A stretch of 64,000 nt of DNA, from positions 1,622,001 to 1,686,000 of the forward strand of contig NZ_VFOF01000001.1 in NCBI RefSeq assembly GCF_006715975.1, read 5' to 3'. The first letter of the stretch is position 1, and every line of letters begins with the position of its first letter. The notes under the pieces were generated by a model. That model did not search any database. It had not been told where the DNA came from and worked only from the letters and a program-made list of their open reading frames with translations. Of this stretch, positions 1-64,000 are shown one piece after another. This DNA is from Zymomonas mobilis. GTDB lineage: Bacteria; Pseudomonadota; Alphaproteobacteria; Sphingomonadales; Sphingomonadaceae. The translations under genes were made by a program, and so were the position numbers.

Positions 1-114
1 CTGCAGGTTGAATTGCTGAAAAAATGGCGTGGTGGGGATACAAACCCCCATATTATTGAATCCATCCAACTCACTATTAATGCGATCGCAACAGCTCTTC
101 GTAATAGTGGCTGA
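1..114 (+). CDS. ppc: Phosphoenolpyruvate carboxylase, C-terminal end (partial)
   Basis: Frame 1 is open from the first base to a TGA at 112-114 and encodes 37 residues. The ending, with LQVELLK near its start and TINAIATALRNSG at its end, matches the C-terminus of PEP carboxylase, where the last residues LRN(T/S)G reach into the active site. The enzyme carboxylates PEP to oxaloacetate in the cytoplasm. The 5' part lies outside the window. A strong hairpin terminator follows 27 bases after the stop, so this is the end of its transcript. Identification rests on a short but very characteristic tail. Confidence 0.85.
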   Translation: MQVELLKKWRGGDTNPHIIESIQLTINAIATALRNSG

Positions 115-140
115 TGGTTATTCGGCATTAAAGACAAAGA

Positions 141-175
141 AAAAACGGCAGAGAAAATTCTCTGCCGTTTTTTTT
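141..175 (+). terminator. Rho-independent terminator after ppc
   Basis: A 10-bp perfect stem CGGCAGAGAA / TTCTCTGCCG (146-155 / 158-167) has a two-base loop and is followed by a run of eight T. It ends the ppc transcript. Confidence 0.9.
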
Positions 176-304
176 ATTCAGAAACCGGATTTTCGTTTTT
201 CACCCTCATGCAAACAAAAAACCGGCCTGTCTTTTTTCTGTTTTTAATTCCCTGCCCCGTCCATCGAATGACAGGACGGAGCAGAGGTATAAAAAGGAGG
301 AAAT

Positions 305-1798
305 CTATGCCTCTTCATCAGGAATATTGTTGGCAATATTACTGTGACGATATCCATAGATAAAATAGACAACCAGCCCCAAAAATGTCCAACCGAAGAA
401 CATTTTCAGCGTCATAAGTGGCAGGCTGACGAAAAGATACAGGCAACCTAATGCCGCCAAAGGTGAAATCAGATAGATGCAAGGCGTTCTGAATGGACGA
501 TGGCGTTTAGGATCGGTATGCCGCAAAACGAGAACGGCGATGGCGACCATGGCAAAAGCAAACAGCGTTCCGGCATTCGAAATATCAGCCAAAATACCAA
601 CCGGGAAAAAGGCTGAGAACAGTGCAACAGCTAAGCCCGTCATAATGGTAACGATATAAGGCGTTTTGAAACGCGGATGCACTTTTGCAAAAAATTCTGG
701 CAGCAGACCATCGCGGCTCATCACGAAGAAGATGCGGGTCTGACCAAAAATCATCATCAGAATAACCGAAGGCAAAGCAAAACCAGCCGCCAAAGCGATC
801 AGGTTACCTACTTTATTCCATCCGATTTTACGTAAAGTCCATGCCAAGGCTTCGTTTGAGCAGACGACATGGCTGTCTTTCAGACTGGAACAAGCCGCCG
901 CTAACTGCGGGCTTCCGGTCGGTAAAGCATGATGTTGTGTCGCATCAAAAACCGGCTGTGCCCCGACGCCCCCAATAACACCGGAAGAAACCAGTATATA
1001 AAACAGGGTACAAATCGCGAGCGAACCGACCAACCCGATCGGCATATTCCGTTGAGGATTTTTGGTTTCTTCGGCAGCCGTAGAAACTGCATCAAACCCG
1101 ACATAAGCAAAAAAGATCGAGGCCGCTGCACCGGAAATACCGGAGAATCCTAAAGGTGCAAAAGGATGAAAATTTTCCATTTTCATCGCCGGTATGGCTA
1201 AAAAGATGAAAAGAGTAAGAGCCGTTATTTTGATAACAACCAAAATAGCACTGGCTGTTGCGCTTTCTTTTGTCCCTCTTATCAGCAATGACATAATCAG
1301 TAGGGCAATAAAGGCAGCAGGAAGATTGACAATTCCGCCACTAAAAGGCCCTTTGGTAAAGGCCATAGCCGCAGCTGGAAGATGTGAGCCGGTCAGATGT
1401 TCGATTAATCCGACAACATAGCCAGACCAACCGACTGAGACCGCGCTGGCTGCGACCGCATATTCAAGAATTAGCGCCCAGCCAACCATCCATGCAACAA
1501 GCTCCCCCATTACTGCATAGCTGTATGTATAAGCTGATCCTGAGACTGGCACCATAGCAGCCATTTCAGCATAGCAAAAAGCCGCCACCCCACATACGCA
1601 GGCAGCGATAATAAAGCTCACCATCATACCGGGACCTGCTTTTTGTGCCGCCTCAGCGGTGAGCACAAAAATACCGGTGCCAATAATCGCGCCAATGCCC
1701 AACATAGTCAGCTGGAAGGCGCCTAAAGAACGATGAAGAGATTTCTTTTTAGCTGTTTCTAAAATGGCGTCGAGAGGTTTCACACGCCCGAATATCAT
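305..1798 (-). CDS. APC-family amino acid permease (cationic amino acid transporter type)
   Basis: This 497-residue integral membrane protein begins with a short cytoplasmic tail and then the family signature GIGAIIGTGIFV (about residues 34-45), followed by AGPG and many hydrophobic helices, about 12 to 14. The pattern is that of the APC superfamily CAT/YfnA-like branch, which imports amino acids with protons or by exchange. The start is supported by GGGGGATA just upstream on the minus strand. It stands alone: the HIT gene upstream is more than 300 bases away and a pair of inverted repeats lies between. Substrate cannot be read from the sequence; arginine, lysine and other amino acids are all used within the family. 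Confidence 0.85.
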   Translation of the reverse strand: MIFGRVKPLDAILETAKKKSLHRSLGAFQLTMLGIGAIIGTGIFVLTAEAAQKAGPGMMVSFIIAACVCGVAAFCYAEMAAMVPVSGSAYTYSYAVMGELVAWMVGWALILEYAVAASAVSVGWSGYVVGLIEHLTGSHLPAAAMAFTKGPFSGGIVNLPAAFIALLIMSLLIRGTKESATASAILVVIKITALTLFIFLAIPAMKMENFHPFAPLGFSGISGAAASIFFAYVGFDAVSTAAEETKNPQRNMPIGLVGSLAICTLFYILVSSGVIGGVGAQPVFDATQHHALPTGSPQLAAACSSLKDSHVVCSNEALAWTLRKIGWNKVGNLIALAAGFALPSVILMMIFGQTRIFFVMSRDGLLPEFFAKVHPRFKTPYIVTIMTGLAVALFSAFFPVGILADISNAGTLFAFAMVAIAVLVLRHTDPKRHRPFRTPCIYLISPLAALGCLYLFVSLPLMTLKMFFGWTFLGLVVYFIYGYRHSNIANNIPDEEA

Positions 1799-2024
1799 TC
1801 ATTATCCCCCGATAAGAAGCGGTCTGTACCGCGCTTTAATTGTATCTATAGATTAACCGTTACAGGTCAGACTAAATTTATTGTTTCAATATTTAACCTG
1901 AACGACCCAACTCCGTAGACAATAGAAGGCGTTTCCTGACGGCTGGCAAGAGAAAAAGTGTCTCGTCTGACATATTATAATTTTTTCAGCCTCCCGAGAA
2001 TAAGGAAAGACTACATTAGGCAAC

Positions 2025-2050
2025 TACAGTAATGTAATATTATTACTGTA
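2025..2050. repeat. Perfect 9-bp inverted repeat
   Basis: TACAGTAAT and ATTACTGTA are separated by 8 bases. The arms have the size of a dimeric regulator site. It lies about 230 bases upstream of the permease start and could instead be a hairpin after the HIT gene. Confidence 0.5.
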
Positions 2051-2052
2051 TA

Positions 2053-2106
2053 ATGCTTATTTCGCTTTTGATCAAATAAAAATTAATTCAAAAACGAAAT
2101 AAGCAT
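2053..2106 (-). terminator. Long inverted repeat after the HIT gene
   Basis: ATGCTTATTTCG (2053-2064) pairs perfectly with CGAAATAAGCAT (2095-2106), and after one mismatch the pairing continues into the TTTTGA/TCAAAA tracts. It begins 13 bases after the HIT stop codon on the minus strand. There is no clean U-run, so a terminator role is probable rather than proven. Confidence 0.5.
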
Positions 2107-2118
2107 TTTATTTCAAAT

Positions 2119-2496
2119 TTAAGACTGAATCAACTTCGCACCCAGCTCTTTGCCGGACAGAATATGGATATGTAAATGGGGCACCAACTGGTCAGCATCA
2201 TGGCCACAATTAACAATCAGACGATATCCATTGTTCAATGCCGGATCTCGGCTAATCTCGCCGACGGCACGCGTTAAAGCCGCGATTTCTGCATCAGAAG
2301 CTTTTGCAGAAAAATCATCCCATGAGACATAGCGACCTTTGGGAATAACCAGAATATGCACGGGTGCCTGAGGATTGATGTCATGGAACGCCAGAACATG
2401 GTCATTTTCGAAAACTTTTTTACAAGGAATTTCGCCACGAATAATACGGGAGAAAATGTTATTATCATCATAGGGTTGATGAATATCGACAGTCAT
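2119..2496 (-). CDS. hinT: HIT-family (histidine triad) nucleotide-binding protein
   Basis: The 125-residue protein carries the histidine triad near its C-terminus (HLHIHIL, about residues 107-113) and the N-terminal NIFSRIIRGEIPCKK segment of the HinT branch. Such proteins are small cytoplasmic dimers that hydrolyse nucleoside phosphoramidates and related nucleotides. Length is normal. In several alphaproteobacteria a HIT gene follows hisE, as here on the same strand, but a 478-base AT-rich gap with a terminator separates the two, so they are probably not one transcript. The physiological substrate is unknown. Confidence 0.88.
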   Translation of the reverse strand: MTVDIHQPYDDNNIFSRIIRGEIPCKKVFENDHVLAFHDINPQAPVHILVIPKGRYVSWDDFSAKASDAEIAALTRAVGEISRDPALNNGYRLIVNCGHDADQLVPHLHIHILSGKELGAKLIQS

Positions 2497-2870
2497 TGTC
2501 CATTCCTTTCAAACAAAGTATATTTATTTATAATTGAAAAATTAGGAACGGAAAAACGACATTTTTCACTATAATGATGTCTTCTATAATAATTTTATTT
2601 TTATAAGAGAAATATTGCATCTATAATTAAGAACGAACTATGAATTATTTTTTTATCGCAAAAAATATTTATTTATTTCTAGTGCGGAATAAAATGATAA
2701 CAAAATTAAAGTAATAAAATTACATAAGCAACAAGCTCAATAGATACAAAAAATTCTATTTAAAAATAATTTTTCCTGAATTAATTTTTTGTATTTAAAT
2801 AAATGTTGTATTTTTTCTTTAACATAAAATAAAGTTTAATATATTTTTTAATATTATAAATAATTATGCT

Positions 2871-2888
2871 GACTTTTTATAAAAAGTC
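2871..2888. repeat. Perfect 18-bp palindrome GACTTTTTATAAAAAGTC
   Basis: The sequence equals its own reverse complement. It lies 37 bases beyond the hisE terminator, and its surroundings (GCTGACTTTTTATAAAAAGTC) resemble that terminator (GCCGACCTTTATAAAAGATCGGC), which suggests a decayed duplicate of the hairpin. Confidence 0.5.
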
Positions 2889-2924
2889 TTAATTCTTATT
2901 TGGATTATATGACTATATATAAAT

Positions 2925-2953
2925 AAAGCCGACCTTTATAAAAGATCGGCTTT
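2925..2953 (-). terminator. Terminator of the his cluster after hisE
   Basis: AAAGCCGA (2925-2932) pairs with TCGGCTTT (2946-2953), 22 bases after the hisE stop on the minus strand. A T-rich stretch follows in the direction of transcription. Confidence 0.7.
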
Positions 2954-2974
2954 AATGATTTCTGCAACGTCTAT

Positions 2975-3298
2975 TTAAGATTTTGATCTTGCTGCTTTTT
3001 CAGCATGACCAGATGTGCCTTCGCGCCGTCTTAATTCAGCAAAAACATTTTCAAAACTGCTGTCCCTATCGGCTAATAAAACGGCCAGATGAAAAAGAAG
3101 ATCTGCAGCTTCGCTCTCAAGTGCCTTTTTATCTTGCGCTAAAGCAGCGATGACGGTTTCAACAGCTTCTTCACCGACTTTCTGCGCGATATGGGCGGTA
3201 CCACGATGAAGAAGCGAGGAAACATAGGAATCTTTTGGTGAAGCCTTCCTACGTTCAGCAATGACGGATTCAATATAGGCTAAGGTATTTTCAGACAT
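2975..3298 (-). CDS. hisE: Phosphoribosyl-ATP pyrophosphatase
   Basis: HisE hydrolyses phosphoribosyl-ATP to phosphoribosyl-AMP, the second step of histidine synthesis. The 107-residue protein shows the all-alpha MazG-like fold motif KVGEEAVET (about residues 40-48) and the EAADLLFHLAVLL helix (about 63-75), whose acidic residues bind magnesium. Length is usual for a stand-alone HisE, so it is not fused to HisI, and hisI is not in the window. It is the last gene of the hisB-H-A-F-E cluster, 87 bases after hisF, and is followed by a terminator. Confidence 0.95.
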   Translation of the reverse strand: MSENTLAYIESVIAERRKASPKDSYVSSLLHRGTAHIAQKVGEEAVETVIAALAQDKKALESEAADLLFHLAVLLADRDSSFENVFAELRRREGTSGHAEKAARSKS

Positions 3299-3385
3299 GA
3301 TGTTCTTTGTCTTTCGTTATCGCCCTGCCCCTTTGGAACAGGCTATTTCAAGAAGCCGGAAACGATAATTTGATGAGCTCCGCCG

Positions 3386-4159
3386 TCATCCCTGTTGCGG
3401 AGGATGACGCACGGTTAATCCCGCTTTTGCCAGAGCGTCATGCGCTTCAGCCAAGCTATACTGACCGAAATGGAAAATCGACGCTGCAAGTAAAGCACTG
3501 GCATGGCCTTTGGTTACCCCTTCGACCATATGATCGAGATTACCCACGCCGCCGCTTGCGATCACAGGCACGGGAACAGCATCGGCAACCAAACGGGTCA
3601 GAGCCAAGTCATAGCCGTCTCTTGTTCCGTCTTTATCCATTGAGGTCAAAAGGATTTCGCCAGCACCTAAACGGGTTAGATTAAGCGCATGATCCAAGGC
3701 GTTAATACCAGTTGGCCGACGGCCACCATGGGTATAGACTTCCCATGTATCGCCATTACGGCGAGCATCGATGGCTGCAACAACGCATTGCGCCCCAAAG
3801 CGATCAGCGATTTCGGCGACCAATTCCGGTCGTGCAACCGCAGCCGAGTTAACCGCAACCTTATCTGCACCCGCCAATAGCAGCGCACGGGCGTCTTCGA
3901 CCTGACGCACCCCGCCACCAACAGTCAGAGGCATGAAGCAGACTTCCGCTGTACGGGCAACGACATCCAACATGGTGCCGCGCCCTTCATGGCTGGCCGA
4001 AATATCAAGAAAGCATAATTCATCGGCACCAGCAGCATCGTAAACCTTGGCTTGCTCAACGGGATCGCCCGCATCCATCAGATCAGTGAAATTAACCCCT
4101 TTGACGACCCTTCCATCAGCGACATCCAGACAAGGAATAATACGGGTGCAAAGGGTCAT
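3386..4159 (-). CDS. hisF: Imidazole glycerol phosphate synthase, cyclase subunit
   Basis: HisF is the (beta-alpha)8-barrel cyclase that, with ammonia channelled from HisH, turns PRFAR into imidazole glycerol phosphate and AICAR. The 257-residue sequence starts with [19 protein letters not shown], which contains the catalytic Asp near residue 12; the second catalytic Asp is in AAIDARR (about 130), and phosphate-binding GGG and ASGG motifs are present. It overlaps hisA by four bases (ATGA type), indicating translational coupling. Length is normal. Confidence 0.97.
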
Positions 4160-4908
4160 GCGCTGGCTCCGCCTTGACGGGCAATGGCCAAGGCTGCTTT
4201 TAAATCAAGCGAACCGTCATAAATGGCGCGACCACAGATAACGCCTTCAATGCCGTCTTTGGTATGGCGTGCCAGCAATTCGATATCGCCAATATCTTTG
4301 ACACCGCCGCTGGCGATAACCGGAATATCGGTTGCCGCAGCCAAAGCCAAAGTGGCTTCGCTATTACAGCCTTTTTTTAATCCATCACGACCGACATCAG
4401 TATAAAGGAGAGCAACCACACCGGCATCAGCAAAGCGTTCTGCCATGTCGGTCACCGATATTTCTGATTGTTCTGCCCAACCTTTCGTCGTGACCATGCC
4501 ATCGCGAGCATCAACAGCGACAACAATCTGTCCCGGATATTTCCGAGCGGCTTCTTTGACCAGTTCAGGATTTTCGAGAGCAGCGGTGCCGATTACTACC
4601 CGGCTGATGCCACGACTAAGCCAACCATCAATCGCCTTCATATCGCGAATACCGCCACCCAGTTCGATGGTTCCCGGGAAGGCTTTCACAATGGCATCAA
4701 CGGCAGCGGCATTTACCGCACGCCCCGCAAAAGCACCATCCAGATCGACAACATGCAGATATCGGGCACCAGCTTCATAAAATTGACGCGCACGAGCCGC
4801 CGGATCATCGTCATAGACCGTGGCGCGATCCATATCGCCTTCGGACAAACGCACGACATGGCCTTCTTTGAGATCAATAGCAGGAAAAATAATCAGTGAA
4901 TCCGTCAT
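4156..4908 (-). CDS. hisA: Phosphoribosylformimino-AICAR ribotide isomerase
   Basis: HisA is the (beta-alpha)8-barrel isomerase converting ProFAR to [21 protein letters not shown] at the N-terminus holds the catalytic Asp, and ELGGGIRD and VIASGGVKD are the phosphate-binding loops. I chose the ATG at 4908 (250 residues) because GGAG precedes it at good spacing and the protein then begins three residues before the conserved core; an in-frame start at 4941 would add 11 unconserved residues. It lies between hisH (103-base gap) and hisF (four-base overlap). Confidence 0.95.
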
Positions 4909-5011
4909 GGATTTCTCCAATATCCGTTCTTTTATGCCCATTTAGCGGGGAGACATAAAAGGCAAAGGGGAAAGCCAGATATCGTCATGAATCTGGCCGT
5001 GATGTTTGTAA

Positions 5012-5650
5012 TCAGGGATACCATTCCAAAAAACGGGATAAAAATTGCAAACCGTAGCTTTGACTTTTTTCGGGATGGAATTGGACGCCCATAATATTAT
5101 CGCGCCCGACAGCCGCCGTCACAAGGCCGCCATGTTCGGTTGTTGCCAATAATGTCGAATTATCTTCTGGCACGAAAGCATAGCTGTGAAGAAAATAGGC
5201 TTCTCCGGCACGAAGCAGGGGATGCGAATCCGTGGTTAGATCAATCTGGTTCCATCCCATATGGGGGACTTTGCATAAAGGATCATTTGGTTGGAGAGCA
5301 GTTACCTTGCCTTTAATCCAGCCTAAGCCCTGATGCGTGCCATATTCTTCACCTTGGTCTGCCAGAAGCTGCATCCCGACACAGATACCTAAGAAAGGGC
5401 GGCCTTTTTCAAGGACGGCTTCTTTTAACGCATCGACCATGCCTGGAATCGCCTGCAAAGCCTGCATGCAGGAGGCAAAAGCGCCCACCCCTGGTAAGAC
5501 AATACGTTCTGCCCGAAGGACTTCTTCAGGATTGGCGGTTACAACCAGATTTTCGCGGTCTAATCCCGAAGCCAATAAGGCATTGGCAACCGATTGAAGG
5601 TTGCCTGCGCCATAATCAATAAGTGCGACCGTTGAAGATGCCTGATTCAT
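5012..5650 (-). CDS. hisH: Imidazole glycerol phosphate synthase, glutamine amidotransferase subunit
   Basis: HisH hydrolyses glutamine and feeds ammonia to HisF. The 212-residue class I amidotransferase has the oxyanion and nucleophile segment GICVGMQLL (Cys about residue 83) and the C-terminal VQFHPEKS with the catalytic His and Glu. Start 5650 gives MNQASSTVALIDYGAGN, the normal N-terminus, and lies 4 bases after the hisB stop; the longer in-frame start at 5704 would overlap hisB. In a separate reading of context, HisH and HisF are encoded with HisA between them. Confidence 0.95.
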   Translation of the reverse strand: MNQASSTVALIDYGAGNLQSVANALLASGLDRENLVVTANPEEVLRAERIVLPGVGAFASCMQALQAIPGMVDALKEAVLEKGRPFLGICVGMQLLADQGEEYGTHQGLGWIKGKVTALQPNDPLCKVPHMGWNQIDLTTDSHPLLRAGEAYFLHSYAFVPEDNSTLLATTEHGGLVTAAVGRDNIMGVQFHPEKSQSYGLQFLSRFLEWYP

Positions 5651-5654
5651 CACA

Positions 5655-6245
5655 CTACAAACTGCCTTTTGTCGAAGGGATCCGGCCTTGTTTACCGGCA
5701 TCAATGGCGACCGCCTGACGCAAGGCCAGTGCTAAAGCTTTGAACAGGCTTTCGGCGATATGGTGGTTATTGCGTCCGTAAAGCGTTTCTACATGAAGGG
5801 TAAGCCCTGCGCCTTGGGCAAAGCTTAGAAACCAATGTTCGATCATTTCGGTGTCAAGATCGCCCAGACGAGGTTGGGTGAAAGTAGAATGCCAAACAAG
5901 ATAAGGACGACCTGAAATATCAATGGCAACCCGACTCATGGCTTCATCCATAGGTGCATAGGCATGGGAAAAGCGGGTAATGCCGCCCTTATCGCCCAAA
6001 GCTTGCTGAACAGCCTGCCCCAAGGCAAGTGCGCAGTCTTCTATGGTATGATGGGGATCAATATGTAAATCTCCCTTTACCGTTACGTCGCAATCTATTA
6101 GCGAGTGACGAAAAAGCTGATCTAACATATGATCAAAGAAACCAATGCCGGTTTTGACATTATATTGCCCATGCCCATCCAAATTAAGTTGGATATGAAC
6201 ATCAGTCTCGGCGGTTTGACGATGGATTGAGGCTATACGCTGCAT
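5655..6245 (-). CDS. hisB: Imidazoleglycerol-phosphate dehydratase
   Basis: HisB removes water from imidazole glycerol phosphate to give imidazole acetol phosphate; it is a manganese enzyme. The two metal-binding motifs DPHHTIED and GRNNHHIAE are visible, along with [12 protein letters not shown] chose the ATG at 6245 (196 residues, the normal monofunctional length); an open frame continues upstream to 6383 but that part is not conserved and would cross into the divergent sspB gene. It lacks the phosphatase domain of the enterobacterial fusion, consistent with a separate hisN at 19219-19998. First gene of the his cluster. Confidence 0.95.
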
Positions 6246-6332
6246 AAAATCGCTATAGCCTACCCACGCTTTCATGCAAATATACTCAATCCCATCTTGA
6301 CCGATAGCTTTGACACGTCCACCTAAGGTTTT

Positions 6333-6824
6333 ATGAATGAGGAAAGCTTTGACAGTCTGATTCCGTATGATGAGATCGTCCAAGAAGCCCTGCGCGCTGT
6401 TGTTGGCCGCGTTTTAGGGACAGTACAGGCAGAGGGCGGCCTTCCCGGTGATCATCATTTCTATATCACCTTTAAAACACAGGCATCCGGTGTTTCTGTA
6501 CCACCGCACCTGTTAGCCCGTTTTCCGGAAGAAATGACGATTGTCATCCAGAATCGCTATTGGGATTTGATGGTAGAAGACGATCATTTCAGTATCGGTT
6601 TATCTTTTGGTGGCATCCCGTCGAATTTGATAGTGCCCTATGCGGCCATCACCAATTTCGTCGATCCTTCGGTACATTTCGCTTTGCAATTCGAAGCGCA
6701 ATTTGAAGAAGTGGTTGATTCGGAAGAGATTGAACCGGAACCCGAAAAAAGGCCTATCCCCGAAGCGAAGCCGATCGAAGAAGGCTCGAATGTCGTTTCG
6801 GTCGATTTTAGTCGTAAAAAATAG
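6333..6824 (+). CDS. sspB: SspB-family ClpXP adaptor (alphaproteobacterial type)
   Basis: SspB tethers ssrA-tagged and other substrates to the ClpXP protease. The 163-residue protein has the tag-binding beta domain (about 30-125, with [23 protein letters not shown] and [15 protein letters not shown]), then an acidic and proline-rich linker, and ends in [10 protein letters not shown], the short C-terminal motif that docks on the ClpX zinc domain. This architecture is the alphaproteobacterial SspB described in Caulobacter. It is divergent from hisB with about 87 bases between starts. Confidence 0.9.
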
Positions 6825-6845
6825 ATTTTACTGTCTATTGAATAT

Positions 6846-6891
6846 AGCTATCCTGTATTGGTCGGAAGAAAAGACCAAAAACAGGATAGCT
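6846..6891 (+). terminator. Inverted repeat after sspB
   Basis: AGCTATCCTGT (6846-6856) and ACAGGATAGCT (6881-6891) form an 11-bp stem, extended inside by TTGGTC/GACCAA. No U-run follows, so it may be an RNA-stabilising hairpin; a second, canonical terminator lies just beyond. Confidence 0.55.
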
Positions 6892-6917
6892 CCAGTAATC
6901 ACAAAAATATATTTTTA

Positions 6918-6955
6918 GAAAAAGCCGGTAATTATAAATTTTGCGGCTCTTTTTT
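6918..6955 (+). terminator. Terminator after sspB
   Basis: AAAAAGCCG and CGGCTCTTTTTT form a short G/C stem flanked by A and T runs (stem 6923-6927 / 6944-6948, T-run to 6955). Confidence 0.65.
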
Positions 6956-7036
6956 GTGTCTTCTGCGTTTTTCAGAAAACCCAATGGATAGGTAAAACCT
7001 GTCCCATCGGGATATTATTGTAATTTCATTCAGGGA

Positions 7037-7384
7037 ATGAGAGGCATGGTTTCAAGGATTGTCGAAACATTGGTGCAGGCAGAAATCGGGCGGGCGCACC
7101 AAAATGACAGTCTGAAGAATCTGGTAACAGGGGCTTTGGTTGTTGGTGTTATTCGCCGGTTGGGGCCTGTTGGCCTTGTCCTTGGCACCGGATATGTTTT
7201 GGGGAAAGCCTATATTCGCCGCCGTGCTTTGCAGCAAATAGAGCAGCAGAAATGGTTAGAAGAGCATCCCGAACAGGAAAAAGAAATCTATGCTGAAACG
7301 GCGGGGATGCTTCCCCATACGCCAGATACGCCGATTGATTTTGGGGTGAAGAAGACAACGTCAGCTAAAAATAAACCCGCATAA
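7037..7384 (+). CDS. Small protein of unknown function with a glycine-rich hydrophobic segment
   Basis: I do not recognise a named family. The 115-residue product has a basic, charged N-terminus, a hydrophobic glycine-rich stretch (about residues 31-58, GALVVGVIRRLGPVGLVLGTGYVLGKA) that could insert in or lie on the membrane, then a charged helix rich in Gln and Glu and a lysine-rich tail. AGGGA directly precedes the first ATG; the ATG at 7046 has GAGG and AGGG upstream at better spacing and may be the true start. It lies alone between the sspB terminator and convergent ppa. Codon use looks like the neighbours, so it is probably real. Confidence 0.7.
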   Translation: MRGMVSRIVETLVQAEIGRAHQNDSLKNLVTGALVVGVIRRLGPVGLVLGTGYVLGKAYIRRRALQQIEQQKWLEEHPEQEKEIYAETAGMLPHTPDTPIDFGVKKTTSAKNKPA

Positions 7385-7471
7385 CAAACTCCGTTCTATG
7401 GTTAGAACCGACTTGTCATGCGGGGTGAAAATTACCAGATATCTGGCAGCAATTCTTGAATTAGATCAAAA

Positions 7472-8005
7472 TCAGGCCGATTTTCCGGCGCGTTCAATCG
7501 CTTCGAGAATGATCTTACGAGCATCAGCCGAGCTACCCCAGCCTTCGATTTTTACCCATTTCCCTTTTTCAAGGTCTTTGTAATGTTCGAAGAAATGGCC
7601 GATTTGGTCAAGAATGATAGCCGGAAGATCGCTGGATTCTTTGACCGAAGCATAAAGCGGAATGATGCTATCTACCGGAACCGTTAACAGCTTTTCGTCT
7701 TCGCCTTTTTCGTCCTTCATCCGCAAAACGGCGATAGGACGGACGCTGACGACACTGCCCGGAACGAACGGAGTCGGAGCCAGAACCAAAGCGTCCAAAG
7801 GATCGCCATCATCAGATAAAGTGTGCGGGACAAAGCCATAATTGGCCGGATAGCGCATTGGTGTATGCAATAAACGGTCAACGAACAGCGCACCGGATTT
7901 TTTGTCAAATTCATATTTGACCGGTTCGCCGCCCTGCGGCACTTCGATGATAACATTCAGCGTTTCAGGCGGATTATCGCCCGTGGGAATAAGATTGATA
8001 TCCAT
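7472..8005 (-). CDS. ppa: Inorganic pyrophosphatase
   Basis: Family I soluble pyrophosphatase, which hydrolyses PPi to phosphate and pulls biosynthetic reactions forward. The 177-residue protein has the normal bacterial length. Motifs: EVPQGGEPVKYEFDKKSG near the N-terminus (substrate-binding Lys and Glu), NYGFVPHT, and the metal-binding signature DGDPLDALV (about residues 66-74). It is monocistronic, convergent with the small gene at 7037 and divergent from hisS. Confidence 0.97.
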   Translation of the reverse strand: MDINLIPTGDNPPETLNVIIEVPQGGEPVKYEFDKKSGALFVDRLLHTPMRYPANYGFVPHTLSDDGDPLDALVLAPTPFVPGSVVSVRPIAVLRMKDEKGEDEKLLTVPVDSIIPLYASVKESSDLPAIILDQIGHFFEHYKDLEKGKWVKIEGWGSSADARKIILEAIERAGKSA

Positions 8006-8072
8006 AATAAAATTGCGATAATGCGGGCTTCTTTTATCACAAGCCTATTTTGTGTCTTTTTCAGAGGAAGAA

Positions 8073-8094
8073 AGTCTTTTTAGATTAAAAGACT
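8073..8094. repeat. Hairpin between divergent ppa and hisS
   Basis: AGTCTTTT and AAAAGACT enclose a 6-base loop in the 194-base region between the two start codons. A partial copy (GTCTTTTT) sits 20 bases upstream. It could be a regulator site or an RNA leader hairpin; nothing else marks its role. Confidence 0.4.
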
Positions 8095-8199
8095 GCCAGT
8101 AATCTTTCTGTAGGTGCTACGCATACAAAATTTTGCACAACCGGAAAAATAGGTTAGACGCGGGCAACTCTTAAAAAAACATCTCTTTATATTAGCCGG

Positions 8200-9468
8200 A
8201 TGAATGGCATGAAAATCAAAACGCCCCAGCCGATTCGTGGCACACAGGACATTTTTGGTGAAGATTCTCTTCGCTTTAACCACGTCGTCAATAAATTTGA
8301 TGAAATACGTCAATTATATGGATTTAAACGTGCCGAGATTCCGGTTTTCGAATCGACGGCTGTTTTTGCCCGTTCTTTGGGTGAGACGACTGATGTCGTT
8401 TCCAAGGAAATGTATAGCTTTCCCGACCGTTCGGGTGAGCAATTAACGCTTCGTCCGGAATTTACGGCTGGATTGACCCGCGCTTATCTGACCAGTGGTT
8501 GGCAGCAATATGCGCCGTGCAAACTGGTAACCCATGGCCCTGTCTTCCGTTATGAACGCCCCCAGAAAGGCCGTTATCGCCAATTTCATCAGATAGATGC
8601 CGAAGTAATCGGTGCGGCTGAACCGGAAGCGGATGTTGAATTGCTTTGCCTTGCGGATCAGTTTCTTGAAGAGCTGGGCATTAAACAGCATGTCACCCTT
8701 CATCTGAATACCTTGGGCGATAGCGTCAGCCGCGAAGCATGGCGTGCCGCTTTGATCGAATATTTCCAAGGGCATTTTGATAGCCTGTCGCAGGAAAGTC
8801 AGGAGCGTCTGGCGCGGAATCCTTTGCGTATTTTAGATTCCAAAGACCCCAATGATAAAATTATTGCTGAAAAAGCCCCTGTCATTGATGATTATTTGAC
8901 CGAAGAAGCCGCGACCTTCTTTAACGCGGTAACCTCCGGCCTTGATGCTGCCGGTGTGGCATGGACCCGTGACCCTCGTTTGGTGCGTGGGCTGGATTAT
9001 TATCGCCATACGGCTTTTGAGTTCATTACAGATCAGCTTGGTGCACAAGGAACTGTGCTTGCGGGTGGACGCTATGATGGTCTTGCGGAAGCATTGGGTG
9101 GTAATTTAACCCCTGCTATCGGATGGGCTGCCGGTATCGAACGTTTGGCGATGCTGATTGAAAAACCGCAGGAAGACGCCATTAAAGTGGCCGTAATCCC
9201 CTTGGGTGATGAATCCAAGAATCCAGCGATTTCTATTCTTGCGAAATTAAGACATGCAGGCATTTCAGCCGATATGTCATGGCGTGGCAACATGAAACGG
9301 CGGATGCAGAAAGCCAATGGCTGGGGCGTTCAATATGCCGTCATTTTGGGTGAAGAAGAATTAGCCCAAAATGCCGCAACCGTCAGAAGTATGGTGACAG
9401 GCGAGCAGCAAAGCATTGCACTCGATCAGATTGTTGACCAAATTTTATCAGAATTGAGGAATAAATGA
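8200..9468 (+). CDS. hisS: Histidyl-tRNA synthetase
   Basis: Class II synthetase that charges tRNA-His. The 422-residue protein begins with PIRGTQDIF, has motif 2 ([16 protein letters not shown], about 114-129), the histidine-specific LVRGLDYY, motif 3 ([14 protein letters not shown]) and a C-terminal anticodon-binding domain (KVAVIPLG onward). The full-length anticodon domain and both His motifs argue that this is the true synthetase and not the paralogue HisZ. The ATG at 8209 is an alternative start. It overlaps prfA by four bases, so hisS-prfA-prmC form an operon. Confidence 0.95.
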
Positions 9469-10541
9469 TCGCAATTTCACCTGATCGGCTGGCAGCTATT
9501 ATCGCCAGACGGGAAGAATTACAGGCGGAAATGGCACGGCCTGATCTGGATTCCACTCGTCTGGTCGCTTTATCGCGCGAATATTCGGAAGTCGAACCGG
9601 TTGCTTTGGCAGCAGAAGAGGTCGGGCGTTTACGGGAAGAAACCGAAACGCTGGAGGCGATGACCAAAGATGAAGACCCCGAATTACAGGCGATGGCTGT
9701 CGAGGAGTTGGATTCCAATAAAACGGCCTTGGCAGAAGCCGAACGTGCTTTGGCACTTAGCCTGTTGCCACGGGATGCAGCCGATGAACGTTCGGCTATT
9801 CTTGAAGTCCGTGCCGGAACCGGCGGCGATGAAGCCGCTTTGTTCGGCGGTGATTTGTTGAGAATGTATAGCCGTTATGCTGAAGAACGCGGTTGGCGAG
9901 TAGAAATGATTTCAGCCAGTGCTGCCGAGTTAGGTGGCTATAAAGAAGCTGTTATCAGCATTACAGGCGCAGGTGTGTTTGCTCGGTTGAAATTTGAAAG
10001 TGGTGTTCATCGGGTGCAGCGTGTGCCTGTTACCGAAAGTGGTGGACGCATTCACACTTCTGCGGCAACGGTGGCTGTGCTTCCAGAAGCAGAAGAAGTT
10101 GATGTCGCGATTGATGAGCGCGACCTTAGAATTGATATTTTCCGTTCTTCGGGTCCAGGTGGACAGTCGGTGAATACAACGGATTCTGCCGTCCGTATTA
10201 CCCATATCCCCAGTGGCATCGTTGTGAGCCAGCAGGATGAAAAATCCCAGCACAAGAATAAAGCCAAGGCAATGAAAGTGTTGCGGGCGCGGCTTTATGA
10301 AAGAGAGCGCGAAAGATTACATTCCGAGCGGGCTGGGCAGCGTAAATCCATGGTTGGTTCGGGCGATCGTTCTGAACGGATTCGCACCTATAACTTCCCA
10401 CAGGGACGGGTCACGGATCATCGGATCAATCTGACCCTGCATCGTTTGCCAGAAATTTTGGCAGGCCCTGGATTGGATGAAGTCATTACGGCTTTGATCG
10501 CGGAGGATGAAGCAGAAAGACTGGCAAGTCTGGATGATTGA
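9465..10541 (+). CDS. prfA: Peptide chain release factor 1
   Basis: RF1 recognises UAA and UAG stop codons and triggers peptide release. The 358-residue protein has the normal length, the GGQ catalytic motif in [16 protein letters not shown] (about residues 226-241), and the PxT codon-recognition tripeptide as PVT in [18 protein letters not shown] in place of the enterobacterial PAT is a tolerated variant and still marks RF1, since RF2 has SPF. Its neighbour prmC methylates the GGQ glutamine. It overlaps hisS and prmC. Confidence 0.96.
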
Positions 10542-11397
10542 GAACTCTGACGGGCAAGAAAAAACATTATCTATCACCGAAGCTTTGCGCGAAGCTGCGC
10601 GTGATCTAGCAAGCCTTAGCATGACGGCGCGGCTCGATTCCGAATTGCTGATGGCATATAGCTTGGGCATAGAGCGGGATTCCCTGTTATTAGGCGCGTG
10701 GGGCGATAAAGCCGCCCCACCTGCTTTTTTTGAAGCGGTGAAGCGTCGAAAAAAGAATGAACCGATTGCTTATATTCTTGGTTATCGTGATTTTTGGACG
10801 CTGCGCCTGACCGTCACGCCCGATGTGTTAATTCCTCGTCCTGACAGCGAAACGCTGATTGAAACGGCGATTACCTATTTTCGTGAGCATCAATTTCAGC
10901 CTGAAAAGATTTTGGATCTGGGTACTGGATCCGGGGCATTACTGTTAGCGGCGCTGGATGAATGGAAAGAAGCACAAGGATTAGCTGTGGATGCGTCACC
11001 GGCAGCTTTGAAAATTGCCCGCCTCAATGCGGAGAAATGCGGTTTACTGCCACGTGCCGATTTTAAAATCGGTCACTGGGGGCAAGAGATCGAACAGAAA
11101 TTCGATCTTTTGTTATGTAATCCGCCTTATATCTCCCGAGATGCGATGATGCCTGCCGATGTTTTGCATTATGAACCGCATTTAGCTCTATTTGGGGGCG
11201 AAGATGGTCTGAGTGATTATCGCGAGGTGATACCGGAGATCCCTTCCCTTTTGACAGAACGCGGAATTGCTTGCCTAGAAATAGGATTCGATCAGGCTGA
11301 AACGGTTAGCTTGATCGCGAAAGAGACTGGGCTAAAGAGTCAGATTTTTTGTGATATTGAACAAAGACCACGCTGTATTTTGCTCAATCGGCAGTAA
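10534..11397 (+). CDS. prmC: Release factor glutamine methyltransferase
   Basis: PrmC (HemK) uses SAM to N5-methylate the Gln of the GGQ motif in RF1 and RF2. Visible motifs are the SAM-binding [14 protein letters not shown] (about residues 127-140) and the catalytic NPPYIS (about 200-205), with an N-terminal helical RF-binding domain. I chose the ATG at 10534, which overlaps the prfA stop; an in-frame ATG at 10507 would add nine residues. Third gene of hisS-prfA-prmC; the substrate is encoded next door. Confidence 0.94.
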
Positions 11398-11431
11398 TTT
11401 TTCAGTTTTTTTCGAAAAATCTGTAGATATC

Positions 11432-11611
11432 TCAATATAATGCTTGGATTTGTCGGCTAGACTGCTTAAGAAAGAGGTAGGCAAACAAAAGTAAGCTGGC
11501 ATTAAAGCCCGACTTTTTGAGCCAATTCCCAATGGTAGCTTCATGGCGTTCCCGATGTTCTTTTTCGGGGCAGATATCAAAACGTCGTAACAGCTCCAGA
11601 AGTTCTGACAT
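11432..11611 (-). CDS. Possible small protein (59 residues), unknown
   Basis: An ATG-initiated frame of 59 codons runs antisense in the gap after prmC. The product is charged in its first half (RRFDICPEKEHRERHE) and more hydrophobic later (NASLLLFAYLFLK), which looks protein-like rather than random. There is no good ribosome-binding site; a TTGACA hexamer lies about 20 bases before the ATG, so if real it might be translated from a nearly leaderless RNA. I recognise no family. It may be a spurious frame. Confidence 0.35.
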   Translation of the reverse strand: MSELLELLRRFDICPEKEHRERHEATIGNWLKKSGFNASLLLFAYLFLKQSSRQIQALY

Positions 11612-11705
11612 TGACTTTAGGCAATGTCTGTCAAGGGGGAATAACGTAGCCCGCCATTTCCGGCATAACGGATGAAATAATTTTACTTCCCGTTATCTGG
11701 TCGCA

Positions 11706-12797
11706 ATGGCGGATGGTGACTTAACCACCAGCAGTGACGAAGGCAGCGAACAGTTGATCAATAATCGTCAGAACGGCCGACGCCGTGGGCGTAGCGGGGG
11801 CTTGCCCCGGTCTAATTCCAATAATGGAATGGATCGCAATAATCGTATCGATAACCGTGCACGCGGAAATGCAAGTCAGCTTCATGAAAAATACAAGGCG
11901 CTGGCTCGGGATATGCAATTGCAAGGTGATCGGGTAATGACCGAATATTACCTTCAATTCGCAGATCATTATTTCCGTATTCTTAATGACAATAGACTTC
12001 GTTATGAAGAAGCGCGGATGCGAGATCGTAATTTATTACCGGAAGGTGATAATAACGAACAGGTCATAGACAACCGTTCATCCATGGATAATAGGCAAAA
12101 TGCTGATAATTCACGTCAGCCTATGGATAACCGGTTTGATAACCGCCGCACCCCTGCCTATAACAACAATGCCGAAAACCGGATAAGACGACCTCGACGA
12201 GCTATTGGTGACAACCGTATGGCTGGTGATGATCGCAATAACGGCGATAACGGATATAGCGATAACGGCTATAACGCGAACACCAATAATAACGAATACA
12301 ACAATCCCGTGCGCGCAAGACGGATCGTAGAAAACAACGATCGTTATGATATGCGGGCAGATTTTAACGACCGAGAAGAAAACCGGATGGTTGAAACCGC
12401 TATGCCGGTTCAGCCCCAGCCGAGTCTTCCGGTAGAAGCAACAGATCAAGAAGTTGCAGCACCGCCTGTGCGTCGCCGTGGACGCCGCCCGAAAGCCGTT
12501 GTTGAAGCTGAAGCCCGCAAGGCAGCCGAAGCCGCACAGCGTTATGCAGAAGGTGGAATTCAGGAAAACAATATAGAAGCGGTTGCAGCGCCTTCCACTG
12601 ACACCATGGCAGAAGCACCGGTAAGACGGCGTGGACGTCGGCCGAAAGCCGTTATTGAGGCAGAAGCCCGTTTGGAAGCAGATCGTTTGCCGCCAGCAAC
12701 CAATCCAATTGAAACCGCTGATCAGGAAGAAGAAAAGCCACGTCGTCGCGGACGTCGGCCGAAAGCGGAAACTGAAAGCGTAACCGTAGAAGCTTAA
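11706..12797 (+). CDS. DUF4167-family protein with three RRRGRRPK modules
   Basis: The N-terminus has the NRQNGRRRGRS and NRARGNASQLHEKYKALARDMQLQGDRV...YYLQFADHYFRIL segments (about residues 20-95) that define alphaproteobacterial DUF4167. The middle is a long disordered Asn/Asp/Arg-rich region. The C-terminal 140 residues repeat RRRGRRPKA(V) three times (about 254, 303 and 346), joined by Glu/Ala-rich helices; the motif resembles AT-hooks and other basic nucleic-acid-binding tails. The function is not known; binding to RNA or DNA is inference from composition. Monocistronic, ended by a strong terminator shared with the convergent ABC gene. Confidence 0.85.
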   Translation: MADGDLTTSSDEGSEQLINNRQNGRRRGRSGGLPRSNSNNGMDRNNRIDNRARGNASQLHEKYKALARDMQLQGDRVMTEYYLQFADHYFRILNDNRLRYEEARMRDRNLLPEGDNNEQVIDNRSSMDNRQNADNSRQPMDNRFDNRRTPAYNNNAENRIRRPRRAIGDNRMAGDDRNNGDNGYSDNGYNANTNNNEYNNPVRARRIVENNDRYDMRADFNDREENRMVETAMPVQPQPSLPVEATDQEVAAPPVRRRGRRPKAVVEAEARKAAEAAQRYAEGGIQENNIEAVAAPSTDTMAEAPVRRRGRRPKAVIEAEARLEADRLPPATNPIETADQEEEKPRRRGRRPKAETESVTVEA

Positions 12798-12820
12798 TAA
12801 AAACGGCTTTTTCGATATAA

Positions 12821-12850
12821 AAAAGGGGATAATTGTTATCCCCTTTTTTT
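12821..12850. terminator. Bidirectional terminator
   Basis: AAAAGGGGATAA and TTATCCCCTTTT form a 12-bp stem around a three-base loop, flanked by A and T runs, between the convergent DUF4167 and ABC exporter genes. It can serve both. Confidence 0.92.
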
Positions 12851-12863
12851 GTGCATTTTAAAA

Positions 12864-14651
12864 TTAATTCTTTTGGCTCTGTCTTTGCCACATCATGGCA
12901 TAGATACCTTTTTGATCTAATAAGCTTTGATGATTGCCTCGTTCGACAATCCTTCCCTGTTCTAGAACGATAATTTGATCAGCATGAACAATCGTTGATA
13001 ACCGGTGCGCGATAATAATGGTCGTCCGTTGTTTGGCGATTTGATTTAAAGTAGCCTGTATATCGGCTTCGCTATGGCTATCTAGCGCACTGGTTGCCTC
13101 ATCAAATAACAAGATAGGCGGATTTTTCAGCAATGTTCGGGCAATGGCTATCCGTTGTTTTTCGCCGCCTGATAATTTTAAACCCCTTTCACCGACAGCC
13201 GTCTGATAGCCTTGTGGTAAAGAATTTATAAAATCGGCAATAGCAGCTCCCCTCGCCGCCTGTTTTACCTCTTCAGGCGACGCATCTGGGCGACCATATC
13301 GGATATTATATTCGATTGTATCGTTAAACAGGACGATATCCTGTGGCACCATGCCCAAGATTTGCCGCAGCGAATGTTGCGTTACATCCCTGATGTCTTG
13401 GTTATCAATTAATATTCGACCGTCGGTTACATCATAAAAACGATATAAAAGCCGAACTAAGGTCGATTTTCCGGCACCAGAAGAACCAACAATTGCCAAG
13501 CTTTGTCCAGCCGGAATAGTGAAATCAATATCTTTTAAAATAGGGCGATCTGAATGATACTGAAATTGCACATGTTCAAAGCGAACTTCACCAGTATTCA
13601 CCTTTAGTGCGGGGGCATTAGCCTTATCCTGTAAAGTTGCCTTGGTATCAATTAAACGGAATACAGCGGCCATATCCGTCAGGCCTTGCCTGACCTGCCG
13701 ATAAACGGTGCCTAGAAAGTCTAAAGGCCGAAAAAGCTGAAGCAGTAAGCTGTTAATTAGGACCACGTCACCGACACTGAAACGGTTATGGCTCCACCCC
13801 CAGATGGTGAAAATCATACCGCCAGCCATGAGGATATTGGTAATCAGAGATTGACCGATATTCAGGGAAGCCAGCGAGGTTTCAACCTTAACGGTCGCAT
13901 CAGAAAGATCACCTGCAATTTTGGAATAGCGTTTAGTCTCTAAACTCTCTGCATTAAAATACTTAACAGTTTCATAATTAAGTAAGGAGTCTAAAGCGCA
14001 TTGCCCCGCTTGCTGGTCGTATTCTGTCCATTGACGACGTAAGGCAACGCGCCGCTCAGTTATGATACGGGTAAAGAGAATATAAATAGCGATCATACCT
14101 AATGTCGCTATAACCATGCTCCATCCCCAGCCGGAAAGAACAAAAATCACGCAGGTAGCGATCAATTCGAAGATCGTAGGGCCTATATTGAAAATGAGAT
14201 AATAAAGCATTGAATCAATGCTTTTAGTGCCTCGCTCGATAATCCTTGTTAAGGATCCTGTGCGTCGTTCGAGGTGAAAAGACAAAGGTAAATCGTGAAG
14301 ATGTTTGAATAATTCTACCGCTAATTCTTTTGCAGCATTCTGCCCGACGGCTTCAAAGATAGCATTTCGCAAATTATCGAATAAAACGCCCCCGAAACGG
14401 CTGGCTGCGTAAGCAGTTGCCAAAGCCATGGCCATCGTTGCCCCTGTTTTTTCAGTCGGAACCATGTGATCTATGACGCCTTTATAGGCGAAAGGCATCA
14501 TGAGAATAATGGCCTTTGAAAAAAGAACCATGACCAAAGCCAGTATAAGTCTGATTTTGAGGTCACGGTGATTTTTAGGCCAGAGGTAACGTAAAAAACG
14601 CCTCAAATTTGTTAATGAATCATGAGGGTATTCTTTACCTTTAACAGCCAT
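12864..14651 (-). CDS. Atm1-type ABC exporter (fused membrane and ATPase domains)
   Basis: This 595-residue half-transporter has six membrane helices (about 35-320) and a C-terminal ATPase with Walker A GSSGAGKST, signature LSGGEKQR, Walker B ILLFDEATSALD and the switch His in IIIAHRLST. The membrane domain carries the Atm1/HMT1 signatures FNIGPTIFEL and RRTGSLTRIIERGTKSI, which line the glutathione-binding cavity. Relatives export glutathione-linked metal or sulfur compounds across the inner membrane, and the mitochondrial member supports cytosolic Fe-S assembly. It works as a homodimer. It lies just beyond the pheT terminator and ends at the terminator shared with the DUF4167 gene. Confidence 0.92.
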   Translation of the reverse strand: MAVKGKEYPHDSLTNLRRFLRYLWPKNHRDLKIRLILALVMVLFSKAIILMMPFAYKGVIDHMVPTEKTGATMAMALATAYAASRFGGVLFDNLRNAIFEAVGQNAAKELAVELFKHLHDLPLSFHLERRTGSLTRIIERGTKSIDSMLYYLIFNIGPTIFELIATCVIFVLSGWGWSMVIATLGMIAIYILFTRIITERRVALRRQWTEYDQQAGQCALDSLLNYETVKYFNAESLETKRYSKIAGDLSDATVKVETSLASLNIGQSLITNILMAGGMIFTIWGWSHNRFSVGDVVLINSLLLQLFRPLDFLGTVYRQVRQGLTDMAAVFRLIDTKATLQDKANAPALKVNTGEVRFEHVQFQYHSDRPILKDIDFTIPAGQSLAIVGSSGAGKSTLVRLLYRFYDVTDGRILIDNQDIRDVTQHSLRQILGMVPQDIVLFNDTIEYNIRYGRPDASPEEVKQAARGAAIADFINSLPQGYQTAVGERGLKLSGGEKQRIAIARTLLKNPPILLFDEATSALDSHSEADIQATLNQIAKQRTTIIIAHRLSTIVHADQIIVLEQGRIVERGNHQSLLDQKGIYAMMWQRQSQKN

Positions 14652-14669
14652 TAACTTTCCTCAAAAAGA

Positions 14670-14703
14670 CAAAAAAGAGGCGGGCATGATGACATACCCG
14701 CCT
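14670..14703 (-). terminator. Terminator after pheT
   Basis: AGGCGGG and CCCGCCT form a stem with a 12-base loop; on the minus strand a TTTTTT run follows. It separates pheT from the ABC exporter gene. Confidence 0.85.
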
Positions 14704-14726
14704 TGAATAAAACAAATTTTTTAATT

Positions 14727-17096
14727 TTAGGCTCTAAGGCGAGCCCCTCTTTTGGCGGCAGCCGCAACAATTTTGTCGCTAATTGCCTGTAATTCAGCAT
14801 CGGTGAAACTTTTTTCAGCCGGTTGCAGCATTACTTCAATGCCCAAAGATTTTTCATTCTGGTCAATCGTTTCACCCGTAAAGACGTCAAAGACACGGGC
14901 TTCTACGATAGCGCTTTTATCCGCCCCTGCGATGCTACGTACCAGATCAGCGGCCGGAATTTCTTTCGGCAACAAGAAGGCAAAGTCGCGATAGACAGGC
15001 TGAAGCAGGCTTGGAGCATAAGGCTGGCGCAATTGCCCAGAATTTTTGCGAACCGGTAAGGCATCTAAGAAGATTTCTGCCCCGATAACCGGCCCTTCCA
15101 TATTAAATTCAGCCAGAATAGCTGGATGGATTTCGCCAAAAACCGCTAATGTGTTTTTAGGTCCAAGGCATAAACGACTAGAACGTCCTGGATGATAAAC
15201 GTCACCTGCGTCACCCATCAGTTGTAATCTTTCAACCGGCATCCCGACCGAATCCAGCATAGCGGATACGGCAGTTTTAGCATCGTAGGCATCAAAATTC
15301 TGGCTTTTGCCATATTGCCAATCGCGGCTCATCCGTTCGCCAGCAAAAATCAGACCCAAGGTTGGGCGTTCAGCTTCTTGCAAATAGCGGCGGCCGACTT
15401 CGAATAACCGAATGGTGGATTGCCCCCGATCACGGTTACGCTTGGCTGCCGTCAACAATCCTGGCAATAAAGACGGACGCATGACCTTCATGTCTTCGCT
15501 AATCGGATTAGCAAGTTTCCAGAAAGCACCGCCAAAAATATTGGCGTCTTTTTCTGAAATGAAGCTCCATGTTACCGCTTCATTCATACCAAAAGCGGCA
15601 GCTGCACGACGCACACGCCGTTCAGTCAACTGACCATGGGTTGCAATCGGTCTTGCGACGCCATCGCCCCGATCAAGAGCAGCTGATGGGACATTTTCGA
15701 GTCCTTCGATTCTGACAATGTCGGCGACAATATCGGCCACCACACTGACATCACGGCGGAAACTCGGCACTCGAACGCGCCAGCCCGCATCGATGGCAAA
15801 GCCTAACTGTTCAAGAATTTCGCGTTGGCGTGCTGGTGGCACATCCATAGCCGCAAGTGACGTCACATAAGAAGGATCATAGGCAATGACCGGCACAGTA
15901 GAAGGCGCTTCGCCAAGAGTAACAGCTGGCGTTGCCTTACCACCGCAGAAATCCAAAACCATGCGCGCTGCAATTTGCAGCCCTTCGCTTAAGAAAGAAG
16001 GATCGACACCCCGTTCAAAACGGATGCGAGCATCAGAAGCTAAGCCCAATTTCTGACCGGCTTGCGAAATCGCAGCAGGATCAAAATAGGCGCATTCAAT
16101 GATAACATCCGTGGTTGAACCAGAAACACTTCCGCTTTCAGCGCCCATAATACCGGCAATATTCTTAACGCCTAGATCATCGGCAATAACCGTAATCGAA
16201 GGATCAAGATCATAGCTTTTACCGTTTAAAGCTTCGATCTTTTCGTTATTTTTGGCCTTGCGCGCTGTCAACGTGCCTTTGACCACACCAGCGTCATAGA
16301 CATGAAGCGGACGCCCCAAATCAAACATGATGTAATTAGTAATATCGACCAAAGCAGAAGTAGGCCGAAAACCAATAGCCCGTAATCTTCTTGCCATCCA
16401 TTCAGGTGAAGGACCGTTTTGGATACCGCGAATAAGTTGACCGAAAAAGGCCGGGCAGCATTCTTTATCTTCGACAGCAATTGCAGCTGGTGCCGCATCA
16501 GTTACAGGCACCCGAGGAATAGCCAAAGGCTTAAAGCGTCCGATGCCAGCGGTTGCCAAATCGCGCGCCAAACCACGAACACCCATACAATCTTGACGAT
16601 CAGGGGTAATCGCGACGTCGAAAACCGGATCATCTAACCCAGCCCATTCGACATAAGATTGTCCGATGGGGGCTTCATGCGGTAAGTCGAGAATACCCTC
16701 ATGCTCGTCGCCAAGGCCAAGTTCGCGGATAGAACACATCATACCGCGGCTTTCGATACCACGGATAGCCGCGACTTTCAGGGTAACGTCAATACCCGGC
16801 ACATAAACACCAGGGGCTGCAAAAACACCGACTAAGCCGGCGCGAGCATTAGATGCACCACATACGACTTGTAACGGTTCAGATTCGCCAACATCCACAG
16901 CTAGAATTTGAAGACGATCAGCTTGTGGGTGGCGTTCCGCCGTCAGAACCCGAGCGATCCGGAAAGCCTCTAAGCCCTCAGCCGGATTATGAACGGATTC
17001 AACTTCGTGACCGATGCGGGTCAACGTATCCGCGATTTCCTGAACAGAAGCTTCTGTTTCCAGATGTTCTTTTAACCATGAAAGCGTGAATTTCAT
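14727..17096 (-). CDS. pheT: Phenylalanyl-tRNA synthetase beta subunit
   Basis: With PheS it forms the alpha2-beta2 enzyme that charges tRNA-Phe. The 789-residue protein starts with [17 protein letters not shown], has an EMAP-like tRNA-binding domain (about 40-150), the B3/B4 editing region that removes mischarged tyrosine, the B5 domain, and the C-terminal ferredoxin-like anticodon-binding domain ([18 protein letters not shown] onward). Length is normal. Its start overlaps the pheS stop by four bases. Confidence 0.97.
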
Positions 17097-18193
17097 GCGC
17101 CGACTCCTCCAGAAAGTGTGGGCACGTCAAGCGCGGCAAAGCCAAAGTGACGCAGCCAGCGCAAATCGCCGTCAAAGAAAGCCCGTAAATCATCCATGCC
17201 ATATTTCAGCATGGCCAAGCGATCGATACCGCAACCGAAGGCAAAACCCTGCCATACATTGGGATCAAGACCGCAAGCGGTAATCACATTGGGATGCACC
17301 ATGCCGGAGCCAAGGATTTCCATCCAGCCATCAGGGTCTTTCCCACCAATGATACGGCGTCCCTTTTCAAGGGTATAGCCGACATCAACTTCCATTGAAG
17401 GTTCGGTAAACGGAAAATAACTGGGACGTAAGCGGAGAACGATATCATCGCGTTCGAAATATGCGCGAACAAAGGTTTCTAACGTCCATTTCAAATGTCC
17501 AAGATGCACGCCTTTATCGATGACCAGTCCTTCAACCTGATGAAACATCGGCGTGTGAGTGGCATCTGAATCCGAACGATAGGTACGTCCCGGTGCGATG
17601 ATACGAATAGGTGGCTCTTGCCCCTTCATCGTCCTGATCTGAACCGGCGAAGTATGCGTCCGCAGCAGCATTCGACCTTTATCACCGTTACTGGCAGCAC
17701 CTTCTTGGGGTTCAAAATAGAAGGTATCATGCATTGCCCGTGCAGGATGACTTTCCGGAATATTTAATGCACTGAAATTATGCCATTCGTCTTCGATTTC
17801 AGGGCCGCTTGCAACGGCGAAACCAAGGTCCGCAAAAATTTCAGCCAGCTCATCCATTACCTGACTGACTGGATGAAGCGAGCCTTTTGGGATTTTGGGA
17901 GACGGCAAGGAAAGATCAATAGTTTCACTTGCAAGCTTTTCGTTGAGCAATGCCGTTTCCAAGGCTTGCTTACGATCAGCAATCCCTTGAGCCACTTCCT
18001 GACGCAAGCTATGGATTACAGGCCCTTTTTCCTGCCGCTCTTCCGGTGTCATTTTTCCGAGCGATTTCAAAAGCGCCGTGACAACCCCTTGTTTCCCAAG
18101 GGCATGGACGCGCACAGATTCTAAGCCGGCCAAATCCTCTGATTGAGAGATCTGGCCGATCAGATCGGCTTTCAGATTATCTAGATCGGTCAT
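17093..18193 (-). CDS. pheS: Phenylalanyl-tRNA synthetase alpha subunit
   Basis: Catalytic class II subunit of phenylalanyl-tRNA synthetase. Motifs include [26 protein letters not shown], the motif 2 region and the motif 3 segment [18 protein letters not shown] near the C-terminus, with an N-terminal coiled coil that touches tRNA. I chose the ATG at 18193 (366 residues), giving [11 protein letters not shown]; longer in-frame starts reach a GTG at 18262 and no ribosome-binding site clearly decides. The upstream leader holds hairpins that could regulate the operon. Confidence 0.94.
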
Positions 18194-18343
18194 GCTTTCC
18201 ATCATTTTTGTGACCATAGCCTGTTTAACGCGCTGTTCGTTGGAAGGAGATATGAGTATCACCCTTTAATAGCGGAAAAAATCCAAAAGATTTTTGCTCT
18301 ATTCAGCCGATATCAGACAGTAAATCATTAAATTTTCCCAGAA

Positions 18344-18378
18344 CGCATCTTCATGCGGTTTGGCCGGATGAAGATGCG
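18344..18378 (-). repeat. Hairpin in the pheS leader
   Basis: CGCATCTTCATGCGG and CCGGATGAAGATGCG form a 15-bp stem with one mismatch and a five-base loop, between the rplT terminator and pheS. It would lie in the pheST leader RNA if transcription starts upstream. No U-run follows directly. Confidence 0.45.
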
Positions 18379-18399
18379 CACTGGACTGTATAACAAAAG

Positions 18400-18437
18400 A
18401 AGGCATAGAAACGCCCGAAAGAGTGCTCCTATGCCTT
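18400..18437 (-). terminator. Terminator after rplT
   Basis: AAGGCATAG (18400-18408) and CTATGCCTT (18429-18437) form a 9-bp stem, followed on the minus strand by TCTTTTGTT. It closes the rpmI-rplT transcript. Confidence 0.75.
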
Positions 18438-18478
18438 TTTCAATCACCTTAAGAAAGCGATTTTTAAAAGCTTAATCA

Positions 18479-18856
18479 TCAAGCGGCAACGCGTGCGCCT
18501 TCAGGTAAAGCTGATTTGACCTGAGCAATGATTGCGCTGAAAGCAGCGGATTCATTCATAGCAAGGTCGGCCAGAACTTTACGGTCAAGATCAAGACCGG
18601 TTAATTTCAGACCATACATAAAGACACCATAGGTCAAGCCTTCTGCGCGGACAGCAGCGTTAATACGCTGAATCCAAAGTGCGCGGAAAGAACGCTTTTT
18701 AACCTTACGGTCGCGATAAGCATACTGACCGGCTTTTTCGACTGCCTGACGGGCAATACGAATGGTATTTTTCCGGCGGCCATAATAACCTTTGGCCTGA
18801 TCCAGAATCCGCGTATGTTTTGCGCGCGTCGTAGTACCGCGTTTTACACGTGCCAT
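18479..18856 (-). CDS. rplT: 50S ribosomal protein L20
   Basis: L20 binds 23S rRNA early in large-subunit assembly. The 125-residue product has the usual length and the conserved basic N-terminal helix with [26 protein letters not shown] split across residues 14-39, then [22 protein letters not shown]. It lies 13 bases after rpmI in the conserved rpmI-rplT pair. In other bacteria L20 represses translation of this operon by binding its leader; whether that holds here is not visible. Confidence 0.98.
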
Positions 18857-18869
18857 CTATCAGCCTCCC

Positions 18870-19073
18870 TTAGTTTAAACCGTATGGTGCCCACGCCTTG
18901 ATGGTGTGGTTTTCAGTTGATGAAACTACATCGGTACGGCGGTGCTGACGGATGTATTTTGCGTTATGGCTGATAAGACGATGGCGCTTACCTGCAACAC
19001 CGTGTTTTACTTTACCATTAGCGGTGAATTTAAACCGCTTTTTGACCCCACTTTTGGTCTTTAACTTGGGCAT
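18870..19073 (-). CDS. rpmI: 50S ribosomal protein L35
   Basis: The 67-residue basic protein starts MPKLKTKSGVKKRFKFTANGK and continues with the conserved KRHRLISHNAKYIRQHR, which identifies L35. AAGGAG precedes the ATG. infC, the usual upstream partner, is absent here, and a good promoter lies about 90 bases upstream, so the pair is transcribed on its own. Confidence 0.97.
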   Translation of the reverse strand: MPKLKTKSGVKKRFKFTANGKVKHGVAGKRHRLISHNAKYIRQHRRTDVVSSTENHTIKAWAPYGLN

Positions 19074-19162
19074 TTTCGTCTCCTTGATTTTGACGATCGA
19101 CCACCGCCACGGCAGCCCATAAAAAGCCGGGCAGTGTAGAGCAGATCGTGGAAGAAAGGCGG

Positions 19163-19191
19163 TTTATAAAGAGGGTATCCCTATTTGACAA
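19163..19191 (-). promoter_or_regulatory. Sigma-70-type promoter for rpmI-rplT
   Basis: On the minus strand TTGTCA (19186-19191) and TATAAA (19163-19168) are separated by exactly 17 bases. Transcription would start near 19155, about 80 bases before the rpmI start. The promoter sits just past the hisN stop codon. Confidence 0.6.
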
Positions 19192-19218
19192 GCCGCTCTT
19201 TCCTAAACTAACAAAGGC

Positions 19219-19998
19219 TCACAATCCCATGGCAGACAATGCCGGTTCGATCAAGTGCCGATCACCGGCTGCAATGACTTCACCGACACTCTGTTTATTG
19301 AGGGGACGGTTTTGCCAATCGCGCATGAGGCCCCCTGCCCCTTCGACAATTGGGACAAGTGCTGCGAAATCGTAAAATTTGAGACATTGCTCAACTACGA
19401 GATCACAGTGACCAAGAGAAAGCAGACCGTAATTATAGCAGTCGCCTCCAAGTAAAGTATCCCGACATTTTAAACGAAGCTTGTCAAAATACGCCTCTCC
19501 GTCTTTTTCGAACAGCCAAGGCGAGGTTGTCGCCAAGAGAGCATGATCGATTGAAGGACAAGAACGGGTATGAATGACGTTGCCGTTAAAACGGGTCGGC
19601 ATATCTTTCACCCCGACCCAGCGTTCTTGCTGGATGGGTTGGTTAATAATCCCGAGAACAGGTTGGCCGTCTTCTACCAAAGCGATCAATGTACCGAAGC
19701 TTGCCCGTCCACCGATGAAAGCACGGGTTCCGTCTATTGGATCCAATACCCACACACGGCGGGCATCAGGTCGAGCGACACCCATTTCTTCGCCAAAGAT
19801 ACCATCTTTGGGACGTTCTTGTTCAAGAACAGCCCGCATCGCCTGTTCAGCACCCCGATCCGCTTTTGTGACCGGTGAATGGTCGGCTTTGAGATCAATC
19901 GTCAAAGGTGCACGAAAGAAAGGCCGGATAATATCCACCGCTATATCGGCAAGGCGATTGGCAAGACGAATGTCGTCTTCATAAGGGCTTCGGGACAT
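19219..19998 (-). CDS. hisN: Histidinol-phosphatase, inositol monophosphatase family
   Basis: The 259-residue protein belongs to the lithium-sensitive, magnesium-dependent phosphatase superfamily. It shows the metal-binding motifs GEEMG (about residue 70), WVLDPIDGTRAF (about 83-94) and YDFAALVPIVEGAGG (about 208-222). The last, together with the GGDCYNYG segment, fits the HisN subgroup that dephosphorylates histidinol phosphate rather than inositol phosphate. A monofunctional hisB without phosphatase domain in the same window supports this. It lies 46 bases after prs but a strong terminator separates them. Confidence 0.85.
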   Translation of the reverse strand: MSRSPYEDDIRLANRLADIAVDIIRPFFRAPLTIDLKADHSPVTKADRGAEQAMRAVLEQERPKDGIFGEEMGVARPDARRVWVLDPIDGTRAFIGGRASFGTLIALVEDGQPVLGIINQPIQQERWVGVKDMPTRFNGNVIHTRSCPSIDHALLATTSPWLFEKDGEAYFDKLRLKCRDTLLGGDCYNYGLLSLGHCDLVVEQCLKFYDFAALVPIVEGAGGLMRDWQNRPLNKQSVGEVIAAGDRHLIEPALSAMGL

Positions 19999-20015
19999 AA
20001 ATCATCTCGGAATAG

Positions 20016-20041
20016 AAAAAGCCTGCTTTCGCAGGCTTTGT
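20016..20041 (-). terminator. Terminator between prs and hisN
   Basis: AAAGCCTGC and GCAGGCTTT form a 9-bp stem with a four-base loop, three bases after the prs stop; TTTTTC follows on the minus strand. hisN starts only about 16 bases later. Confidence 0.9.
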
Positions 20042-20043
20042 TT

Positions 20044-20979
20044 TTAATCGAACAATGAAGAAACCGAAGTTTCATCAGCGATACGCCGAATAGCCTCGGC
20101 CAATAAAGGCGCTAAGGATAATTGACGGATTTTCGAGCATTGCTCGACTTCCGGACGCATCCCAATAGAATCAGTGACGACCAATTCCAGCAGCGAAGAT
20201 TTTTCAACTCGGGCAACAGCTGCGCCAGAGAGAACGCCATGAGTGACATAGGCCATAACGCCTTCGGCACCTGCATTCAAAAGAGCTTCGGCAGCATTGC
20301 ACAAAGTACCCGCTGAATCGACGATATCATCAATCAAAATACAAAAACGACCGGAAACGTCGCCAATGATATTCATCACTTCTGATTCGCCCGGACGTTC
20401 ACGCCGTTTGTCAACGATCGCCAAAGGCGCGTTATCCAGACGTTTAGCCAAGGCTCTAGCCCGAACAACACCACCGACATCAGGCGAAACAACCGTCAGT
20501 TTTTTATCGGGGAAACGGGCCAGAATGTCAGCCGACATTACTGGGGCGGCGTAGAGATTGTCAGTCGGGATATCAAAAAATCCCTGTATCTGACCTGCAT
20601 GGAGGTCAACCGACAGTACACGGCTTGCACCAGCGACTGTAATAAGGTTGGCAACCAGCTTTGCTGAAATCGGCGTCCGTGGACCCGGTTTACGGTCTTG
20701 TCTGGCATAGCCGAAATACGGGATAACAGCCGTAATCCGGCGAGCAGAAGCCCGTTTCAGAGCGTCGATACAAATCAACAGCTCCATCAAATTATCATTC
20801 GTTGGCCAGCACGTTGACTGGATAACAAAGACATCCTGACCGCGCACATTTTCGCGGATTTCAACAAAAATTTCTTCATCTGCAAAGCGACGCACGGACG
20901 CTTTGGTCAGATCAATTTCGAGATAGTCGGCAATAGCCTGACTAATCGGCAAGTTAGAATTACCGGCAAGCAGCTTCAT
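20044..20979 (-). CDS. prs: Ribose-phosphate pyrophosphokinase
   Basis: Prs makes PRPP from ribose 5-phosphate and ATP, the shared precursor for histidine, purine, pyrimidine and NAD synthesis. The 311-residue protein has the class I features: ATP-binding [23 protein letters not shown], the flexible catalytic loop with [19 protein letters not shown] (about 99-117), and the PRPP-binding motif [12 protein letters not shown] (about 215-226). Length is normal. PRPP is the substrate of hisG and purF, both in this window. Confidence 0.97.
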
Positions 20980-21191
20980 GGATCCCTCACGCGAGTAACC
21001 GGAAAGATGCGTGTCCCTTAGACATTTTATACCGGAATGGAAACCTTCTGCTGAAAATAAGAACCAAAAATTATCATTTTAAGGATATTTGTTCTTAAAT
21101 ATCACGATAAAGCGTCTTTATTTCAACAGAATGCCCGATAATTGAGGAAAATCTGATGCCTGTCGAAAAAAGACAGGCGGAACGATCTTTA

Positions 21192-21419
21192 TCAATTGTT
21201 TTTCGAGGTTTCCTGTTCACGGGAATAAGCTATTTCGGCCTCATAGGCAGAGGCATAGGGTTCTTGTTTTTCCACGCTCCAGTAATGCAAGGAATCAAGA
21301 TCAATCGGCTTACCCGATACTGCGCAGATAACGTGCGTCCCACGCGAAAGCAGGCGAAAGTGGCCATCAAGATATTCGACATTAGCCGGTTTATCTTTTT
21401 TAAAACCAGGTATCAGCAT
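21192..21419 (-). CDS. DUF2093-family small protein
   Basis: The 75-residue product has the core YLDGHFRLLSRGTHVICAVSGKPIDLDSLHYWSVEKQEPYAS of an alphaproteobacterial family of small cytoplasmic proteins (DUF2093). The V(I)CAV(S/T)GKPI segment with one Cys and the YWSVE(K/R)QE motif are the conserved parts. No function is established. It is monocistronic, between prs and the secreted protein, on the same strand. Confidence 0.8.
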   Translation of the reverse strand: MLIPGFKKDKPANVEYLDGHFRLLSRGTHVICAVSGKPIDLDSLHYWSVEKQEPYASAYEAEIAYSREQETSKNN

Positions 21420-21641
21420 TGATTTTTATCCAATTTTAGGTCGTTTGTTGAGAATGACTATAACCTAAAAATGGGCTACTCTACTATGATAAATATTGAG
21501 CAGACACAGCCATTTTGCAAAAATTTCATTTCCTGTGAAATTCAAAAATGGACAACCAATATTTGAGGTACTGGCAAAATTATCGATAGATGGCGATGCA
21601 CACCACCAAAAGTCATTTGGAGCGAAATTCGTCAATCGAAT

Positions 21642-22232
21642 TTATCGTACTCTTCTCATCTTGATTGCAGATTGCTGATCAATATTGGCGACGAAAGAAC
21701 CAAAAGAAGCTTTTCTTATCCGGACAACTGATCCAACGTGAGGTTCGTTAGCAACTGGCTGATCATCAATTTGAAGCCAACGCGCGCCATTTGAAAAACC
21801 GATGATCCAATGTCCTTCACCATCATCACTAACGAAGCTAACTTTGTCAGTCATCTCATGGATAACATCATCGGTAGCTTGGTCTTTTTTCTGCGACTGA
21901 GGTGACGGACTCTCTTTTTTAGGTAAAGCTAAAACTGGAGGCGCAAAACCAAAGCTCTGTTTTTGGCGAGCAAGAATAGCCGCCCTATCCACTACGAGAA
22001 TATCGTGATGCGTATTCGCATCGTCTAAAGCTTTAATATTATCGTCAAAACAATGTAGTCTCGCGACATCGTCATTAATTGAACGACAGGTCAGTAACTT
22101 ATTGAATAAAGGGCTATCTTTGAAGCTATTCTGATTTTTGGCAGCTTGAACCGGTATCATAGAAAAAGAAATTACTAGAGATAAAGTTACCCCTGTTATT
22201 TTCGAAAAACGATTCGTCATACGGAAGGTCAC
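21642..22232 (-). CDS. Secreted protein of unknown function
   Basis: The 196-residue product begins with a typical signal peptide: basic residues, a hydrophobic stretch (ITGVTLSLVISFSMI) and an AxA-like site at PVQA. The mature part has LLTCRSINDDVARLHCFD, in which two cysteines are 14 apart and could form a disulfide, then VVDRAAILARQKQSFGF, a Pro/Lys/Ser linker, and a C-terminal domain with SNGARWLQID. Similar periplasmic proteins are found in sphingomonads; I know of no function. A second ATG at 22220 is a possible start. The 3' end is near a stretch of non-coding DNA. Confidence 0.7.
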   Translation of the reverse strand: MTFRMTNRFSKITGVTLSLVISFSMIPVQAAKNQNSFKDSPLFNKLLTCRSINDDVARLHCFDDNIKALDDANTHHDILVVDRAAILARQKQSFGFAPPVLALPKKESPSPQSQKKDQATDDVIHEMTDKVSFVSDDGEGHWIIGFSNGARWLQIDDQPVANEPHVGSVVRIRKASFGSFVANIDQQSAIKMRRVR

Positions 22233-22738
22233 TCCAACAAGCCACTAGGTGATGAGAATAGATAAAAATTTTTAAAAATGAATATTAATTCGCACTTACA
22301 TTTCATTTAACAAAAATTAAACTTCTAATAAAAAACAATATTAACAGATATAAAAGTATTTTAATTTTCTAAAAAAATTATTTAATTTTAATTAAAAGTT
22401 ATTTAATTATTTTTTATCTGTATATTTTTCATAAAAAAGAAAAATAATATCTTATATGTAACAACAAAAAACTAGATATGTGCACTAAACATGCGCAAAG
22501 GCTTTCGTGTTGCAATTTTGTTACATTTTTTAAGGAATGGTTAGCAAACATAAATTTCTTAATTTAGCAATTGCGGAAACATAAAAAATATTATTATCTA
22601 TATCTCAGTAGGAAAAATGCGGCTTTGTTACCAGCGATTTAGATCAGGCCGTTATTTCAAAAAAAGAATGCACAATCGACATCTGACGGGAAGATGTTTG
22701 AAGTTTGGGGACAGTGCATATCTCAAAAAGGGGGAATA
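22233..22738. other. AT-rich gap between divergent secreted-protein and TonB-receptor genes
   Basis: No gene seen. Both promoters must lie here. The sequence is mainly A/T with no GC-rich hairpin. GGGGGAAT at its right end is the receptor's ribosome-binding site. I could not identify a regulator box. Confidence 0.55.
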
Positions 22739-25738
22739 ATGATCAGAAGACATCTGAGAAGTGCCTTCATGACCACGGGTATGGTCGCAGGCGTTATTGC
22801 GTGGTCCACGCCTATTTTCGCACAGGAAACATCTCAAAGCACGCCACAGCAGTCTGATGCATCTGCGGATACTTCATCGTCAAGCAATGCTCCGACGATG
22901 GCAGCAGCACCGTCTGCTCCTGAAGTGGCACCACCAACCGGTACGATTACCGTGACGGGTTCACGCCTTCCACCAGGCGTTACTTCGACCAGCCCGATTA
23001 CCTCTCTTAATGCTAAAGAAATTACCAAGCAGGGTTACACCCGCATAGAAGATGTCCTTAACCGGATGCCTCAGTTTTATGGTACTCAAAATAGTGCCAT
23101 GTCGAATGGTGCGTCTGGCATCGCGACGGCCAATTTGCGGAACTTAGGTTCTAACCGGACGCTTGTATTGATTAATGGTCGCCGTTTAATGCCAGGTGAT
23201 CCAAGCTCTCAGGCTGCCGATTTAAATGCTATTCCATCATCCTTGATCAAGCAAGTTGATGTCTTAACCGGCGGCGCTTCGGCAGTTTACGGTTCAGATG
23301 CTGTCGCTGGTGTTGTCAACTTTGTTATGGATACGAATTATGAAGGCTTCCATGCGGATGCTCAATATAACGTATTAAACAATGCGAACGATAGCAAAAC
23401 TATGCGGGGGCTTCTGGGGCAAAAGTCATATGCAGATCCCAGAAATACTGCTTTCGATGGTTGGGGCTTCAATGCTAACCTAAAATTTGGTGCGGGTACT
23501 AAAGATGGTCGTGGCCATGTAGTTGCCTATCTTGGCTATCGTCGTCAGGCTGCAGTTACGGGAGCTGACCGTGATTATAGTTCCTGTGCTATTAATGGCT
23601 CCGGTTCTAGCAGTGCTGTCTGCGGAGGGTCGATTACCTCAGGGCCGGGTAGTGTCTATCTTGGCAATGACGCGTATCATTTCAGCAATGGTCAGCTTTT
23701 ACCAGGTACTGCTCAATATAACTATGGGTCGACTAACTATCTTCAGCGGCCTGATCAGCGCTATACAGCAGGCTTTTTTGCCCATTATGATGTAACTGAT
23801 GGTTTTAAACCCTATGCTGAATTCCAGTTTATGGATGACAGAAGCACGGCTCAGTTAGCACCATCTGGTACCTTCGGTTACGGCACTGTAAACTGTGATA
23901 ATCCGTTTTTAACGACACAAGAAGCTTCGCTTATGTGCTCGACGGCAAATATCAGTGGTACAAAAACGGATAGCCAAGGAACGACATATAATACTTCTCA
24001 GGCTCAGCTCTTTAAAAGAAATACTGAAGGAAGCCCCCGCCTTAGCACGATTCAGCACACTTCATATCGGGGTGTCATTGGAGCTAAAGGTGAAATCGTC
24101 AAGGGTTTAACCTATGACGTTTATGGTCAGTATGGCTCAACAGTCTACCAGAATCGTTTCCTTAACGATATTTCGATCAACAAATTAAATAACGCCCTCA
24201 ATGTGGTAAACTATAACGGTACACCAACGTGCCGCTCTGTCATTGATGGAAGCGATTCAAGCTGCGTTCCTTATGATATTTTTAGCGGCAATGGTCCAAG
24301 CCAATCCTCTATTAATTATCTACAGACGCCTGGTATTGCAGTCGGATCGACGCAGGAAACTGTTGTCAGCGGCTCTTTGACTTTTGACGGTGGCGAGTAT
24401 GGTGTTCAACTACCAACAGCGAGCCATGGTCTTAGTGTCAATGTCGGTGCAGAATATCGTCGTGAAAAGATGAAATATCACACCGATTCTGAATATGCAT
24501 CCGGCGATTTGGCCGGTCAGGGTGGTGCAAACCCATCTTCACAGGGTCAATATGACGTTAAAGAATTGTTCATTGAAGCTGGCCTTCCGATTATAGATCA
24601 TCGGCGTGGTGCAAATGAATTAACCTTGACCGGTGGTTTCCGCTATTCTGACTATAGCTTCAGTGGATCTGTTATGTCTTATAAGGGGCAAATGGTTTAC
24701 TCCCCTGTTAAAGGCGTAGCATTCCGCGGTGGTTATAATAGAGCCGTACGAGCTCCCAATATTCAGGAGCTTTATGCACCGACCGCTATCTCGCTAGATG
24801 GTTCAACCGATCCATGTGCAGGCAGTAGCCCGACCATGACAGCTTCCCAATGCGAACTGATGGGTGTAACTAAGGCTCAATATGGCAATGTTGCTGAAAA
24901 TCCAGCGGGTCAATATAATGGTTTGACTGGAGGTAGTACTAGCCTCAAACCAGAAACGGCTAATACCTTCACTGGTGGTGTGGCGTTAACGCCTTTCCGT
25001 CGCTTTAGCTTCACAGCCGATTTCTTTGATATCAAAATCAATAATATTGTCAGTGTGCTGGGTGCCGATAACATATTGCAGCTATGCGGTAACAAGGGAC
25101 TTTATTGCGATCGTATTCACCGTGATCAGTACGGCTCGTTATGGCGGAACAACAGTGGCTACATTGTTGATACCAACATTAACGTAGGGTCTTTAGCGAC
25201 AAGAGGCGTTGATTTCGGTGCAAACTATAGTTACCCGTTAGGTAATAAATTTGGTAACTTGAGTGCTTCAATTAATGGTACCTGGCTGTTAAACTACAAG
25301 ACCAATCCAGGCGGCGGTGCAACGACATATAATTGTGCTGGGCTTTACGGATCCGTCTGTGGCATGCCGATGCCGAAATGGAAACATCAGGTTCGCCTTA
25401 GCTGGGATTTACCGAAGGGCTTTGGCTTCTCTGCTATGTGGCGCTTTATTGGCTCATCTAAGAGTGATGTTGGAACCAGTGCCAATCCAAACGGTACCGC
25501 AACGTCCAGCTTTGATAAGAAAATCGGTACAGTCAGCTATCTTGATTTGACCGCTTATTACAAAGTCACGGATAAAGTTACCTTAAGCGCAGGTGTTAAT
25601 AACGTATTAGACACCAATCCTCCATTAATCACTTCTCAGAATGGTGGTAATGCTGGTGTTTATAACGGCAATACCTACGTCACGACTTATGATGTCTATG
25701 GCCGCTATATCTTTGCCGGCCTGAGCTATGACTTCTAA
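22739..25738 (+). CDS. TonB-dependent outer membrane receptor
   Basis: The 999-residue protein is an energy-coupled outer-membrane importer. It starts with a signal peptide (MIRRHLRSAF to IFAQE), followed by a Ser/Ala/Pro-rich linker and the plug domain beginning GTITVTGSRL, with NRTLVLINGRRL and IKQVDVLTGGASAVYGSDAVAGVVNF. The rest is the 22-strand barrel ending in the aromatic GRYIFAGLSYDF. The ATG at 22739 is chosen because AAGGGGG lies at ideal spacing; an in-frame ATG 45 bases upstream would spoil the signal peptide. Twelve Cys occur as six close pairs in barrel loops. The type is common in sphingomonads and substrate is unknown; no transporter or regulator gene flanks it. Confidence 0.93.
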   Translation: MIRRHLRSAFMTTGMVAGVIAWSTPIFAQETSQSTPQQSDASADTSSSSNAPTMAAAPSAPEVAPPTGTITVTGSRLPPGVTSTSPITSLNAKEITKQGYTRIEDVLNRMPQFYGTQNSAMSNGASGIATANLRNLGSNRTLVLINGRRLMPGDPSSQAADLNAIPSSLIKQVDVLTGGASAVYGSDAVAGVVNFVMDTNYEGFHADAQYNVLNNANDSKTMRGLLGQKSYADPRNTAFDGWGFNANLKFGAGTKDGRGHVVAYLGYRRQAAVTGADRDYSSCAINGSGSSSAVCGGSITSGPGSVYLGNDAYHFSNGQLLPGTAQYNYGSTNYLQRPDQRYTAGFFAHYDVTDGFKPYAEFQFMDDRSTAQLAPSGTFGYGTVNCDNPFLTTQEASLMCSTANISGTKTDSQGTTYNTSQAQLFKRNTEGSPRLSTIQHTSYRGVIGAKGEIVKGLTYDVYGQYGSTVYQNRFLNDISINKLNNALNVVNYNGTPTCRSVIDGSDSSCVPYDIFSGNGPSQSSINYLQTPGIAVGSTQETVVSGSLTFDGGEYGVQLPTASHGLSVNVGAEYRREKMKYHTDSEYASGDLAGQGGANPSSQGQYDVKELFIEAGLPIIDHRRGANELTLTGGFRYSDYSFSGSVMSYKGQMVYSPVKGVAFRGGYNRAVRAPNIQELYAPTAISLDGSTDPCAGSSPTMTASQCELMGVTKAQYGNVAENPAGQYNGLTGGSTSLKPETANTFTGGVALTPFRRFSFTADFFDIKINNIVSVLGADNILQLCGNKGLYCDRIHRDQYGSLWRNNSGYIVDTNINVGSLATRGVDFGANYSYPLGNKFGNLSASINGTWLLNYKTNPGGGATTYNCAGLYGSVCGMPMPKWKHQVRLSWDLPKGFGFSAMWRFIGSSKSDVGTSANPNGTATSSFDKKIGTVSYLDLTAYYKVTDKVTLSAGVNNVLDTNPPLITSQNGGNAGVYNGNTYVTTYDVYGRYIFAGLSYDF

Positions 25739-25760
25739 GTCATAAATACAATTTAAGTAG

Positions 25761-25792
25761 AAAAAGGCAGGTAGAAATACCTGCCTTTTTTA
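25761..25792 (+). terminator. Terminator after the TonB receptor gene
   Basis: AAAAAGGCAGGTA and TACCTGCCTTTTT form a 13-bp stem with a GAAA tetraloop, 22 bases after the stop codon. Confidence 0.93.
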
Positions 25793-26248
25793 TTATTTTT
25801 AAATGTCCATTTAAAAGTATGAAATATTTTTAGTTATTGTTAACTGACCTCTTTTTCTCGATATCAGTAGCAAATAAATCAATGCGGTTTTTGAAATAAT
25901 TCGGACTCACCAGATCGATTCGTTTAAATTGTTATTCTCTCGATAGAATATATCTAAAAATAGAAACACTATTTTACAGAAACATAAAATCAAAATATCC
26001 AAGATGATTTTATAAAATTCTAATTTGCATCAAATATTTAAATTTTAATGTTTTTTTACGGCTATTTAATTTTGGGGCTATTTTTTAAGTCAAAAAAATA
26101 TAAGCAGCCATTCTTATATTTGAATCATGCTCTTTGAAAATTCGATTCCCTGACTTGCTGATTGCCACTTATCGACAATTCATGCCGAACCGATACCGAA
26201 ACAATGAGAGCTGCCTTAGAATAAAGTGACGGCGGAGTTCACGTTACC
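25793..26248. other. AT-rich intergenic gap
   Basis: No gene or clear structure is seen between the receptor terminator and the DMT transporter. The promoter of the latter must lie here. Confidence 0.5.
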
Positions 26249-27166
26249 ATGGAAAAAAAAGGCATCACCATAGCCCTTATAGCCTATCTGGCCTTTACGA
26301 TCAGCGATGCTGGATCGAAATTGCTGGATGGTAAGATCAATGCTTTTGAAATCGCTTTCCTTGGTGGAGTCATTGCGGCTCCGGCGATTCCCCTGATGAG
26401 AAAGCCACATGAAAGCTATCTAAATGTTTTCGGATTTTATGATTTCAAAATTTGGCTAATCAGAGCTGTCTGTGTTGCGCTTTGCACTTTCTTTAGTGTG
26501 GTTGCGTTCACACGCCTGCCTATGACCGAAGCCATGGCGCTTTTATTTTTGCTGCCTTTCTTCGTAAATCTTATTGCCCTTGTCTTTTTGAACGAAAAGA
26601 TACCTTTTCCGAAATGGGTTGCTTTGATTATCGGTTTTATCGGTACCGTTATCATCCTGCGACCGGGTCTTCGCCCTTTGGGTGTTGGGCATTTTGCAGC
26701 CTTGGCTGGCGCATTTTGCACGGGCGCATCTTGGGCTGTATTCAGAGCAACGAATAAGAAAAAAGGTGGTCTGGTTACAAAGCCATCTCGTTTATCGCTA
26801 TATAGCGCAAGTGTTGTGGGGCCTATTGTCATTGACGGGGCTATGACATGGAATAGCTGGGTAACGCCAACCCCGTTACAATGGTTTTATCTGCTGATTT
26901 ATGGTTTGTTTGCTGCTTGGGGACAAATTTTGATGATGATTGCGGCAGAATATGCCGAAGCGAACACTATCGCCCTGCCCCAATATAGCCAGATGGTTTG
27001 GACCGTTATTTTCAGCTATCTCATTTTCCATCAACCGGTTGATGGCGTTTCCTTTATCGGTATCGCTGTTATCTTCTTATCCGGTTATCTGACATGGCGC
27101 AGCGGTCGTAGATTGGTAACAGCACCTTTGCCACGGATTGCCAATCAGATTGAAAAAACGCTCTAA
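26249..27166 (+). CDS. DMT-superfamily transporter (EamA type)
   Basis: The 305-residue protein has about ten membrane helices arranged as two EamA repeats (about 1-140 and 150-290), separated by a charged loop with RATNKKKGG. The family exports or exchanges small metabolites such as amino acids, purines and sugars. The second repeat has the typical QYSQMVWTVIFSYLIFHQPVDGVSFIGIAVIFLSGY ending (about residues 247-282). The substrate cannot be deduced. It stands alone, with a long inverted repeat after its stop. Confidence 0.85.
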   Translation: MEKKGITIALIAYLAFTISDAGSKLLDGKINAFEIAFLGGVIAAPAIPLMRKPHESYLNVFGFYDFKIWLIRAVCVALCTFFSVVAFTRLPMTEAMALLFLLPFFVNLIALVFLNEKIPFPKWVALIIGFIGTVIILRPGLRPLGVGHFAALAGAFCTGASWAVFRATNKKKGGLVTKPSRLSLYSASVVGPIVIDGAMTWNSWVTPTPLQWFYLLIYGLFAAWGQILMMIAAEYAEANTIALPQYSQMVWTVIFSYLIFHQPVDGVSFIGIAVIFLSGYLTWRSGRRLVTAPLPRIANQIEKTL

Positions 27167-27182
27167 ACATTATTGGAACATC

Positions 27183-27224
27183 GCGGACATATCGATTGGT
27201 AAAAAGAATAATCGATATGTCCGC
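27183..27224. terminator. Perfect 15-bp inverted repeat between convergent genes
   Basis: GCGGACATATCGATT (27183-27197) and AATCGATATGTCCGC (27210-27224) enclose a 12-base loop between the convergent DMT transporter and outer-membrane-factor genes. There is no T-run downstream in either direction, so it is probably a transcript-end hairpin rather than a textbook terminator. Confidence 0.6.
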
Positions 27225-27240
27225 CTTAAAAAAAAGAAGC

Positions 27241-28914
27241 TTACGGCTTATTCTTTTGCTGTTTGGCAGTTTTTTCTTCAGCTAATCTCTGCTCTTTTGC
27301 CTCGTGGAAAACTTTATGGTTGGTTGGCATCCGAGGCGGTAAGCCTGTCCATCCACCACCTAAAGCCTGAATAAGCGAAACCGCTGCAGTTTGGCGTGCC
27401 AACTGCGTTTGCATTAAGCTGCGTCTTGCCGATAAGGCAGAAGTTTCTACGGTAACAACATCTGTATAGGCGACCAACCCAACCTGATAGCGCTTCAGAG
27501 TAGCCTGTTGACTACGATCTGCGTTTTTAAATGCATCATTGAGATGGGTTTGCTGATTATTATAGACCTGCGTTGCGGCGATCTGATCGGCAACATTCTG
27601 GTAGGCTTGAAGAACAACCTGCCGATAATTAGCAACAGCCTGAGAATAAGCAGCCCGAGCCTGATGCAACTGAGATAAATGAGAACCCCAATCGAGAACC
27701 GTAAAGGCCATTGAAGCCCCAGTCGACCAGATACTGGAAGACTTTGCCAGAAGCCGCGTAATATCGCCCGCAGTGTCACCTGCATAAGGAGACAGGCTGA
27801 AGCTAGGATAGAAAGCCGCTTTCCTGACCCCAATAGTAGCTGAGGCAGCTTCTATCTTGCGCTCGGCAGAAGCAATGTCCGGTCGGCGCTGTAAAAGCGT
27901 TGACGGCAAGCCCAGTGGAATTTCGGGAACGGTAGGTTCCCAATTATCCTTTGGGGCAATATGAAAATCACCGGCGGGCACACCGACATAGACTGAAATA
28001 GCATCTTCGTAAGTACGACGATTTTGTCTCAGACTTTCGATCTGGGAGCGCGTATTCGATAGCTGGGTTTCTGCTTGGAACACATCGCTTTCAGGAGCGA
28101 TACCTGCATTGAAACGGTTTCGAGCGACTTCTAGGGCGTGGCTGTATGCAGCGATCGTTTGCTGCATAATCGCCATTTCGGCATCGGCTTCCCGCAACTG
28201 GAGATAGCTACTGGCGACACCGGCATGAAGCGCAAGACGAGCGGTTTCGATATCCGCCATATTGGCTTCAGCAGTTGCCCGTGAATTTTCGATCTGGCGA
28301 CGAACGCTACCAAAGAAATCTGGCGTCCAGCTCATGGAGAGACCGGCACGATAGTTATCGCTGATATTGCTTTTGCTGACGGTGGAAGATCCACCACCGG
28401 CCGTATTGACAACCTCGCTGCCACCACCGGTTACAGTATGCTGGTTTGACGCGCTGAGACTGATCGTTGGCCACATCGAAGAACGGCTTTGTCCCATGAC
28501 GGCCAAGGCATTACGCCATGTCGCTTCAGCTTGGGCGACGCTTTGACTGGCGACATCGGAACGTTCGATGAGTTTGTTAAGATCAGGGTCGTTGAATAAT
28601 TCCCACCAGCGATCCCTGACCAGTCGATCCATAGGCTGGGCGTCTTCCCAGCAGATTTTCTGGCCATTCTCGGTTACCTGTTCAGGCGGCAATGGCGGGG
28701 TATTCGGATCAGCCTTTTTTGGGTCTGAGGCAGACTTATTAGAGGATAATGTCGCACCGGAGGAAGCCTTATTTCCGGCGATATCGGTTACTTTTTTATT
28801 GTCCACACCGCCATATTGATGCGGTGTTGGAGCCGATGGACGAACGTAGTTCGGCCCCATTTCACAACCTGCCAATATCAAAGCAAGGGGGGGTAACAGG
28901 AAAAAGGCCTTCAT
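27241..28914 (-). CDS. RND efflux outer membrane factor, NodT/OprM-type lipoprotein
   Basis: This 557-residue protein forms the trimeric channel that takes drugs from the MdtABC pump through the outer membrane. The N-terminus is a lipoprotein signal with lipobox LAGC (Cys about residue 16), followed by EMGPNYVRPSAP typical of the family. Two outer membrane efflux repeats with long alpha-helices follow, including SWTPDFFGSVRRQIENSRA and GLPSTLLQRRPDIASAERK. A non-conserved insertion rich in Asn, Lys and Ser (about 35-75) precedes the first repeat. It overlaps mdtC by four bases and is last in the efflux operon. Confidence 0.93.
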   Translation of the reverse strand: MKAFFLLPPLALILAGCEMGPNYVRPSAPTPHQYGGVDNKKVTDIAGNKASSGATLSSNKSASDPKKADPNTPPLPPEQVTENGQKICWEDAQPMDRLVRDRWWELFNDPDLNKLIERSDVASQSVAQAEATWRNALAVMGQSRSSMWPTISLSASNQHTVTGGGSEVVNTAGGGSSTVSKSNISDNYRAGLSMSWTPDFFGSVRRQIENSRATAEANMADIETARLALHAGVASSYLQLREADAEMAIMQQTIAAYSHALEVARNRFNAGIAPESDVFQAETQLSNTRSQIESLRQNRRTYEDAISVYVGVPAGDFHIAPKDNWEPTVPEIPLGLPSTLLQRRPDIASAERKIEAASATIGVRKAAFYPSFSLSPYAGDTAGDITRLLAKSSSIWSTGASMAFTVLDWGSHLSQLHQARAAYSQAVANYRQVVLQAYQNVADQIAATQVYNNQQTHLNDAFKNADRSQQATLKRYQVGLVAYTDVVTVETSALSARRSLMQTQLARQTAAVSLIQALGGGWTGLPPRMPTNHKVFHEAKEQRLAEEKTAKQQKNKP

Positions 28915-31900
28915 GCTCTCTCCAACTGGTTTTCAGGCTTTGATTTCCGTCGCCACGGACGCCAATGCGATAAACGATCAAAGTAAATATAAATAACCGG
29001 TGTTGTGAAAAGGGTCAGCATCTGGCTGACAACCAGACCACCGATAATAGTCACACCCAAAGGTTGGCGGAATTCTGAACCTTCACCAAATCCGATAGCC
29101 AAAGGTAATACCCCCAAAGCCGCGGCAAGTGTCGTCATGATAATAGGACGAAAGCGCAAAATACAGGATTGCCGCATTGCTTCTTCTGCGGACAAACCTT
29201 GTTCTCTTTGCAGATGCAAGGCAACGTCGATCACCAAAATAGCGTTCTTTTTCACAATTCCCATCAACAGGAAGACCCCGATGAGGGCGATAACGGAAAA
29301 GTCCATATGGATAAGCATCAAGGCCAAAACAGCCCCGACCCCAGCCGCAGGTAAGGTTGAGATCACCGTGATCGGATGGATCAGATTTTCATATAAGATA
29401 CCCAAAACGATATAGATCGTTATCAAAGCTGCAACAAGAAGTAAGGCCTGACTACCGCCTTGATCGCTACCGAGTTTAGCCGTTCCAGCAAAACTGCCCC
29501 GAATATTGGCAGGCACCATCAGTTGCCCCATTTTAGCTTTTATTTCATTTTGGGCTTCTGTCAGATTGTGGCCGGTTTTCAGGTTAAAGGAAATGGTTGC
29601 GGCAGCCTCCCCGTTATCATGCTGGATAGAGAGATCCGTTGCATGAAGCGAGAATTTCGCAATAGCCGGTAAAGGCACCATCGTGCTGGCCGTGGTGTTT
29701 AGAGCGCTGCCCGTTGAAGGGTCTCTTAAAGACGGGTTAGCCGAATTGGCATCCCCACTGCTGCCGCTGCCCGTTGAATTGACCGATAGCGCCGAAGAAT
29801 CATTGGCAACCGAGGTTGCCCCTGCGGTATTTGTGCCTGTGCCAGCAATCGCCGTCGTATTCGTGGTAGAAGCAGAGTTATTAGCGCTATTGGCTGGAAT
29901 ATAGACATTCGGGAGCGCTTGGGGCCCTTGCTGGTCTTTCGGAGACCATTCGAAGACGACCGGATATTGGTTGATATCTTCGTAGATGGTCGCAATCTGC
30001 CGCTGACCAAAGCTGTCATAAAGCGCATTGTCAATATTGCGGGCGCTGATACCAAGACGGCTGGCACTGTCCCGATCAATATTGACCATGGATTCAATAC
30101 CATTCAGCGATAAATCATTATCGACATCCGTCAGAATATCCGAGCCTTGCAAGGCCTGCGTTAATTTTGGCACCCATTCCTGTAACGCTTTGCTGTCATC
30201 AGAAATCAAGGTGTATTGATAGGTTGAGTCAGAAGAACGCGCGCCCATCCGCAAATCCTGCATCGGCGACAGGAAAACGGAGATACCCGTAAGCTGCGCC
30301 AGTTTAGGACGCAGCCGATTGATAACCGTGGTGGCTTTTTCTTTCCGCTCGCCCCATGGTTTTAATTCAACCATCAAGAAGGCACTGCCGGAGCGTTTAC
30401 CACCCGTAAAGCCGATAACGGTTGAGACCTGTTTTTCTTGGCGCAGAATATTGACCGTTCGGGTCAGCTTCTTTTCCATACTTTGGAAAGAGGATGAACG
30501 GTCAGCCCGCACCCCTGCCATCAGGATGGGTGAATCCTGTTGTGGGAAGAAGCTTTTCGGTACCACGGCATAGAGATAGACTGTTAAGACCAGCACCAAG
30601 ACAAACAGCACCAGCATCAAGGGCTTCATGGAGAGAGCCCAATTCAAGGCATAGCTGTAGGCTTTTTCGACGCAGGCAAAAGACTTTTCAAAGAAGTTAG
30701 CAATGCGACCCTGCTTTTGGTCTTCTTTCCGAGGTGAAAGCATCCACGCGCACATCATCGGTGTCGTGGTAAGCGAGATCACCATTGAAATCAGAACAGC
30801 GGCCGACAGACTGACTGCGAATTCACGGAATAGCCGCCCGCCGATCCCCCCCAAGAAGAGCAAAGGGATAAAGACCGCGACCAAGGACAGGCTGATCGAC
30901 AAAACGGTAAAGCCGACCTCTTTTGACCCAAGAAGTGCCGCCTCCATTCGCCCCATACCATTTTCAAGATGACGAGCGATATTTTCGAGAACGACAATCG
31001 CGTCATCAATCACAAAACCGGTAGCGACAATGATCGCCATCATAGAAAGGTTGTTGAGCGAGAAACCGGCAAAATACATGACGGCGAAAGTGCCCAGCAA
31101 CGAAACCGAAGCGGCAACAGCCGGAATGATAACCGCGCTTAAATTACGGAGGAAAACGCCAACAACGGCGATCACCAACACCAGCGAAATAATTAAAGTC
31201 AGTCGCACTTCGTTCAGTGTTGAACGGATTGAACTCGTCCGATCATTGGCGACCGTAATATGGACATCAGAAGGTAATAATTTTTCGAGATGCGGCAATT
31301 CACTCCGTAGGGAATCCACCAGATTAATCAGATTGGCACCCGGTTGTTGGGTAATCAGAACCACCACCGCCGGATGGCCATTGAAAAGACCAAGATTGCG
31401 GGTATCCGCCACACCATCAGTGACCGTCGCGATATCTTTTAATCTGATAGCCGTGGTGCCATTCCGCCATGCCACCACCAGATCGCCATAGAGTTTGGCA
31501 TCACGACCAAGCTGGTTAGTGTAAATCTGGAAATGATGGCCATCCTGACTTTCCAAAGCGCCTTTGGGGCGGTTGGCATTGGCGCTTTCGATGGTAGCGC
31601 GGACATCTTCGAGGCTGAGGCCAAAACGGCTAAGCGCATAGGGTGAAACGTCGATACGGATACCCGGTAAGGAACCACCACCGATTTCGACTTCACCGAC
31701 ACCGGAAACCTGCGACAGCCTTTGTGAGACAAGGTTAGAGACGGCTTCGTATATCTGTCCTGGTGTTTTACTGTCCGAGGTCAAGGCAAGAACCATGACC
31801 GGCATCATCGAAGGGTTAACCTTCAGATAGGTTGGATTGCTTTGCAGAGTGGACGGTAAATCGGCGCGTGATGCACTGATAGCGGCCTGTACTTCTCTGG

Positions 31901-32213
31901 CAGCGCCATTGATGTCACGATCAAGGCCGAATTCCAAAGCAATCTGGGTTGAGCCGACCGAACTGGAAGAGGTCATTTCCGTCACATCGGCGATAACGCC
32001 CAGCCGTCTTTCCAAAGGTTGGGCAATACTGTTCGCCATGGTGTCCGGGCTGGCACCGGCCATGCTGGCCTGAACCACGATAACCGGAAAATCAATCTGT
32101 GGCAGCGGCGCAACCGGCAGTTTGAAATAGGCAATAATGCCCGCCAAGGCGATGCCGATTGTTAAAAGGGTTGTCCCGATCGGGCGCCAGATAAAGGGTC
32201 GCGACAGATTCAC
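28911..32213 (-). CDS. mdtC: RND multidrug efflux pump, MdtC-like, with a 70-residue insertion
   Basis: Inner-membrane proton-driven pump of the hydrophobe/amphiphile RND family, partner of MdtB. The 1100-residue protein has 12 membrane helices and two large periplasmic loops. FVIDDAIVVLENI holds the Asp pair of the proton relay (about residues 405-406). Typical MdtC is near 1025 residues; the excess is largely a Ser/Thr/Asn/Ala/Gly-rich insert at about residues 775-844 (29682-29891), between NVYIPA and MVPLPAIAKF in the second periplasmic loop. It overlaps both neighbours by four bases, so expression is tightly coupled to mdtB and the outer membrane factor. Confidence 0.93.
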   Translation of the reverse strand: MNLSRPFIWRPIGTTLLTIGIALAGIIAYFKLPVAPLPQIDFPVIVVQASMAGASPDTMANSIAQPLERRLGVIADVTEMTSSSSVGSTQIALEFGLDRDINGAAREVQAAISASRADLPSTLQSNPTYLKVNPSMMPVMVLALTSDSKTPGQIYEAVSNLVSQRLSQVSGVGEVEIGGGSLPGIRIDVSPYALSRFGLSLEDVRATIESANANRPKGALESQDGHHFQIYTNQLGRDAKLYGDLVVAWRNGTTAIRLKDIATVTDGVADTRNLGLFNGHPAVVVLITQQPGANLINLVDSLRSELPHLEKLLPSDVHITVANDRTSSIRSTLNEVRLTLIISLVLVIAVVGVFLRNLSAVIIPAVAASVSLLGTFAVMYFAGFSLNNLSMMAIIVATGFVIDDAIVVLENIARHLENGMGRMEAALLGSKEVGFTVLSISLSLVAVFIPLLFLGGIGGRLFREFAVSLSAAVLISMVISLTTTPMMCAWMLSPRKEDQKQGRIANFFEKSFACVEKAYSYALNWALSMKPLMLVLFVLVLVLTVYLYAVVPKSFFPQQDSPILMAGVRADRSSSFQSMEKKLTRTVNILRQEKQVSTVIGFTGGKRSGSAFLMVELKPWGERKEKATTVINRLRPKLAQLTGISVFLSPMQDLRMGARSSDSTYQYTLISDDSKALQEWVPKLTQALQGSDILTDVDNDLSLNGIESMVNIDRDSASRLGISARNIDNALYDSFGQRQIATIYEDINQYPVVFEWSPKDQQGPQALPNVYIPANSANNSASTTNTTAIAGTGTNTAGATSVANDSSALSVNSTGSGSSGDANSANPSLRDPSTGSALNTTASTMVPLPAIAKFSLHATDLSIQHDNGEAAATISFNLKTGHNLTEAQNEIKAKMGQLMVPANIRGSFAGTAKLGSDQGGSQALLLVAALITIYIVLGILYENLIHPITVISTLPAAGVGAVLALMLIHMDFSVIALIGVFLLMGIVKKNAILVIDVALHLQREQGLSAEEAMRQSCILRFRPIIMTTLAAALGVLPLAIGFGEGSEFRQPLGVTIIGGLVVSQMLTLFTTPVIYIYFDRLSHWRPWRRKSKPENQLERA

Positions 32214-35200
32214 GCCGGTGTAACCTCGTTTTCAGAGTCTTTATGGTGACGCATACGGGCAAATTTTTGCCCCAACCGATCAAAGAATAGGTAGATCACA
32301 GGCGTGGTGAAGATCGTCAGCATCTGGGACGCCAACAAGCCGCCGAAAATGGCAAGACCCAGCGGCAAGCGTAATTCTGTTCCGCTGCCATGCCCGACCA
32401 TCAAAGGAATAGCGGCAAAAAGAGCGGCCAAGGTGGTCATTAAGATTGGGCGGAAACGCAAAGTCGCGGCATTGAAGATGGCTTCTTCCGGTGACTTTTT
32501 TTCTTCTCGTTCGGCGGCAATCGCGAAGTCGATCATCATGATCGCGTTTTTCTTGACGATACCGATCAACAGGATGATGCCGATAATACCGATGATATCG
32601 AGATCATGCCCCGTAATCCATAAGGCCAAAATAGCACCGACGCTGGCCGACGGCAGGGTCGAAAGAATAGTGAGCGGGTGAATGTAGCTTTCGTAAAGAA
32701 CACCAAGGACAATATAGACACAGATCAAAGCCGCAAAAATCAGAAGCATCTGATTGCCCAAGGCCTTTTCATACGCGCTGGCAGCGCCCAATAAGGTCGT
32801 AGTGATACCACCCGGCAGATTTAGGCTGGCGATTTGGGCGCGAACCGCCTTCACCCCATCACCCAAAGCCGTATTGGCTGCAAGATCGAAACCGACAGTG
32901 GCCGCCGGAAATTGTGCCACATGCATAATCTGTAACGGCGCCTGTCCTATTTTTAGCGTAGAAAAGCCGTTTAACGGAGTGGGTAAAGTGCCACTGCCCG
33001 CCAGATTAAGATGCCCCAAGGATTCAATGCTGTTTAAAAGATTGGGACGGGCTTCCAGAATAACGCGATATTGGTTCGTTTCTGTAAAGATCGTCGAAAT
33101 AATACGCTGACCAAAAGCGGAATAAAGCGTGTCATCAATATCGGCGACGGTTACCGATAAGCGGCTGGCCGTTTCACGGTCAATATTGACATAGACCGCA
33201 TCACCTTTGGCATCAGCATCGGTATAGACATCATTTAGTTTTTTGCTTTCGCTTAAACTATCGGCGATCTGACGTGCCGCTTTATGAACGCTGTCGGTGT
33301 CGGCACCTTCAACGGATAAGCGGAAACGAGTTGGGCCGGTATCGGTATCGACCGTCAAATCCTGAACCGGTTGGATATGAGCGCGAATACCCGCCACACT
33401 GGCCACCGTTTCATAAAGGCGTTTGATGACGGCTTGTTCGTCTATGGTATCGGTTTTCAGATTGACCAACATCACCCCTTGGTTAAGGGCGCTGTTCGTA
33501 ACCCCGTCAACACCACTTAAGACCGACAGATTTTCAACAGCCGGATCCTGTAAGATCTTGGCGGCGGCTTTTTTCTGTAATTGAGCCATCCGGTCATAAG
33601 AAACGTCAGGGCTGGTATCTGTCTGGATACGAAGCTGCCCGGTTGCCTGTAACGGGAACAGACCTTTCGGGATAGCCATGTAAAGAAAAGCGGTGCCGAC
33701 AAAAGTCAGGATCGTCATCATCAGAATAAAGGTCTGATGACCCAACACCCATTTCAGCCCATGTTCGTAATGATATTCCAGTTTTTCAAAACCCTTTTGG
33801 ATGCGGTCACCAATGGGGTTTTTATGACGATGGGCAACCAGCAAGCGGGCTGATAACATCGGGGTCAAGGTCAGAGAGATCACAGCCGAGATCAAAATCG
33901 TGATAGCCAAGGTCATGGCGAATTGACGGAATAGCCGTCCAACAATGTCGCTCATGAACAGCAACGGAATAAGCACGGCAATCAGCGAGATCGTCAGCGA
34001 GATAATCGTAAAGCCGATTTCCTGCGCCCCCTTCAAAGCGGCTTTGAAGGGCGGCAATCCTGCCTCGATATGACGTTCAATATTTTCGATCATCACGATC
34101 GCATCATCGACGACGAAGCCTGATGCAATTGTGAGTGCCATCAAGGAAAGGTTATTGAGGCTGTAATCCATCATATACATGGCGGCAAAGCTACCGATCA
34201 GCGATATCGGTACCGCCAAAGCGGCAATGAAGGTCGCTCGTATTGAATGGAGGAAGAAGAAGATAACCAGAATAACCATCAGAACAGCAAGAACGAGTTC
34301 GACCTCGACATGTTCGATGGAGGCTCGGATACCGGTAGTTCTGTCGGTAACAATGGAGACTTTGAGGCCAGCGGGTAATCCGGCCTCTAATTCAGGAAGC
34401 TGTTTTTTGATGTTATCAACTGTGGCGATCACATTCGCGCCCGGTTGCCGTCTAACATTGATAATGACGGCGGGCGTAATATTGTAATAGGCACCAAGGC
34501 GGTTGTTTTCAGCACCGGCCACGACCTGCGCAACATCGCTCATTCTGACTGGGCGACTATTCCGCATGGCGACAATCAAATTTTTATAATCATCAACCGT
34601 TAAGAGCTGGTCATTGGCATTGATTTGCCATGATCTTGACGGGCCATCAAAGCTACCCTTGGCCGAATTGGCGTTAGCGTTATCAATGGCGGTGCGAAGC
34701 GTAGAGAGTGAAATACCATAGCTGGCTAAAGCCTGTGTATCGGCCTGAATACGCATAGCCGGTCGTTGGCCACCGGATAATTCAACCAGACCGACACCGG
34801 AAACCTGCGAGATTTTTTGTGCCAAGCGGGTTTGAACCAGATTTTGTACTTCTGTCAGCGGCATTGTTTCCGAAGTCGCCGCCAGCGTCAGAACAGGAGA
34901 ATCCGCAGGGTTGACCTTGGCATAGACCGGTGGTGCCGGAAGATCAGCCGGTAAAAGGGCGTTCGCCGCATTGATAGCCGCCTGCACTTCTTGTTCGGCG
35001 ACATCTAAAGCTTCGTTAAGCCCAAATTGCAGGGTGATAACAGAAGCACCGGCGGCGCTTTTCGCGCTCATCCGCGACAAGCCCGACATTTGCCCGAATT
35101 GCCGTTCCAAAGGGGCAGTTACCGTTTGGCTGGTCACCTCAGGAGACGCCCCCGGATAAAGGGTTGTCACCTGAATAGTCGGGTAATCGACCTCGGGCAG

Positions 35201-35308
35201 AGCGGAAAGCGACATATAGTGAAAGCCGAGCATGCCAGCTAACACAATAGCAATAACGATCAGCGAGGTCGCAACAGGCCGAAAGATAAAAAGACGTGAA
35301 GGATTCAT
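32210..35308 (-). CDS. mdtB: RND multidrug efflux pump, MdtB-like
   Basis: The 1032-residue inner-membrane pump closely follows MdtB in its N-terminus (NPSRLFIFRPVATSL, ALPEVDYPTIQV, TAPLERQFGQMSGL) and carries the proton-relay pair in FVVDDAIVMIENI (about residues 406-418). In E. coli MdtB and MdtC form a mixed trimer with MdtA and TolC that expels bile salts and novobiocin; the gene order here fits the same complex. Length is standard with no insert, in contrast to the MdtC-like neighbour. 39 bases separate it from mdtA. Confidence 0.94.
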   Translation of the reverse strand: MNPSRLFIFRPVATSLIVIAIVLAGMLGFHYMSLSALPEVDYPTIQVTTLYPGASPEVTSQTVTAPLERQFGQMSGLSRMSAKSAAGASVITLQFGLNEALDVAEQEVQAAINAANALLPADLPAPPVYAKVNPADSPVLTLAATSETMPLTEVQNLVQTRLAQKISQVSGVGLVELSGGQRPAMRIQADTQALASYGISLSTLRTAIDNANANSAKGSFDGPSRSWQINANDQLLTVDDYKNLIVAMRNSRPVRMSDVAQVVAGAENNRLGAYYNITPAVIINVRRQPGANVIATVDNIKKQLPELEAGLPAGLKVSIVTDRTTGIRASIEHVEVELVLAVLMVILVIFFFLHSIRATFIAALAVPISLIGSFAAMYMMDYSLNNLSLMALTIASGFVVDDAIVMIENIERHIEAGLPPFKAALKGAQEIGFTIISLTISLIAVLIPLLFMSDIVGRLFRQFAMTLAITILISAVISLTLTPMLSARLLVAHRHKNPIGDRIQKGFEKLEYHYEHGLKWVLGHQTFILMMTILTFVGTAFLYMAIPKGLFPLQATGQLRIQTDTSPDVSYDRMAQLQKKAAAKILQDPAVENLSVLSGVDGVTNSALNQGVMLVNLKTDTIDEQAVIKRLYETVASVAGIRAHIQPVQDLTVDTDTGPTRFRLSVEGADTDSVHKAARQIADSLSESKKLNDVYTDADAKGDAVYVNIDRETASRLSVTVADIDDTLYSAFGQRIISTIFTETNQYRVILEARPNLLNSIESLGHLNLAGSGTLPTPLNGFSTLKIGQAPLQIMHVAQFPAATVGFDLAANTALGDGVKAVRAQIASLNLPGGITTTLLGAASAYEKALGNQMLLIFAALICVYIVLGVLYESYIHPLTILSTLPSASVGAILALWITGHDLDIIGIIGIILLIGIVKKNAIMMIDFAIAAEREEKKSPEEAIFNAATLRFRPILMTTLAALFAAIPLMVGHGSGTELRLPLGLAIFGGLLASQMLTIFTTPVIYLFFDRLGQKFARMRHHKDSENEVTPA

Positions 35309-35347
35309 CCAGCCAACTCCTTGCGGCCTTTTTCTTTACAGCTCATA

Positions 35348-36673
35348 TTATGATTTAGCCTGCGTTTTGCCCGTATTATTCTGGGTTTTGATATTCATTT
35401 CCTTGGAAGATTCAGCCGGAGTCTGAACCTCGGAATTTTCGATCAGGCGATCACCCCCTTCGGTGACAACCGACTGATTGATATCCAACCCTTTCAGAAT
35501 GACGATGTTATCGCCATAGCTGCTGCCCGTTGTAACAAAATGACGATGCACCTTCCGCTGGTTATCGACCAACCAGACATAGCTTCCGCTATCGGCCTGA
35601 CGAATGGCGGTTGAAGGCACGGTCACAACGTGGCGCAGGGTTTCAACATTTAAATGAATATTGACGAACTGGTTCGGGAACAGCTTTCCATTGCTGTTAT
35701 GGAAGCGGATTTTGCCTTTTACCGTACCGCTGGTCGTGTCGATCCGGTTATCAAGGGTGAGCAGCCAGCCATCCCCAAGATTTTCGGTTTTCGTTCGATC
35801 AAAAGCGGTACCGGTTAATTGGCGTCCCGTCATAACCTGTTTTTCGACTTCTGGGACAAAATCCTGTGCCATCGTGAAGACAACGTCGATCGGATCGAGG
35901 GAGGTTACCACCGCAACACCGGTGCTATCACCGGCAGCGATATAGTTACCCTGATCGACCGGACGCAGTCCGACCCGTCCGGTAACCGGTGACGGGATAG
36001 TCGTGTAACCAAGATTGACCTTGGAATATTCAACCGCTCCACGATCAGCCTCGACAGTGCCTTCTAACTGGTGAACCGTAGCAGCCTGTGTATCGACATC
36101 CTGTTTAGCAATAGAATCCGAACCAAGCTGCCGATCACGTGCCAATTGGATGCGGGCATTTTCAAGCTGTGCCGTGTCCCGTCTGAGAGCGCCTTCGTTT
36201 TGAACGAGCTGCGCCGCATAGAGGCGAGGATCAATAAGGGCGAGAGGCTGGCCTTCTTTGACCATCTGCCCTTCGGTATAAAGAATCCGTTTGATGTAGC
36301 CAGAGACCTGCGGTTTCACCGTAATCGTTGAAACAGGCGTCACCGTGCCCAAAGCTTCGACCACAATGGGGACATCAGCTGTTGCACTTTTGACGATACC
36401 GACCGTAATCGGCATGTCGCCGTCATCACCCGGAGGCCCCATTTTTGAGGACTTGCCATGCCGACTATGGCTGGCACCGGCTTTCTTGGTATTGGTGTTG
36501 TTGTGATGCGCAATATAGGCGATCAGGAAAAAGATAAAACCTATAACTATCAAACAGATAATCCAGCTTTTTAATTTCCCTTTTTTGGAAAGAGAGGGAG
36601 CAGAAGACGGCTCATTTTTCTCTTGTTTATCGTCCGGACGAGGTATGTTGGGACCGTCTGTTTCGTCATGCAT
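35348..36673 (-). CDS. mdtA: RND efflux periplasmic adaptor, MdtA-like
   Basis: The 441-residue membrane fusion protein links the RND pump to the outer-membrane channel. A charged N-terminal tail of about 30 residues precedes one hydrophobic anchor (SWIICLIVIGFIFFLIAYIAHH). Then come the lipoyl half-motifs (VEALGTVTPVSTITVKPQVSG and GYTTIPSPVTGRVGLRPVDQGNYI) flanking an alpha-hairpin, the beta-barrel, and a membrane-proximal domain ending around residue 415. It is the first gene of the mdtABC-OMF operon. A 457-base gap with a palindrome lies upstream. Confidence 0.93.
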   Translation of the reverse strand: MHDETDGPNIPRPDDKQEKNEPSSAPSLSKKGKLKSWIICLIVIGFIFFLIAYIAHHNNTNTKKAGASHSRHGKSSKMGPPGDDGDMPITVGIVKSATADVPIVVEALGTVTPVSTITVKPQVSGYIKRILYTEGQMVKEGQPLALIDPRLYAAQLVQNEGALRRDTAQLENARIQLARDRQLGSDSIAKQDVDTQAATVHQLEGTVEADRGAVEYSKVNLGYTTIPSPVTGRVGLRPVDQGNYIAAGDSTGVAVVTSLDPIDVVFTMAQDFVPEVEKQVMTGRQLTGTAFDRTKTENLGDGWLLTLDNRIDTTSGTVKGKIRFHNSNGKLFPNQFVNIHLNVETLRHVVTVPSTAIRQADSGSYVWLVDNQRKVHRHFVTTGSSYGDNIVILKGLDINQSVVTEGGDRLIENSEVQTPAESSKEMNIKTQNNTGKTQAKS

Positions 36674-36883
36674 ATGGCTGGCTAACCCTCTCCTCAGATC
36701 GCAATCGCTATAAAAAGCCTATTTTCAGCATTCAAGCCTTACGATAGAAGGCTTTTGCTTGCTTAAAAATGAACAAAAAATGATAATTTTTGTTGGTAAT
36801 TGTATTATTGAGCGCTCCCCCAAAAACGCTTTCATATACAGTCACAACCCATACGAAATAGACAACAGAATGCACCAAAATTG

Positions 36884-36895
36884 TGACAATTGTCA
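36884..36895. promoter_or_regulatory. Operator-like palindrome TGACAATTGTCA
   Basis: A perfect 12-bp palindrome, 211 bases upstream of mdtA and 236 bases upstream of kdsD. Its TTGTGAC edge also pairs with GTCACAA at 36841-36847. It has the size of a half-site pair for a dimeric regulator; the regulator is unknown. Confidence 0.4.
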
Positions 36896-37072
36896 GATAT
36901 TTCTGTTTTGTTAATTTATGTAAAGATAAAATGCTTCAACATTTTTTGGATTAAGACAAAATATCAGGAAAAACGCAAGGGTGTTTTGTTATTTAATTTT
37001 GTAAAAAGATGACAAAACATCCGTAATATAAAACAATAAAAAATTAATCTGACCTCGGGATAAATTTCATTC

Positions 37073-37108
37073 GTTATGATGAAGACAGTATCCGACCATG
37101 GTCATAAC
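37073..37108. promoter_or_regulatory. Inverted repeat upstream of kdsD
   Basis: GTTATGA and TCATAAC are separated by 22 bases and end 22 bases before the kdsD start. It could be a regulator site or a leader hairpin. Confidence 0.3.
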
Positions 37109-37130
37109 AGTGCGGTAGGGGCTTTTAAAT

Positions 37131-38141
37131 ATGCAACACTCTCTTCAGGCAGCCGATGACACGACGTCGTTAGAAGATCCTTGCTATAGTCAATTTATCA
37201 AGCATGGACGAAATGTCATCCTGTCCGAAGCGACCGCTATGCATCATTTGGCAGCCTCGATCGGTAGCGATTTTGCAAAAGCCGTTGCCCTGTTAATCGA
37301 GACGCACGGACGCATTATTATAAGCGGTATCGGAAAATCCGGTCACGTTGGCCGGAAGATTGCGGCGACATTGGCTTCTACGGGGTCTTCTGCTTTTTTC
37401 ATTCATCCGGCCGAAGCGGCGCATGGTGATTTGGGCATGATGATGAGTGGCGATATCCTGATTGCGATTTCCTTTTCAGGGCGCACCCGAGAATTATTGC
37501 CGATGATTAGCTACGCTCAGACGTTGCAGGTACCGGTGATCGTCATCACTTCGCAAAAAGGCGATATATTGCCGAAAGAAGCCTATCTGACTTTGCGTTT
37601 ACCAGAGTTAAAAGAGGCTTGCCCTGCGAATATTGCGCCGACGACCTCGACGACTTTAACCATGGCTTTAGGGGATGCATTAGCAGTTTGTATCATGCGA
37701 CATCGCGGGTTTTCCCGTGATGGTTTTAAATTGCTGCATCCGGGTGGGCAGATCGGTTTTCGGTTACAATCTATCAGTCGTTTGATGCATGAAGGGGATG
37801 CCCTGCCCTTGGTTCATCGCAAGGAACCGATGCGCGATGTGTTGGTGACGATGAGCCGTAAAAGCTTTGGAACCGCGGGTGTTGTCGATGACAATGGCGA
37901 ATTGCTGGGTGTGATTACCGATGGCGATTTGAGACGCCATGCCGATCATTTAATGGAAAGCAGTGCCGAAGACGTCATGACATCTGATCCGGTGACAATG
38001 TGCGCCAATGATATGGCCGAAGATGCGCTTATTTTGATGACCGAAAAACGAATCACCAGCCTGTTTATTCTTGGCAAGAATGGCGCAAAACAGCCAGTTG
38101 GCTTGCTTCATATCCATGACCTGACCCGCATGGGGCTTTAA
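37131..38141 (+). CDS. kdsD: Arabinose-5-phosphate isomerase
   Basis: KdsD interconverts ribulose 5-phosphate and arabinose 5-phosphate, the precursor of the Kdo sugar of lipopolysaccharide. The 336-residue protein has an N-terminal SIS domain (about 50-185) with GIGKSGHVGRKIAATLASTG and HPAEAAHGDLGM, which holds the active-site His, and two C-terminal CBS domains (about 220-335). HPGGQIGF joins the domains. GutQ paralogues have the same layout, but the lack of sorbitol genes nearby favours KdsD. Confidence 0.93.
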   Translation: MQHSLQAADDTTSLEDPCYSQFIKHGRNVILSEATAMHHLAASIGSDFAKAVALLIETHGRIIISGIGKSGHVGRKIAATLASTGSSAFFIHPAEAAHGDLGMMMSGDILIAISFSGRTRELLPMISYAQTLQVPVIVITSQKGDILPKEAYLTLRLPELKEACPANIAPTTSTTLTMALGDALAVCIMRHRGFSRDGFKLLHPGGQIGFRLQSISRLMHEGDALPLVHRKEPMRDVLVTMSRKSFGTAGVVDDNGELLGVITDGDLRRHADHLMESSAEDVMTSDPVTMCANDMAEDALILMTEKRITSLFILGKNGAKQPVGLLHIHDLTRMGL

Positions 38142-38327
38142 TATTGGTTGTATGCGCTTTTGGTGATCGTTTTTTATCCTGCCTAGCCCTTCTCTTTTCA
38201 GGCGGTATAATTTAGAGGAAGGCTGAATTTATTGACGAGACTGATTTTCACGGTCTCTTGTATCAAAAAGGCGGATGGCTATGAACGCTTTGAAGCCTGT
38301 TACGATTAAATTAGGGAGAACGCGGTA

Positions 38328-38561
38328 GTGAAGGCTAATGTTCATGTGACGCTGAAGAATGGCGTTCTCGATCCTCAGGGTAAAGCTATCCATCACGCAT
38401 TGGAACGGCTCGGATTTTCTGGCGTCAACAATGTGCGGGTCGGCCGCTTAATCGAACTTGATCTGGATGATAACGTCACCGATCAGGAAATTGAGGATAT
38501 GTGCCGGAAGCTATTGGCGAATATGGTCATTGAAAGCTTTCATATCGAGAAGGTTGCCTGA
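38328..38561 (+). CDS. purS: Phosphoribosylformylglycinamidine synthase, PurS subunit
   Basis: PurS is the small structural subunit of the three-part FGAM synthase (PurL, PurQ, PurS) in purine synthesis and helps pass ammonia from PurQ to PurL. The 77-residue product shows [24 protein letters not shown] and the [11 protein letters not shown] strand. The start codon is GTG, supported by GGGAGA at good spacing. Its stop overlaps the purQ start by one base. purL is not adjacent downstream, unlike many genomes. Confidence 0.95.
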
Positions 38562-39226
38562 TGAAAGCTGCTGTCCTTGTTTTTCCGGGCTCCAATTGCG
38601 ATCGGGATCTGGCTGTTGCGATTGAGAAAATCTGTGGCACCGAGCCTGCGATGGTATGGCATCAGGAAACCGAATTGCCTGATGATCTTGACCTCATCGC
38701 CGTTCCAGGGGGATTTTCCTATGGGGATTACCTTCGTTCCGGAGCTATGGCTGCTCGATCAGCGGTAATGTCGGCAGTTGTCAAACAGGCTGATCGTGGT
38801 GTGCCGGTTTTAGGTATCTGTAACGGATTCCAGATTTTGACCGAAGCAGGTCTGTTGCCCGGTGCATTGATGCGGAATGCCGGTTTATCCTTTATCTGCC
38901 GGAATGTTGGTCTGGAAGTTTTGAATACGGCATCCTCCTTCACTCGCCTTTACAAGAAAAACCAGAAAATCCATCTGCCGGTTGCGCATCATGACGGTAA
39001 CTTTAGTGCCGATGAAGCCACCTTGGATCAGCTGGAAGACGAAGGCCGCGTGGCGCTTCGCTATACCGAGAATGTAAACGGTTCTGCCCGCAACATTGCC
39101 GGTGTGTTGAATAAAAAAGGGAATGTTTTGGGCTTGATGCCCCATCCTGAAAGAATGATCGAAGCCGCTCATGGTGGCAAAGATGGTTACAATATGTTTG
39201 CTTCCCTGATGCAGGTAGTAGCTTAA
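38561..39226 (+). CDS. purQ: Phosphoribosylformylglycinamidine synthase, glutaminase subunit
   Basis: PurQ hydrolyses glutamine and supplies ammonia to PurL. The 221-residue class I amidotransferase has [10 protein letters not shown] at the N-terminus, the nucleophile segment VLGICNGFQ (Cys about residue 87) and the catalytic LMPHPER near the C-terminus. Length is normal. A strong terminator follows, so the purSQ transcript ends here. Confidence 0.97.
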
Positions 39227-39237
39227 ACCATTTGGAG

Positions 39238-39267
39238 CAACCGGCTGTAAAAAGCCGGTTGTTTTTT
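39238..39267 (+). terminator. Terminator after purQ
   Basis: CAACCGGCT and AGCCGGTTG form a 9-bp stem with a six-base loop, followed by TTTTTT. Confidence 0.93.
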
Positions 39268-39454
39268 GGATAAAGGATGTTTTTTGCCAAAATGGCTTGA
39301 GAAACCTTCAGAATACAAAGATTTTTCTTCCTATTTTATAGAAAACAGGAACTATCCGCCTCATTTTCTTTTTATTACTATTAGCATTATACTGCGTTTG
39401 TTCGGCTTCGCTCTAAGCGTAAAAATGTTATTTAGTCTCTGCGGAGAAGAAAAA

Positions 39455-40003
39455 ATGAGACGCCTATTTTCTGAAAACCGCAGCTGGGGATGGACAATGG
39501 CGTATGCAGCCTGTCAAATCCTCGTTGGTGGTGCCGCTTTATGCTTTCCTTTTACGATGTCGATCGCCAGCGGATTATTCTTTGGGTGGCTGTTGGTCGT
39601 TGCGGCTATTTTCGCCATCATTTCCGGTTTTAGCAGTCGCCATATCAGAGGGCATTGGCTCGATATTATTTGCGGTGTGATCGCCTTTGTTACTGGCGTT
39701 ATCGCGATCGAATATCCGGTGGCAAGCGCCTTGACCATTGTCTGGTTGATTGCCTGTTGGCTGTTGCTGGTCGGATTAACCCAGCTTTTTATTGCCTCTC
39801 GTATTGCGACCGAAAGAAATTGGCTGCTGTTGCGGGGGGCTGTGAATACCCTAATCGCGTTGTTCCTGTTCTTTTCCAGCGACAAGACGTCTTTAGCCTT
39901 TTTGGGGTTGGCTGTCGGATTTGCCTTCGTCAGTGAAGGTATCGGTATGGCGATGTTGGCTTTGCGCCTGAAACGATTGCAGGAAGAAAATACCATCCTT
40001 TAA
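39455..40003 (+). CDS. HdeD-like membrane protein (DUF308)
   Basis: The 182-residue protein has six predicted membrane helices in three hairpins, with the duplicated pattern typical of HdeD/DUF308, for example FFGWLLVVAAIFAIISGF and IACWLLLVGLTQLFIA. HdeD takes part in acid resistance in E. coli, but for most members the role is unknown. I chose the ATG at 39455 because GGAGA precedes it at good spacing and conservation starts there; the open frame extends 63 codons further upstream without family similarity and across the purQ terminator. Confidence 0.85.
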   Translation: MRRLFSENRSWGWTMAYAACQILVGGAALCFPFTMSIASGLFFGWLLVVAAIFAIISGFSSRHIRGHWLDIICGVIAFVTGVIAIEYPVASALTIVWLIACWLLLVGLTQLFIASRIATERNWLLLRGAVNTLIALFLFFSSDKTSLAFLGLAVGFAFVSEGIGMAMLALRLKRLQEENTIL

Positions 40004-40036
40004 ATTTGGCAAATGTCGCTTGTTTTTTAAATATCG

Positions 40037-40065
40037 CAGGTCGTCATTTTAGGCGGCCTGTTTTT
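40037..40065 (+). terminator. Terminator after the HdeD-like gene
   Basis: CAGGTCGTC and GGCGGCCTG pair over nine positions (two G-T) around a six-base loop, followed by TTTTT. Confidence 0.75.
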
Positions 40066-40111
40066 GTTGGAAGCATGTATTTTCTTGATGGCATTCAGCC
40101 GTGGTAAGTCA

Positions 40112-40663
40112 TCAATTGTTGTTTTGCCACTGATCGCGAAGTAGCCGATAAAGGACATGGCGGCGGAGATAATGCCCTTTTGGAACAAGAGGATGGTCGA
40201 AATCTTCGTTAGGATTATATGCCATGCCCAATTTTGACATGACGCGGCGTGATTTTAAATTGGAAGGCACGGTAATAGCGATAATTTCGCTTAGATTCAG
40301 CGTATCAAATCCGAATTGCAAACAGGCTTGGGCGGCTTCGGGTGCGTAGCCGAGTCCCCAGAAAGGGCGAGCGATACGCCACCCTATTTCGACGGCTGGG
40401 GTAAAGAAAGCTTCATAACCAACTTTGCGAAGTCCAACCGTTCCGATAAAGATCCCGTCTTCTTTGCGTTCAACTGCCCAAAAACAAAAGCCATGCGCTT
40501 GCATGTGATTGATCTGATTGTCGATCCACTCCCCTAAAGCTTTTTCACGTTGGAGAGGTATCAAGAATTCCATAACAGCGGGATCGGCAGATATTTCTGC
40601 GAAGGGTTCCCGATCAGCATCCCGCCATTCTCGTAATTGGAGCCGTTTTGTTATGAGGTTCAT
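40112..40663 (-). CDS. GNAT-family acetyltransferase (RimJ/RimL-like)
   Basis: The 183-residue protein starts with ITKRLQLREWRDADREPFAEI and shows the acetyl-CoA binding region EIGWRIARPFWGLGYAPEAAQA (about 92-113) and the downstream EIIAITVPSNLKSRRVMSKLGM, both typical of RimJ/RimL-type N-acetyltransferases. These acetylate protein N-termini or small amines; the target here is unknown. It lies between the HdeD terminator (convergent) and dnaE (upstream, same strand, 132-base gap). Confidence 0.9.
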   Translation of the reverse strand: MNLITKRLQLREWRDADREPFAEISADPAVMEFLIPLQREKALGEWIDNQINHMQAHGFCFWAVERKEDGIFIGTVGLRKVGYEAFFTPAVEIGWRIARPFWGLGYAPEAAQACLQFGFDTLNLSEIIAITVPSNLKSRRVMSKLGMAYNPNEDFDHPLVPKGHYLRRHVLYRLLRDQWQNNN

Positions 40664-40795
40664 GCGCTTTTAACACCATATGCGAAAAGAGCCCGTTAGC
40701 AAAAATAGCATTGGCTTAACGCTCACGCTAGCTCAGAATGTTTAGACTCACTCTGTTAGCGATTTTTAATAACAATACTGCCCTATTTTAGTTTT

Positions 40796-43700
40796 TTAGG
40801 CATAGGCTGGTTGTTTTTGGGCGTTTTCTTGTTTTTGTTTTTCTTTCTCTTCAAAAAAGGATTTTAGTTTTACATCTTCGATACCGGACAGGCGTTTTAT
40901 CTTGGCTTTTAATTCAGCGCTGAGAATAAAATTCCGACCAATCAAATAATCGACAGAGCCACCTTGAGGGAGCAAGGCGCGAATATATAATTCGCCTTGG
41001 CCGCCTCGGTGCTGATTAATAAGATCAGCTAATGGCGGGATCGCTTTTTCATCGCCCGTGGCAATGGTCATTTTGAGGCGGGCGCTGGAGGTTAATTCTT
41101 CGCAAGGCTGGATTGATCGGATCGAAATTCGGGGTGCTTCATCACCCGGTCGCCAATCCAGTTCGACCTCCATTAAAACGCAGGCTTTTTCTTTGGCAGC
41201 CTTTTCCAAATTTTTAGTCGCGGTTTCATCAAAGCAACTGGCAAAAAACTGCCCCGTAGCATCGGAGGCCGCCACCATCATATAGCGCCGCCCACGGGCA
41301 GAATCCCGCCAGCGGACATCTTCGATCATCGCCGCCATTTGGGTGGAAATCCGTTTTTTGCGGTAATCTTGGGGGTTCTCGTCATCTTGTGGATAAGAAG
41401 GGGGTGCCAAGCGATTGATATCGGCACGGCTTCTAATCCGTAGGCTGGAAAGCAAAGAGCGATAATTATCAATCGGATGAGAAGAAAAGAAAAAACCGAA
41501 GGCTTCTTTTTCGGCATTCATCCGTTCAGACAAGCTCCAGATTTTGTCTTCCGGTAATTTAATGGAAGGCATGGCCATTTCTTCCATGCCGAAAAGACCG
41601 CCCTGCCCGCTTTTCCGCATCCGGTGGATACCAGCCGCCATGCCAATAATCATTTCACTGCTGTGTTTGACGGCACAGCGGTCAAGGCCAAGAGAGTCAA
41701 AGGCACCGGCAGAAGCCAGACTTTCCAGTTGCCGCCGATTCAGATGTTCAGGATTGATGCGATTGATGAAATCATCAAGGCTTTTAAAGGCGCCGTTTTT
41801 TTCGCGTTCCTGACAGATGTCATCCATCGCCTTTTCACCGACACCTTTTAAAGCGCCTAAAGCGTAGCGGACGCAGCCGTCTTCCACCGTGAAATCAGAT
41901 TGGCTGCGATTGATATCGGGCGGGAGATAGCGGAGACCGGAACGCCGCATATCATCGACAAAGACCTGTAATTTGTCAGTCAAAGCCATATCGAAGCACA
42001 TCGCAGCAGCATAAAATTCGGCGCGATAATGGGCTTTTAGCCATGCGGTTTGATAAGCGACCAAAGCATAGGCGGCGGCGTGGCTTTTATTGAAACCGTA
42101 GCCTGCGAATTTATCAATCAAATCGAAAAGCTGGTTGGCTTGGTCGGGACTGATATTATGGGCTTTGCTGCCATCGACAAAGCGTGACCGTTGGGCATCC
42201 ATTTCTGATTGGATTTTTTTACCCATGGCGCGCCGCAACAGATCGGCTTCCCCAAGAGAATACCCCGCCAAGACCTGCGCAGCCTGCATCACCTGTTCCT
42301 GATAGACGATGATGCCATAGGTTTCTTTTAAAACGGGTTCGAGCAAGGGATGCGGATAAACAATTTCCTCGCCACCATTTTTACGTGCGCCAAAGCTGGG
42401 GATGTTATCCATTGGCCCCGGACGATAGAGCGCAACGAGGGCGATGATGTCTTCGAAACGGGTTGGTTTAACCGCAGCAAGCGTCCGTCTCATCCCTTCG
42501 GATTCCAACTGGAACACCCCGACGGTATCACCCTGTTTCAGCAATTCAAAAACGGCTTCATCATCAAGCGGTATATGATCGAGATCAACCTCGACCCCAC
42601 GCGCTTTTAGCATTTGAACGGCTTTATTCAGAACGGAGAGCGTTTTTAGTCCCAAAAAGTCGAATTTCACCAATCCCGTTTTTTCGACATATTTCATGTC
42701 GAATTGGGTCACGGGGAAATCAGAACGGGGATCGCGATAGAGCGGCACCAATTTATGTAAAGGACGGTCACCGATAACCACACCCGCCGCATGGGTTGAG
42801 CTGTGCCGTGGCAGGCCTTCCAGTTTCATCGCAAGATCAAGCAGGCGATGCACTTCTTCTTCGGTTTCGTAAGCTTTGGCTATTTCAGGCACGCCTTTTA
42901 ATGCCCGATCCAATGTCCAAGGATCGCTGGCCTGACTGGGCACCAATTTTGCCAAGCGATCGACCTGACCATAGCTCATTTGCAAAACGCGTCCGGTATC
43001 TTTCAGAACAGCGCGCGCCTTCATCCGCCCAAAGGTAATGATCTGTGCGACATGATCTAGGCCGTATTTATGCTGCACATAGCTGATAACTTCGGAACGC
43101 CGCGTTTCGCAGAAATCGATATCGAAATCCGGCATCGAGACACGTTCTGGATTCAAAAAGCGTTCAAACAGCAAGCCCAGTCTTAACGGATCAAGATTGG
43201 TGATTGTCAATGCCCATGCCACTACCGAGCCAGCACCGGAGCCACGACCCGGCCCGACCGGAATCTGGTTATTTTTTGCCCATTTGATAAAATCGGCAAC
43301 GATCAGGAAGTAACCCGGAAAACCCATATTTTCGATGATATTTAATTCATATTGCAGCCGTTCTTCATAGGCTTTCCGGTCAACTGGCGTGGACATGGCG
43401 GCCAAGCGGGCTTCCAAGCCTGCCCATGCGTCTTTCCGCAGCATCAGGGTTTCACCTTCGCGGTCACCGGCCAAGCTGGGCAAAATCGGTTTACGAACAG
43501 GAGCTGCAAAGGCACAGCGTTGGGCAACTACTAAGCTGTTTTGAAGGGCTTCTGGTATGTCTTCAAATATCCGCGCCATTTCTTCGCCGGATTTCATCCA
43601 TGCTTCGGGGGAACTTTGCCGCCGATCTGGGCTGTCCACATAAGCGGAATCGGCGATACAGAGCATCGCGTCATGGGCGGGATGAAAATCGGCTTCAAGA

Positions 43701-44332
43701 AAACAGACCGGATTAGTCGCGACCAAAGGAATATCGCGATCATAGGCGAGATCAATTAATCCGTCCTCGGCAGCCTCTTCTATGGCTTCGCCACGTCTGG
43801 AAAGTTCAATATATAAATGGTCAGGGAAAATTTCCTGTAAACGGGTGAGATAGGCTTCGGCTTCGCTTTGCTGTTCTTCGGCCAGCAATCTTGCCAAAGC
43901 GCCTTCTTTGCCACCCGTAAGCGCGATCAGTCCTTTTTTATGCTGTTCCAGAAATTCCATCGAGACATGCGGCGGCAATTCAAGTGGGCGACCTAGATGG
44001 GCATGAGACACCAAGGCACAGAGATTGTTATAGCCGTCTTCATCCTGTGCATAGAGCGGGAGCCAGTCGATTTTGAGTTCTTGACCGCTGGCATCGCCAC
44101 CACGAACCGGACGGGCAACGGCAAGAAGGCTACCTAGGACCGGCTGCACACCGTCTTTTTTACCCGTATCCGAAAAAGTCATGACGCCATAGAGGCCGTT
44201 ACGGTCGCAAATCGCCGCCGCCGGAAAGCCCAGTTTCTTGGCGTGTTGGGTGATGTCTTTTGGCTCGATCGCCCCTTCCAGCATAGTAAAGCCGGAAAAA
44301 ATCCTCAGCGGAACGAAGGGAGTATAAGGCAT
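40796..44332 (-). CDS. dnaE: DNA polymerase III alpha subunit
   Basis: The replicative polymerase catalytic subunit, 1178 residues from the ATG at 44332 (a TTG four codons upstream is also in frame). The N-terminal PHP domain (VPLRIFSGFTMLEGAI to about 280) is followed by the palm, with GPGRGSGAGSVVAWAL and the catalytic Asp triad region MPDFDIDFCETRR (about residue 400). Fingers with RRAMGKK, the helix-hairpin-helix and a C-terminal OB-fold region follow. Length and order are those of DnaE1, and the PHP domain does not look like that of PolC. Apparently monocistronic. Confidence 0.97.
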   Translation of the reverse strand: MPYTPFVPLRIFSGFTMLEGAIEPKDITQHAKKLGFPAAAICDRNGLYGVMTFSDTGKKDGVQPVLGSLLAVARPVRGGDASGQELKIDWLPLYAQDEDGYNNLCALVSHAHLGRPLELPPHVSMEFLEQHKKGLIALTGGKEGALARLLAEEQQSEAEAYLTRLQEIFPDHLYIELSRRGEAIEEAAEDGLIDLAYDRDIPLVATNPVCFLEADFHPAHDAMLCIADSAYVDSPDRRQSSPEAWMKSGEEMARIFEDIPEALQNSLVVAQRCAFAAPVRKPILPSLAGDREGETLMLRKDAWAGLEARLAAMSTPVDRKAYEERLQYELNIIENMGFPGYFLIVADFIKWAKNNQIPVGPGRGSGAGSVVAWALTITNLDPLRLGLLFERFLNPERVSMPDFDIDFCETRRSEVISYVQHKYGLDHVAQIITFGRMKARAVLKDTGRVLQMSYGQVDRLAKLVPSQASDPWTLDRALKGVPEIAKAYETEEEVHRLLDLAMKLEGLPRHSSTHAAGVVIGDRPLHKLVPLYRDPRSDFPVTQFDMKYVEKTGLVKFDFLGLKTLSVLNKAVQMLKARGVEVDLDHIPLDDEAVFELLKQGDTVGVFQLESEGMRRTLAAVKPTRFEDIIALVALYRPGPMDNIPSFGARKNGGEEIVYPHPLLEPVLKETYGIIVYQEQVMQAAQVLAGYSLGEADLLRRAMGKKIQSEMDAQRSRFVDGSKAHNISPDQANQLFDLIDKFAGYGFNKSHAAAYALVAYQTAWLKAHYRAEFYAAAMCFDMALTDKLQVFVDDMRRSGLRYLPPDINRSQSDFTVEDGCVRYALGALKGVGEKAMDDICQEREKNGAFKSLDDFINRINPEHLNRRQLESLASAGAFDSLGLDRCAVKHSSEMIIGMAAGIHRMRKSGQGGLFGMEEMAMPSIKLPEDKIWSLSERMNAEKEAFGFFFSSHPIDNYRSLLSSLRIRSRADINRLAPPSYPQDDENPQDYRKKRISTQMAAMIEDVRWRDSARGRRYMMVAASDATGQFFASCFDETATKNLEKAAKEKACVLMEVELDWRPGDEAPRISIRSIQPCEELTSSARLKMTIATGDEKAIPPLADLINQHRGGQGELYIRALLPQGGSVDYLIGRNFILSAELKAKIKRLSGIEDVKLKSFFEEKEKQKQENAQKQPAYA

Positions 44333-44344
44333 AGGGTTACCCAA

Positions 44345-44700
44345 GGCTAAGTCGAAGAAAAGGTTGTTCCCACCCTGTCATGGCAATAACAGAGCAATCC
44401 TTAATTTTTTCAAAGACTGGAAAACTGCTGGATAGCAGAGAAGTAAATCCTGGAAAAGGTGTGTAGTCTTTAAAGTGAAGAGACGTTTTTTTGGCCAACC
44501 CTTGTTATAACAACAATATGTTATAACGTATCATTATATTGATAGGCAGTTGCATTATCTACCGTTTTATGACAAGGAATATTTATATCAGTCATTGCCA
44601 ACATCAATGAGAAAACTACTTTTAGATTATGTTTTAAAAATTCAAAACCGATAAGAAGAAAAAGATATAGTCTAAATACGGTTTTAATAGGATAATAACT
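44345..44700. other. Divergent regulatory region between dnaE and feoAB
   Basis: No gene is seen. The gap contains paired palindromes (44504-44544) and an AT-rich stretch that should hold the feo promoter. The dnaE promoter should lie at its left end. Confidence 0.55.
44504..44544. promoter_or_regulatory. Operator-like palindromes upstream of feoA
   Basis: The self-complementary octamer GTTATAAC occurs at 44504-44511 and 44520-44527, 16 bases apart, and is followed by TATCA-N6-TGATA (44529-44544). The set lies 157 bases before the feoA ATG. It could bind an iron-responsive regulator, but it does not match the classical Fur box closely. Confidence 0.45.
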
Positions 44701-45003
44701 ATGCGCCTTAATGAACTACCATTAAAGAAAGCAGCGGTTATCACAGATATCGACTGGTCCGCCTTGACCCCTGAAATCGGACGCCGTTTGCGGGATTTAG
44801 GTTTTCATAAAGGTGCAGAAGTTGAATTAAAGCATTTTGCCCCGATCAGTCACGACCCGATCGCCTGTCGGGTCGATAGAATATTAATCGCCATTCGCCA
44901 AAGTGAAGCTTCGGTTATTTCTGTCAAAGCGCCTGACGCAACACCGGAACCAGCCCTATCCGATAAAGCTTCCCCTTCTCTATCCACTGTAGGACAGGCC
45001 TGA
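44701..45003 (+). CDS. feoA: Ferrous iron transport protein A
   Basis: FeoA is a small SH3-like cytosolic protein needed with FeoB for ferrous iron uptake. The 100-residue product contains RRLRDLGFHKGAEVELKHFAPISHDPIACRVDRILIAIRQSEA across residues 28-70, the FeoA core, plus an extra Ala/Pro/Ser-rich tail of about 20 residues. It is followed after 5 bases by feoB, so the two are cotranscribed. Confidence 0.93.
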   Translation: MRLNELPLKKAAVITDIDWSALTPEIGRRLRDLGFHKGAEVELKHFAPISHDPIACRVDRILIAIRQSEASVISVKAPDATPEPALSDKASPSLSTVGQA

Positions 45004-45008
45004 CTTCC

Positions 45009-46934
45009 ATGAACGGACATTGCGAAGATAGTTCGCCCCCCACGATAAATAGCGAGAACCCGTTGATTGCCATGGTTGGTAATCCGAATACGGGTAAATC
45101 CGCTTTATTCAACGCCTTGACCGGCGCCCATCAAAAAGTCGGAAATTATCCGGGGGTAACGGTTGAACGGAAATATGGACATATGGCTTTACCGGATGGT
45201 CGTCCGGTGGAAGTGGTCGATTTGCCGGGAACCTACAGTCTTGATCCGGGTAGTGCCGATGAACGGGTAACGCGTGACGTGTTATTCGGACAAATGCCCA
45301 ATGAAAAAGTGCCGGATATCCTGTTGGTGGTTCTGGACGCGACGAATTTGCCGCTTCATTTGCGCTTTGCTTTGCAGTTGTTGAGTTTAAAAATTCCAAC
45401 CGTTTTTGCCCTCAATATGGTTGATATGGCACAGCGGGACGGTTTGGAAATCAACATAGAGCTTTTGTCTGAAAAGCTGGGTGCCAAAGTTATTCCGACA
45501 GTCGCGGTCAGACGCCGTGGTATCGAAGAATTAAAGCAGGAAGTGGCGCATCTGGTCGATCAGATGGCTGTTCATGCGCCTAAAAAAGCTGAAAATGCAG
45601 CCATTTTAGAGGCTAGCGGCACGCCTATTTTGCAAGATATTTCGTCTTACCAGCCCAAAGCCAGCGAATTGACCAAGGAAGTCACCAAGGTCGTTCACAA
45701 GGCCAAAGGATGGTCACAAAAGATCGACGATATTGTTTTGCATCCCTTTTTGGGCCCGATCATTCTCGCCGGTCTGATGTTTTTCATGTTTCAGGCTGTT
45801 TTTGCCTGGTCACAGACCCCGATCAGCTGGATTGAAGACGGCTTTACTGCTTTGGAAGCCTTTATCCGGCCGTTATTACCGGAAGGCCTGTTCCGTTCCT
45901 TGATTGTGGATGGTGTGATTGCCGGTGTCGGTTCGGTTTTGGTCTTTTTACCCCAGATTCTTATTCTGTTTCTCTTTATCCTGTTGCTCGAAGGCTCCGG
46001 CTATATGGTGAGAGCGGCCTTCTTGATGGATAGAATGATGGCCAGAGTGGGATTAACAGGCCGTGCCTTTATTCCGCTGTTATCATCTTTTGCTTGTGCC
46101 ATTCCGGGAATTATGGCGACCCGCTCAATCGAAGACCCGAAAAGCCGTTTAACAACGATTTTGATCGCGCCTTTGATGACCTGTTCCGCCCGTCTTCCGC
46201 TTTATACCGTGATTATCGGCGCTTTTGTGCCGGATAAAGAAATCGGTTTGAAGATTGGTTTGCAAGGGCTGGTTATGTTCTTGCTCTATGTGGCCGGTAT
46301 CGTTGCCGCCATGTTGGTCGCATTGGTGTTCCGCTATACCTTGGCAAAGGGTAAATCGGGTTTATTCCTGATTGAAATGCCACGTTACCAGACGCCTATT
46401 TTACGGGATATCGTGCTTGGCCTGTGGCAAAGAGCGATGATCTTTTTGAAACGCGCCGGCACGATCATTTTGACCGTTTCGGTGGCTTTATGGGCAGTAT
46501 TGGCTTTCCCGCGTGCGCCGGAAGGTGTGCCGCAAAGTGAATATTCAATTGCCGGACGGGTTGCCGCCGCCCTTGATCCGATCATGAAGCCGGCTGGTTT
46601 TAATCATGCCATGACCATGGCAGTTATTCCGGCCATGGCGGCGCGTGAAGTTGCCGTCAGTGCTTTGGCCACAGTTTATTCCATTGATAGCAGTGACGAA
46701 GACAAAACGCAGGAATCCCTGATCGGCACATTGAGAAAAGCATGGCCGTTGTCTCAAGCCCTTGCCTTTTTGGCTTGGTTTGTGTTTGCGCCGCAATGCT
46801 TATCGACGATCGCGGTCATTCGTCGTGAGACCAATGGCTGGAAATGGCCGATATTCACCTTGTGCTACCTGTTTACACTTGCCTATATTGCCGCGACAAT
46901 CGTTTTTCATGTCGCGCAGATGTTCGGCCTTTAA
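45009..46934 (+). CDS. feoB: Ferrous iron transport protein B (GTPase-permease)
   Basis: FeoB is the inner-membrane ferrous iron permease with an N-terminal G domain. G1 is GNPNTGKSALFN (about residues 25-36), G3 is DLPGTYSLD and G4 is NMVD; the spacer helical domain and the Gate-like membrane helices follow, with FACAIPGIMATR and MTCSARLPLYTVI carrying the conserved Cys residues. At 641 residues it is shorter than E. coli FeoB (773), mostly by trimmed C-terminal helices, and no feoC follows. Zymomonas lives with little oxygen, where ferrous uptake matters. Confidence 0.96.
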   Translation: MNGHCEDSSPPTINSENPLIAMVGNPNTGKSALFNALTGAHQKVGNYPGVTVERKYGHMALPDGRPVEVVDLPGTYSLDPGSADERVTRDVLFGQMPNEKVPDILLVVLDATNLPLHLRFALQLLSLKIPTVFALNMVDMAQRDGLEINIELLSEKLGAKVIPTVAVRRRGIEELKQEVAHLVDQMAVHAPKKAENAAILEASGTPILQDISSYQPKASELTKEVTKVVHKAKGWSQKIDDIVLHPFLGPIILAGLMFFMFQAVFAWSQTPISWIEDGFTALEAFIRPLLPEGLFRSLIVDGVIAGVGSVLVFLPQILILFLFILLLEGSGYMVRAAFLMDRMMARVGLTGRAFIPLLSSFACAIPGIMATRSIEDPKSRLTTILIAPLMTCSARLPLYTVIIGAFVPDKEIGLKIGLQGLVMFLLYVAGIVAAMLVALVFRYTLAKGKSGLFLIEMPRYQTPILRDIVLGLWQRAMIFLKRAGTIILTVSVALWAVLAFPRAPEGVPQSEYSIAGRVAAALDPIMKPAGFNHAMTMAVIPAMAAREVAVSALATVYSIDSSDEDKTQESLIGTLRKAWPLSQALAFLAWFVFAPQCLSTIAVIRRETNGWKWPIFTLCYLFTLAYIAATIVFHVAQMFGL

Positions 46935-47035
46935 AAAAGGATATCGCTGTTTTTTCCCAAGGCCTTTTGCAGAAGGTCTTGGGGCAACGCTAAAAAACAG
47001 CTAAGCGAGCGACAGCAATATTTTGAGGGAATTTT

Positions 47036-47599
47036 ATGGCAGGCAGTGTCAACAAGGTCATCTTGCTGGGTAATTTAGGGCGTGATCCAGAAGTAAGAAC
47101 CTTTAGCAATGGTAACAGAGTTGCCAATTTGAAGATTGCAACGTCTGAATCATGGCGCGACCGCAATACGGGCGAACGTCGCGAAAAAACAGAATGGCAT
47201 TCTGTCGCTATTTTCAGCGAAGGTCTGGTTAAGGTTGCCGAACAATATCTGCGTAAAGGCAGCAAGGTTTATATTGAAGGTCAGTTGCAGACCCGTAAAT
47301 GGCAGGATCAATCTGGTCAGGATCGCTATTCAACCGAAGTCGTTTTGCAGGGCTTTAATGCCAGCCTTGTGATGTTGGATGGCCGCAGCAATAGCGGTGG
47401 CGGCGATTTCAACGGCGGCGGCAATAACTTTGGTAACAGTGGTGCCGGTGCTGGCGGTGGATTTGGCGGCGGTAACGCTAGCCCGGCCAATAATGAATGG
47501 GGCAAAACCGAAAATAACTTCGGCGGTGGCGCTTCTTCTTCCAATAGCAACCATGACCCATTTGGCATGGATGATCTGGATGATGACGTTCCGTTCTAG
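47036..47599 (+). CDS. ssb: Single-stranded DNA-binding protein
   Basis: SSB coats single-stranded DNA in replication and repair. The 187-residue product has the OB-fold (about 1-110) starting [21 protein letters not shown], a Gly/Asn-rich disordered linker (about 120-175), and the acidic C-terminal tip DDLDDDVPF that binds partner proteins; the tip has Val where most have Ile. Length is normal. It is monocistronic with a strong terminator. Confidence 0.97.
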
Positions 47600-47621
47600 G
47601 ATCTGTCCCGTCAGAATGAAT

Positions 47622-47653
47622 AAAAAAAAGCCCGATTTTGTCGGGCTTTTTTT
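47622..47653 (+). terminator. Terminator after ssb
   Basis: AAAAAAAGCCCGA and TCGGGCTTTTTTT form a 13-bp stem with a five-base loop. Confidence 0.93.
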
Positions 47654-47724
47654 ATGGTTAAGGCAATACACGCACTGGAATTTTTCTTATTGAGGCATCA
47701 ATCCTTTAAGGAAGCCAATGCTCG

Positions 47725-49566
47725 CTACTTCTTATCATCGAAAAGAGCAGCCAGTTGTTCGACAATAGCACCGCCCAACTGTTCGGCATCCATCAGCGTA
47801 ACCGCACGTTTATAATAACGGGTCACATCATGACCGATACCGATCGCCAATAATTCGACCGAGGATTTGTTTTCGATCCAGTCGATAACCTTGCGTAGAT
47901 GCTTTTCAAGAAAGCTGCTGCTGTTTACCGACAGAGTAGAATCATCCACCGGCGCACCATCGGAAATGACCATCAATATCCGACGATCTTCGGGACGTGC
48001 CATCAAGCGGTTATGCGCCCAAAGTAACGCTTCGCCGTCGATATTTTCTTTCAGCAGCCCTTCTCGCATCATCAGACCGAGCGAATTTTTCGCCCGACGC
48101 CATGGTTCATCCGCTTCTTTATAAATGATATGCCGTAAATCATTTAAGCGCCCCGGTGCCGCCGGACGGCCACCATTCATCCAGTCTTCTCGACTGTTGC
48201 CGCCCTTCCATGCTCGGGTTGTAAAGCCTAGAATTTCGGTTCTGACCCCGCAACGTTCCAGCGTTCGCGCCAAAATATCGGTAGAAAGAGCTGCAATCGA
48301 AATAGGTCGCCCACGCATGGAACCGGAATTGTCGATTAACAGTGTAACGACCGTGTCTTTGAAGCTGGCTTCTCTTTCAACCTTGTAGCTTAAAGGTAAA
48401 AGCGGGTTAGCGACGACACGGGACAAGCGCGCAGAATCCAGCAAGCCTTCATCTTGATCAAAATCCCAATGACGGTTTTGCTGTGCCTGCAAACGGCGTT
48501 GTAATCGGTTAGCAAGCCGCGTCACCATACCGTGAAGGGCTTCTAATTGTTGATCGAGATAAGCCCTGAGCCGCCGCAACTCTTCTTCGTCACAAAGGTC
48601 ATGCGCCGCAACAACTTCATCGTAACGGGTGGTGTAGATTTTATAATCAAAGGCGTTCAGCGTTAATGATTTTTCCCCTGAAGGGTCAGGCGTAATGCCT
48701 TCGCCGTCATCATCGCCGCCGCCGTCTTTTTGTTCTTCACCTTCATCGCCCTCATGGCTGGTCGAAGAGGTTATTTCGGCTTCATCGCCTTGCTGCCCCT
48801 GCCCCTTCATTTCGGGGGCGTCGCTGCCGCTTTCGGCATCGCTTTGATCGGGTTTGCTTTCGCCGCCCTTTGGGCTTTCATCCTCATCTTCGCCTTGGGC
48901 GTCATCAGAATCAGAGGGTTTGGTTTCCGGCTGATCCTGTAGCGAGAGGACTTGCAAATCCTGCAAAAATTCGAGCGCCTGACTAGCAAAAACCGATTGA
49001 TCAGCGGCCGACTGCGCCAAAGCATCCAAAGCCTGATTGGCTTTTTTATTGACCCAAGGACGCAGCAGATCTAGCGCCTTTTTCGCCGAAGCCGGTGGTG
49101 CATCACCGGTTATTTTTTCCCGCAACAATAACGGCAACGCGATATCAAGCGGCACCTCTTCCCGAATTTTGACCTGCGCCAGATTGGTTTTTGATATTTC
49201 CGCATCCAGCGCCACTTGCAAATTCTGCCGCACGCCATCCATTGCCCGAGCGCCAAGCGATTCAACCCGTGCTTGCTCTAGACCATCCAGAATATGGCTG
49301 GCCTGTGTATCGACTGGCTTTTTTGACGCATGTAATGCCGGATTATGCCATTTCGCCTTGAGAGCAAAAGAATCCGCCACGCCACGCGCCAAAGCCATAT
49401 TTTCAGGAGAAAGTGATCTGTCCGGTAAAGGCACCGAGATCACATCATCCTTCATCGAAGGGGCTTGGGTCGTAAAACGGACATCAAGGGTTGGATTATC
49501 CGCAATCGCACGGGCAACACCGCTTAAATACTGCCGGAATTTATCGAGTTGGGTATCTTCAGCCAT
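47725..49566 (-). CDS. cobT: Cobaltochelatase CobT-like subunit
   Basis: The 613-residue protein has an N-terminal helical domain, a very acidic linker (about residues 215-290, rich in Asp, Glu, Gly and Ser) and a C-terminal von Willebrand A domain with the MIDAS motif [12 protein letters not shown] (about 400). With the AAA+ protein CobS it forms the chaperone that drives cobalt insertion by CobN in aerobic cobalamin synthesis. No other cob gene is nearby, so a different role cannot be excluded. It follows cobS by 23 bases on the same strand. Confidence 0.92.
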
Positions 49567-49589
49567 GACGCCGGTCTTTCATCAGGAAT

Positions 49590-50579
49590 TTAGTTCAGCG
49601 ATAATTCTTGGCCGAAAACGCGCTGATAATATTCAGCCACCAACGGTCTTTCGGATTCATCACAACGGTTGAGGAAGGAAACCTTGAAGGCGAAAGCCGC
49701 GTCTTTGAAAATGGCATCATTTTCAGCCCAGCTTAGAACCGTTCTAGGGCTCATCACGGTTGAAATATCGCCATTGATAAAACCTGCACGGGTAAGATCG
49801 GCAACCTTGACCATGCGCGATATCAGCGCCTTGCCTTCTTCATTGTCATAATCGGGGCGTTTGGCCAGAATGATCTTTTCTTCGGTTTCGGAAGGCAGAT
49901 AATTCAGTCTGGTGACGATATTCCAGCGATCCATCTGGCCTTGGTTGATCTGCTGTGTGCCGTGATAAAGGCCGCTGGTATCGCCTAACCCGACGGTATT
50001 GGCTGTTGCGAATAGGCGGAAGTTAGGATTTGGGCGAATGACACGATTTTGATCTAACAGCGTTAATTTACCGCTGGTTTCCAAGACGCGTTGAATAACA
50101 AACATCACATCAGGACGACCGGCATCATATTCGTCAAAAACAAGCGCGGTCGGCGTCTGCAAAGCCCAAGGCAGAATGCCTTCCTTGAATTCGGTAATCT
50201 GCTGACCATCGCGAAGGACAATGGCGTCGCGGCCAATCAAGTCGATACGGCTGATATGAGCATCAAGATTGACGCGCATCAAAGGCCATCTCAAACGAGC
50301 AGCAATTTGTTCGATATGAGAAGATTTGCCAGTGCCGTGATAGCCTTGCACCATCACCCGCCGATTAAAGGCAAATCCGGCCAAAATTGCGAGGGTCGTT
50401 TCTTTGTCGAAAATATAAGCTGGATCGAGATCCGGCACCCGTTCATCAGCAATAGAAAAGGCAGGCACTTCCATTTCGGAATCAATGCCGAAGACATCTT
50501 TTACCTTTACCGTGATATCCGGTGCGTCGAGAACGGTCATATTGTCACCGTCGGATTGAAATTTTTCCAGCTCAGCCAT
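49590..50579 (-). CDS. cobS: Cobaltochelatase CobS-like AAA+ ATPase
   Basis: The 329-residue MoxR-like AAA+ protein shows Walker [16 protein letters not shown] (about residues 79-93), Walker [15 protein letters not shown] (about 145-158), sensor 1 region [12 protein letters not shown] and arginine-finger segment. CobS hexamers pair with CobT rings. AAGGA supports the start at 50579; an internal ATG at 50540 is possible. Gene order J-domain protein, cobS, cobT on one strand with short gaps suggests one operon. Confidence 0.94.
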
Positions 50580-50608
50580 GATCTTTCCTTGAGAATATCT
50601 TTATTGCA

Positions 50609-51232
50609 TTAGGCAAAAACAGCAGAGGATTTCAAATGAGTATAGGCGGCGATAACATCCTGTAATGCCTTCTCATATGAGCGATTGCCTCCATTGCGGT
50701 CGGGATGATAACGCCTCAGCAATTCAGCATACCGTTTCCGAAGTTTACGCCGATCACCATCGGCTTCAAGTCCCAGAGTTTTTAAGGCTTTTTCATCCGA
50801 AGGGGAAACGCGCTTTCCGGTTTTGCGATGAAAAAAACTTTTATCGCCTGATCGTTTGAAGCGGGCAGCGATTGCATCCAGTGGATCTTGGAAGTCAGCC
50901 CATCGAGGCGGTGGTGTCGTGCCATTGGTCGCAAAAGCGCGGCTTTCCGTTTCCCATCCACTATAAGGCCGTTGCGCCTGATAGATTTCGTCTTGGTTCA
51001 TGCCTTCGAAGAAATTATAGCTGTTATTGAAGGCACGCACATGTTCAAGGCAGAACCAGTGCCAACGGCTATCGCCCCCTGAAGGGGGTGTTTCTCCGGC
51101 GTGACGTGGCGCTTTGAATTCGCCAGCGCGGTCGCATCCCAGATGTTCGCAGAGCCGATCGTGGCCTGAAACACGCCCGTGGAATCGTTCTGAAGTGCTT
51201 TTTCTGTCTCGTTCCGCCAAACTTGTCCCCAT
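50609..51232 (-). CDS. J-domain (DnaJ-like) protein
   Basis: The 207-residue protein has a C-terminal J domain (about 145-200) with the HPD tripeptide in LLRRYHPDRNGG, which stimulates the ATPase of DnaK. Ahead of it, CEHLGCDRAGEF and HWFCLEHVRAFN place three Cys and two His so that a zinc site is possible. The protein lacks the Gly-rich and zinc-finger domains of DnaJ itself. Similar short J proteins precede cobS in sphingomonads, which suggests a role in assembling CobS-CobT; that link is inference. It is divergent from the TetR gene. Confidence 0.9.
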   Translation of the reverse strand: MGTSLAERDRKSTSERFHGRVSGHDRLCEHLGCDRAGEFKAPRHAGETPPSGGDSRWHWFCLEHVRAFNNSYNFFEGMNQDEIYQAQRPYSGWETESRAFATNGTTPPPRWADFQDPLDAIAARFKRSGDKSFFHRKTGKRVSPSDEKALKTLGLEADGDRRKLRKRYAELLRRYHPDRNGGNRSYEKALQDVIAAYTHLKSSAVFA

Positions 51233-51327
51233 ATGTCGGCTCTTGGAATATCGAAGTTGAAGAGCCTGATCCTTTCCTGTTTTGCGATATCCTTCTTAGA
51301 TATAGCTTGAAAGCAAAAAAAATCTAG

Positions 51328-51353
51328 TTTAATTCCATCCAGACGGAATGAAA
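51328..51353. promoter_or_regulatory. Candidate TetR-family operator
   Basis: TTTAATTCC and GGAATGAAA form a near-perfect 9-bp inverted repeat (8 of 9) with an 8-base spacer, 13 bases before the TetR-family start codon. TetR proteins commonly bind such 20-30 bp palindromes and repress their own gene. It also lies between the divergent J-domain and TetR genes. Confidence 0.55.
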
Positions 51354-51366
51354 CCAAGAGGTATAT

Positions 51367-51933
51367 ATGGCGCGCCCTAGAACCATTGACAGGGAAAGAG
51401 TCTTGAAATGTGCAGAGCAGCTTGTCCAAAGAGCAGGTGCATCGGCCATGACTCTGGATGCAGTGGCGAAAGAGGCAGGCATTACCAAAGGCGGTTTACA
51501 ATATTGTTTTGGCAGTAAAGAAGACTTGATTACGGCCTTGATCGATCGTTGGATCTCGGCATTCGATAATGAAGTTGAAGAATATACCAAAGCAGATAAG
51601 AGCCCGTCGGGGCAAGCCCGTGCCTATGTGCAGCTTTGCAGTCAGATTGATGATGCAACAAGTGCCCGTATGGTGGGATTGCTGGTCACTTTGCTGCAAT
51701 CACCAAGCCATCTTCAGAAAATACAGGCGTGGTATGCAAAGTGGCTGGGTAAAAATTTAGGAGATTCGGACGAAGCGCGGCACATCAGAACGATGCTTTT
51801 TGCCGCCGAGGGGGCGTTCTTTCTGAGGAGTATCGGTTTTATTAAAATTCCGGAAACCGAATGGGATGCCGTTTTCACCGATATCAAAAAAATGGTTCCA
51901 CTGGCAAAAGCTGGCGGCACATCAGTAAAGTAA
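51367..51933 (+). CDS. TetR/AcrR-family transcriptional regulator
   Basis: The 188-residue protein has an N-terminal helix-turn-helix domain (about residues 8-54: ILKCAEQLVQRAGASAMTLDAVAKEAGITKGGLQYCF split over two helices) and a C-terminal ligand domain that matches a TetR C-terminal dimerisation fold. AGAGG precedes the start. It is followed by the squalene-hopene cyclase gene after 18 bases, probably as one transcript, so it may regulate the cyclase or the divergent J-domain gene. Ligand unknown. Confidence 0.92.
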   Translation: MARPRTIDRERVLKCAEQLVQRAGASAMTLDAVAKEAGITKGGLQYCFGSKEDLITALIDRWISAFDNEVEEYTKADKSPSGQARAYVQLCSQIDDATSARMVGLLVTLLQSPSHLQKIQAWYAKWLGKNLGDSDEARHIRTMLFAAEGAFFLRSIGFIKIPETEWDAVFTDIKKMVPLAKAGGTSVK

Positions 51934-51951
51934 AACATTTGTCTGTTTCGT

Positions 51952-54126
51952 ATGGGTGTTGACAGAATGAACACGATAAGTCGCATATTGAAGAAAAAGA
52001 TTTTCGGTGCCGAAAAAGCGCCGCAGAAAGCTTATTCCGATACCATAGTCGTAACGGATCACCATAGAAGGGCAAATGGCAACGAGCCCACAGCCAAGGG
52101 CGATACATCGATATTCAAAGCTATGGGGAATAGCCTGAATAACACGTTGTTTTCGGCTTGTGATTGGCTGATCGGACAGCAAAAACCTGATGGTCATTGG
52201 GTGGGCGCGGTTGAATCCAATGCATCGATGGAAGCAGAATGGTGTCTAGCTTTATGGTTTTTAGGCCTTGAAGATCACCCGCTTCGCCCGCGTTTAGGCA
52301 ATGCCCTTCTCGAAATGCAGCGTGAAGATGGGTCTTGGGGTGTTTATCATGGTGCCGGTAACGGCGATATCAATGCGACAGTAGAAGCCTATGCGGCGTT
52401 GCGTTCATTAGGATATTCGGAAGATGATCCCATTCTAACGAAAGCCAGTGCATGGATTGCGGCGAAAGGCGGATTGAGAAATATTCGCGTCTTTACGCGC
52501 TATTGGTTGGCATTGATCGGGGAATGGCCGTGGGAAAAAACCCCTAACCTGCCCCCTGAAATTATTTGGTTTCCCGATAATTTTGTCTTTTCGATTTATA
52601 ATTTCGCACAATGGGCACGGGCAACCATGGTGCCGATCGCGATTTTGTCAGCGAGACGACCAAGCCGTCCGTTGCGCCCCCAAGACCGTTTGGATGCGTT
52701 GTTTCCTGAAGGCCGACAGAATTTTGATTACGAACTTCCGAAAAAGGAAGGTGCTGATCTCTGGTCGCATTTTTTCCGGACGACCGATCGCGGCTTACAC
52801 TGGTTTCAATCGACTTTTTTGAAACGCAATACGTTGCGTGAAGCCGCCATCCGTCATGTTTTGGAATGGATTATTCGTCATCAAGATGCTGATGGTGGTT
52901 GGGGTGGCATTCAGCCGCCTTGGGTTTACGGATTGATGGCGTTGCATGGCGAAGGATACCAGCTTTATCATCCCGTAATGGCGAAGGCACTGGCTGCCCT
53001 TGATGATCCCGGTTGGCGGCATGACAAAGGCGATGCGTCTTGGATACAGGCGACCAATAGTCCGGTTTGGGATACGATGTTGGCTTTGATGGCGTTGCGA
53101 GATGCCAAAGCCGAAGATCGTTTCACGCCAGAAATGGATAAGGCCGCCGATTGGCTGTTAGAACGTCAAATTCGCGTTAAGGGCGATTGGTCAATCAAGA
53201 TGCCCGATGTCGAACCCGGCGGCTGGGCATTCCAATATGCCAATGATCGTTATCCCGATACCGATGATACCGCGGTCGCCTTGATTGCGCTGGCGTCTTA
53301 TCGTGACAAAGAAGAGTGGAAAGAAAAAGGCATTGAAGATGCCATTGACCGTGCGGTTAATTGGTTAGTCGCGATGCAAAGCGAAGGCGGCGGTTGGGGC
53401 GCATTCGATAAGGATAACAGCAAGAGCATTCTTTCGAAAATTCCGTTTTGTGATTTTGGCGAATCCATTGATCCGCCTTCGGTCGATGTGACGGCGCATA
53501 TTTTGGAAGCCTTTGGCACGCTGGGGCTGCCGCGCGAGATGCCAGCCATTCAAAAAGCTTTGGAGTATATCCGCGCAGAGCAGGAAACGAATGGCCCTTG
53601 GTTTGGGCGTTGGGGTGTTAATTATCTTTATGGCACCGGCGCGGTTTTGCCTGCATTGGCGGCCATCGGTGAAGATATGAGCCAGCCTTATATCACCAAA
53701 GCCTGTGACTGGCTGGTCGCTTGCCAACAGGAAAATGGTGGTTGGGGTGAAAGCTGTGCTTCTTATATGGAGATTGACTCTATTGGAAAGGGAGACACAA
53801 CCCCGTCACAGACCGCATGGGCGTTAATGGGATTGATCGCCGCCAATCGGCCAGAAGATTATGACGCGATTGCCAAAGGTTGCCGTTATTTGATTGACGA
53901 GCAGCAGCAAGATGGAAGCTGGCAAGAGGACGAATTCACTGGAACCGGATTCCCCGGATATGGGGTTGGCCAGACGATCAAACTGGATGATCCGGCTTTG
54001 TCAAAGCGGCTGCTTCAGGGTGCAGAACTGTCACGTGCTTTTATGCTGCGTTATGATTTTTATCGGCAGTTTTTCCCGATTATGGCGCTAAGCCGCGCGG
54101 CTCGATTGATGCATACAGAAATGTAA
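51952..54126 (+). CDS. shc: Squalene-hopene cyclase
   Basis: The enzyme cyclises squalene to hopene and hopanol, the first step to hopanoids, as a monotopic inner-membrane dimer. The 724-residue product has the catalytic DTDD acid motif (about residues 436-439, inside YPDTDDTAVAL) and many QW repeats such as QKPDGHW, QREDGSWG, QDADGGWGG, QSEGGGWGAF and QQENGGWGE. About 60 basic, poorly conserved residues precede the first QW repeat, longer than in the roughly 630-residue classical enzyme. Z. mobilis is known to have two cyclases; from memory this corresponds to the one outside the hpn cluster, whose product has been studied for cyclising monoterpenoids such as citronellal. No hpn genes are adjacent. 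A second ATG is at 51967. Confidence 0.95.
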   Translation: MGVDRMNTISRILKKKIFGAEKAPQKAYSDTIVVTDHHRRANGNEPTAKGDTSIFKAMGNSLNNTLFSACDWLIGQQKPDGHWVGAVESNASMEAEWCLALWFLGLEDHPLRPRLGNALLEMQREDGSWGVYHGAGNGDINATVEAYAALRSLGYSEDDPILTKASAWIAAKGGLRNIRVFTRYWLALIGEWPWEKTPNLPPEIIWFPDNFVFSIYNFAQWARATMVPIAILSARRPSRPLRPQDRLDALFPEGRQNFDYELPKKEGADLWSHFFRTTDRGLHWFQSTFLKRNTLREAAIRHVLEWIIRHQDADGGWGGIQPPWVYGLMALHGEGYQLYHPVMAKALAALDDPGWRHDKGDASWIQATNSPVWDTMLALMALRDAKAEDRFTPEMDKAADWLLERQIRVKGDWSIKMPDVEPGGWAFQYANDRYPDTDDTAVALIALASYRDKEEWKEKGIEDAIDRAVNWLVAMQSEGGGWGAFDKDNSKSILSKIPFCDFGESIDPPSVDVTAHILEAFGTLGLPREMPAIQKALEYIRAEQETNGPWFGRWGVNYLYGTGAVLPALAAIGEDMSQPYITKACDWLVACQQENGGWGESCASYMEIDSIGKGDTTPSQTAWALMGLIAANRPEDYDAIAKGCRYLIDEQQQDGSWQEDEFTGTGFPGYGVGQTIKLDDPALSKRLLQGAELSRAFMLRYDFYRQFFPIMALSRAARLMHTEM

Positions 54127-54472
54127 TTTTGCGCCTTTTCATTTTTTTGCGGGATAAAAAATAAAAGGGCAAAGACGCTTTCAATAGAAGGGCATCGCGT
54201 CAGTTTTTGATCTAAAATTCTGGAAATCGGCGGCGATAGCCGAAGAATTTTATGTCAGAACTGAATGCGATGTCCTTTTTAATGTTACGAAATGAGGTCT
54301 TTTTTCAGTTATTTTGAATTTTTTAAAAAACGAGTAGAATAGAACAATTGAAAAAAAGATTGATTCAGCCGCCGGATTTAGGACTGAATTTTTAGCCCAA
54401 GCTAGAAAATTTATAAATCATCTCGATTTAGAGTAGGCTATCATCCCAGCAAAACCGAAGGGGAAGCCTTTT
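54127..54472. other. Intergenic gap after shc
   Basis: No gene seen. A weak hairpin with a T-run (54363-54393) and AT-rich DNA are present. AAGGGGAA at the right end is the ribosome-binding site of the BolA-family gene. Confidence 0.5.
54363..54393 (+). terminator. Weak terminator-like hairpin
   Basis: ATTCAG and CTGAAT with further partial CC/GG pairing in the loop, followed by TTTT. It is 237 bases after shc, so it may end the shc transcript or an unseen small RNA. Confidence 0.4.
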
Positions 54473-54769
54473 ATGAATATGCAGAACCCATCTGATGCCA
54501 CGTTAAAGCCGGTCGCAAGCCTGATAAAGGCGCGTTTGGAAGCCGCTTTTTCACCCAAAAAACTGATTATCGAAGATGACAGCAACAAACATGCTGGTCA
54601 TGCCGGTCATCAGCATCGGAGCGAAAGTCATTTTACAGTGACGGTTGTTGCCCAAGCATTTGAAAATGAAAGTCGAATCAGTCGCGAAAGAATGGTGCAT
54701 AAGGCATTAGGCGACCTGTTACCCGACCGGATTCATGCTTTAAGACTGAAACTGAGCCCTCCTGCCTGA
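54473..54769 (+). CDS. BolA-family protein
   Basis: The 98-residue product has the BolA fold: SLIKARLEAAFSPKKLIIEDDS, a His-rich loop HAGHAGHQHRSESHF, then VVAQAFENESRISRERMVHKALGDLLPDRIHALRLKL split over residues 58-96. The conserved His in the loop and the RxxxV(H/Y)xxL helix are present. BolA proteins pair with monothiol glutaredoxins and bind [2Fe-2S] clusters. The extra histidines (five) in the loop are more than usual. It has a good ribosome-binding site and lies 98 bases before hisG. Confidence 0.9.
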   Translation: MNMQNPSDATLKPVASLIKARLEAAFSPKKLIIEDDSNKHAGHAGHQHRSESHFTVTVVAQAFENESRISRERMVHKALGDLLPDRIHALRLKLSPPA

Positions 54770-54867
54770 CAGGAATAGCCCGACTTCCATTTTATCTGTT
54801 TTTTTATCGCCTTTTTATGTCGCCTTTTCTTGCTGAATAGGGCTGCAAGGGGTATGGAACCTCCATC

Positions 54868-55536
54868 ATGACTAAACCGCTTGTCTTTGCTATCCCGAAA
54901 GGTCGTATTCTGAAAGAAGCGCTTCCCATGCTGGAAGCCGCCGGTATCATTCCTGAATCGGCCTTTTTGGATAAAGAAAGCCGGTTGCTGCGCTTCAAAA
55001 CGAACCGCCCCGATGTCGAAATCATTCGGGTTCGAGCTTTCGATGTCGCAACCTTTGTTGCACATGGTGCTGCCCAGATGGGCATCGTCGGTTCTGATGT
55101 TATTGAAGAATTCAGCTATCCCGAGCTTTATGCGCCAGTAGACCTCAATATCGGTCACTGTCGTCTTTCTATAGCGGAGCCGAAGAGGCTTGCTCAGGAC
55201 GATGACCCACGTGAATGGAGCCATGTCCGTGTTGCTACCAAATACCCGCATTTGACGCATCGACATTTCGAGGCTCGCGGGGTTCAGGCAGAGTGTATCA
55301 AACTCAATGGGGCGATGGAAATTGCCCCTGCTCTGGGTCTTGCGGGCCGGATTGTCGATCTCGTCTCGTCGGGGCGCACTTTGGAAGAGAATGGGTTGGT
55401 TGAAGTCGAAAGAATTATGCCGATTTCTGCCCGCCTCGTTGTCAATCGTGCCGCATTTAAAATGCGGGCTGGCGATATTGCGCCCTTGGTTGAAAATTTC
55501 CGCCGTTTGGTAGGAGTAGCGGATAATGTTGCTTAA
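54868..55536 (+). CDS. hisG: ATP phosphoribosyltransferase, short form
   Basis: HisG condenses ATP and PRPP, the first committed step of histidine synthesis. The 222-residue protein is the short form: it has [16 protein letters not shown], the PRPP-binding loop near [21 protein letters not shown], and lacks the C-terminal histidine-binding regulatory domain of the roughly 300-residue long form. Short-form HisG needs HisZ as regulatory partner in other bacteria; HisZ is not in this window and hisS here looks like the true synthetase. It overlaps hisD by 11 bases. Confidence 0.95.
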
Positions 55537-56815
55537 TTTAGATAGCCGCAAGGCCGATTTTGAAACCGATTTTGCTCGGTTAGTCGATGAAAGACGGGAA
55601 AGCGAAGGCGATGTTTCCCGCGATGTTTCCGCCATTATTGCCGATGTTAAAAAACGTGGTGATGTGGCGATTGCCGAATTAACCCAGAAATTTGATCGTC
55701 ATGATCTGAATAAGGGTGGATGGCAGCTCACCAAAGAAGAAATTAAAGAAGCTTGTGATAACCTGCCTTCTGAATTGATGGATGCTTTGAAGTTGGCCGC
55801 GACCCGTATTCGGTATTGTCACGAAAATCAGTTGCCGCAAAGCAGTGAAATGACCGATGCCGCCGGTGTCCGTATGGGCGTCCGTTGGCAGGCCGTTGAA
55901 GCCGCCGGTCTTTATGTACCAGGTGGACGCGCCGCCTATTGTTCATCGGTTTTGATGAATGCGGTACCGGCAAAGGTTGCCGGTGTAAAACGTCTGGTTA
56001 TGGTTACCCCGACGCATGATGGTTTTATTAACCCAGCCGTCATTGCAGCCGCAGTGATTGCAGAAGTCGATGAAATCTGGAAAATTGGTGGTGCGCAGGC
56101 AATCGCCGCTTTGGCTTTAGGCACCGAAAAGATCAAACCTGTTGATGTTGTGGTAGGCCCCGGTAACGCATGGGTCGCCGAAGCCAAACGCCAGCTTTAT
56201 GGTCAGGTCGGCATTGATATGGTTGCGGGCCCGTCCGAAATCGTAGTTGTTGCCGATAAGGATAATGATCCCGAATGGTTGGCCGCTGACCTTCTTAGTC
56301 AGGCCGAGCATGACCCGACGAGCCAGTCCATTTTGATTTCTGATTCAGAAGCTTTGATTGAGAAAACGATCGAAGCCGTCGAAAGAAGACTAGAAAAGCT
56401 GGAAACGCAAAAAGTTGCCCGCGAAAGCTGGGAAAAACATGGTGCGACTATTCTGGTGCAGTCACTGGATGAAGCCCCTGTTTTGGTTGACCGTCTGGCT
56501 CCGGAACATCTTGAATTGGCGGTTGCCAATCCTGATGCGCTTTTTGCCAATGTGCACCACTCTGGTTCGGTCTTCCTTGGCCGTTACACGCCGGAAGCCA
56601 TTGGTGATTATGTTGGGGGCCCGAACCACGTTTTGCCGACCGGTCGGCGTGCGCGTTTCTCTTCTGGTTTGTCGGTTATAGACTTTATGAAGCGCACCAC
56701 CTATCTTAATTGTTCGCAAGAAGCGTTAGAGAAAATTGGCCCTGCGGCTGTGACCTTGGCTAAGGCTGAAGGCCTGCCCGCTCATGCTGAATCTGTGATA
56801 TCAAGGCTTAAATAA
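55526..56815 (+). CDS. hisD: Histidinol dehydrogenase
   Basis: HisD oxidises histidinol twice with NAD to histidine, the last two steps. The 429-residue zinc enzyme has [27 protein letters not shown] (about 128-155), the signature [14 protein letters not shown] (about 231-244) and zinc ligands [10 protein letters not shown] and the downstream PEHLELA segment. Length is normal. It is in the hisG-hisD-nusB run on the plus strand, an arrangement seen in many alphaproteobacteria. Confidence 0.97.
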
Positions 56816-56818
56816 TAT

Positions 56819-57295
56819 ATGGCGCAATCGCAAAAACGCCTGCATAAAAACGCCCGTTCGGCAGCCAGATTGGCTGCCGTTCAGGCACTTTATCAGCGCG
56901 AAATGGAAAAAACATCGCTCCCGATTTTATTGGATGAATTTCATCAATATCGTTTGGGTGCCACTATTGAAGACGCAACCTATACCAAGGCAGAACCCGC
57001 CTTTTTTGACGATATCGTCAGAGGTGTTGGCGCGCGTTGCGAAGAAATTGATACGGTCATTTCCGAAAATCTGTCGGAAAGATGGAGTCTTGACCGTCTT
57101 GATCGCCCGATGCGTCAGATTTTACGGGCGGGCACCTATGAATTATTGGCACGCCCCGATGTCCCTACCGCGACAGTAATCAGCGAATATATTGACGTTG
57201 CGAATGCTTTTTATGATCGTCAGGAAAAGAATTTCGTCAACGGATTGCTGGATACGGTCGCCAAGAAATTGCGTTCGCCCAGTTCGGCTTCCTAG
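56819..57295 (+). CDS. nusB: Transcription antitermination protein NusB
   Basis: NusB with NusE (S10) binds boxA RNA and supports antitermination in rRNA operons. The 158-residue protein shows KNARSAARLAAVQALYQ, RPDVPTATVISEYIDVANAFY and the C-terminal KNFVNGLLDTVA, the all-helical NusB pattern. It follows hisD by three bases and precedes thiL by 18, so the run hisG-hisD-nusB-thiL is probably one transcript. Confidence 0.96.
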   Translation: MAQSQKRLHKNARSAARLAAVQALYQREMEKTSLPILLDEFHQYRLGATIEDATYTKAEPAFFDDIVRGVGARCEEIDTVISENLSERWSLDRLDRPMRQILRAGTYELLARPDVPTATVISEYIDVANAFYDRQEKNFVNGLLDTVAKKLRSPSSAS

Positions 57296-57313
57296 AATAT
57301 CACAGGGATAACT

Positions 57314-58285
57314 ATGTCCGGTCGGGAACAGGCTTTTATTACGGCGTTACGCCAAATTGCCGGTGATCCTGCCGCGCGCAATCTTTCCGATGACGCGGCG
57401 GTTTTGCCCCGTCCTGCGGGCGACCTTGTGTTATCCCATGATATCATTGTCGAAAATGTGCATTATTTCCCCAGTGACCCACCGGAAACGGTAGCCCAAA
57501 AGCTGGTTGGCGTTAATTTGTCCGACTTAGCAGCCAAAGGTGCAAAGCCTATTGGCGCCTTGATGGGATATAGTCTGGGCCCCGATTATAAATGGGATCA
57601 GGCCTTTTTAAAAGGTCTGGAATCGGTTTGTCATCAATATAACCTTCCTTTGTTAGGTGGCGATACCGTGGCTGTGCCTCGGAATGCTGGCCATTTTTCA
57701 GCCATGACCGTTATTGGTCTTGCCCCTACCTGCGGTGTGCCGGATCGTCGCGGTGCCAAAGAAGGCGACGAATTATGGATTACGGGCCCAATCGGTGATG
57801 CCGGTTTCGGATTACAGCTTCTGAAACAGAAAAAGCTGATTAATCATTCGACGAATGGAAAACTGATACAGGCATATCAATCACCAGAACCGCGTTTAAA
57901 AGAAGGTATGTGGTTGGCACCTTATGTCCATGCCATGGCCGATATTTCAGATGGTTTGTTGATTGATGCCGAACGGATTGCCCATGCCAGTGAACTGGCT
58001 GTGCGGGTTCGTTTGGATAAAGTGCCTATTTCACATGAAGCTATTAGTCATTTCGGGGATACCCGATCGACGCGGTTACAGGCCGTAACGGCGGGTGACG
58101 ATTATCAGTTAGTCATGGCCTGTGCGCCTGACAAACGTCATAATCTGATTAAATTGGCGAGAGAGAAGAATTTCGAGCTGTATTCAGTCGGTAAATTCAC
58201 CGCGGGTAGTGGCTTGTCCCTTTTTAATGGTCACGAACGGATCGAGCAGCCTGATCGCCTCGGTTATACCCATGGTGACGCCTGA
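57314..58285 (+). CDS. thiL: Thiamine-monophosphate kinase
   Basis: ThiL phosphorylates thiamine monophosphate to thiamine diphosphate, the active cofactor of pyruvate decarboxylase and transketolase. The 323-residue member of the PurM/ThiL fold has LSDDAAVLP, VLSHDIIVENVHYF, NLSDLAAKGAKPIGAL, LLGGDTVAVP and the C-terminal ITAGDDYQL-like VTAGDDYQL motif. AGGGATA precedes the ATG. Length is normal. Pyruvate decarboxylase makes this cofactor central in Zymomonas, but the location next to nusB is simply a common gene order. Confidence 0.96.
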   Translation: MSGREQAFITALRQIAGDPAARNLSDDAAVLPRPAGDLVLSHDIIVENVHYFPSDPPETVAQKLVGVNLSDLAAKGAKPIGALMGYSLGPDYKWDQAFLKGLESVCHQYNLPLLGGDTVAVPRNAGHFSAMTVIGLAPTCGVPDRRGAKEGDELWITGPIGDAGFGLQLLKQKKLINHSTNGKLIQAYQSPEPRLKEGMWLAPYVHAMADISDGLLIDAERIAHASELAVRVRLDKVPISHEAISHFGDTRSTRLQAVTAGDDYQLVMACAPDKRHNLIKLAREKNFELYSVGKFTAGSGLSLFNGHERIEQPDRLGYTHGDA

Positions 58286-58350
58286 TCGCTTTTGGACTTT
58301 TGCCTTCCTTTAGGTGAACCGCATAGCATTAAAGAAAAGAAGATATTCCT

Positions 58351-59121
58351 ATGGTCGCTGAACCGGCTTGGCCTGTAAATACCCTGCCCCGTCTATATGT
58401 TGACGAAAAGCTGTTATTGGAGGCGGTGATTGTCCCCGATCGGGCGCAAGCGCATTATCTCATTTCGGTGATGCGGTTTAAAATGGGTAGCCAGCTTGTT
58501 CTGTTCGATAATATGACGGGTGAATGGCTGGGTGAAGTTATTGAAGCCGACCGCAAGCATTTGCAGATAAAGATTATCCATCATCTGAATGAGAAAGAAG
58601 CCATACCGGATTTATGGCTGTTGACGGCACCGATCAAAAAAGGCCGGATCGACTGGATTTATGAAAAAGCCTGTGAATTAGGCGTGGCGCGGATCACTCC
58701 TGTCATCACCCAGCGCACTATTGTTGACCGCGTTAATCTGGAAAGATTACAGGCACATATCGTCGAAGCGGCTGAACAATGTGGTAGGACATCTTTATCA
58801 GAAGTGTCGGAAGCCTGTAGTTTAAAGCAAATTTTAGCAGACTGGCCGGAAGAGCGTGCTTTGTTTTTTGCTGATGAAACAGGTGGCGAATCCATGATTT
58901 CGGCCATTACCCAAAGAAAAGGACCTGCGGCTATTCTGATAGGCCCCGAAGGCGGGTTTACCGATCAAGAACGCGAGATGATTCATCAAATACAGCAGGC
59001 TGTGCCGGTTTCTTTGGGTCCGCGTATCTTGCGGGCAGATACCGCCGCCATTGCAGCCGCTGCCTTATGGATGGCAACGGCTGGCGATTGGGGAAAACAG
59101 CCGAGACAAGGAAATGACTAA
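58351..59121 (+). CDS. rsmE: 16S rRNA m3U1498 methyltransferase
   Basis: RsmE methylates N3 of U1498 in 16S rRNA. The 256-residue protein has an N-terminal PUA-like domain (PRLYVDE, AHYLISVMRF) and a SPOUT knot with KACELGVARITPVITQRTI, AAEQCGRTS, ILIGPEGGFTDQE (about residues 197-209) and LGPRILRADTAAIAA. Length is normal. It follows thiL after 65 bases on the same strand. Confidence 0.95.
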   Translation: MVAEPAWPVNTLPRLYVDEKLLLEAVIVPDRAQAHYLISVMRFKMGSQLVLFDNMTGEWLGEVIEADRKHLQIKIIHHLNEKEAIPDLWLLTAPIKKGRIDWIYEKACELGVARITPVITQRTIVDRVNLERLQAHIVEAAEQCGRTSLSEVSEACSLKQILADWPEERALFFADETGGESMISAITQRKGPAAILIGPEGGFTDQEREMIHQIQQAVPVSLGPRILRADTAAIAAAALWMATAGDWGKQPRQGND

Positions 59122-59586
59122 GGGCGCTTTAACGCGGATCTAGACGGCCTGTTTATTCATATCGGATAGCAGCAATGGCCGCACAAAAAATCAAATTTGG
59201 GTAAAAAGGCTGCCTTTTCAAAATTCAAATGAAAAAGCGTGGTCGTGAAAAGAAGAGAAGGCACGGCATCGGATAAGATATGATCGTCGATATCGCCTTG
59301 ATATCGATCGATAAAACAAGCCTTGGATGACGGTTTTTAGAGACATTGAACGATGCGTATCCTTGGCCAGATTTCCCGATATTACACCCTATTTTCGGAG
59401 AAAATGGGATATGCATCCAACAATTGACGTGTTTTCGGCGCTGTTAATCGCTTTCATCTGCAATTTAATAATAAATTTAAATCTAGCATAATTTAATTTA
59501 TCTATAGAAAAAATCTATCAGAGCGGACTAAAAGTTGCGACTAAATAGATTGGCAGCGCTCGGATAGAGTGATTATATCTTGTGTC
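59122..59586. other. Intergenic gap between rsmE and gshA
   Basis: No coding frame that looks real is present. The gap contains a hairpin AAAAGG/CCTTTT near 59206, a perfect 8-bp inverted repeat TCGATATC/GATATCGA (59287-59307), and an AT-rich promoter-like region near 59460-59520. Confidence 0.5.
59287..59307. repeat. Inverted repeat in the rsmE-gshA gap
   Basis: TCGATATC and GATATCGA flank a five-base spacer (GCCTT). Each arm's GATATC is itself palindromic. It lies 280 bases upstream of gshA. Confidence 0.4.
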
Positions 59587-60969
59587 ATGAGCACGCGTCA
59601 GACATCCAGCAGCAAAGATCATCCGATCGAGAATCGCGATGATCTATTACGGATTTTTCAGAGCGGTGAAAAACCGAAGGCGCAATGGCGCGTTGGCACA
59701 GAACATGAAAAATTGGTCTATAAAAAGAAAGACCATCAAGCCCCTTCCTATAAGGAAGCTGGCGGTATTCGTGATCTTTTACAGGGTTTTACTCGCTTTG
59801 GCTGGACGCCGATCTACGAAAACGACAAAATTATCGGCTTATCCGGTGAAGATGGCGGCATCAGTTTAGAGCCTGCCGGACAATTTGAACTTTCAGGCGC
59901 ACCCCGTAGCACTATCCATGAAAGCTATGACGAGATCGTTCGCCATATCAATCAGACTCAAGAAGTCGGTGGTGAATTGGGACTGGGCTTTTTAGGGTTA
60001 GGATTATGGCCAGATAAAAAGCGCAGCGACCTGCCTTTGATGCCCAAAGGGCGTTATAAAATCATGACCGAGTATATGCCTAAAGTAGGTAAGCTTGGTT
60101 TGGATATGATGCTCCGTACCTGCACGATCCAGTCAAATGTCGATTATGGCAGCGAAGCCGATATGGTCAAAAAATTTCGGGCGTCTTTGGCTTTACAGCC
60201 TTTGGCGACGGCTATTTTTGCCAATTCGCCTTTTTTAGAAGGACAGCCAAACGGCTTTTTATCCTATCGTAGCCATATATGGACAGATACCGATCCGCAG
60301 CGGACAGGCATGTTGCCCTTCGTTTTTGACGATGATTTCGGTTATGAGCGCTATATCGACTATATGTTGTCGGTTCCGATGTATTTTGTGTACCGGAACG
60401 GCCAATATATTGATGCATCGGGTCAGGATTTTCGGGCCTTTTTAAGGGGGGAGTTACCCGCCCTGCCCGGTGAAAAGCCGTTATTATCCGATTGGACTGA
60501 TCATCTTTCCACCGCATTTCCTGAAGTGCGTCTTAAAAGCTATCTCGAAATGAGGGGGGCCGATGGCGCATCCGCAATGATGTCCCCTGCCCTAAGCGCT
60601 TTTTGGATCAGTATTCTGTATGATTCCGATTTGCTGGATCATGTTTCCGAGATCGTTAAAACATGGGATTTGGAATCCTATCAGGCTTTACGGAATGACG
60701 TTCCCAAAAAGGGTTTGAAGACCATGATTGGCAATCGCCAGTCATTATTGGATTTGGGACGAGCCCTTTTGCCTTTGATGGAAGCGGCCTTGAAAAAACG
60801 GGCTTTCTTGAATGACAAAGGTCAGAATGAAAGCCGTTATCTGGCACCGATACGGCAAATTTTGGAAAGCGGGCAGAGTTTTTCTGAAAAATTATTGGCG
60901 AAGCATCATGAAACCGGCAATCTAGATTTTATCTATCAGGATTGTGATTGGGCGCATCCTCGTATCTGA
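59587..60969 (+). CDS. gshA: Glutamate-cysteine ligase (class II, alphaproteobacterial/plant type)
   Basis: GshA joins glutamate and cysteine, the first step to glutathione. The 460-residue protein has VGTEHEKLVYKK, DGGISLEPAGQFELSGAP, and TCTIQSNVDYGSEADMVKKFR, motifs of the plant-like group found in alphaproteobacteria, not of the E. coli type. I chose the ATG at 59587; a GTG six codons upstream is also in frame. Glutathione is relevant to the Atm1-type exporter of this window. It is monocistronic. Confidence 0.94.
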   Translation: MSTRQTSSSKDHPIENRDDLLRIFQSGEKPKAQWRVGTEHEKLVYKKKDHQAPSYKEAGGIRDLLQGFTRFGWTPIYENDKIIGLSGEDGGISLEPAGQFELSGAPRSTIHESYDEIVRHINQTQEVGGELGLGFLGLGLWPDKKRSDLPLMPKGRYKIMTEYMPKVGKLGLDMMLRTCTIQSNVDYGSEADMVKKFRASLALQPLATAIFANSPFLEGQPNGFLSYRSHIWTDTDPQRTGMLPFVFDDDFGYERYIDYMLSVPMYFVYRNGQYIDASGQDFRAFLRGELPALPGEKPLLSDWTDHLSTAFPEVRLKSYLEMRGADGASAMMSPALSAFWISILYDSDLLDHVSEIVKTWDLESYQALRNDVPKKGLKTMIGNRQSLLDLGRALLPLMEAALKKRAFLNDKGQNESRYLAPIRQILESGQSFSEKLLAKHHETGNLDFIYQDCDWAHPRI

Positions 60970-61394
60970 TGAGTAAGAAGATAATTTTTAAAAAAAACAG
61001 CCTATCTATAATGAAAGAATAAAATTCTAACATTTTTAGATAGCCAAAAGAATTCGATATTACTTTCTGAAAAAGAGACTATATCGCGCAGCAGATTCGG
61101 GATTTTTAGGAGAAAATACCCCGAATCTGTTGTAATATTTGAAAATGATATAATCACAGCTAAATAACAAAAAATATCCCATCTTTTTATTTTAGAAATA
61201 AAAACAGGATATTATTCAGCCACTTATCGCTCATCCTGAGATTTTACATAATTTTCGATATATTATAAAAAATTAACAAAATAGCCTCTTTTTTTCTTAT
61301 AAAGAATTGCTTAAAAATTAGACATAATGGGGAGGACAAATCCTTTAAAAAAGCGTATTATCCCCCAACCTGATAATTTCAGCCGGATTGAAAT
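60970..61394. other. AT-rich gap between gshA and purF
   Basis: No gene is seen. A GC-containing hairpin (61092-61129) may end the gshA transcript. The 250 bases before purF are strongly AT-rich and should hold its promoter; no purine riboswitch structure was recognised. Confidence 0.55.
61092..61129. terminator. Hairpin between gshA and purF
   Basis: CAGATTCGGG (61092-61101) pairs perfectly with CCCGAATCTG (61120-61129), and ATTTT/AAAAT extend the stem inward. Only a weak T-rich tract follows (TTGTAATATTT). Confidence 0.65.
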
Positions 61395-62921
61395 ATGTCG
61401 CCTAGCCTTTCGAGCGAACTCTTTTCCGACTCTATCTCTGCCCCGACGACGACAACTGCATATTCAGACAATGGGTTATCCGATGATAGCCTTCACGAAG
61501 AATGTGGTGTTTTCGGCATCTGGGGTGCAGATACAGCCTCTGCCGTTGTAGCCCTTGGACTACATGCTTTGCAGCACCGCGGGCAAGAAGCCGCCGGTAT
61601 CACCAGTTGGGATGGAAAGAATTTTCATTCCCGTCGCGCTGTTGGTCACGTCGCCGGTAACTTTGACCGTGATGATGCTATTCGTAGCTTGCCGGGTTCA
61701 TGTGCCATTGGCCATGTCCGTTATGCTACGACCGGTGCCAGCACCTTGTGCAATGTTCAGCCGCTTTATGCTGAACTGGTTTCGGGTGGTTTTGCCATTG
61801 CCCATAACGGCAATATTTCCAATGCCGAAACATTGCGTCACCAGCTGGTGCGGCATGGGTCAATCTTTCAGTCCACCTCGGACACTGAAACGATTATCCA
61901 TTTGGTCGCAACCTCCAGCTATCGCAGCCTGTTAGACCGATTCATCGATGCCTTAAAGCAGGTCGAAGGCGCTTATTCCCTTACTTGCCTGACACCGGAA
62001 GGTATGATTGCCTGCCGTGATCCTTTGGGTATTCGCCCGCTGGTTCTGGGTAAAGTCGGGGATTCTTTTGTTTGTGCTTCCGAAACGGTCGCTCTCGATA
62101 TTATCGGCGGAACCTATATCCGTCAGGTAGAACCGGGTGAATTGATTATTGTTTCGGAAAAGGGATTGCAGTCGCTGCACCCCTTTAAAAAGCAAAAACC
62201 ACGTCCCTGCATCTTTGAACATGTCTATTTTTCGCGACCAGATTCCTTGATCGGTAGCACCTCGGTTTATTCCGTGCGTAAGTCGATCGGTGTCGAGCTG
62301 GCGCGTGAAAACCCTGTCGATGCAGATATGGTTATTCCTGTTCCGGATTCAGGCACGCCAGCCGCTATCGGTTATGCCCAGCAGGCAGGATTGCCTTTCG
62401 AATTGGGTATTATCCGCTCCCATTATGTCGGACGCACCTTTATTCAGCCGGGCGACCAAGTCCGCCATTTGGGTGTTAAGCTGAAACATAATGCTAACCG
62501 CGCCTTGATCGAAGGAAAGAAGCTGGTTTTGGTTGACGATTCAATCGTCAGAGGCACAACCAGTATCAAAATTCTTCGGATGCTGCGGGATGCAGGTGCT
62601 AAAGAAATCCATCTTCGGATTGCTAGCCCGCCAACCCGTCACAGCTGTTTTTATGGTGTGGATACGCCAGAGCGCGCTAAATTATTGGCCGCTAAAATGA
62701 CAGTCGATCAAATGGCCGAATATATCGGTGCTGATAGTCTGGCCTTTATCTCGATGGATGGTCTCTATCGCGCTGTCGGTGAAGATGGACGCAATGATGC
62801 ACAGCCGCAATATTGCGATGCTTGCTTCACGGGTGCCTATCCGACGCCATTGACTGATCTGGGTGAATTAAGTGCGAGCGAACAGCTGGTACGTCTTTCG
62901 GAGCAAGTGGCTATCGCTTAA
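61395..62921 (+). CDS. purF: Amidophosphoribosyltransferase ([4Fe-4S] type)
   Basis: PurF makes phosphoribosylamine from PRPP and glutamine, the first step of purine synthesis. The 508-residue protein has a propeptide of about 36 residues before the nucleophile in EECGVFGIWG, the N-terminal glutaminase domain (GLHALQHRGQEAAGI), and the PRPP-binding LVDDSIVRGTTS (about 378-389). Cysteines in RPCIFEHVYF, TRHSCFYG and YCDACFTG match the four Fe-S ligands of the B. subtilis type enzyme, so the protein is expected to carry an oxygen-sensitive [4Fe-4S] cluster. A strong terminator follows. Confidence 0.96.
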   Translation: MSPSLSSELFSDSISAPTTTTAYSDNGLSDDSLHEECGVFGIWGADTASAVVALGLHALQHRGQEAAGITSWDGKNFHSRRAVGHVAGNFDRDDAIRSLPGSCAIGHVRYATTGASTLCNVQPLYAELVSGGFAIAHNGNISNAETLRHQLVRHGSIFQSTSDTETIIHLVATSSYRSLLDRFIDALKQVEGAYSLTCLTPEGMIACRDPLGIRPLVLGKVGDSFVCASETVALDIIGGTYIRQVEPGELIIVSEKGLQSLHPFKKQKPRPCIFEHVYFSRPDSLIGSTSVYSVRKSIGVELARENPVDADMVIPVPDSGTPAAIGYAQQAGLPFELGIIRSHYVGRTFIQPGDQVRHLGVKLKHNANRALIEGKKLVLVDDSIVRGTTSIKILRMLRDAGAKEIHLRIASPPTRHSCFYGVDTPERAKLLAAKMTVDQMAEYIGADSLAFISMDGLYRAVGEDGRNDAQPQYCDACFTGAYPTPLTDLGELSASEQLVRLSEQVAIA

Positions 62922-62950
62922 TGTAGCCGCAATGCCGAATATTTGATTGA

Positions 62951-62977
62951 GGGAGCCTGAAAATGGCTCCCTTTTTT
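62951..62977 (+). terminator. Terminator after purF
   Basis: GGGAGCC and GGCTCCC with a seven-base loop, followed by TTTTTT. Confidence 0.92.
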
Positions 62978-62990
62978 ATTGCCGTTTTTT

Positions 62991-63089
62991 ATGAAAATAC
63001 CGATTTTATCAGTGTGCTTTAATATTGTGATCTTAAGCATTTGGGTGGCTGTAAAATTATGGCTATCTCTCTTTGTCAACAGAAGCTAG
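62991..63089 (+). CDS. Possible 32-residue hydrophobic micro-protein
   Basis: An ATG-started frame of 32 codons begins 14 bases after the purF terminator. It encodes MKIPILSV, then a continuous hydrophobic helix with Ile, Val, Leu and Trp, ending LFVNRS. The length and shape resemble small inner-membrane peptides, including type I toxins. No ribosome-binding site is visible (TTTTTT precedes the ATG), so it may be chance. Confidence 0.25.
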   Translation: MKIPILSVCFNIVILSIWVAVKLWLSLFVNRS

Positions 63090-63266
63090 TCATTGGTGTA
63101 TCTTAGCTAAATAAGAAGATAACCATTCTTTATAAAATTCGATGAAAGTCATCTTCATCAATAATTAGATAGATAAATTAATATAAAACTGGATTTTTTA
63201 TTTTATGATAGAGTATAGAAAATAGAATATTCTATCTTAACAAGATGCGGCTATAAGATTTTTGTC
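63090..63266. other. AT-rich region with palindrome before the unknown membrane gene
   Basis: Together with the micro-ORF this makes up the gap of 345 bases after purF. It holds the palindrome at 63222-63235 but no ribosome-binding site or gene of its own. Confidence 0.45.
63222..63235. promoter_or_regulatory. Perfect palindrome ATAGAATATTCTAT
   Basis: A 14-bp palindrome that ends 31 bases before the ATG at 63267, a position usual for operators. GATAGA and TCTATC around it add a wider but imperfect symmetry. No known regulator is matched. Confidence 0.4.
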
Positions 63267-63644
63267 ATGGAATTAAAAATAAATAACAATTATGCTTTGA
63301 CGTCAGGTCAAAACAATTCAACTAAAATTGAAAATGAAGAATTTAATAGATTATTGGGATTAGATGAGACGCATAACAAAAATAATAAAGATAATTTTCA
63401 AAAAAGATTTATCAAATTTTCATTAATTTCTCTTGCAGTCTTATTTTCATTATTTCTATTCTTATTTCACGCTTCATGGATGAAATCTATAATATGGAGC
63501 GCTATTCTTGGTTCTGTATTGGGGTATATAATAACTAAAAGGCTTGAAGAAAAAACGAGCGATTCAGATATTCTACAGTCCATTCATAAAATAATTTCTC
63601 AATATAATTATGGTAATTTTAAAATATTTATACCTACAGAATAG
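63267..63644 (+). CDS. Unknown protein with two predicted membrane helices
   Basis: I do not recognise a family. The 125-residue product has an Asn/Lys/Glu-rich soluble N-terminus (about 1-45), two hydrophobic helices (about 48-68, FIKFSLISLAVLFSLFLFLF, and 75-93, IIWSAILGSVLGYIITK), and a short C-terminal tail of about 30 residues ending NFKIFIPTE. Codon use is clearly more AT-rich than the neighbours (many AAA, AAT, ATA, TTT), which suggests recent acquisition. No strong ribosome-binding site is seen. A palindrome lies upstream and another AT-richer frame follows 41 bases later. Confidence 0.6.
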   Translation: MELKINNNYALTSGQNNSTKIENEEFNRLLGLDETHNKNNKDNFQKRFIKFSLISLAVLFSLFLFLFHASWMKSIIWSAILGSVLGYIITKRLEEKTSDSDILQSIHKIISQYNYGNFKIFIPTE

Positions 63645-63685
63645 GCAGAGACAGCTTCGTCGTTAATTCTGCTGGGTTAATTATT

Positions 63686-64000
63686 ATGAATGAGTGGCAT
63701 AATAAATTGAGTGCAACGGTTTTATTTCCTCAAAATATTCTGTCAGCCCGTATCAATACGGATACGGAATTACAGACAACAACCAAGCAGTCAGGTTCTT
63801 TTACCGTGGGTGCAGGAAAGGGATTATTTGGAGGGTATTCGACGGGAAGAAAAGCGCAATCAAAAACGGTTGCGGTTCATAAACACAGATTTGAACTAAG
63901 ATATCAACTTTCAGCCAATTCTAATGTGCAATTAAAAACAATCGACTTTGGAAGCAACAGAGTGGAAGCTGATAATCTTTGCGATTTGGTTCAGAATTTA
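63686..64000 (+). CDS. Unknown protein, N-terminal part (cut by the window edge)
   Basis: The ATG at 63686 opens a frame of 105 codons that is still open at the last base. It begins MNEWHNKLSATVLF, has Gly/Ser/Thr-rich QSGSFTVGAGKGLFGGYSTG (about residues 35-54) and then VAVHKHRFELRYQLSANSNVQLKTIDFG. I recognise no family, and there is no obvious signal peptide. It follows the unknown membrane gene by 41 bases, so they may be cotranscribed. Function unknown. Confidence 0.55.
   Translation, partial: MNEWHNKLSATVLFPQNILSARINTDTELQTTTKQSGSFTVGAGKGLFGGYSTGRKAQSKTVAVHKHRFELRYQLSANSNVQLKTIDFGSNRVEADNLCDLVQNL

Follow-up and report, generated by a model that had tools for sequence, protein, structure and literature searches.

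A putative frame-shifted orphan membrane-protein gene, probably exchanged between Zymomonas lineages, at the variable purF-SDR site

Genes and features at the locus

The sequence analysed here (the window) is a whole stretch of 64,000 nucleotides of a Zymomonas mobilis genome of 2.10 Mb in 7 contigs (G000:C1:1622001-1686000). At its right edge the 1-kb GC content falls from 0.493 at 62001-63000 to 0.308 at 63001-64000, in agreement with a drop in composition described by the first-pass annotation of this DNA. The left side of this region is bounded by a core gene on the plus strand (61395-62921), which we take from its sequence to be purF-like (amidophosphoribosyltransferase) and which is present in all four Zymomonas genomes compared. 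All further features except the palindrome described below are on the same strand. A terminator-like hairpin is predicted downstream of purF (62949-62973), and is followed by a 42-bp remnant of the right end of an IS4/IS5-type element (63048-63089; 88% identity to the stretch 819-860 in a copy of 860 bp on contig C3 of the same genome), by an AT-rich region (63090-63266) and by two open reading frames, each with its own ATG. ORF1 (63267-63644) encodes 125 aa, and ORF2, with its ATG at 63686, was reported to be open at position 64000; when the sequence is extended rightward in the genome, it stops at 64006, six bases past the end of the window, and encodes 106 aa. To the right of ORF2 lie genes presumed from their sequences to be of SDR type and then RppH-like. 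At L006:16001-20000, the sequence to the right of genes which we take to be cytochrome-bd-like reads N.

For a ranking of GC content, 49 ORFs of at least 100 aa in the window were used (overlapping shadow ORFs removed, ORF1 and ORF2 included; mean 0.482, sd 0.044). ORF1 has the lowest value (0.251) and ORF2 the second lowest (0.39), the third lowest being 0.409. The region had been described as distinctive by its AT-richness, and this holds for coding sequence only. There are two other equally AT-rich places (740-bp windows starting at 2081-2601 and 21821-22121), and since both are centred on intervals that separate ORFs of ordinary appearance, the region stands out as the window's most AT-rich coding sequence, not as its sole AT-rich stretch. 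In these places (2497-2974 and 22233-22693) the GC content over 740 bp goes down to 0.264 and 0.289, respectively.

Three terminator-like sites were found in the stretch, with 0.7 expected from shuffled sequences, and promoter-like sites were at the shuffle level (nine found, 8.7 in shuffles). At E values up to 1, Rfam had a single match; it fell on the purF terminator hairpin, scored 18.6 bits (E 0.62) where the gathering score is 93, and was rejected. A 14-bp palindrome (ATAGAATATTCTAT; 63222-63235) does exist upstream of ORF1, as had been pointed out, and is one of nine such palindromes in the window. When the 345-bp intergenic stretch was simulated 5000 times with a first-order Markov model, at least one 14-bp palindrome occurred in 6.8% of the runs. 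Because there are nine in the window and the copy of this one in Zymomonas sp. W26 contains a mismatch and is not intact, it was rejected as a signal and is unlikely to be functional.

Comparison with Zymomonas sp. W26

In the metagenome-assembled genome (MAG) of Zymomonas sp. W26, the same DNA is a single continuous ORF of 246 aa, and 706 of the 740 aligned bases are identical between the two copies. In the alignment, a short A-run near 63620 differs in length by one base between the copies, and alignment and reading frames together delimit the frameshift to 63618-63626. As a result, the first frame of the window copy ends at 63644, the final residues of ORF1 being out of frame relative to W26, and the second half of the gene (63626-64000 in the window, with its stop at 64006 outside) is left in another frame, in which it is open. 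ORF1 thus corresponds to the N-terminal half, with a short N-terminal region and a two-helix membrane hairpin. Since the two frames are one ORF in W26, the two proteins of the first-pass annotation are most likely the product of one frame-shifted gene.

Rates of substitution between the two copies fit this reading. The dN/dS ratio is 0.22 in the first 117 codons and 0.09 in the last 126 codons, and changes at the three codon positions number 5, 5 and 12 in the first half and 1, 2 and 9 in the second. Shifted-frame controls gave 0.61 and 0.82 for the N-terminal half; for ORF2 there was no synonymous change in the shifted frames, which left the ratio undefined. For the 20 codons that separate the split from the ATG of ORF2, dN/dS is 0.08 (dN 0.022, dS 0.264; only four differences). 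Low ratios in both halves and in the intervening codons are what one continuous selected protein predicts, and ratios of 0.09-0.22 between two lineages mean purifying selection, so that the protein is functional now or was so recently. The only intact copy known is that of W26, which comes from a MAG, and the reading as one gene is to be taken with this caveat.

It is unlikely, but deserves consideration, that the frameshift is an error of sequencing or assembly and that the strain encodes the intact 246-aa protein. The length difference does fall in a short A-run, and PacBio-Sequel chemistry tends to give errors in the length of homopolymers. From its lack of I-F genes and its number of scaffolds (7, as listed for that subspecies in PMC8088579), the window's genome is probably that of Z. 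mobilis subsp. francensis. The new genomes of PMC8088579 are described there as PacBio-Sequel draft assemblies made with HGAP. Against such an error, 71 of the 89 ORFs of at least 100 aa in the corresponding sequence of strain ATCC 10988 (shadow ORFs included) matched the window and none was split; in the reverse direction 69 of 78 matched, again with none split. A match was defined by at least 55% identity, and a second match by 50% or more with E no higher than 1e-10; with these thresholds, short tails in a shifted frame may have escaped notice. In positions 1-62921, coding and noncoding sequence together contain 980 A/T runs with a length of at least four. The lack of splits elsewhere in spite of so many runs makes a real break in the window copy more likely than an error, but does not prove it.

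The stretch might also hold two separately translated genes, for a membrane protein and a soluble partner, with the form in W26 being a fusion or a MAG error. ORF1 and ORF2 do have ATG codons of their own, and ORF2 is the more conserved part; however, W26 reads straight through, and the same constraint is found in the 20 codons before the ATG of ORF2, albeit from four differences only, which leaves this alternative improbable. Programmed frameshifting at the split was set aside, because we saw no classic slippery heptamer in frame there and W26 needs none.

The purF-SDR site in four Zymomonas genomes

Presence and absence across strains, a check proposed by the first-pass annotation, was examined in four Zymomonas genomes. 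By DNA comparison the gene is present in two of them, the window's genome and W26, and ORF2 has no protein match in ATCC 10988 or in the fourth genome (G109). In G109, purF and the SDR gene are 137 bp apart with neither array nor gene between them. The site of ATCC 10988 has a leader-like stretch common to W26 (75% over 227 columns), then an insertion with a transposase-like ORF, which we take to be of IS5 type and which is not similar in DNA to the IS remnant of the window, and then eight CRISPR repeats and a degenerate ninth before the SDR flank; the gene is missing there. Between purF and the gene, W26 has a type I-F array in which the same 28-base repeat occurs five times, with two mismatches in the last copy; the array is followed by a 465-bp 3' part of the IS4/IS5-type element (79% identical to the copy on contig C3 of the window's genome) and then by the gene. 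About 1047 bp of W26 between the purF tail and the IS end are absent from the window's genome, in which the acquired stretch begins just right of the 42-bp IS remnant.

The C3 copy of this element carries transposase pieces (PF13586 above its cut-off; DUF4096 with E 1.9e-7, below its cut-off). The element is dispersed and has CTAG at both tips, and the C3 copy (L031:1858-2717) is broken into several frames. The gap between purF and the SDR gene is a variable slot in Zymomonas, with arrays at L028:6088-6356 and L029 (reverse complement, 3575-4084).

The I-F repeat was found in two of the four genomes of the genus (16 matches in ATCC 10988 and 18 in W26), and is absent, at up to 2 mismatches, from the window's genome and G109. 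The same distribution was obtained for Csy3 (TIGR02566), which is present in ATCC 10988 and W26 and absent from the other two. The absence of the I-F system from the window's genome is judged by these two markers, Csy3 and the repeat. The spacers of the arrays at the site (four in W26, eight in ATCC 10988) gave only self-matches among the sequences compared here. The 28-base repeat equals one which, in the part of PMC5919020 considered here, is common to all eight strains compared there, ATCC 29192 (pomaceae) being one of the eight; if G109 is ATCC 29192, the absence of the repeat from G109 disagrees with that report. The corresponding part of PMC8088579 gives no ZM4-type Cas3 homologue in francensis, but mentions many CRISPR-associated genes in this subspecies. 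Neither main text, of PMC8088579 or of PMC5919020, mentions purF, and no literature on "Zymomonas sp. W26" was found in our search for that name.

The gene adjoins an array in W26 only; the window's genome is without the array, and ATCC 10988 has the array without the gene. The resemblance to the type I-F array locus at this site in ATCC 10988 and W26 is one of place: the slot is the same, and the gene of W26 lies past the last repeat and the IS remnant, but the window's genome has neither the I-F repeat nor Csy3. Nothing links the gene to CRISPR function.

Divergence and transfer

Synonymous divergence (dS) between the window and W26 is 0.18 in the N-terminal half of the gene, 0.11 in the C-terminal half and 0.09 in ORF2 alone. 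For the neighbouring genes it is 1.27 (purF, 300 codons) and 1.22 (SDR gene, 234 codons), which exceeds the dS of the gene by a factor of 7 to 11. In 100-bp steps the identity to W26 is 0.77-0.90 in purF, 0.92-0.99 over 63201-64000 and 0.71-0.89 beyond. Since this peak coincides with the ends of the ORF, the similarity may partly reflect coding constraint and not recent transfer. The noncoding flanks of the gene have 190 of 219 (63047-63266, including the AT-rich region common to W26) and 340 of 412 aligned bases identical to W26, and their divergence is nearer to the synonymous rate of the gene than to that of its neighbours.

Both signs of horizontal acquisition have thus been found, namely patchy presence at a conserved site and a divergence out of line with the neighbours. 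The earlier remark that the region looks acquired is borne out by the presence in two of four genomes, the varying content of the site and the low dS. That annotation had also named what would speak against acquisition, and neither orthologues in the same context in all relatives nor a housekeeping match was found. The simplest account, which these comparisons strongly suggest, is that the stretch moved between the lineages of the window and W26 after their split.

Alternatively, the gene might be ancestral in Zymomonas and have been lost from the two lineages that lack it, without any recent transfer. In favour of this, synteny on both sides of the site is conserved across the four genomes, and a stretch of about 190 bp immediately ahead of the SDR gene can be aligned between ATCC 10988 and the window's genome, at 87%. 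On the other hand, the low dS relative to purF and SDR, a GC content far below that of the other ORFs and the gap of only 137 bp in G109 speak for transfer, and we doubt strongly that the gene was simply retained. We rather infer, with a probability of about 0.62, that the stretch is one acquired orphan gene and not two, frame-shifted here, exchanged between lineages and probably a recent pseudogene.

Searches for families and homologues

No family of Pfam or NCBIfam was found above its curated cut-off for the proteins of the gene, and nothing in PHROGs matched at E up to 0.001; in this respect, the earlier statement that no family could be recognised stands. The nearest family is AgrB (PF04647), with 17.6 bits and E 0.0025 for ORF1 against a cut-off of 23, and the hairpin alone aligns. 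For the N-terminal half of the W26 protein the same family gave 16 bits and E 0.0079 (cut-off 23), and it was not listed for the full W26 protein. The other Pfam near-misses on the hairpin, DUF2418 and DUF2929, are also below their cut-offs and are dissimilar to AgrB and to each other. These candidates were rejected.

Among plasmids, neither window frame had a tblastn match at E up to 1, and the W26 protein, at E up to 10, gave two weak records (E 3 and 9). Among phages, 13 Acinetobacter phage records at E 6 overlap terminase genes and were rejected as chance. Two scans of viral contigs gave 6 and 5 pattern matches, in which no relative was confirmed. In genome contigs, searched with ORF2 only, two of 68 pattern matches were confirmed, W26 and a Myxococcales MAG. 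The latter, with 31% identity in residues 7-95 and an E-value of 3e-5 that refers to the candidate stretches only, is the only match outside Zymomonas below E 1e-3. It lies in frame inside a repetitive, cysteine- and glycine-rich open frame of 1368 aa, and was judged to be chance.

Genomes of the same family, class, phylum and order were also searched, the draws of genomes overlapping and E-values being per genome. With ORF2 only, 5 of 119 genomes of the family matched at E up to 0.1, the window's own genome counted; the other four belong to other genera, with a best value of 0.03. The W26 protein matched 15 of 385 genomes of the class at E up to 0.05 (own genome counted; best other 0.004). 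At E up to 0.005, the own genome and one more (E 0.0049) were found among 398 genomes of the phylum, and the own genome alone among 396 of the order. These weak matches are at the chance level for so many genomes. As far as sequence similarity can tell, there is no convincing homologue outside Zymomonas in the collections searched.

Protein features and structure

The small two-helix membrane protein reported from ORF1 was recovered when hydrophobic segments were computed on the W26 protein, at residues of about 47-66 and 71-90. In that protein, the 13 residues that precede the first helix carry a net charge of +3 and the loop one of +1, KR follows directly after the second helix, and the next 15 residues have a net charge of -1. 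This weakly suggests a membrane hairpin with both ends in the cytosol. Residues 121-246 contain no hydrophobic segment (maximum 0.63).

The structure-based check advised by the first-pass annotation, AlphaFold with Foldseek, was run and gave no confident fold. The single-sequence model of the W26 protein has a mean pLDDT of 44 and no usable fold. The model of the C-terminal part from two sequences (mean pLDDT 41) has eight strands and then a final helix. In PH-like membrane-adjacent domains, a C-terminal helix closes a barrel of some seven strands, and a PH-like layout of the C-terminal part would be our guess from this model. A Foldseek search of PDB and BFVD with the same poor model (pLDDT 41) found nothing at E up to 0.001, and no PH-domain title was among the 50 PDB rows listed. 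Its best matches, a heme-binding NEAT domain in PDB (E 0.078) and one in BFVD (E 0.061), were not used because the model is poor. The best result of a PDB sequence search (E 0.098, ephrin receptors) was rejected.

Proposed history and function

According to the history which we propose, the gene would have been exchanged between Zymomonas lineages after these split, and at the site of the window's genome the array and most of the IS would have been deleted, with the gene left over. The window copy would then be a recent pseudogene, probably inactive or nearly so. The intact protein may sit in the inner membrane via its helical hairpin with both ends cytosolic, and its C-terminal part may act at the membrane on a partner; both steps are weakly indicated.

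It had been remarked that a membrane protein with a partner gene is often a toxin-immunity pair or a similar conflict system, and this reading is not supported for the present locus. The relative in W26 is a single gene of 246 aa, not two separate adjacent genes as in a toxin-antitoxin or toxin-immunity pair, no toxin or immunity family emerged from the searches of Pfam and NCBIfam (at their cut-offs) and PHROGs (E up to 0.001), and the models of anti-phage defence systems in PADLOC-DB did not match either window frame at E up to 10.

Two kinds of known genes are worth comparing. Genus-restricted ORFan accessory genes have a low GC content, a patchy presence, an adjoining IS remnant and no convincing homologue outside the genus, all of which are found here; unlike these, the present gene shows purifying selection when the two lineages are compared (dN/dS 0.09-0.22). 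The second kind, of the defence or exclusion type, consists of small membrane proteins in which two helices are combined with a sensor or effector domain in the cytosol. The protein of the gene resembles them in its overall layout, but differs in that, at the limits given above, the window frames have no PADLOC match and Pfam, NCBIfam and PHROGs have no match either.

As to the type of origin, an accessory gene that stems from a mobile element or from phage conflict, e.g. one for exclusion or defence, is most likely. A tentative and rather doubtful reading of the function, made from sequence comparison, would be an accessory inner-membrane protein with a mobile-element or phage-conflict background, which would act at the membrane via its C-terminal part and would have little or no activity in this strain. 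This reading follows from the low GC content, the patchy presence, the apparent exchange between lineages, the CRISPR/IS slot and the purifying selection, none of which shows defence. That the W26 gene is a membrane accessory of the Zymomonas type I-F system linked to its array, or a stand-alone membrane defence protein of a new family placed in the slot of the array, and that it decayed with the lost I-F system in the lineage of the window, seems to us very improbable.

The reading as a two-gene conflict cassette thus gives way to that of one object, explained for the most part, namely an orphan gene that was probably passed between lineages of Zymomonas. The finding is a fairly ordinary one, an orphan accessory gene which is most likely broken, in a mildly interesting place beside a CRISPR array in W26. 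The slot between purF and the SDR gene has CRISPR arrays and IS elements in certain lineages of the genus and lacks them in the rest. Since Zymomonas has genetic tools, the role of the 246-aa membrane orphan, under purifying selection beside the array, is directly testable.
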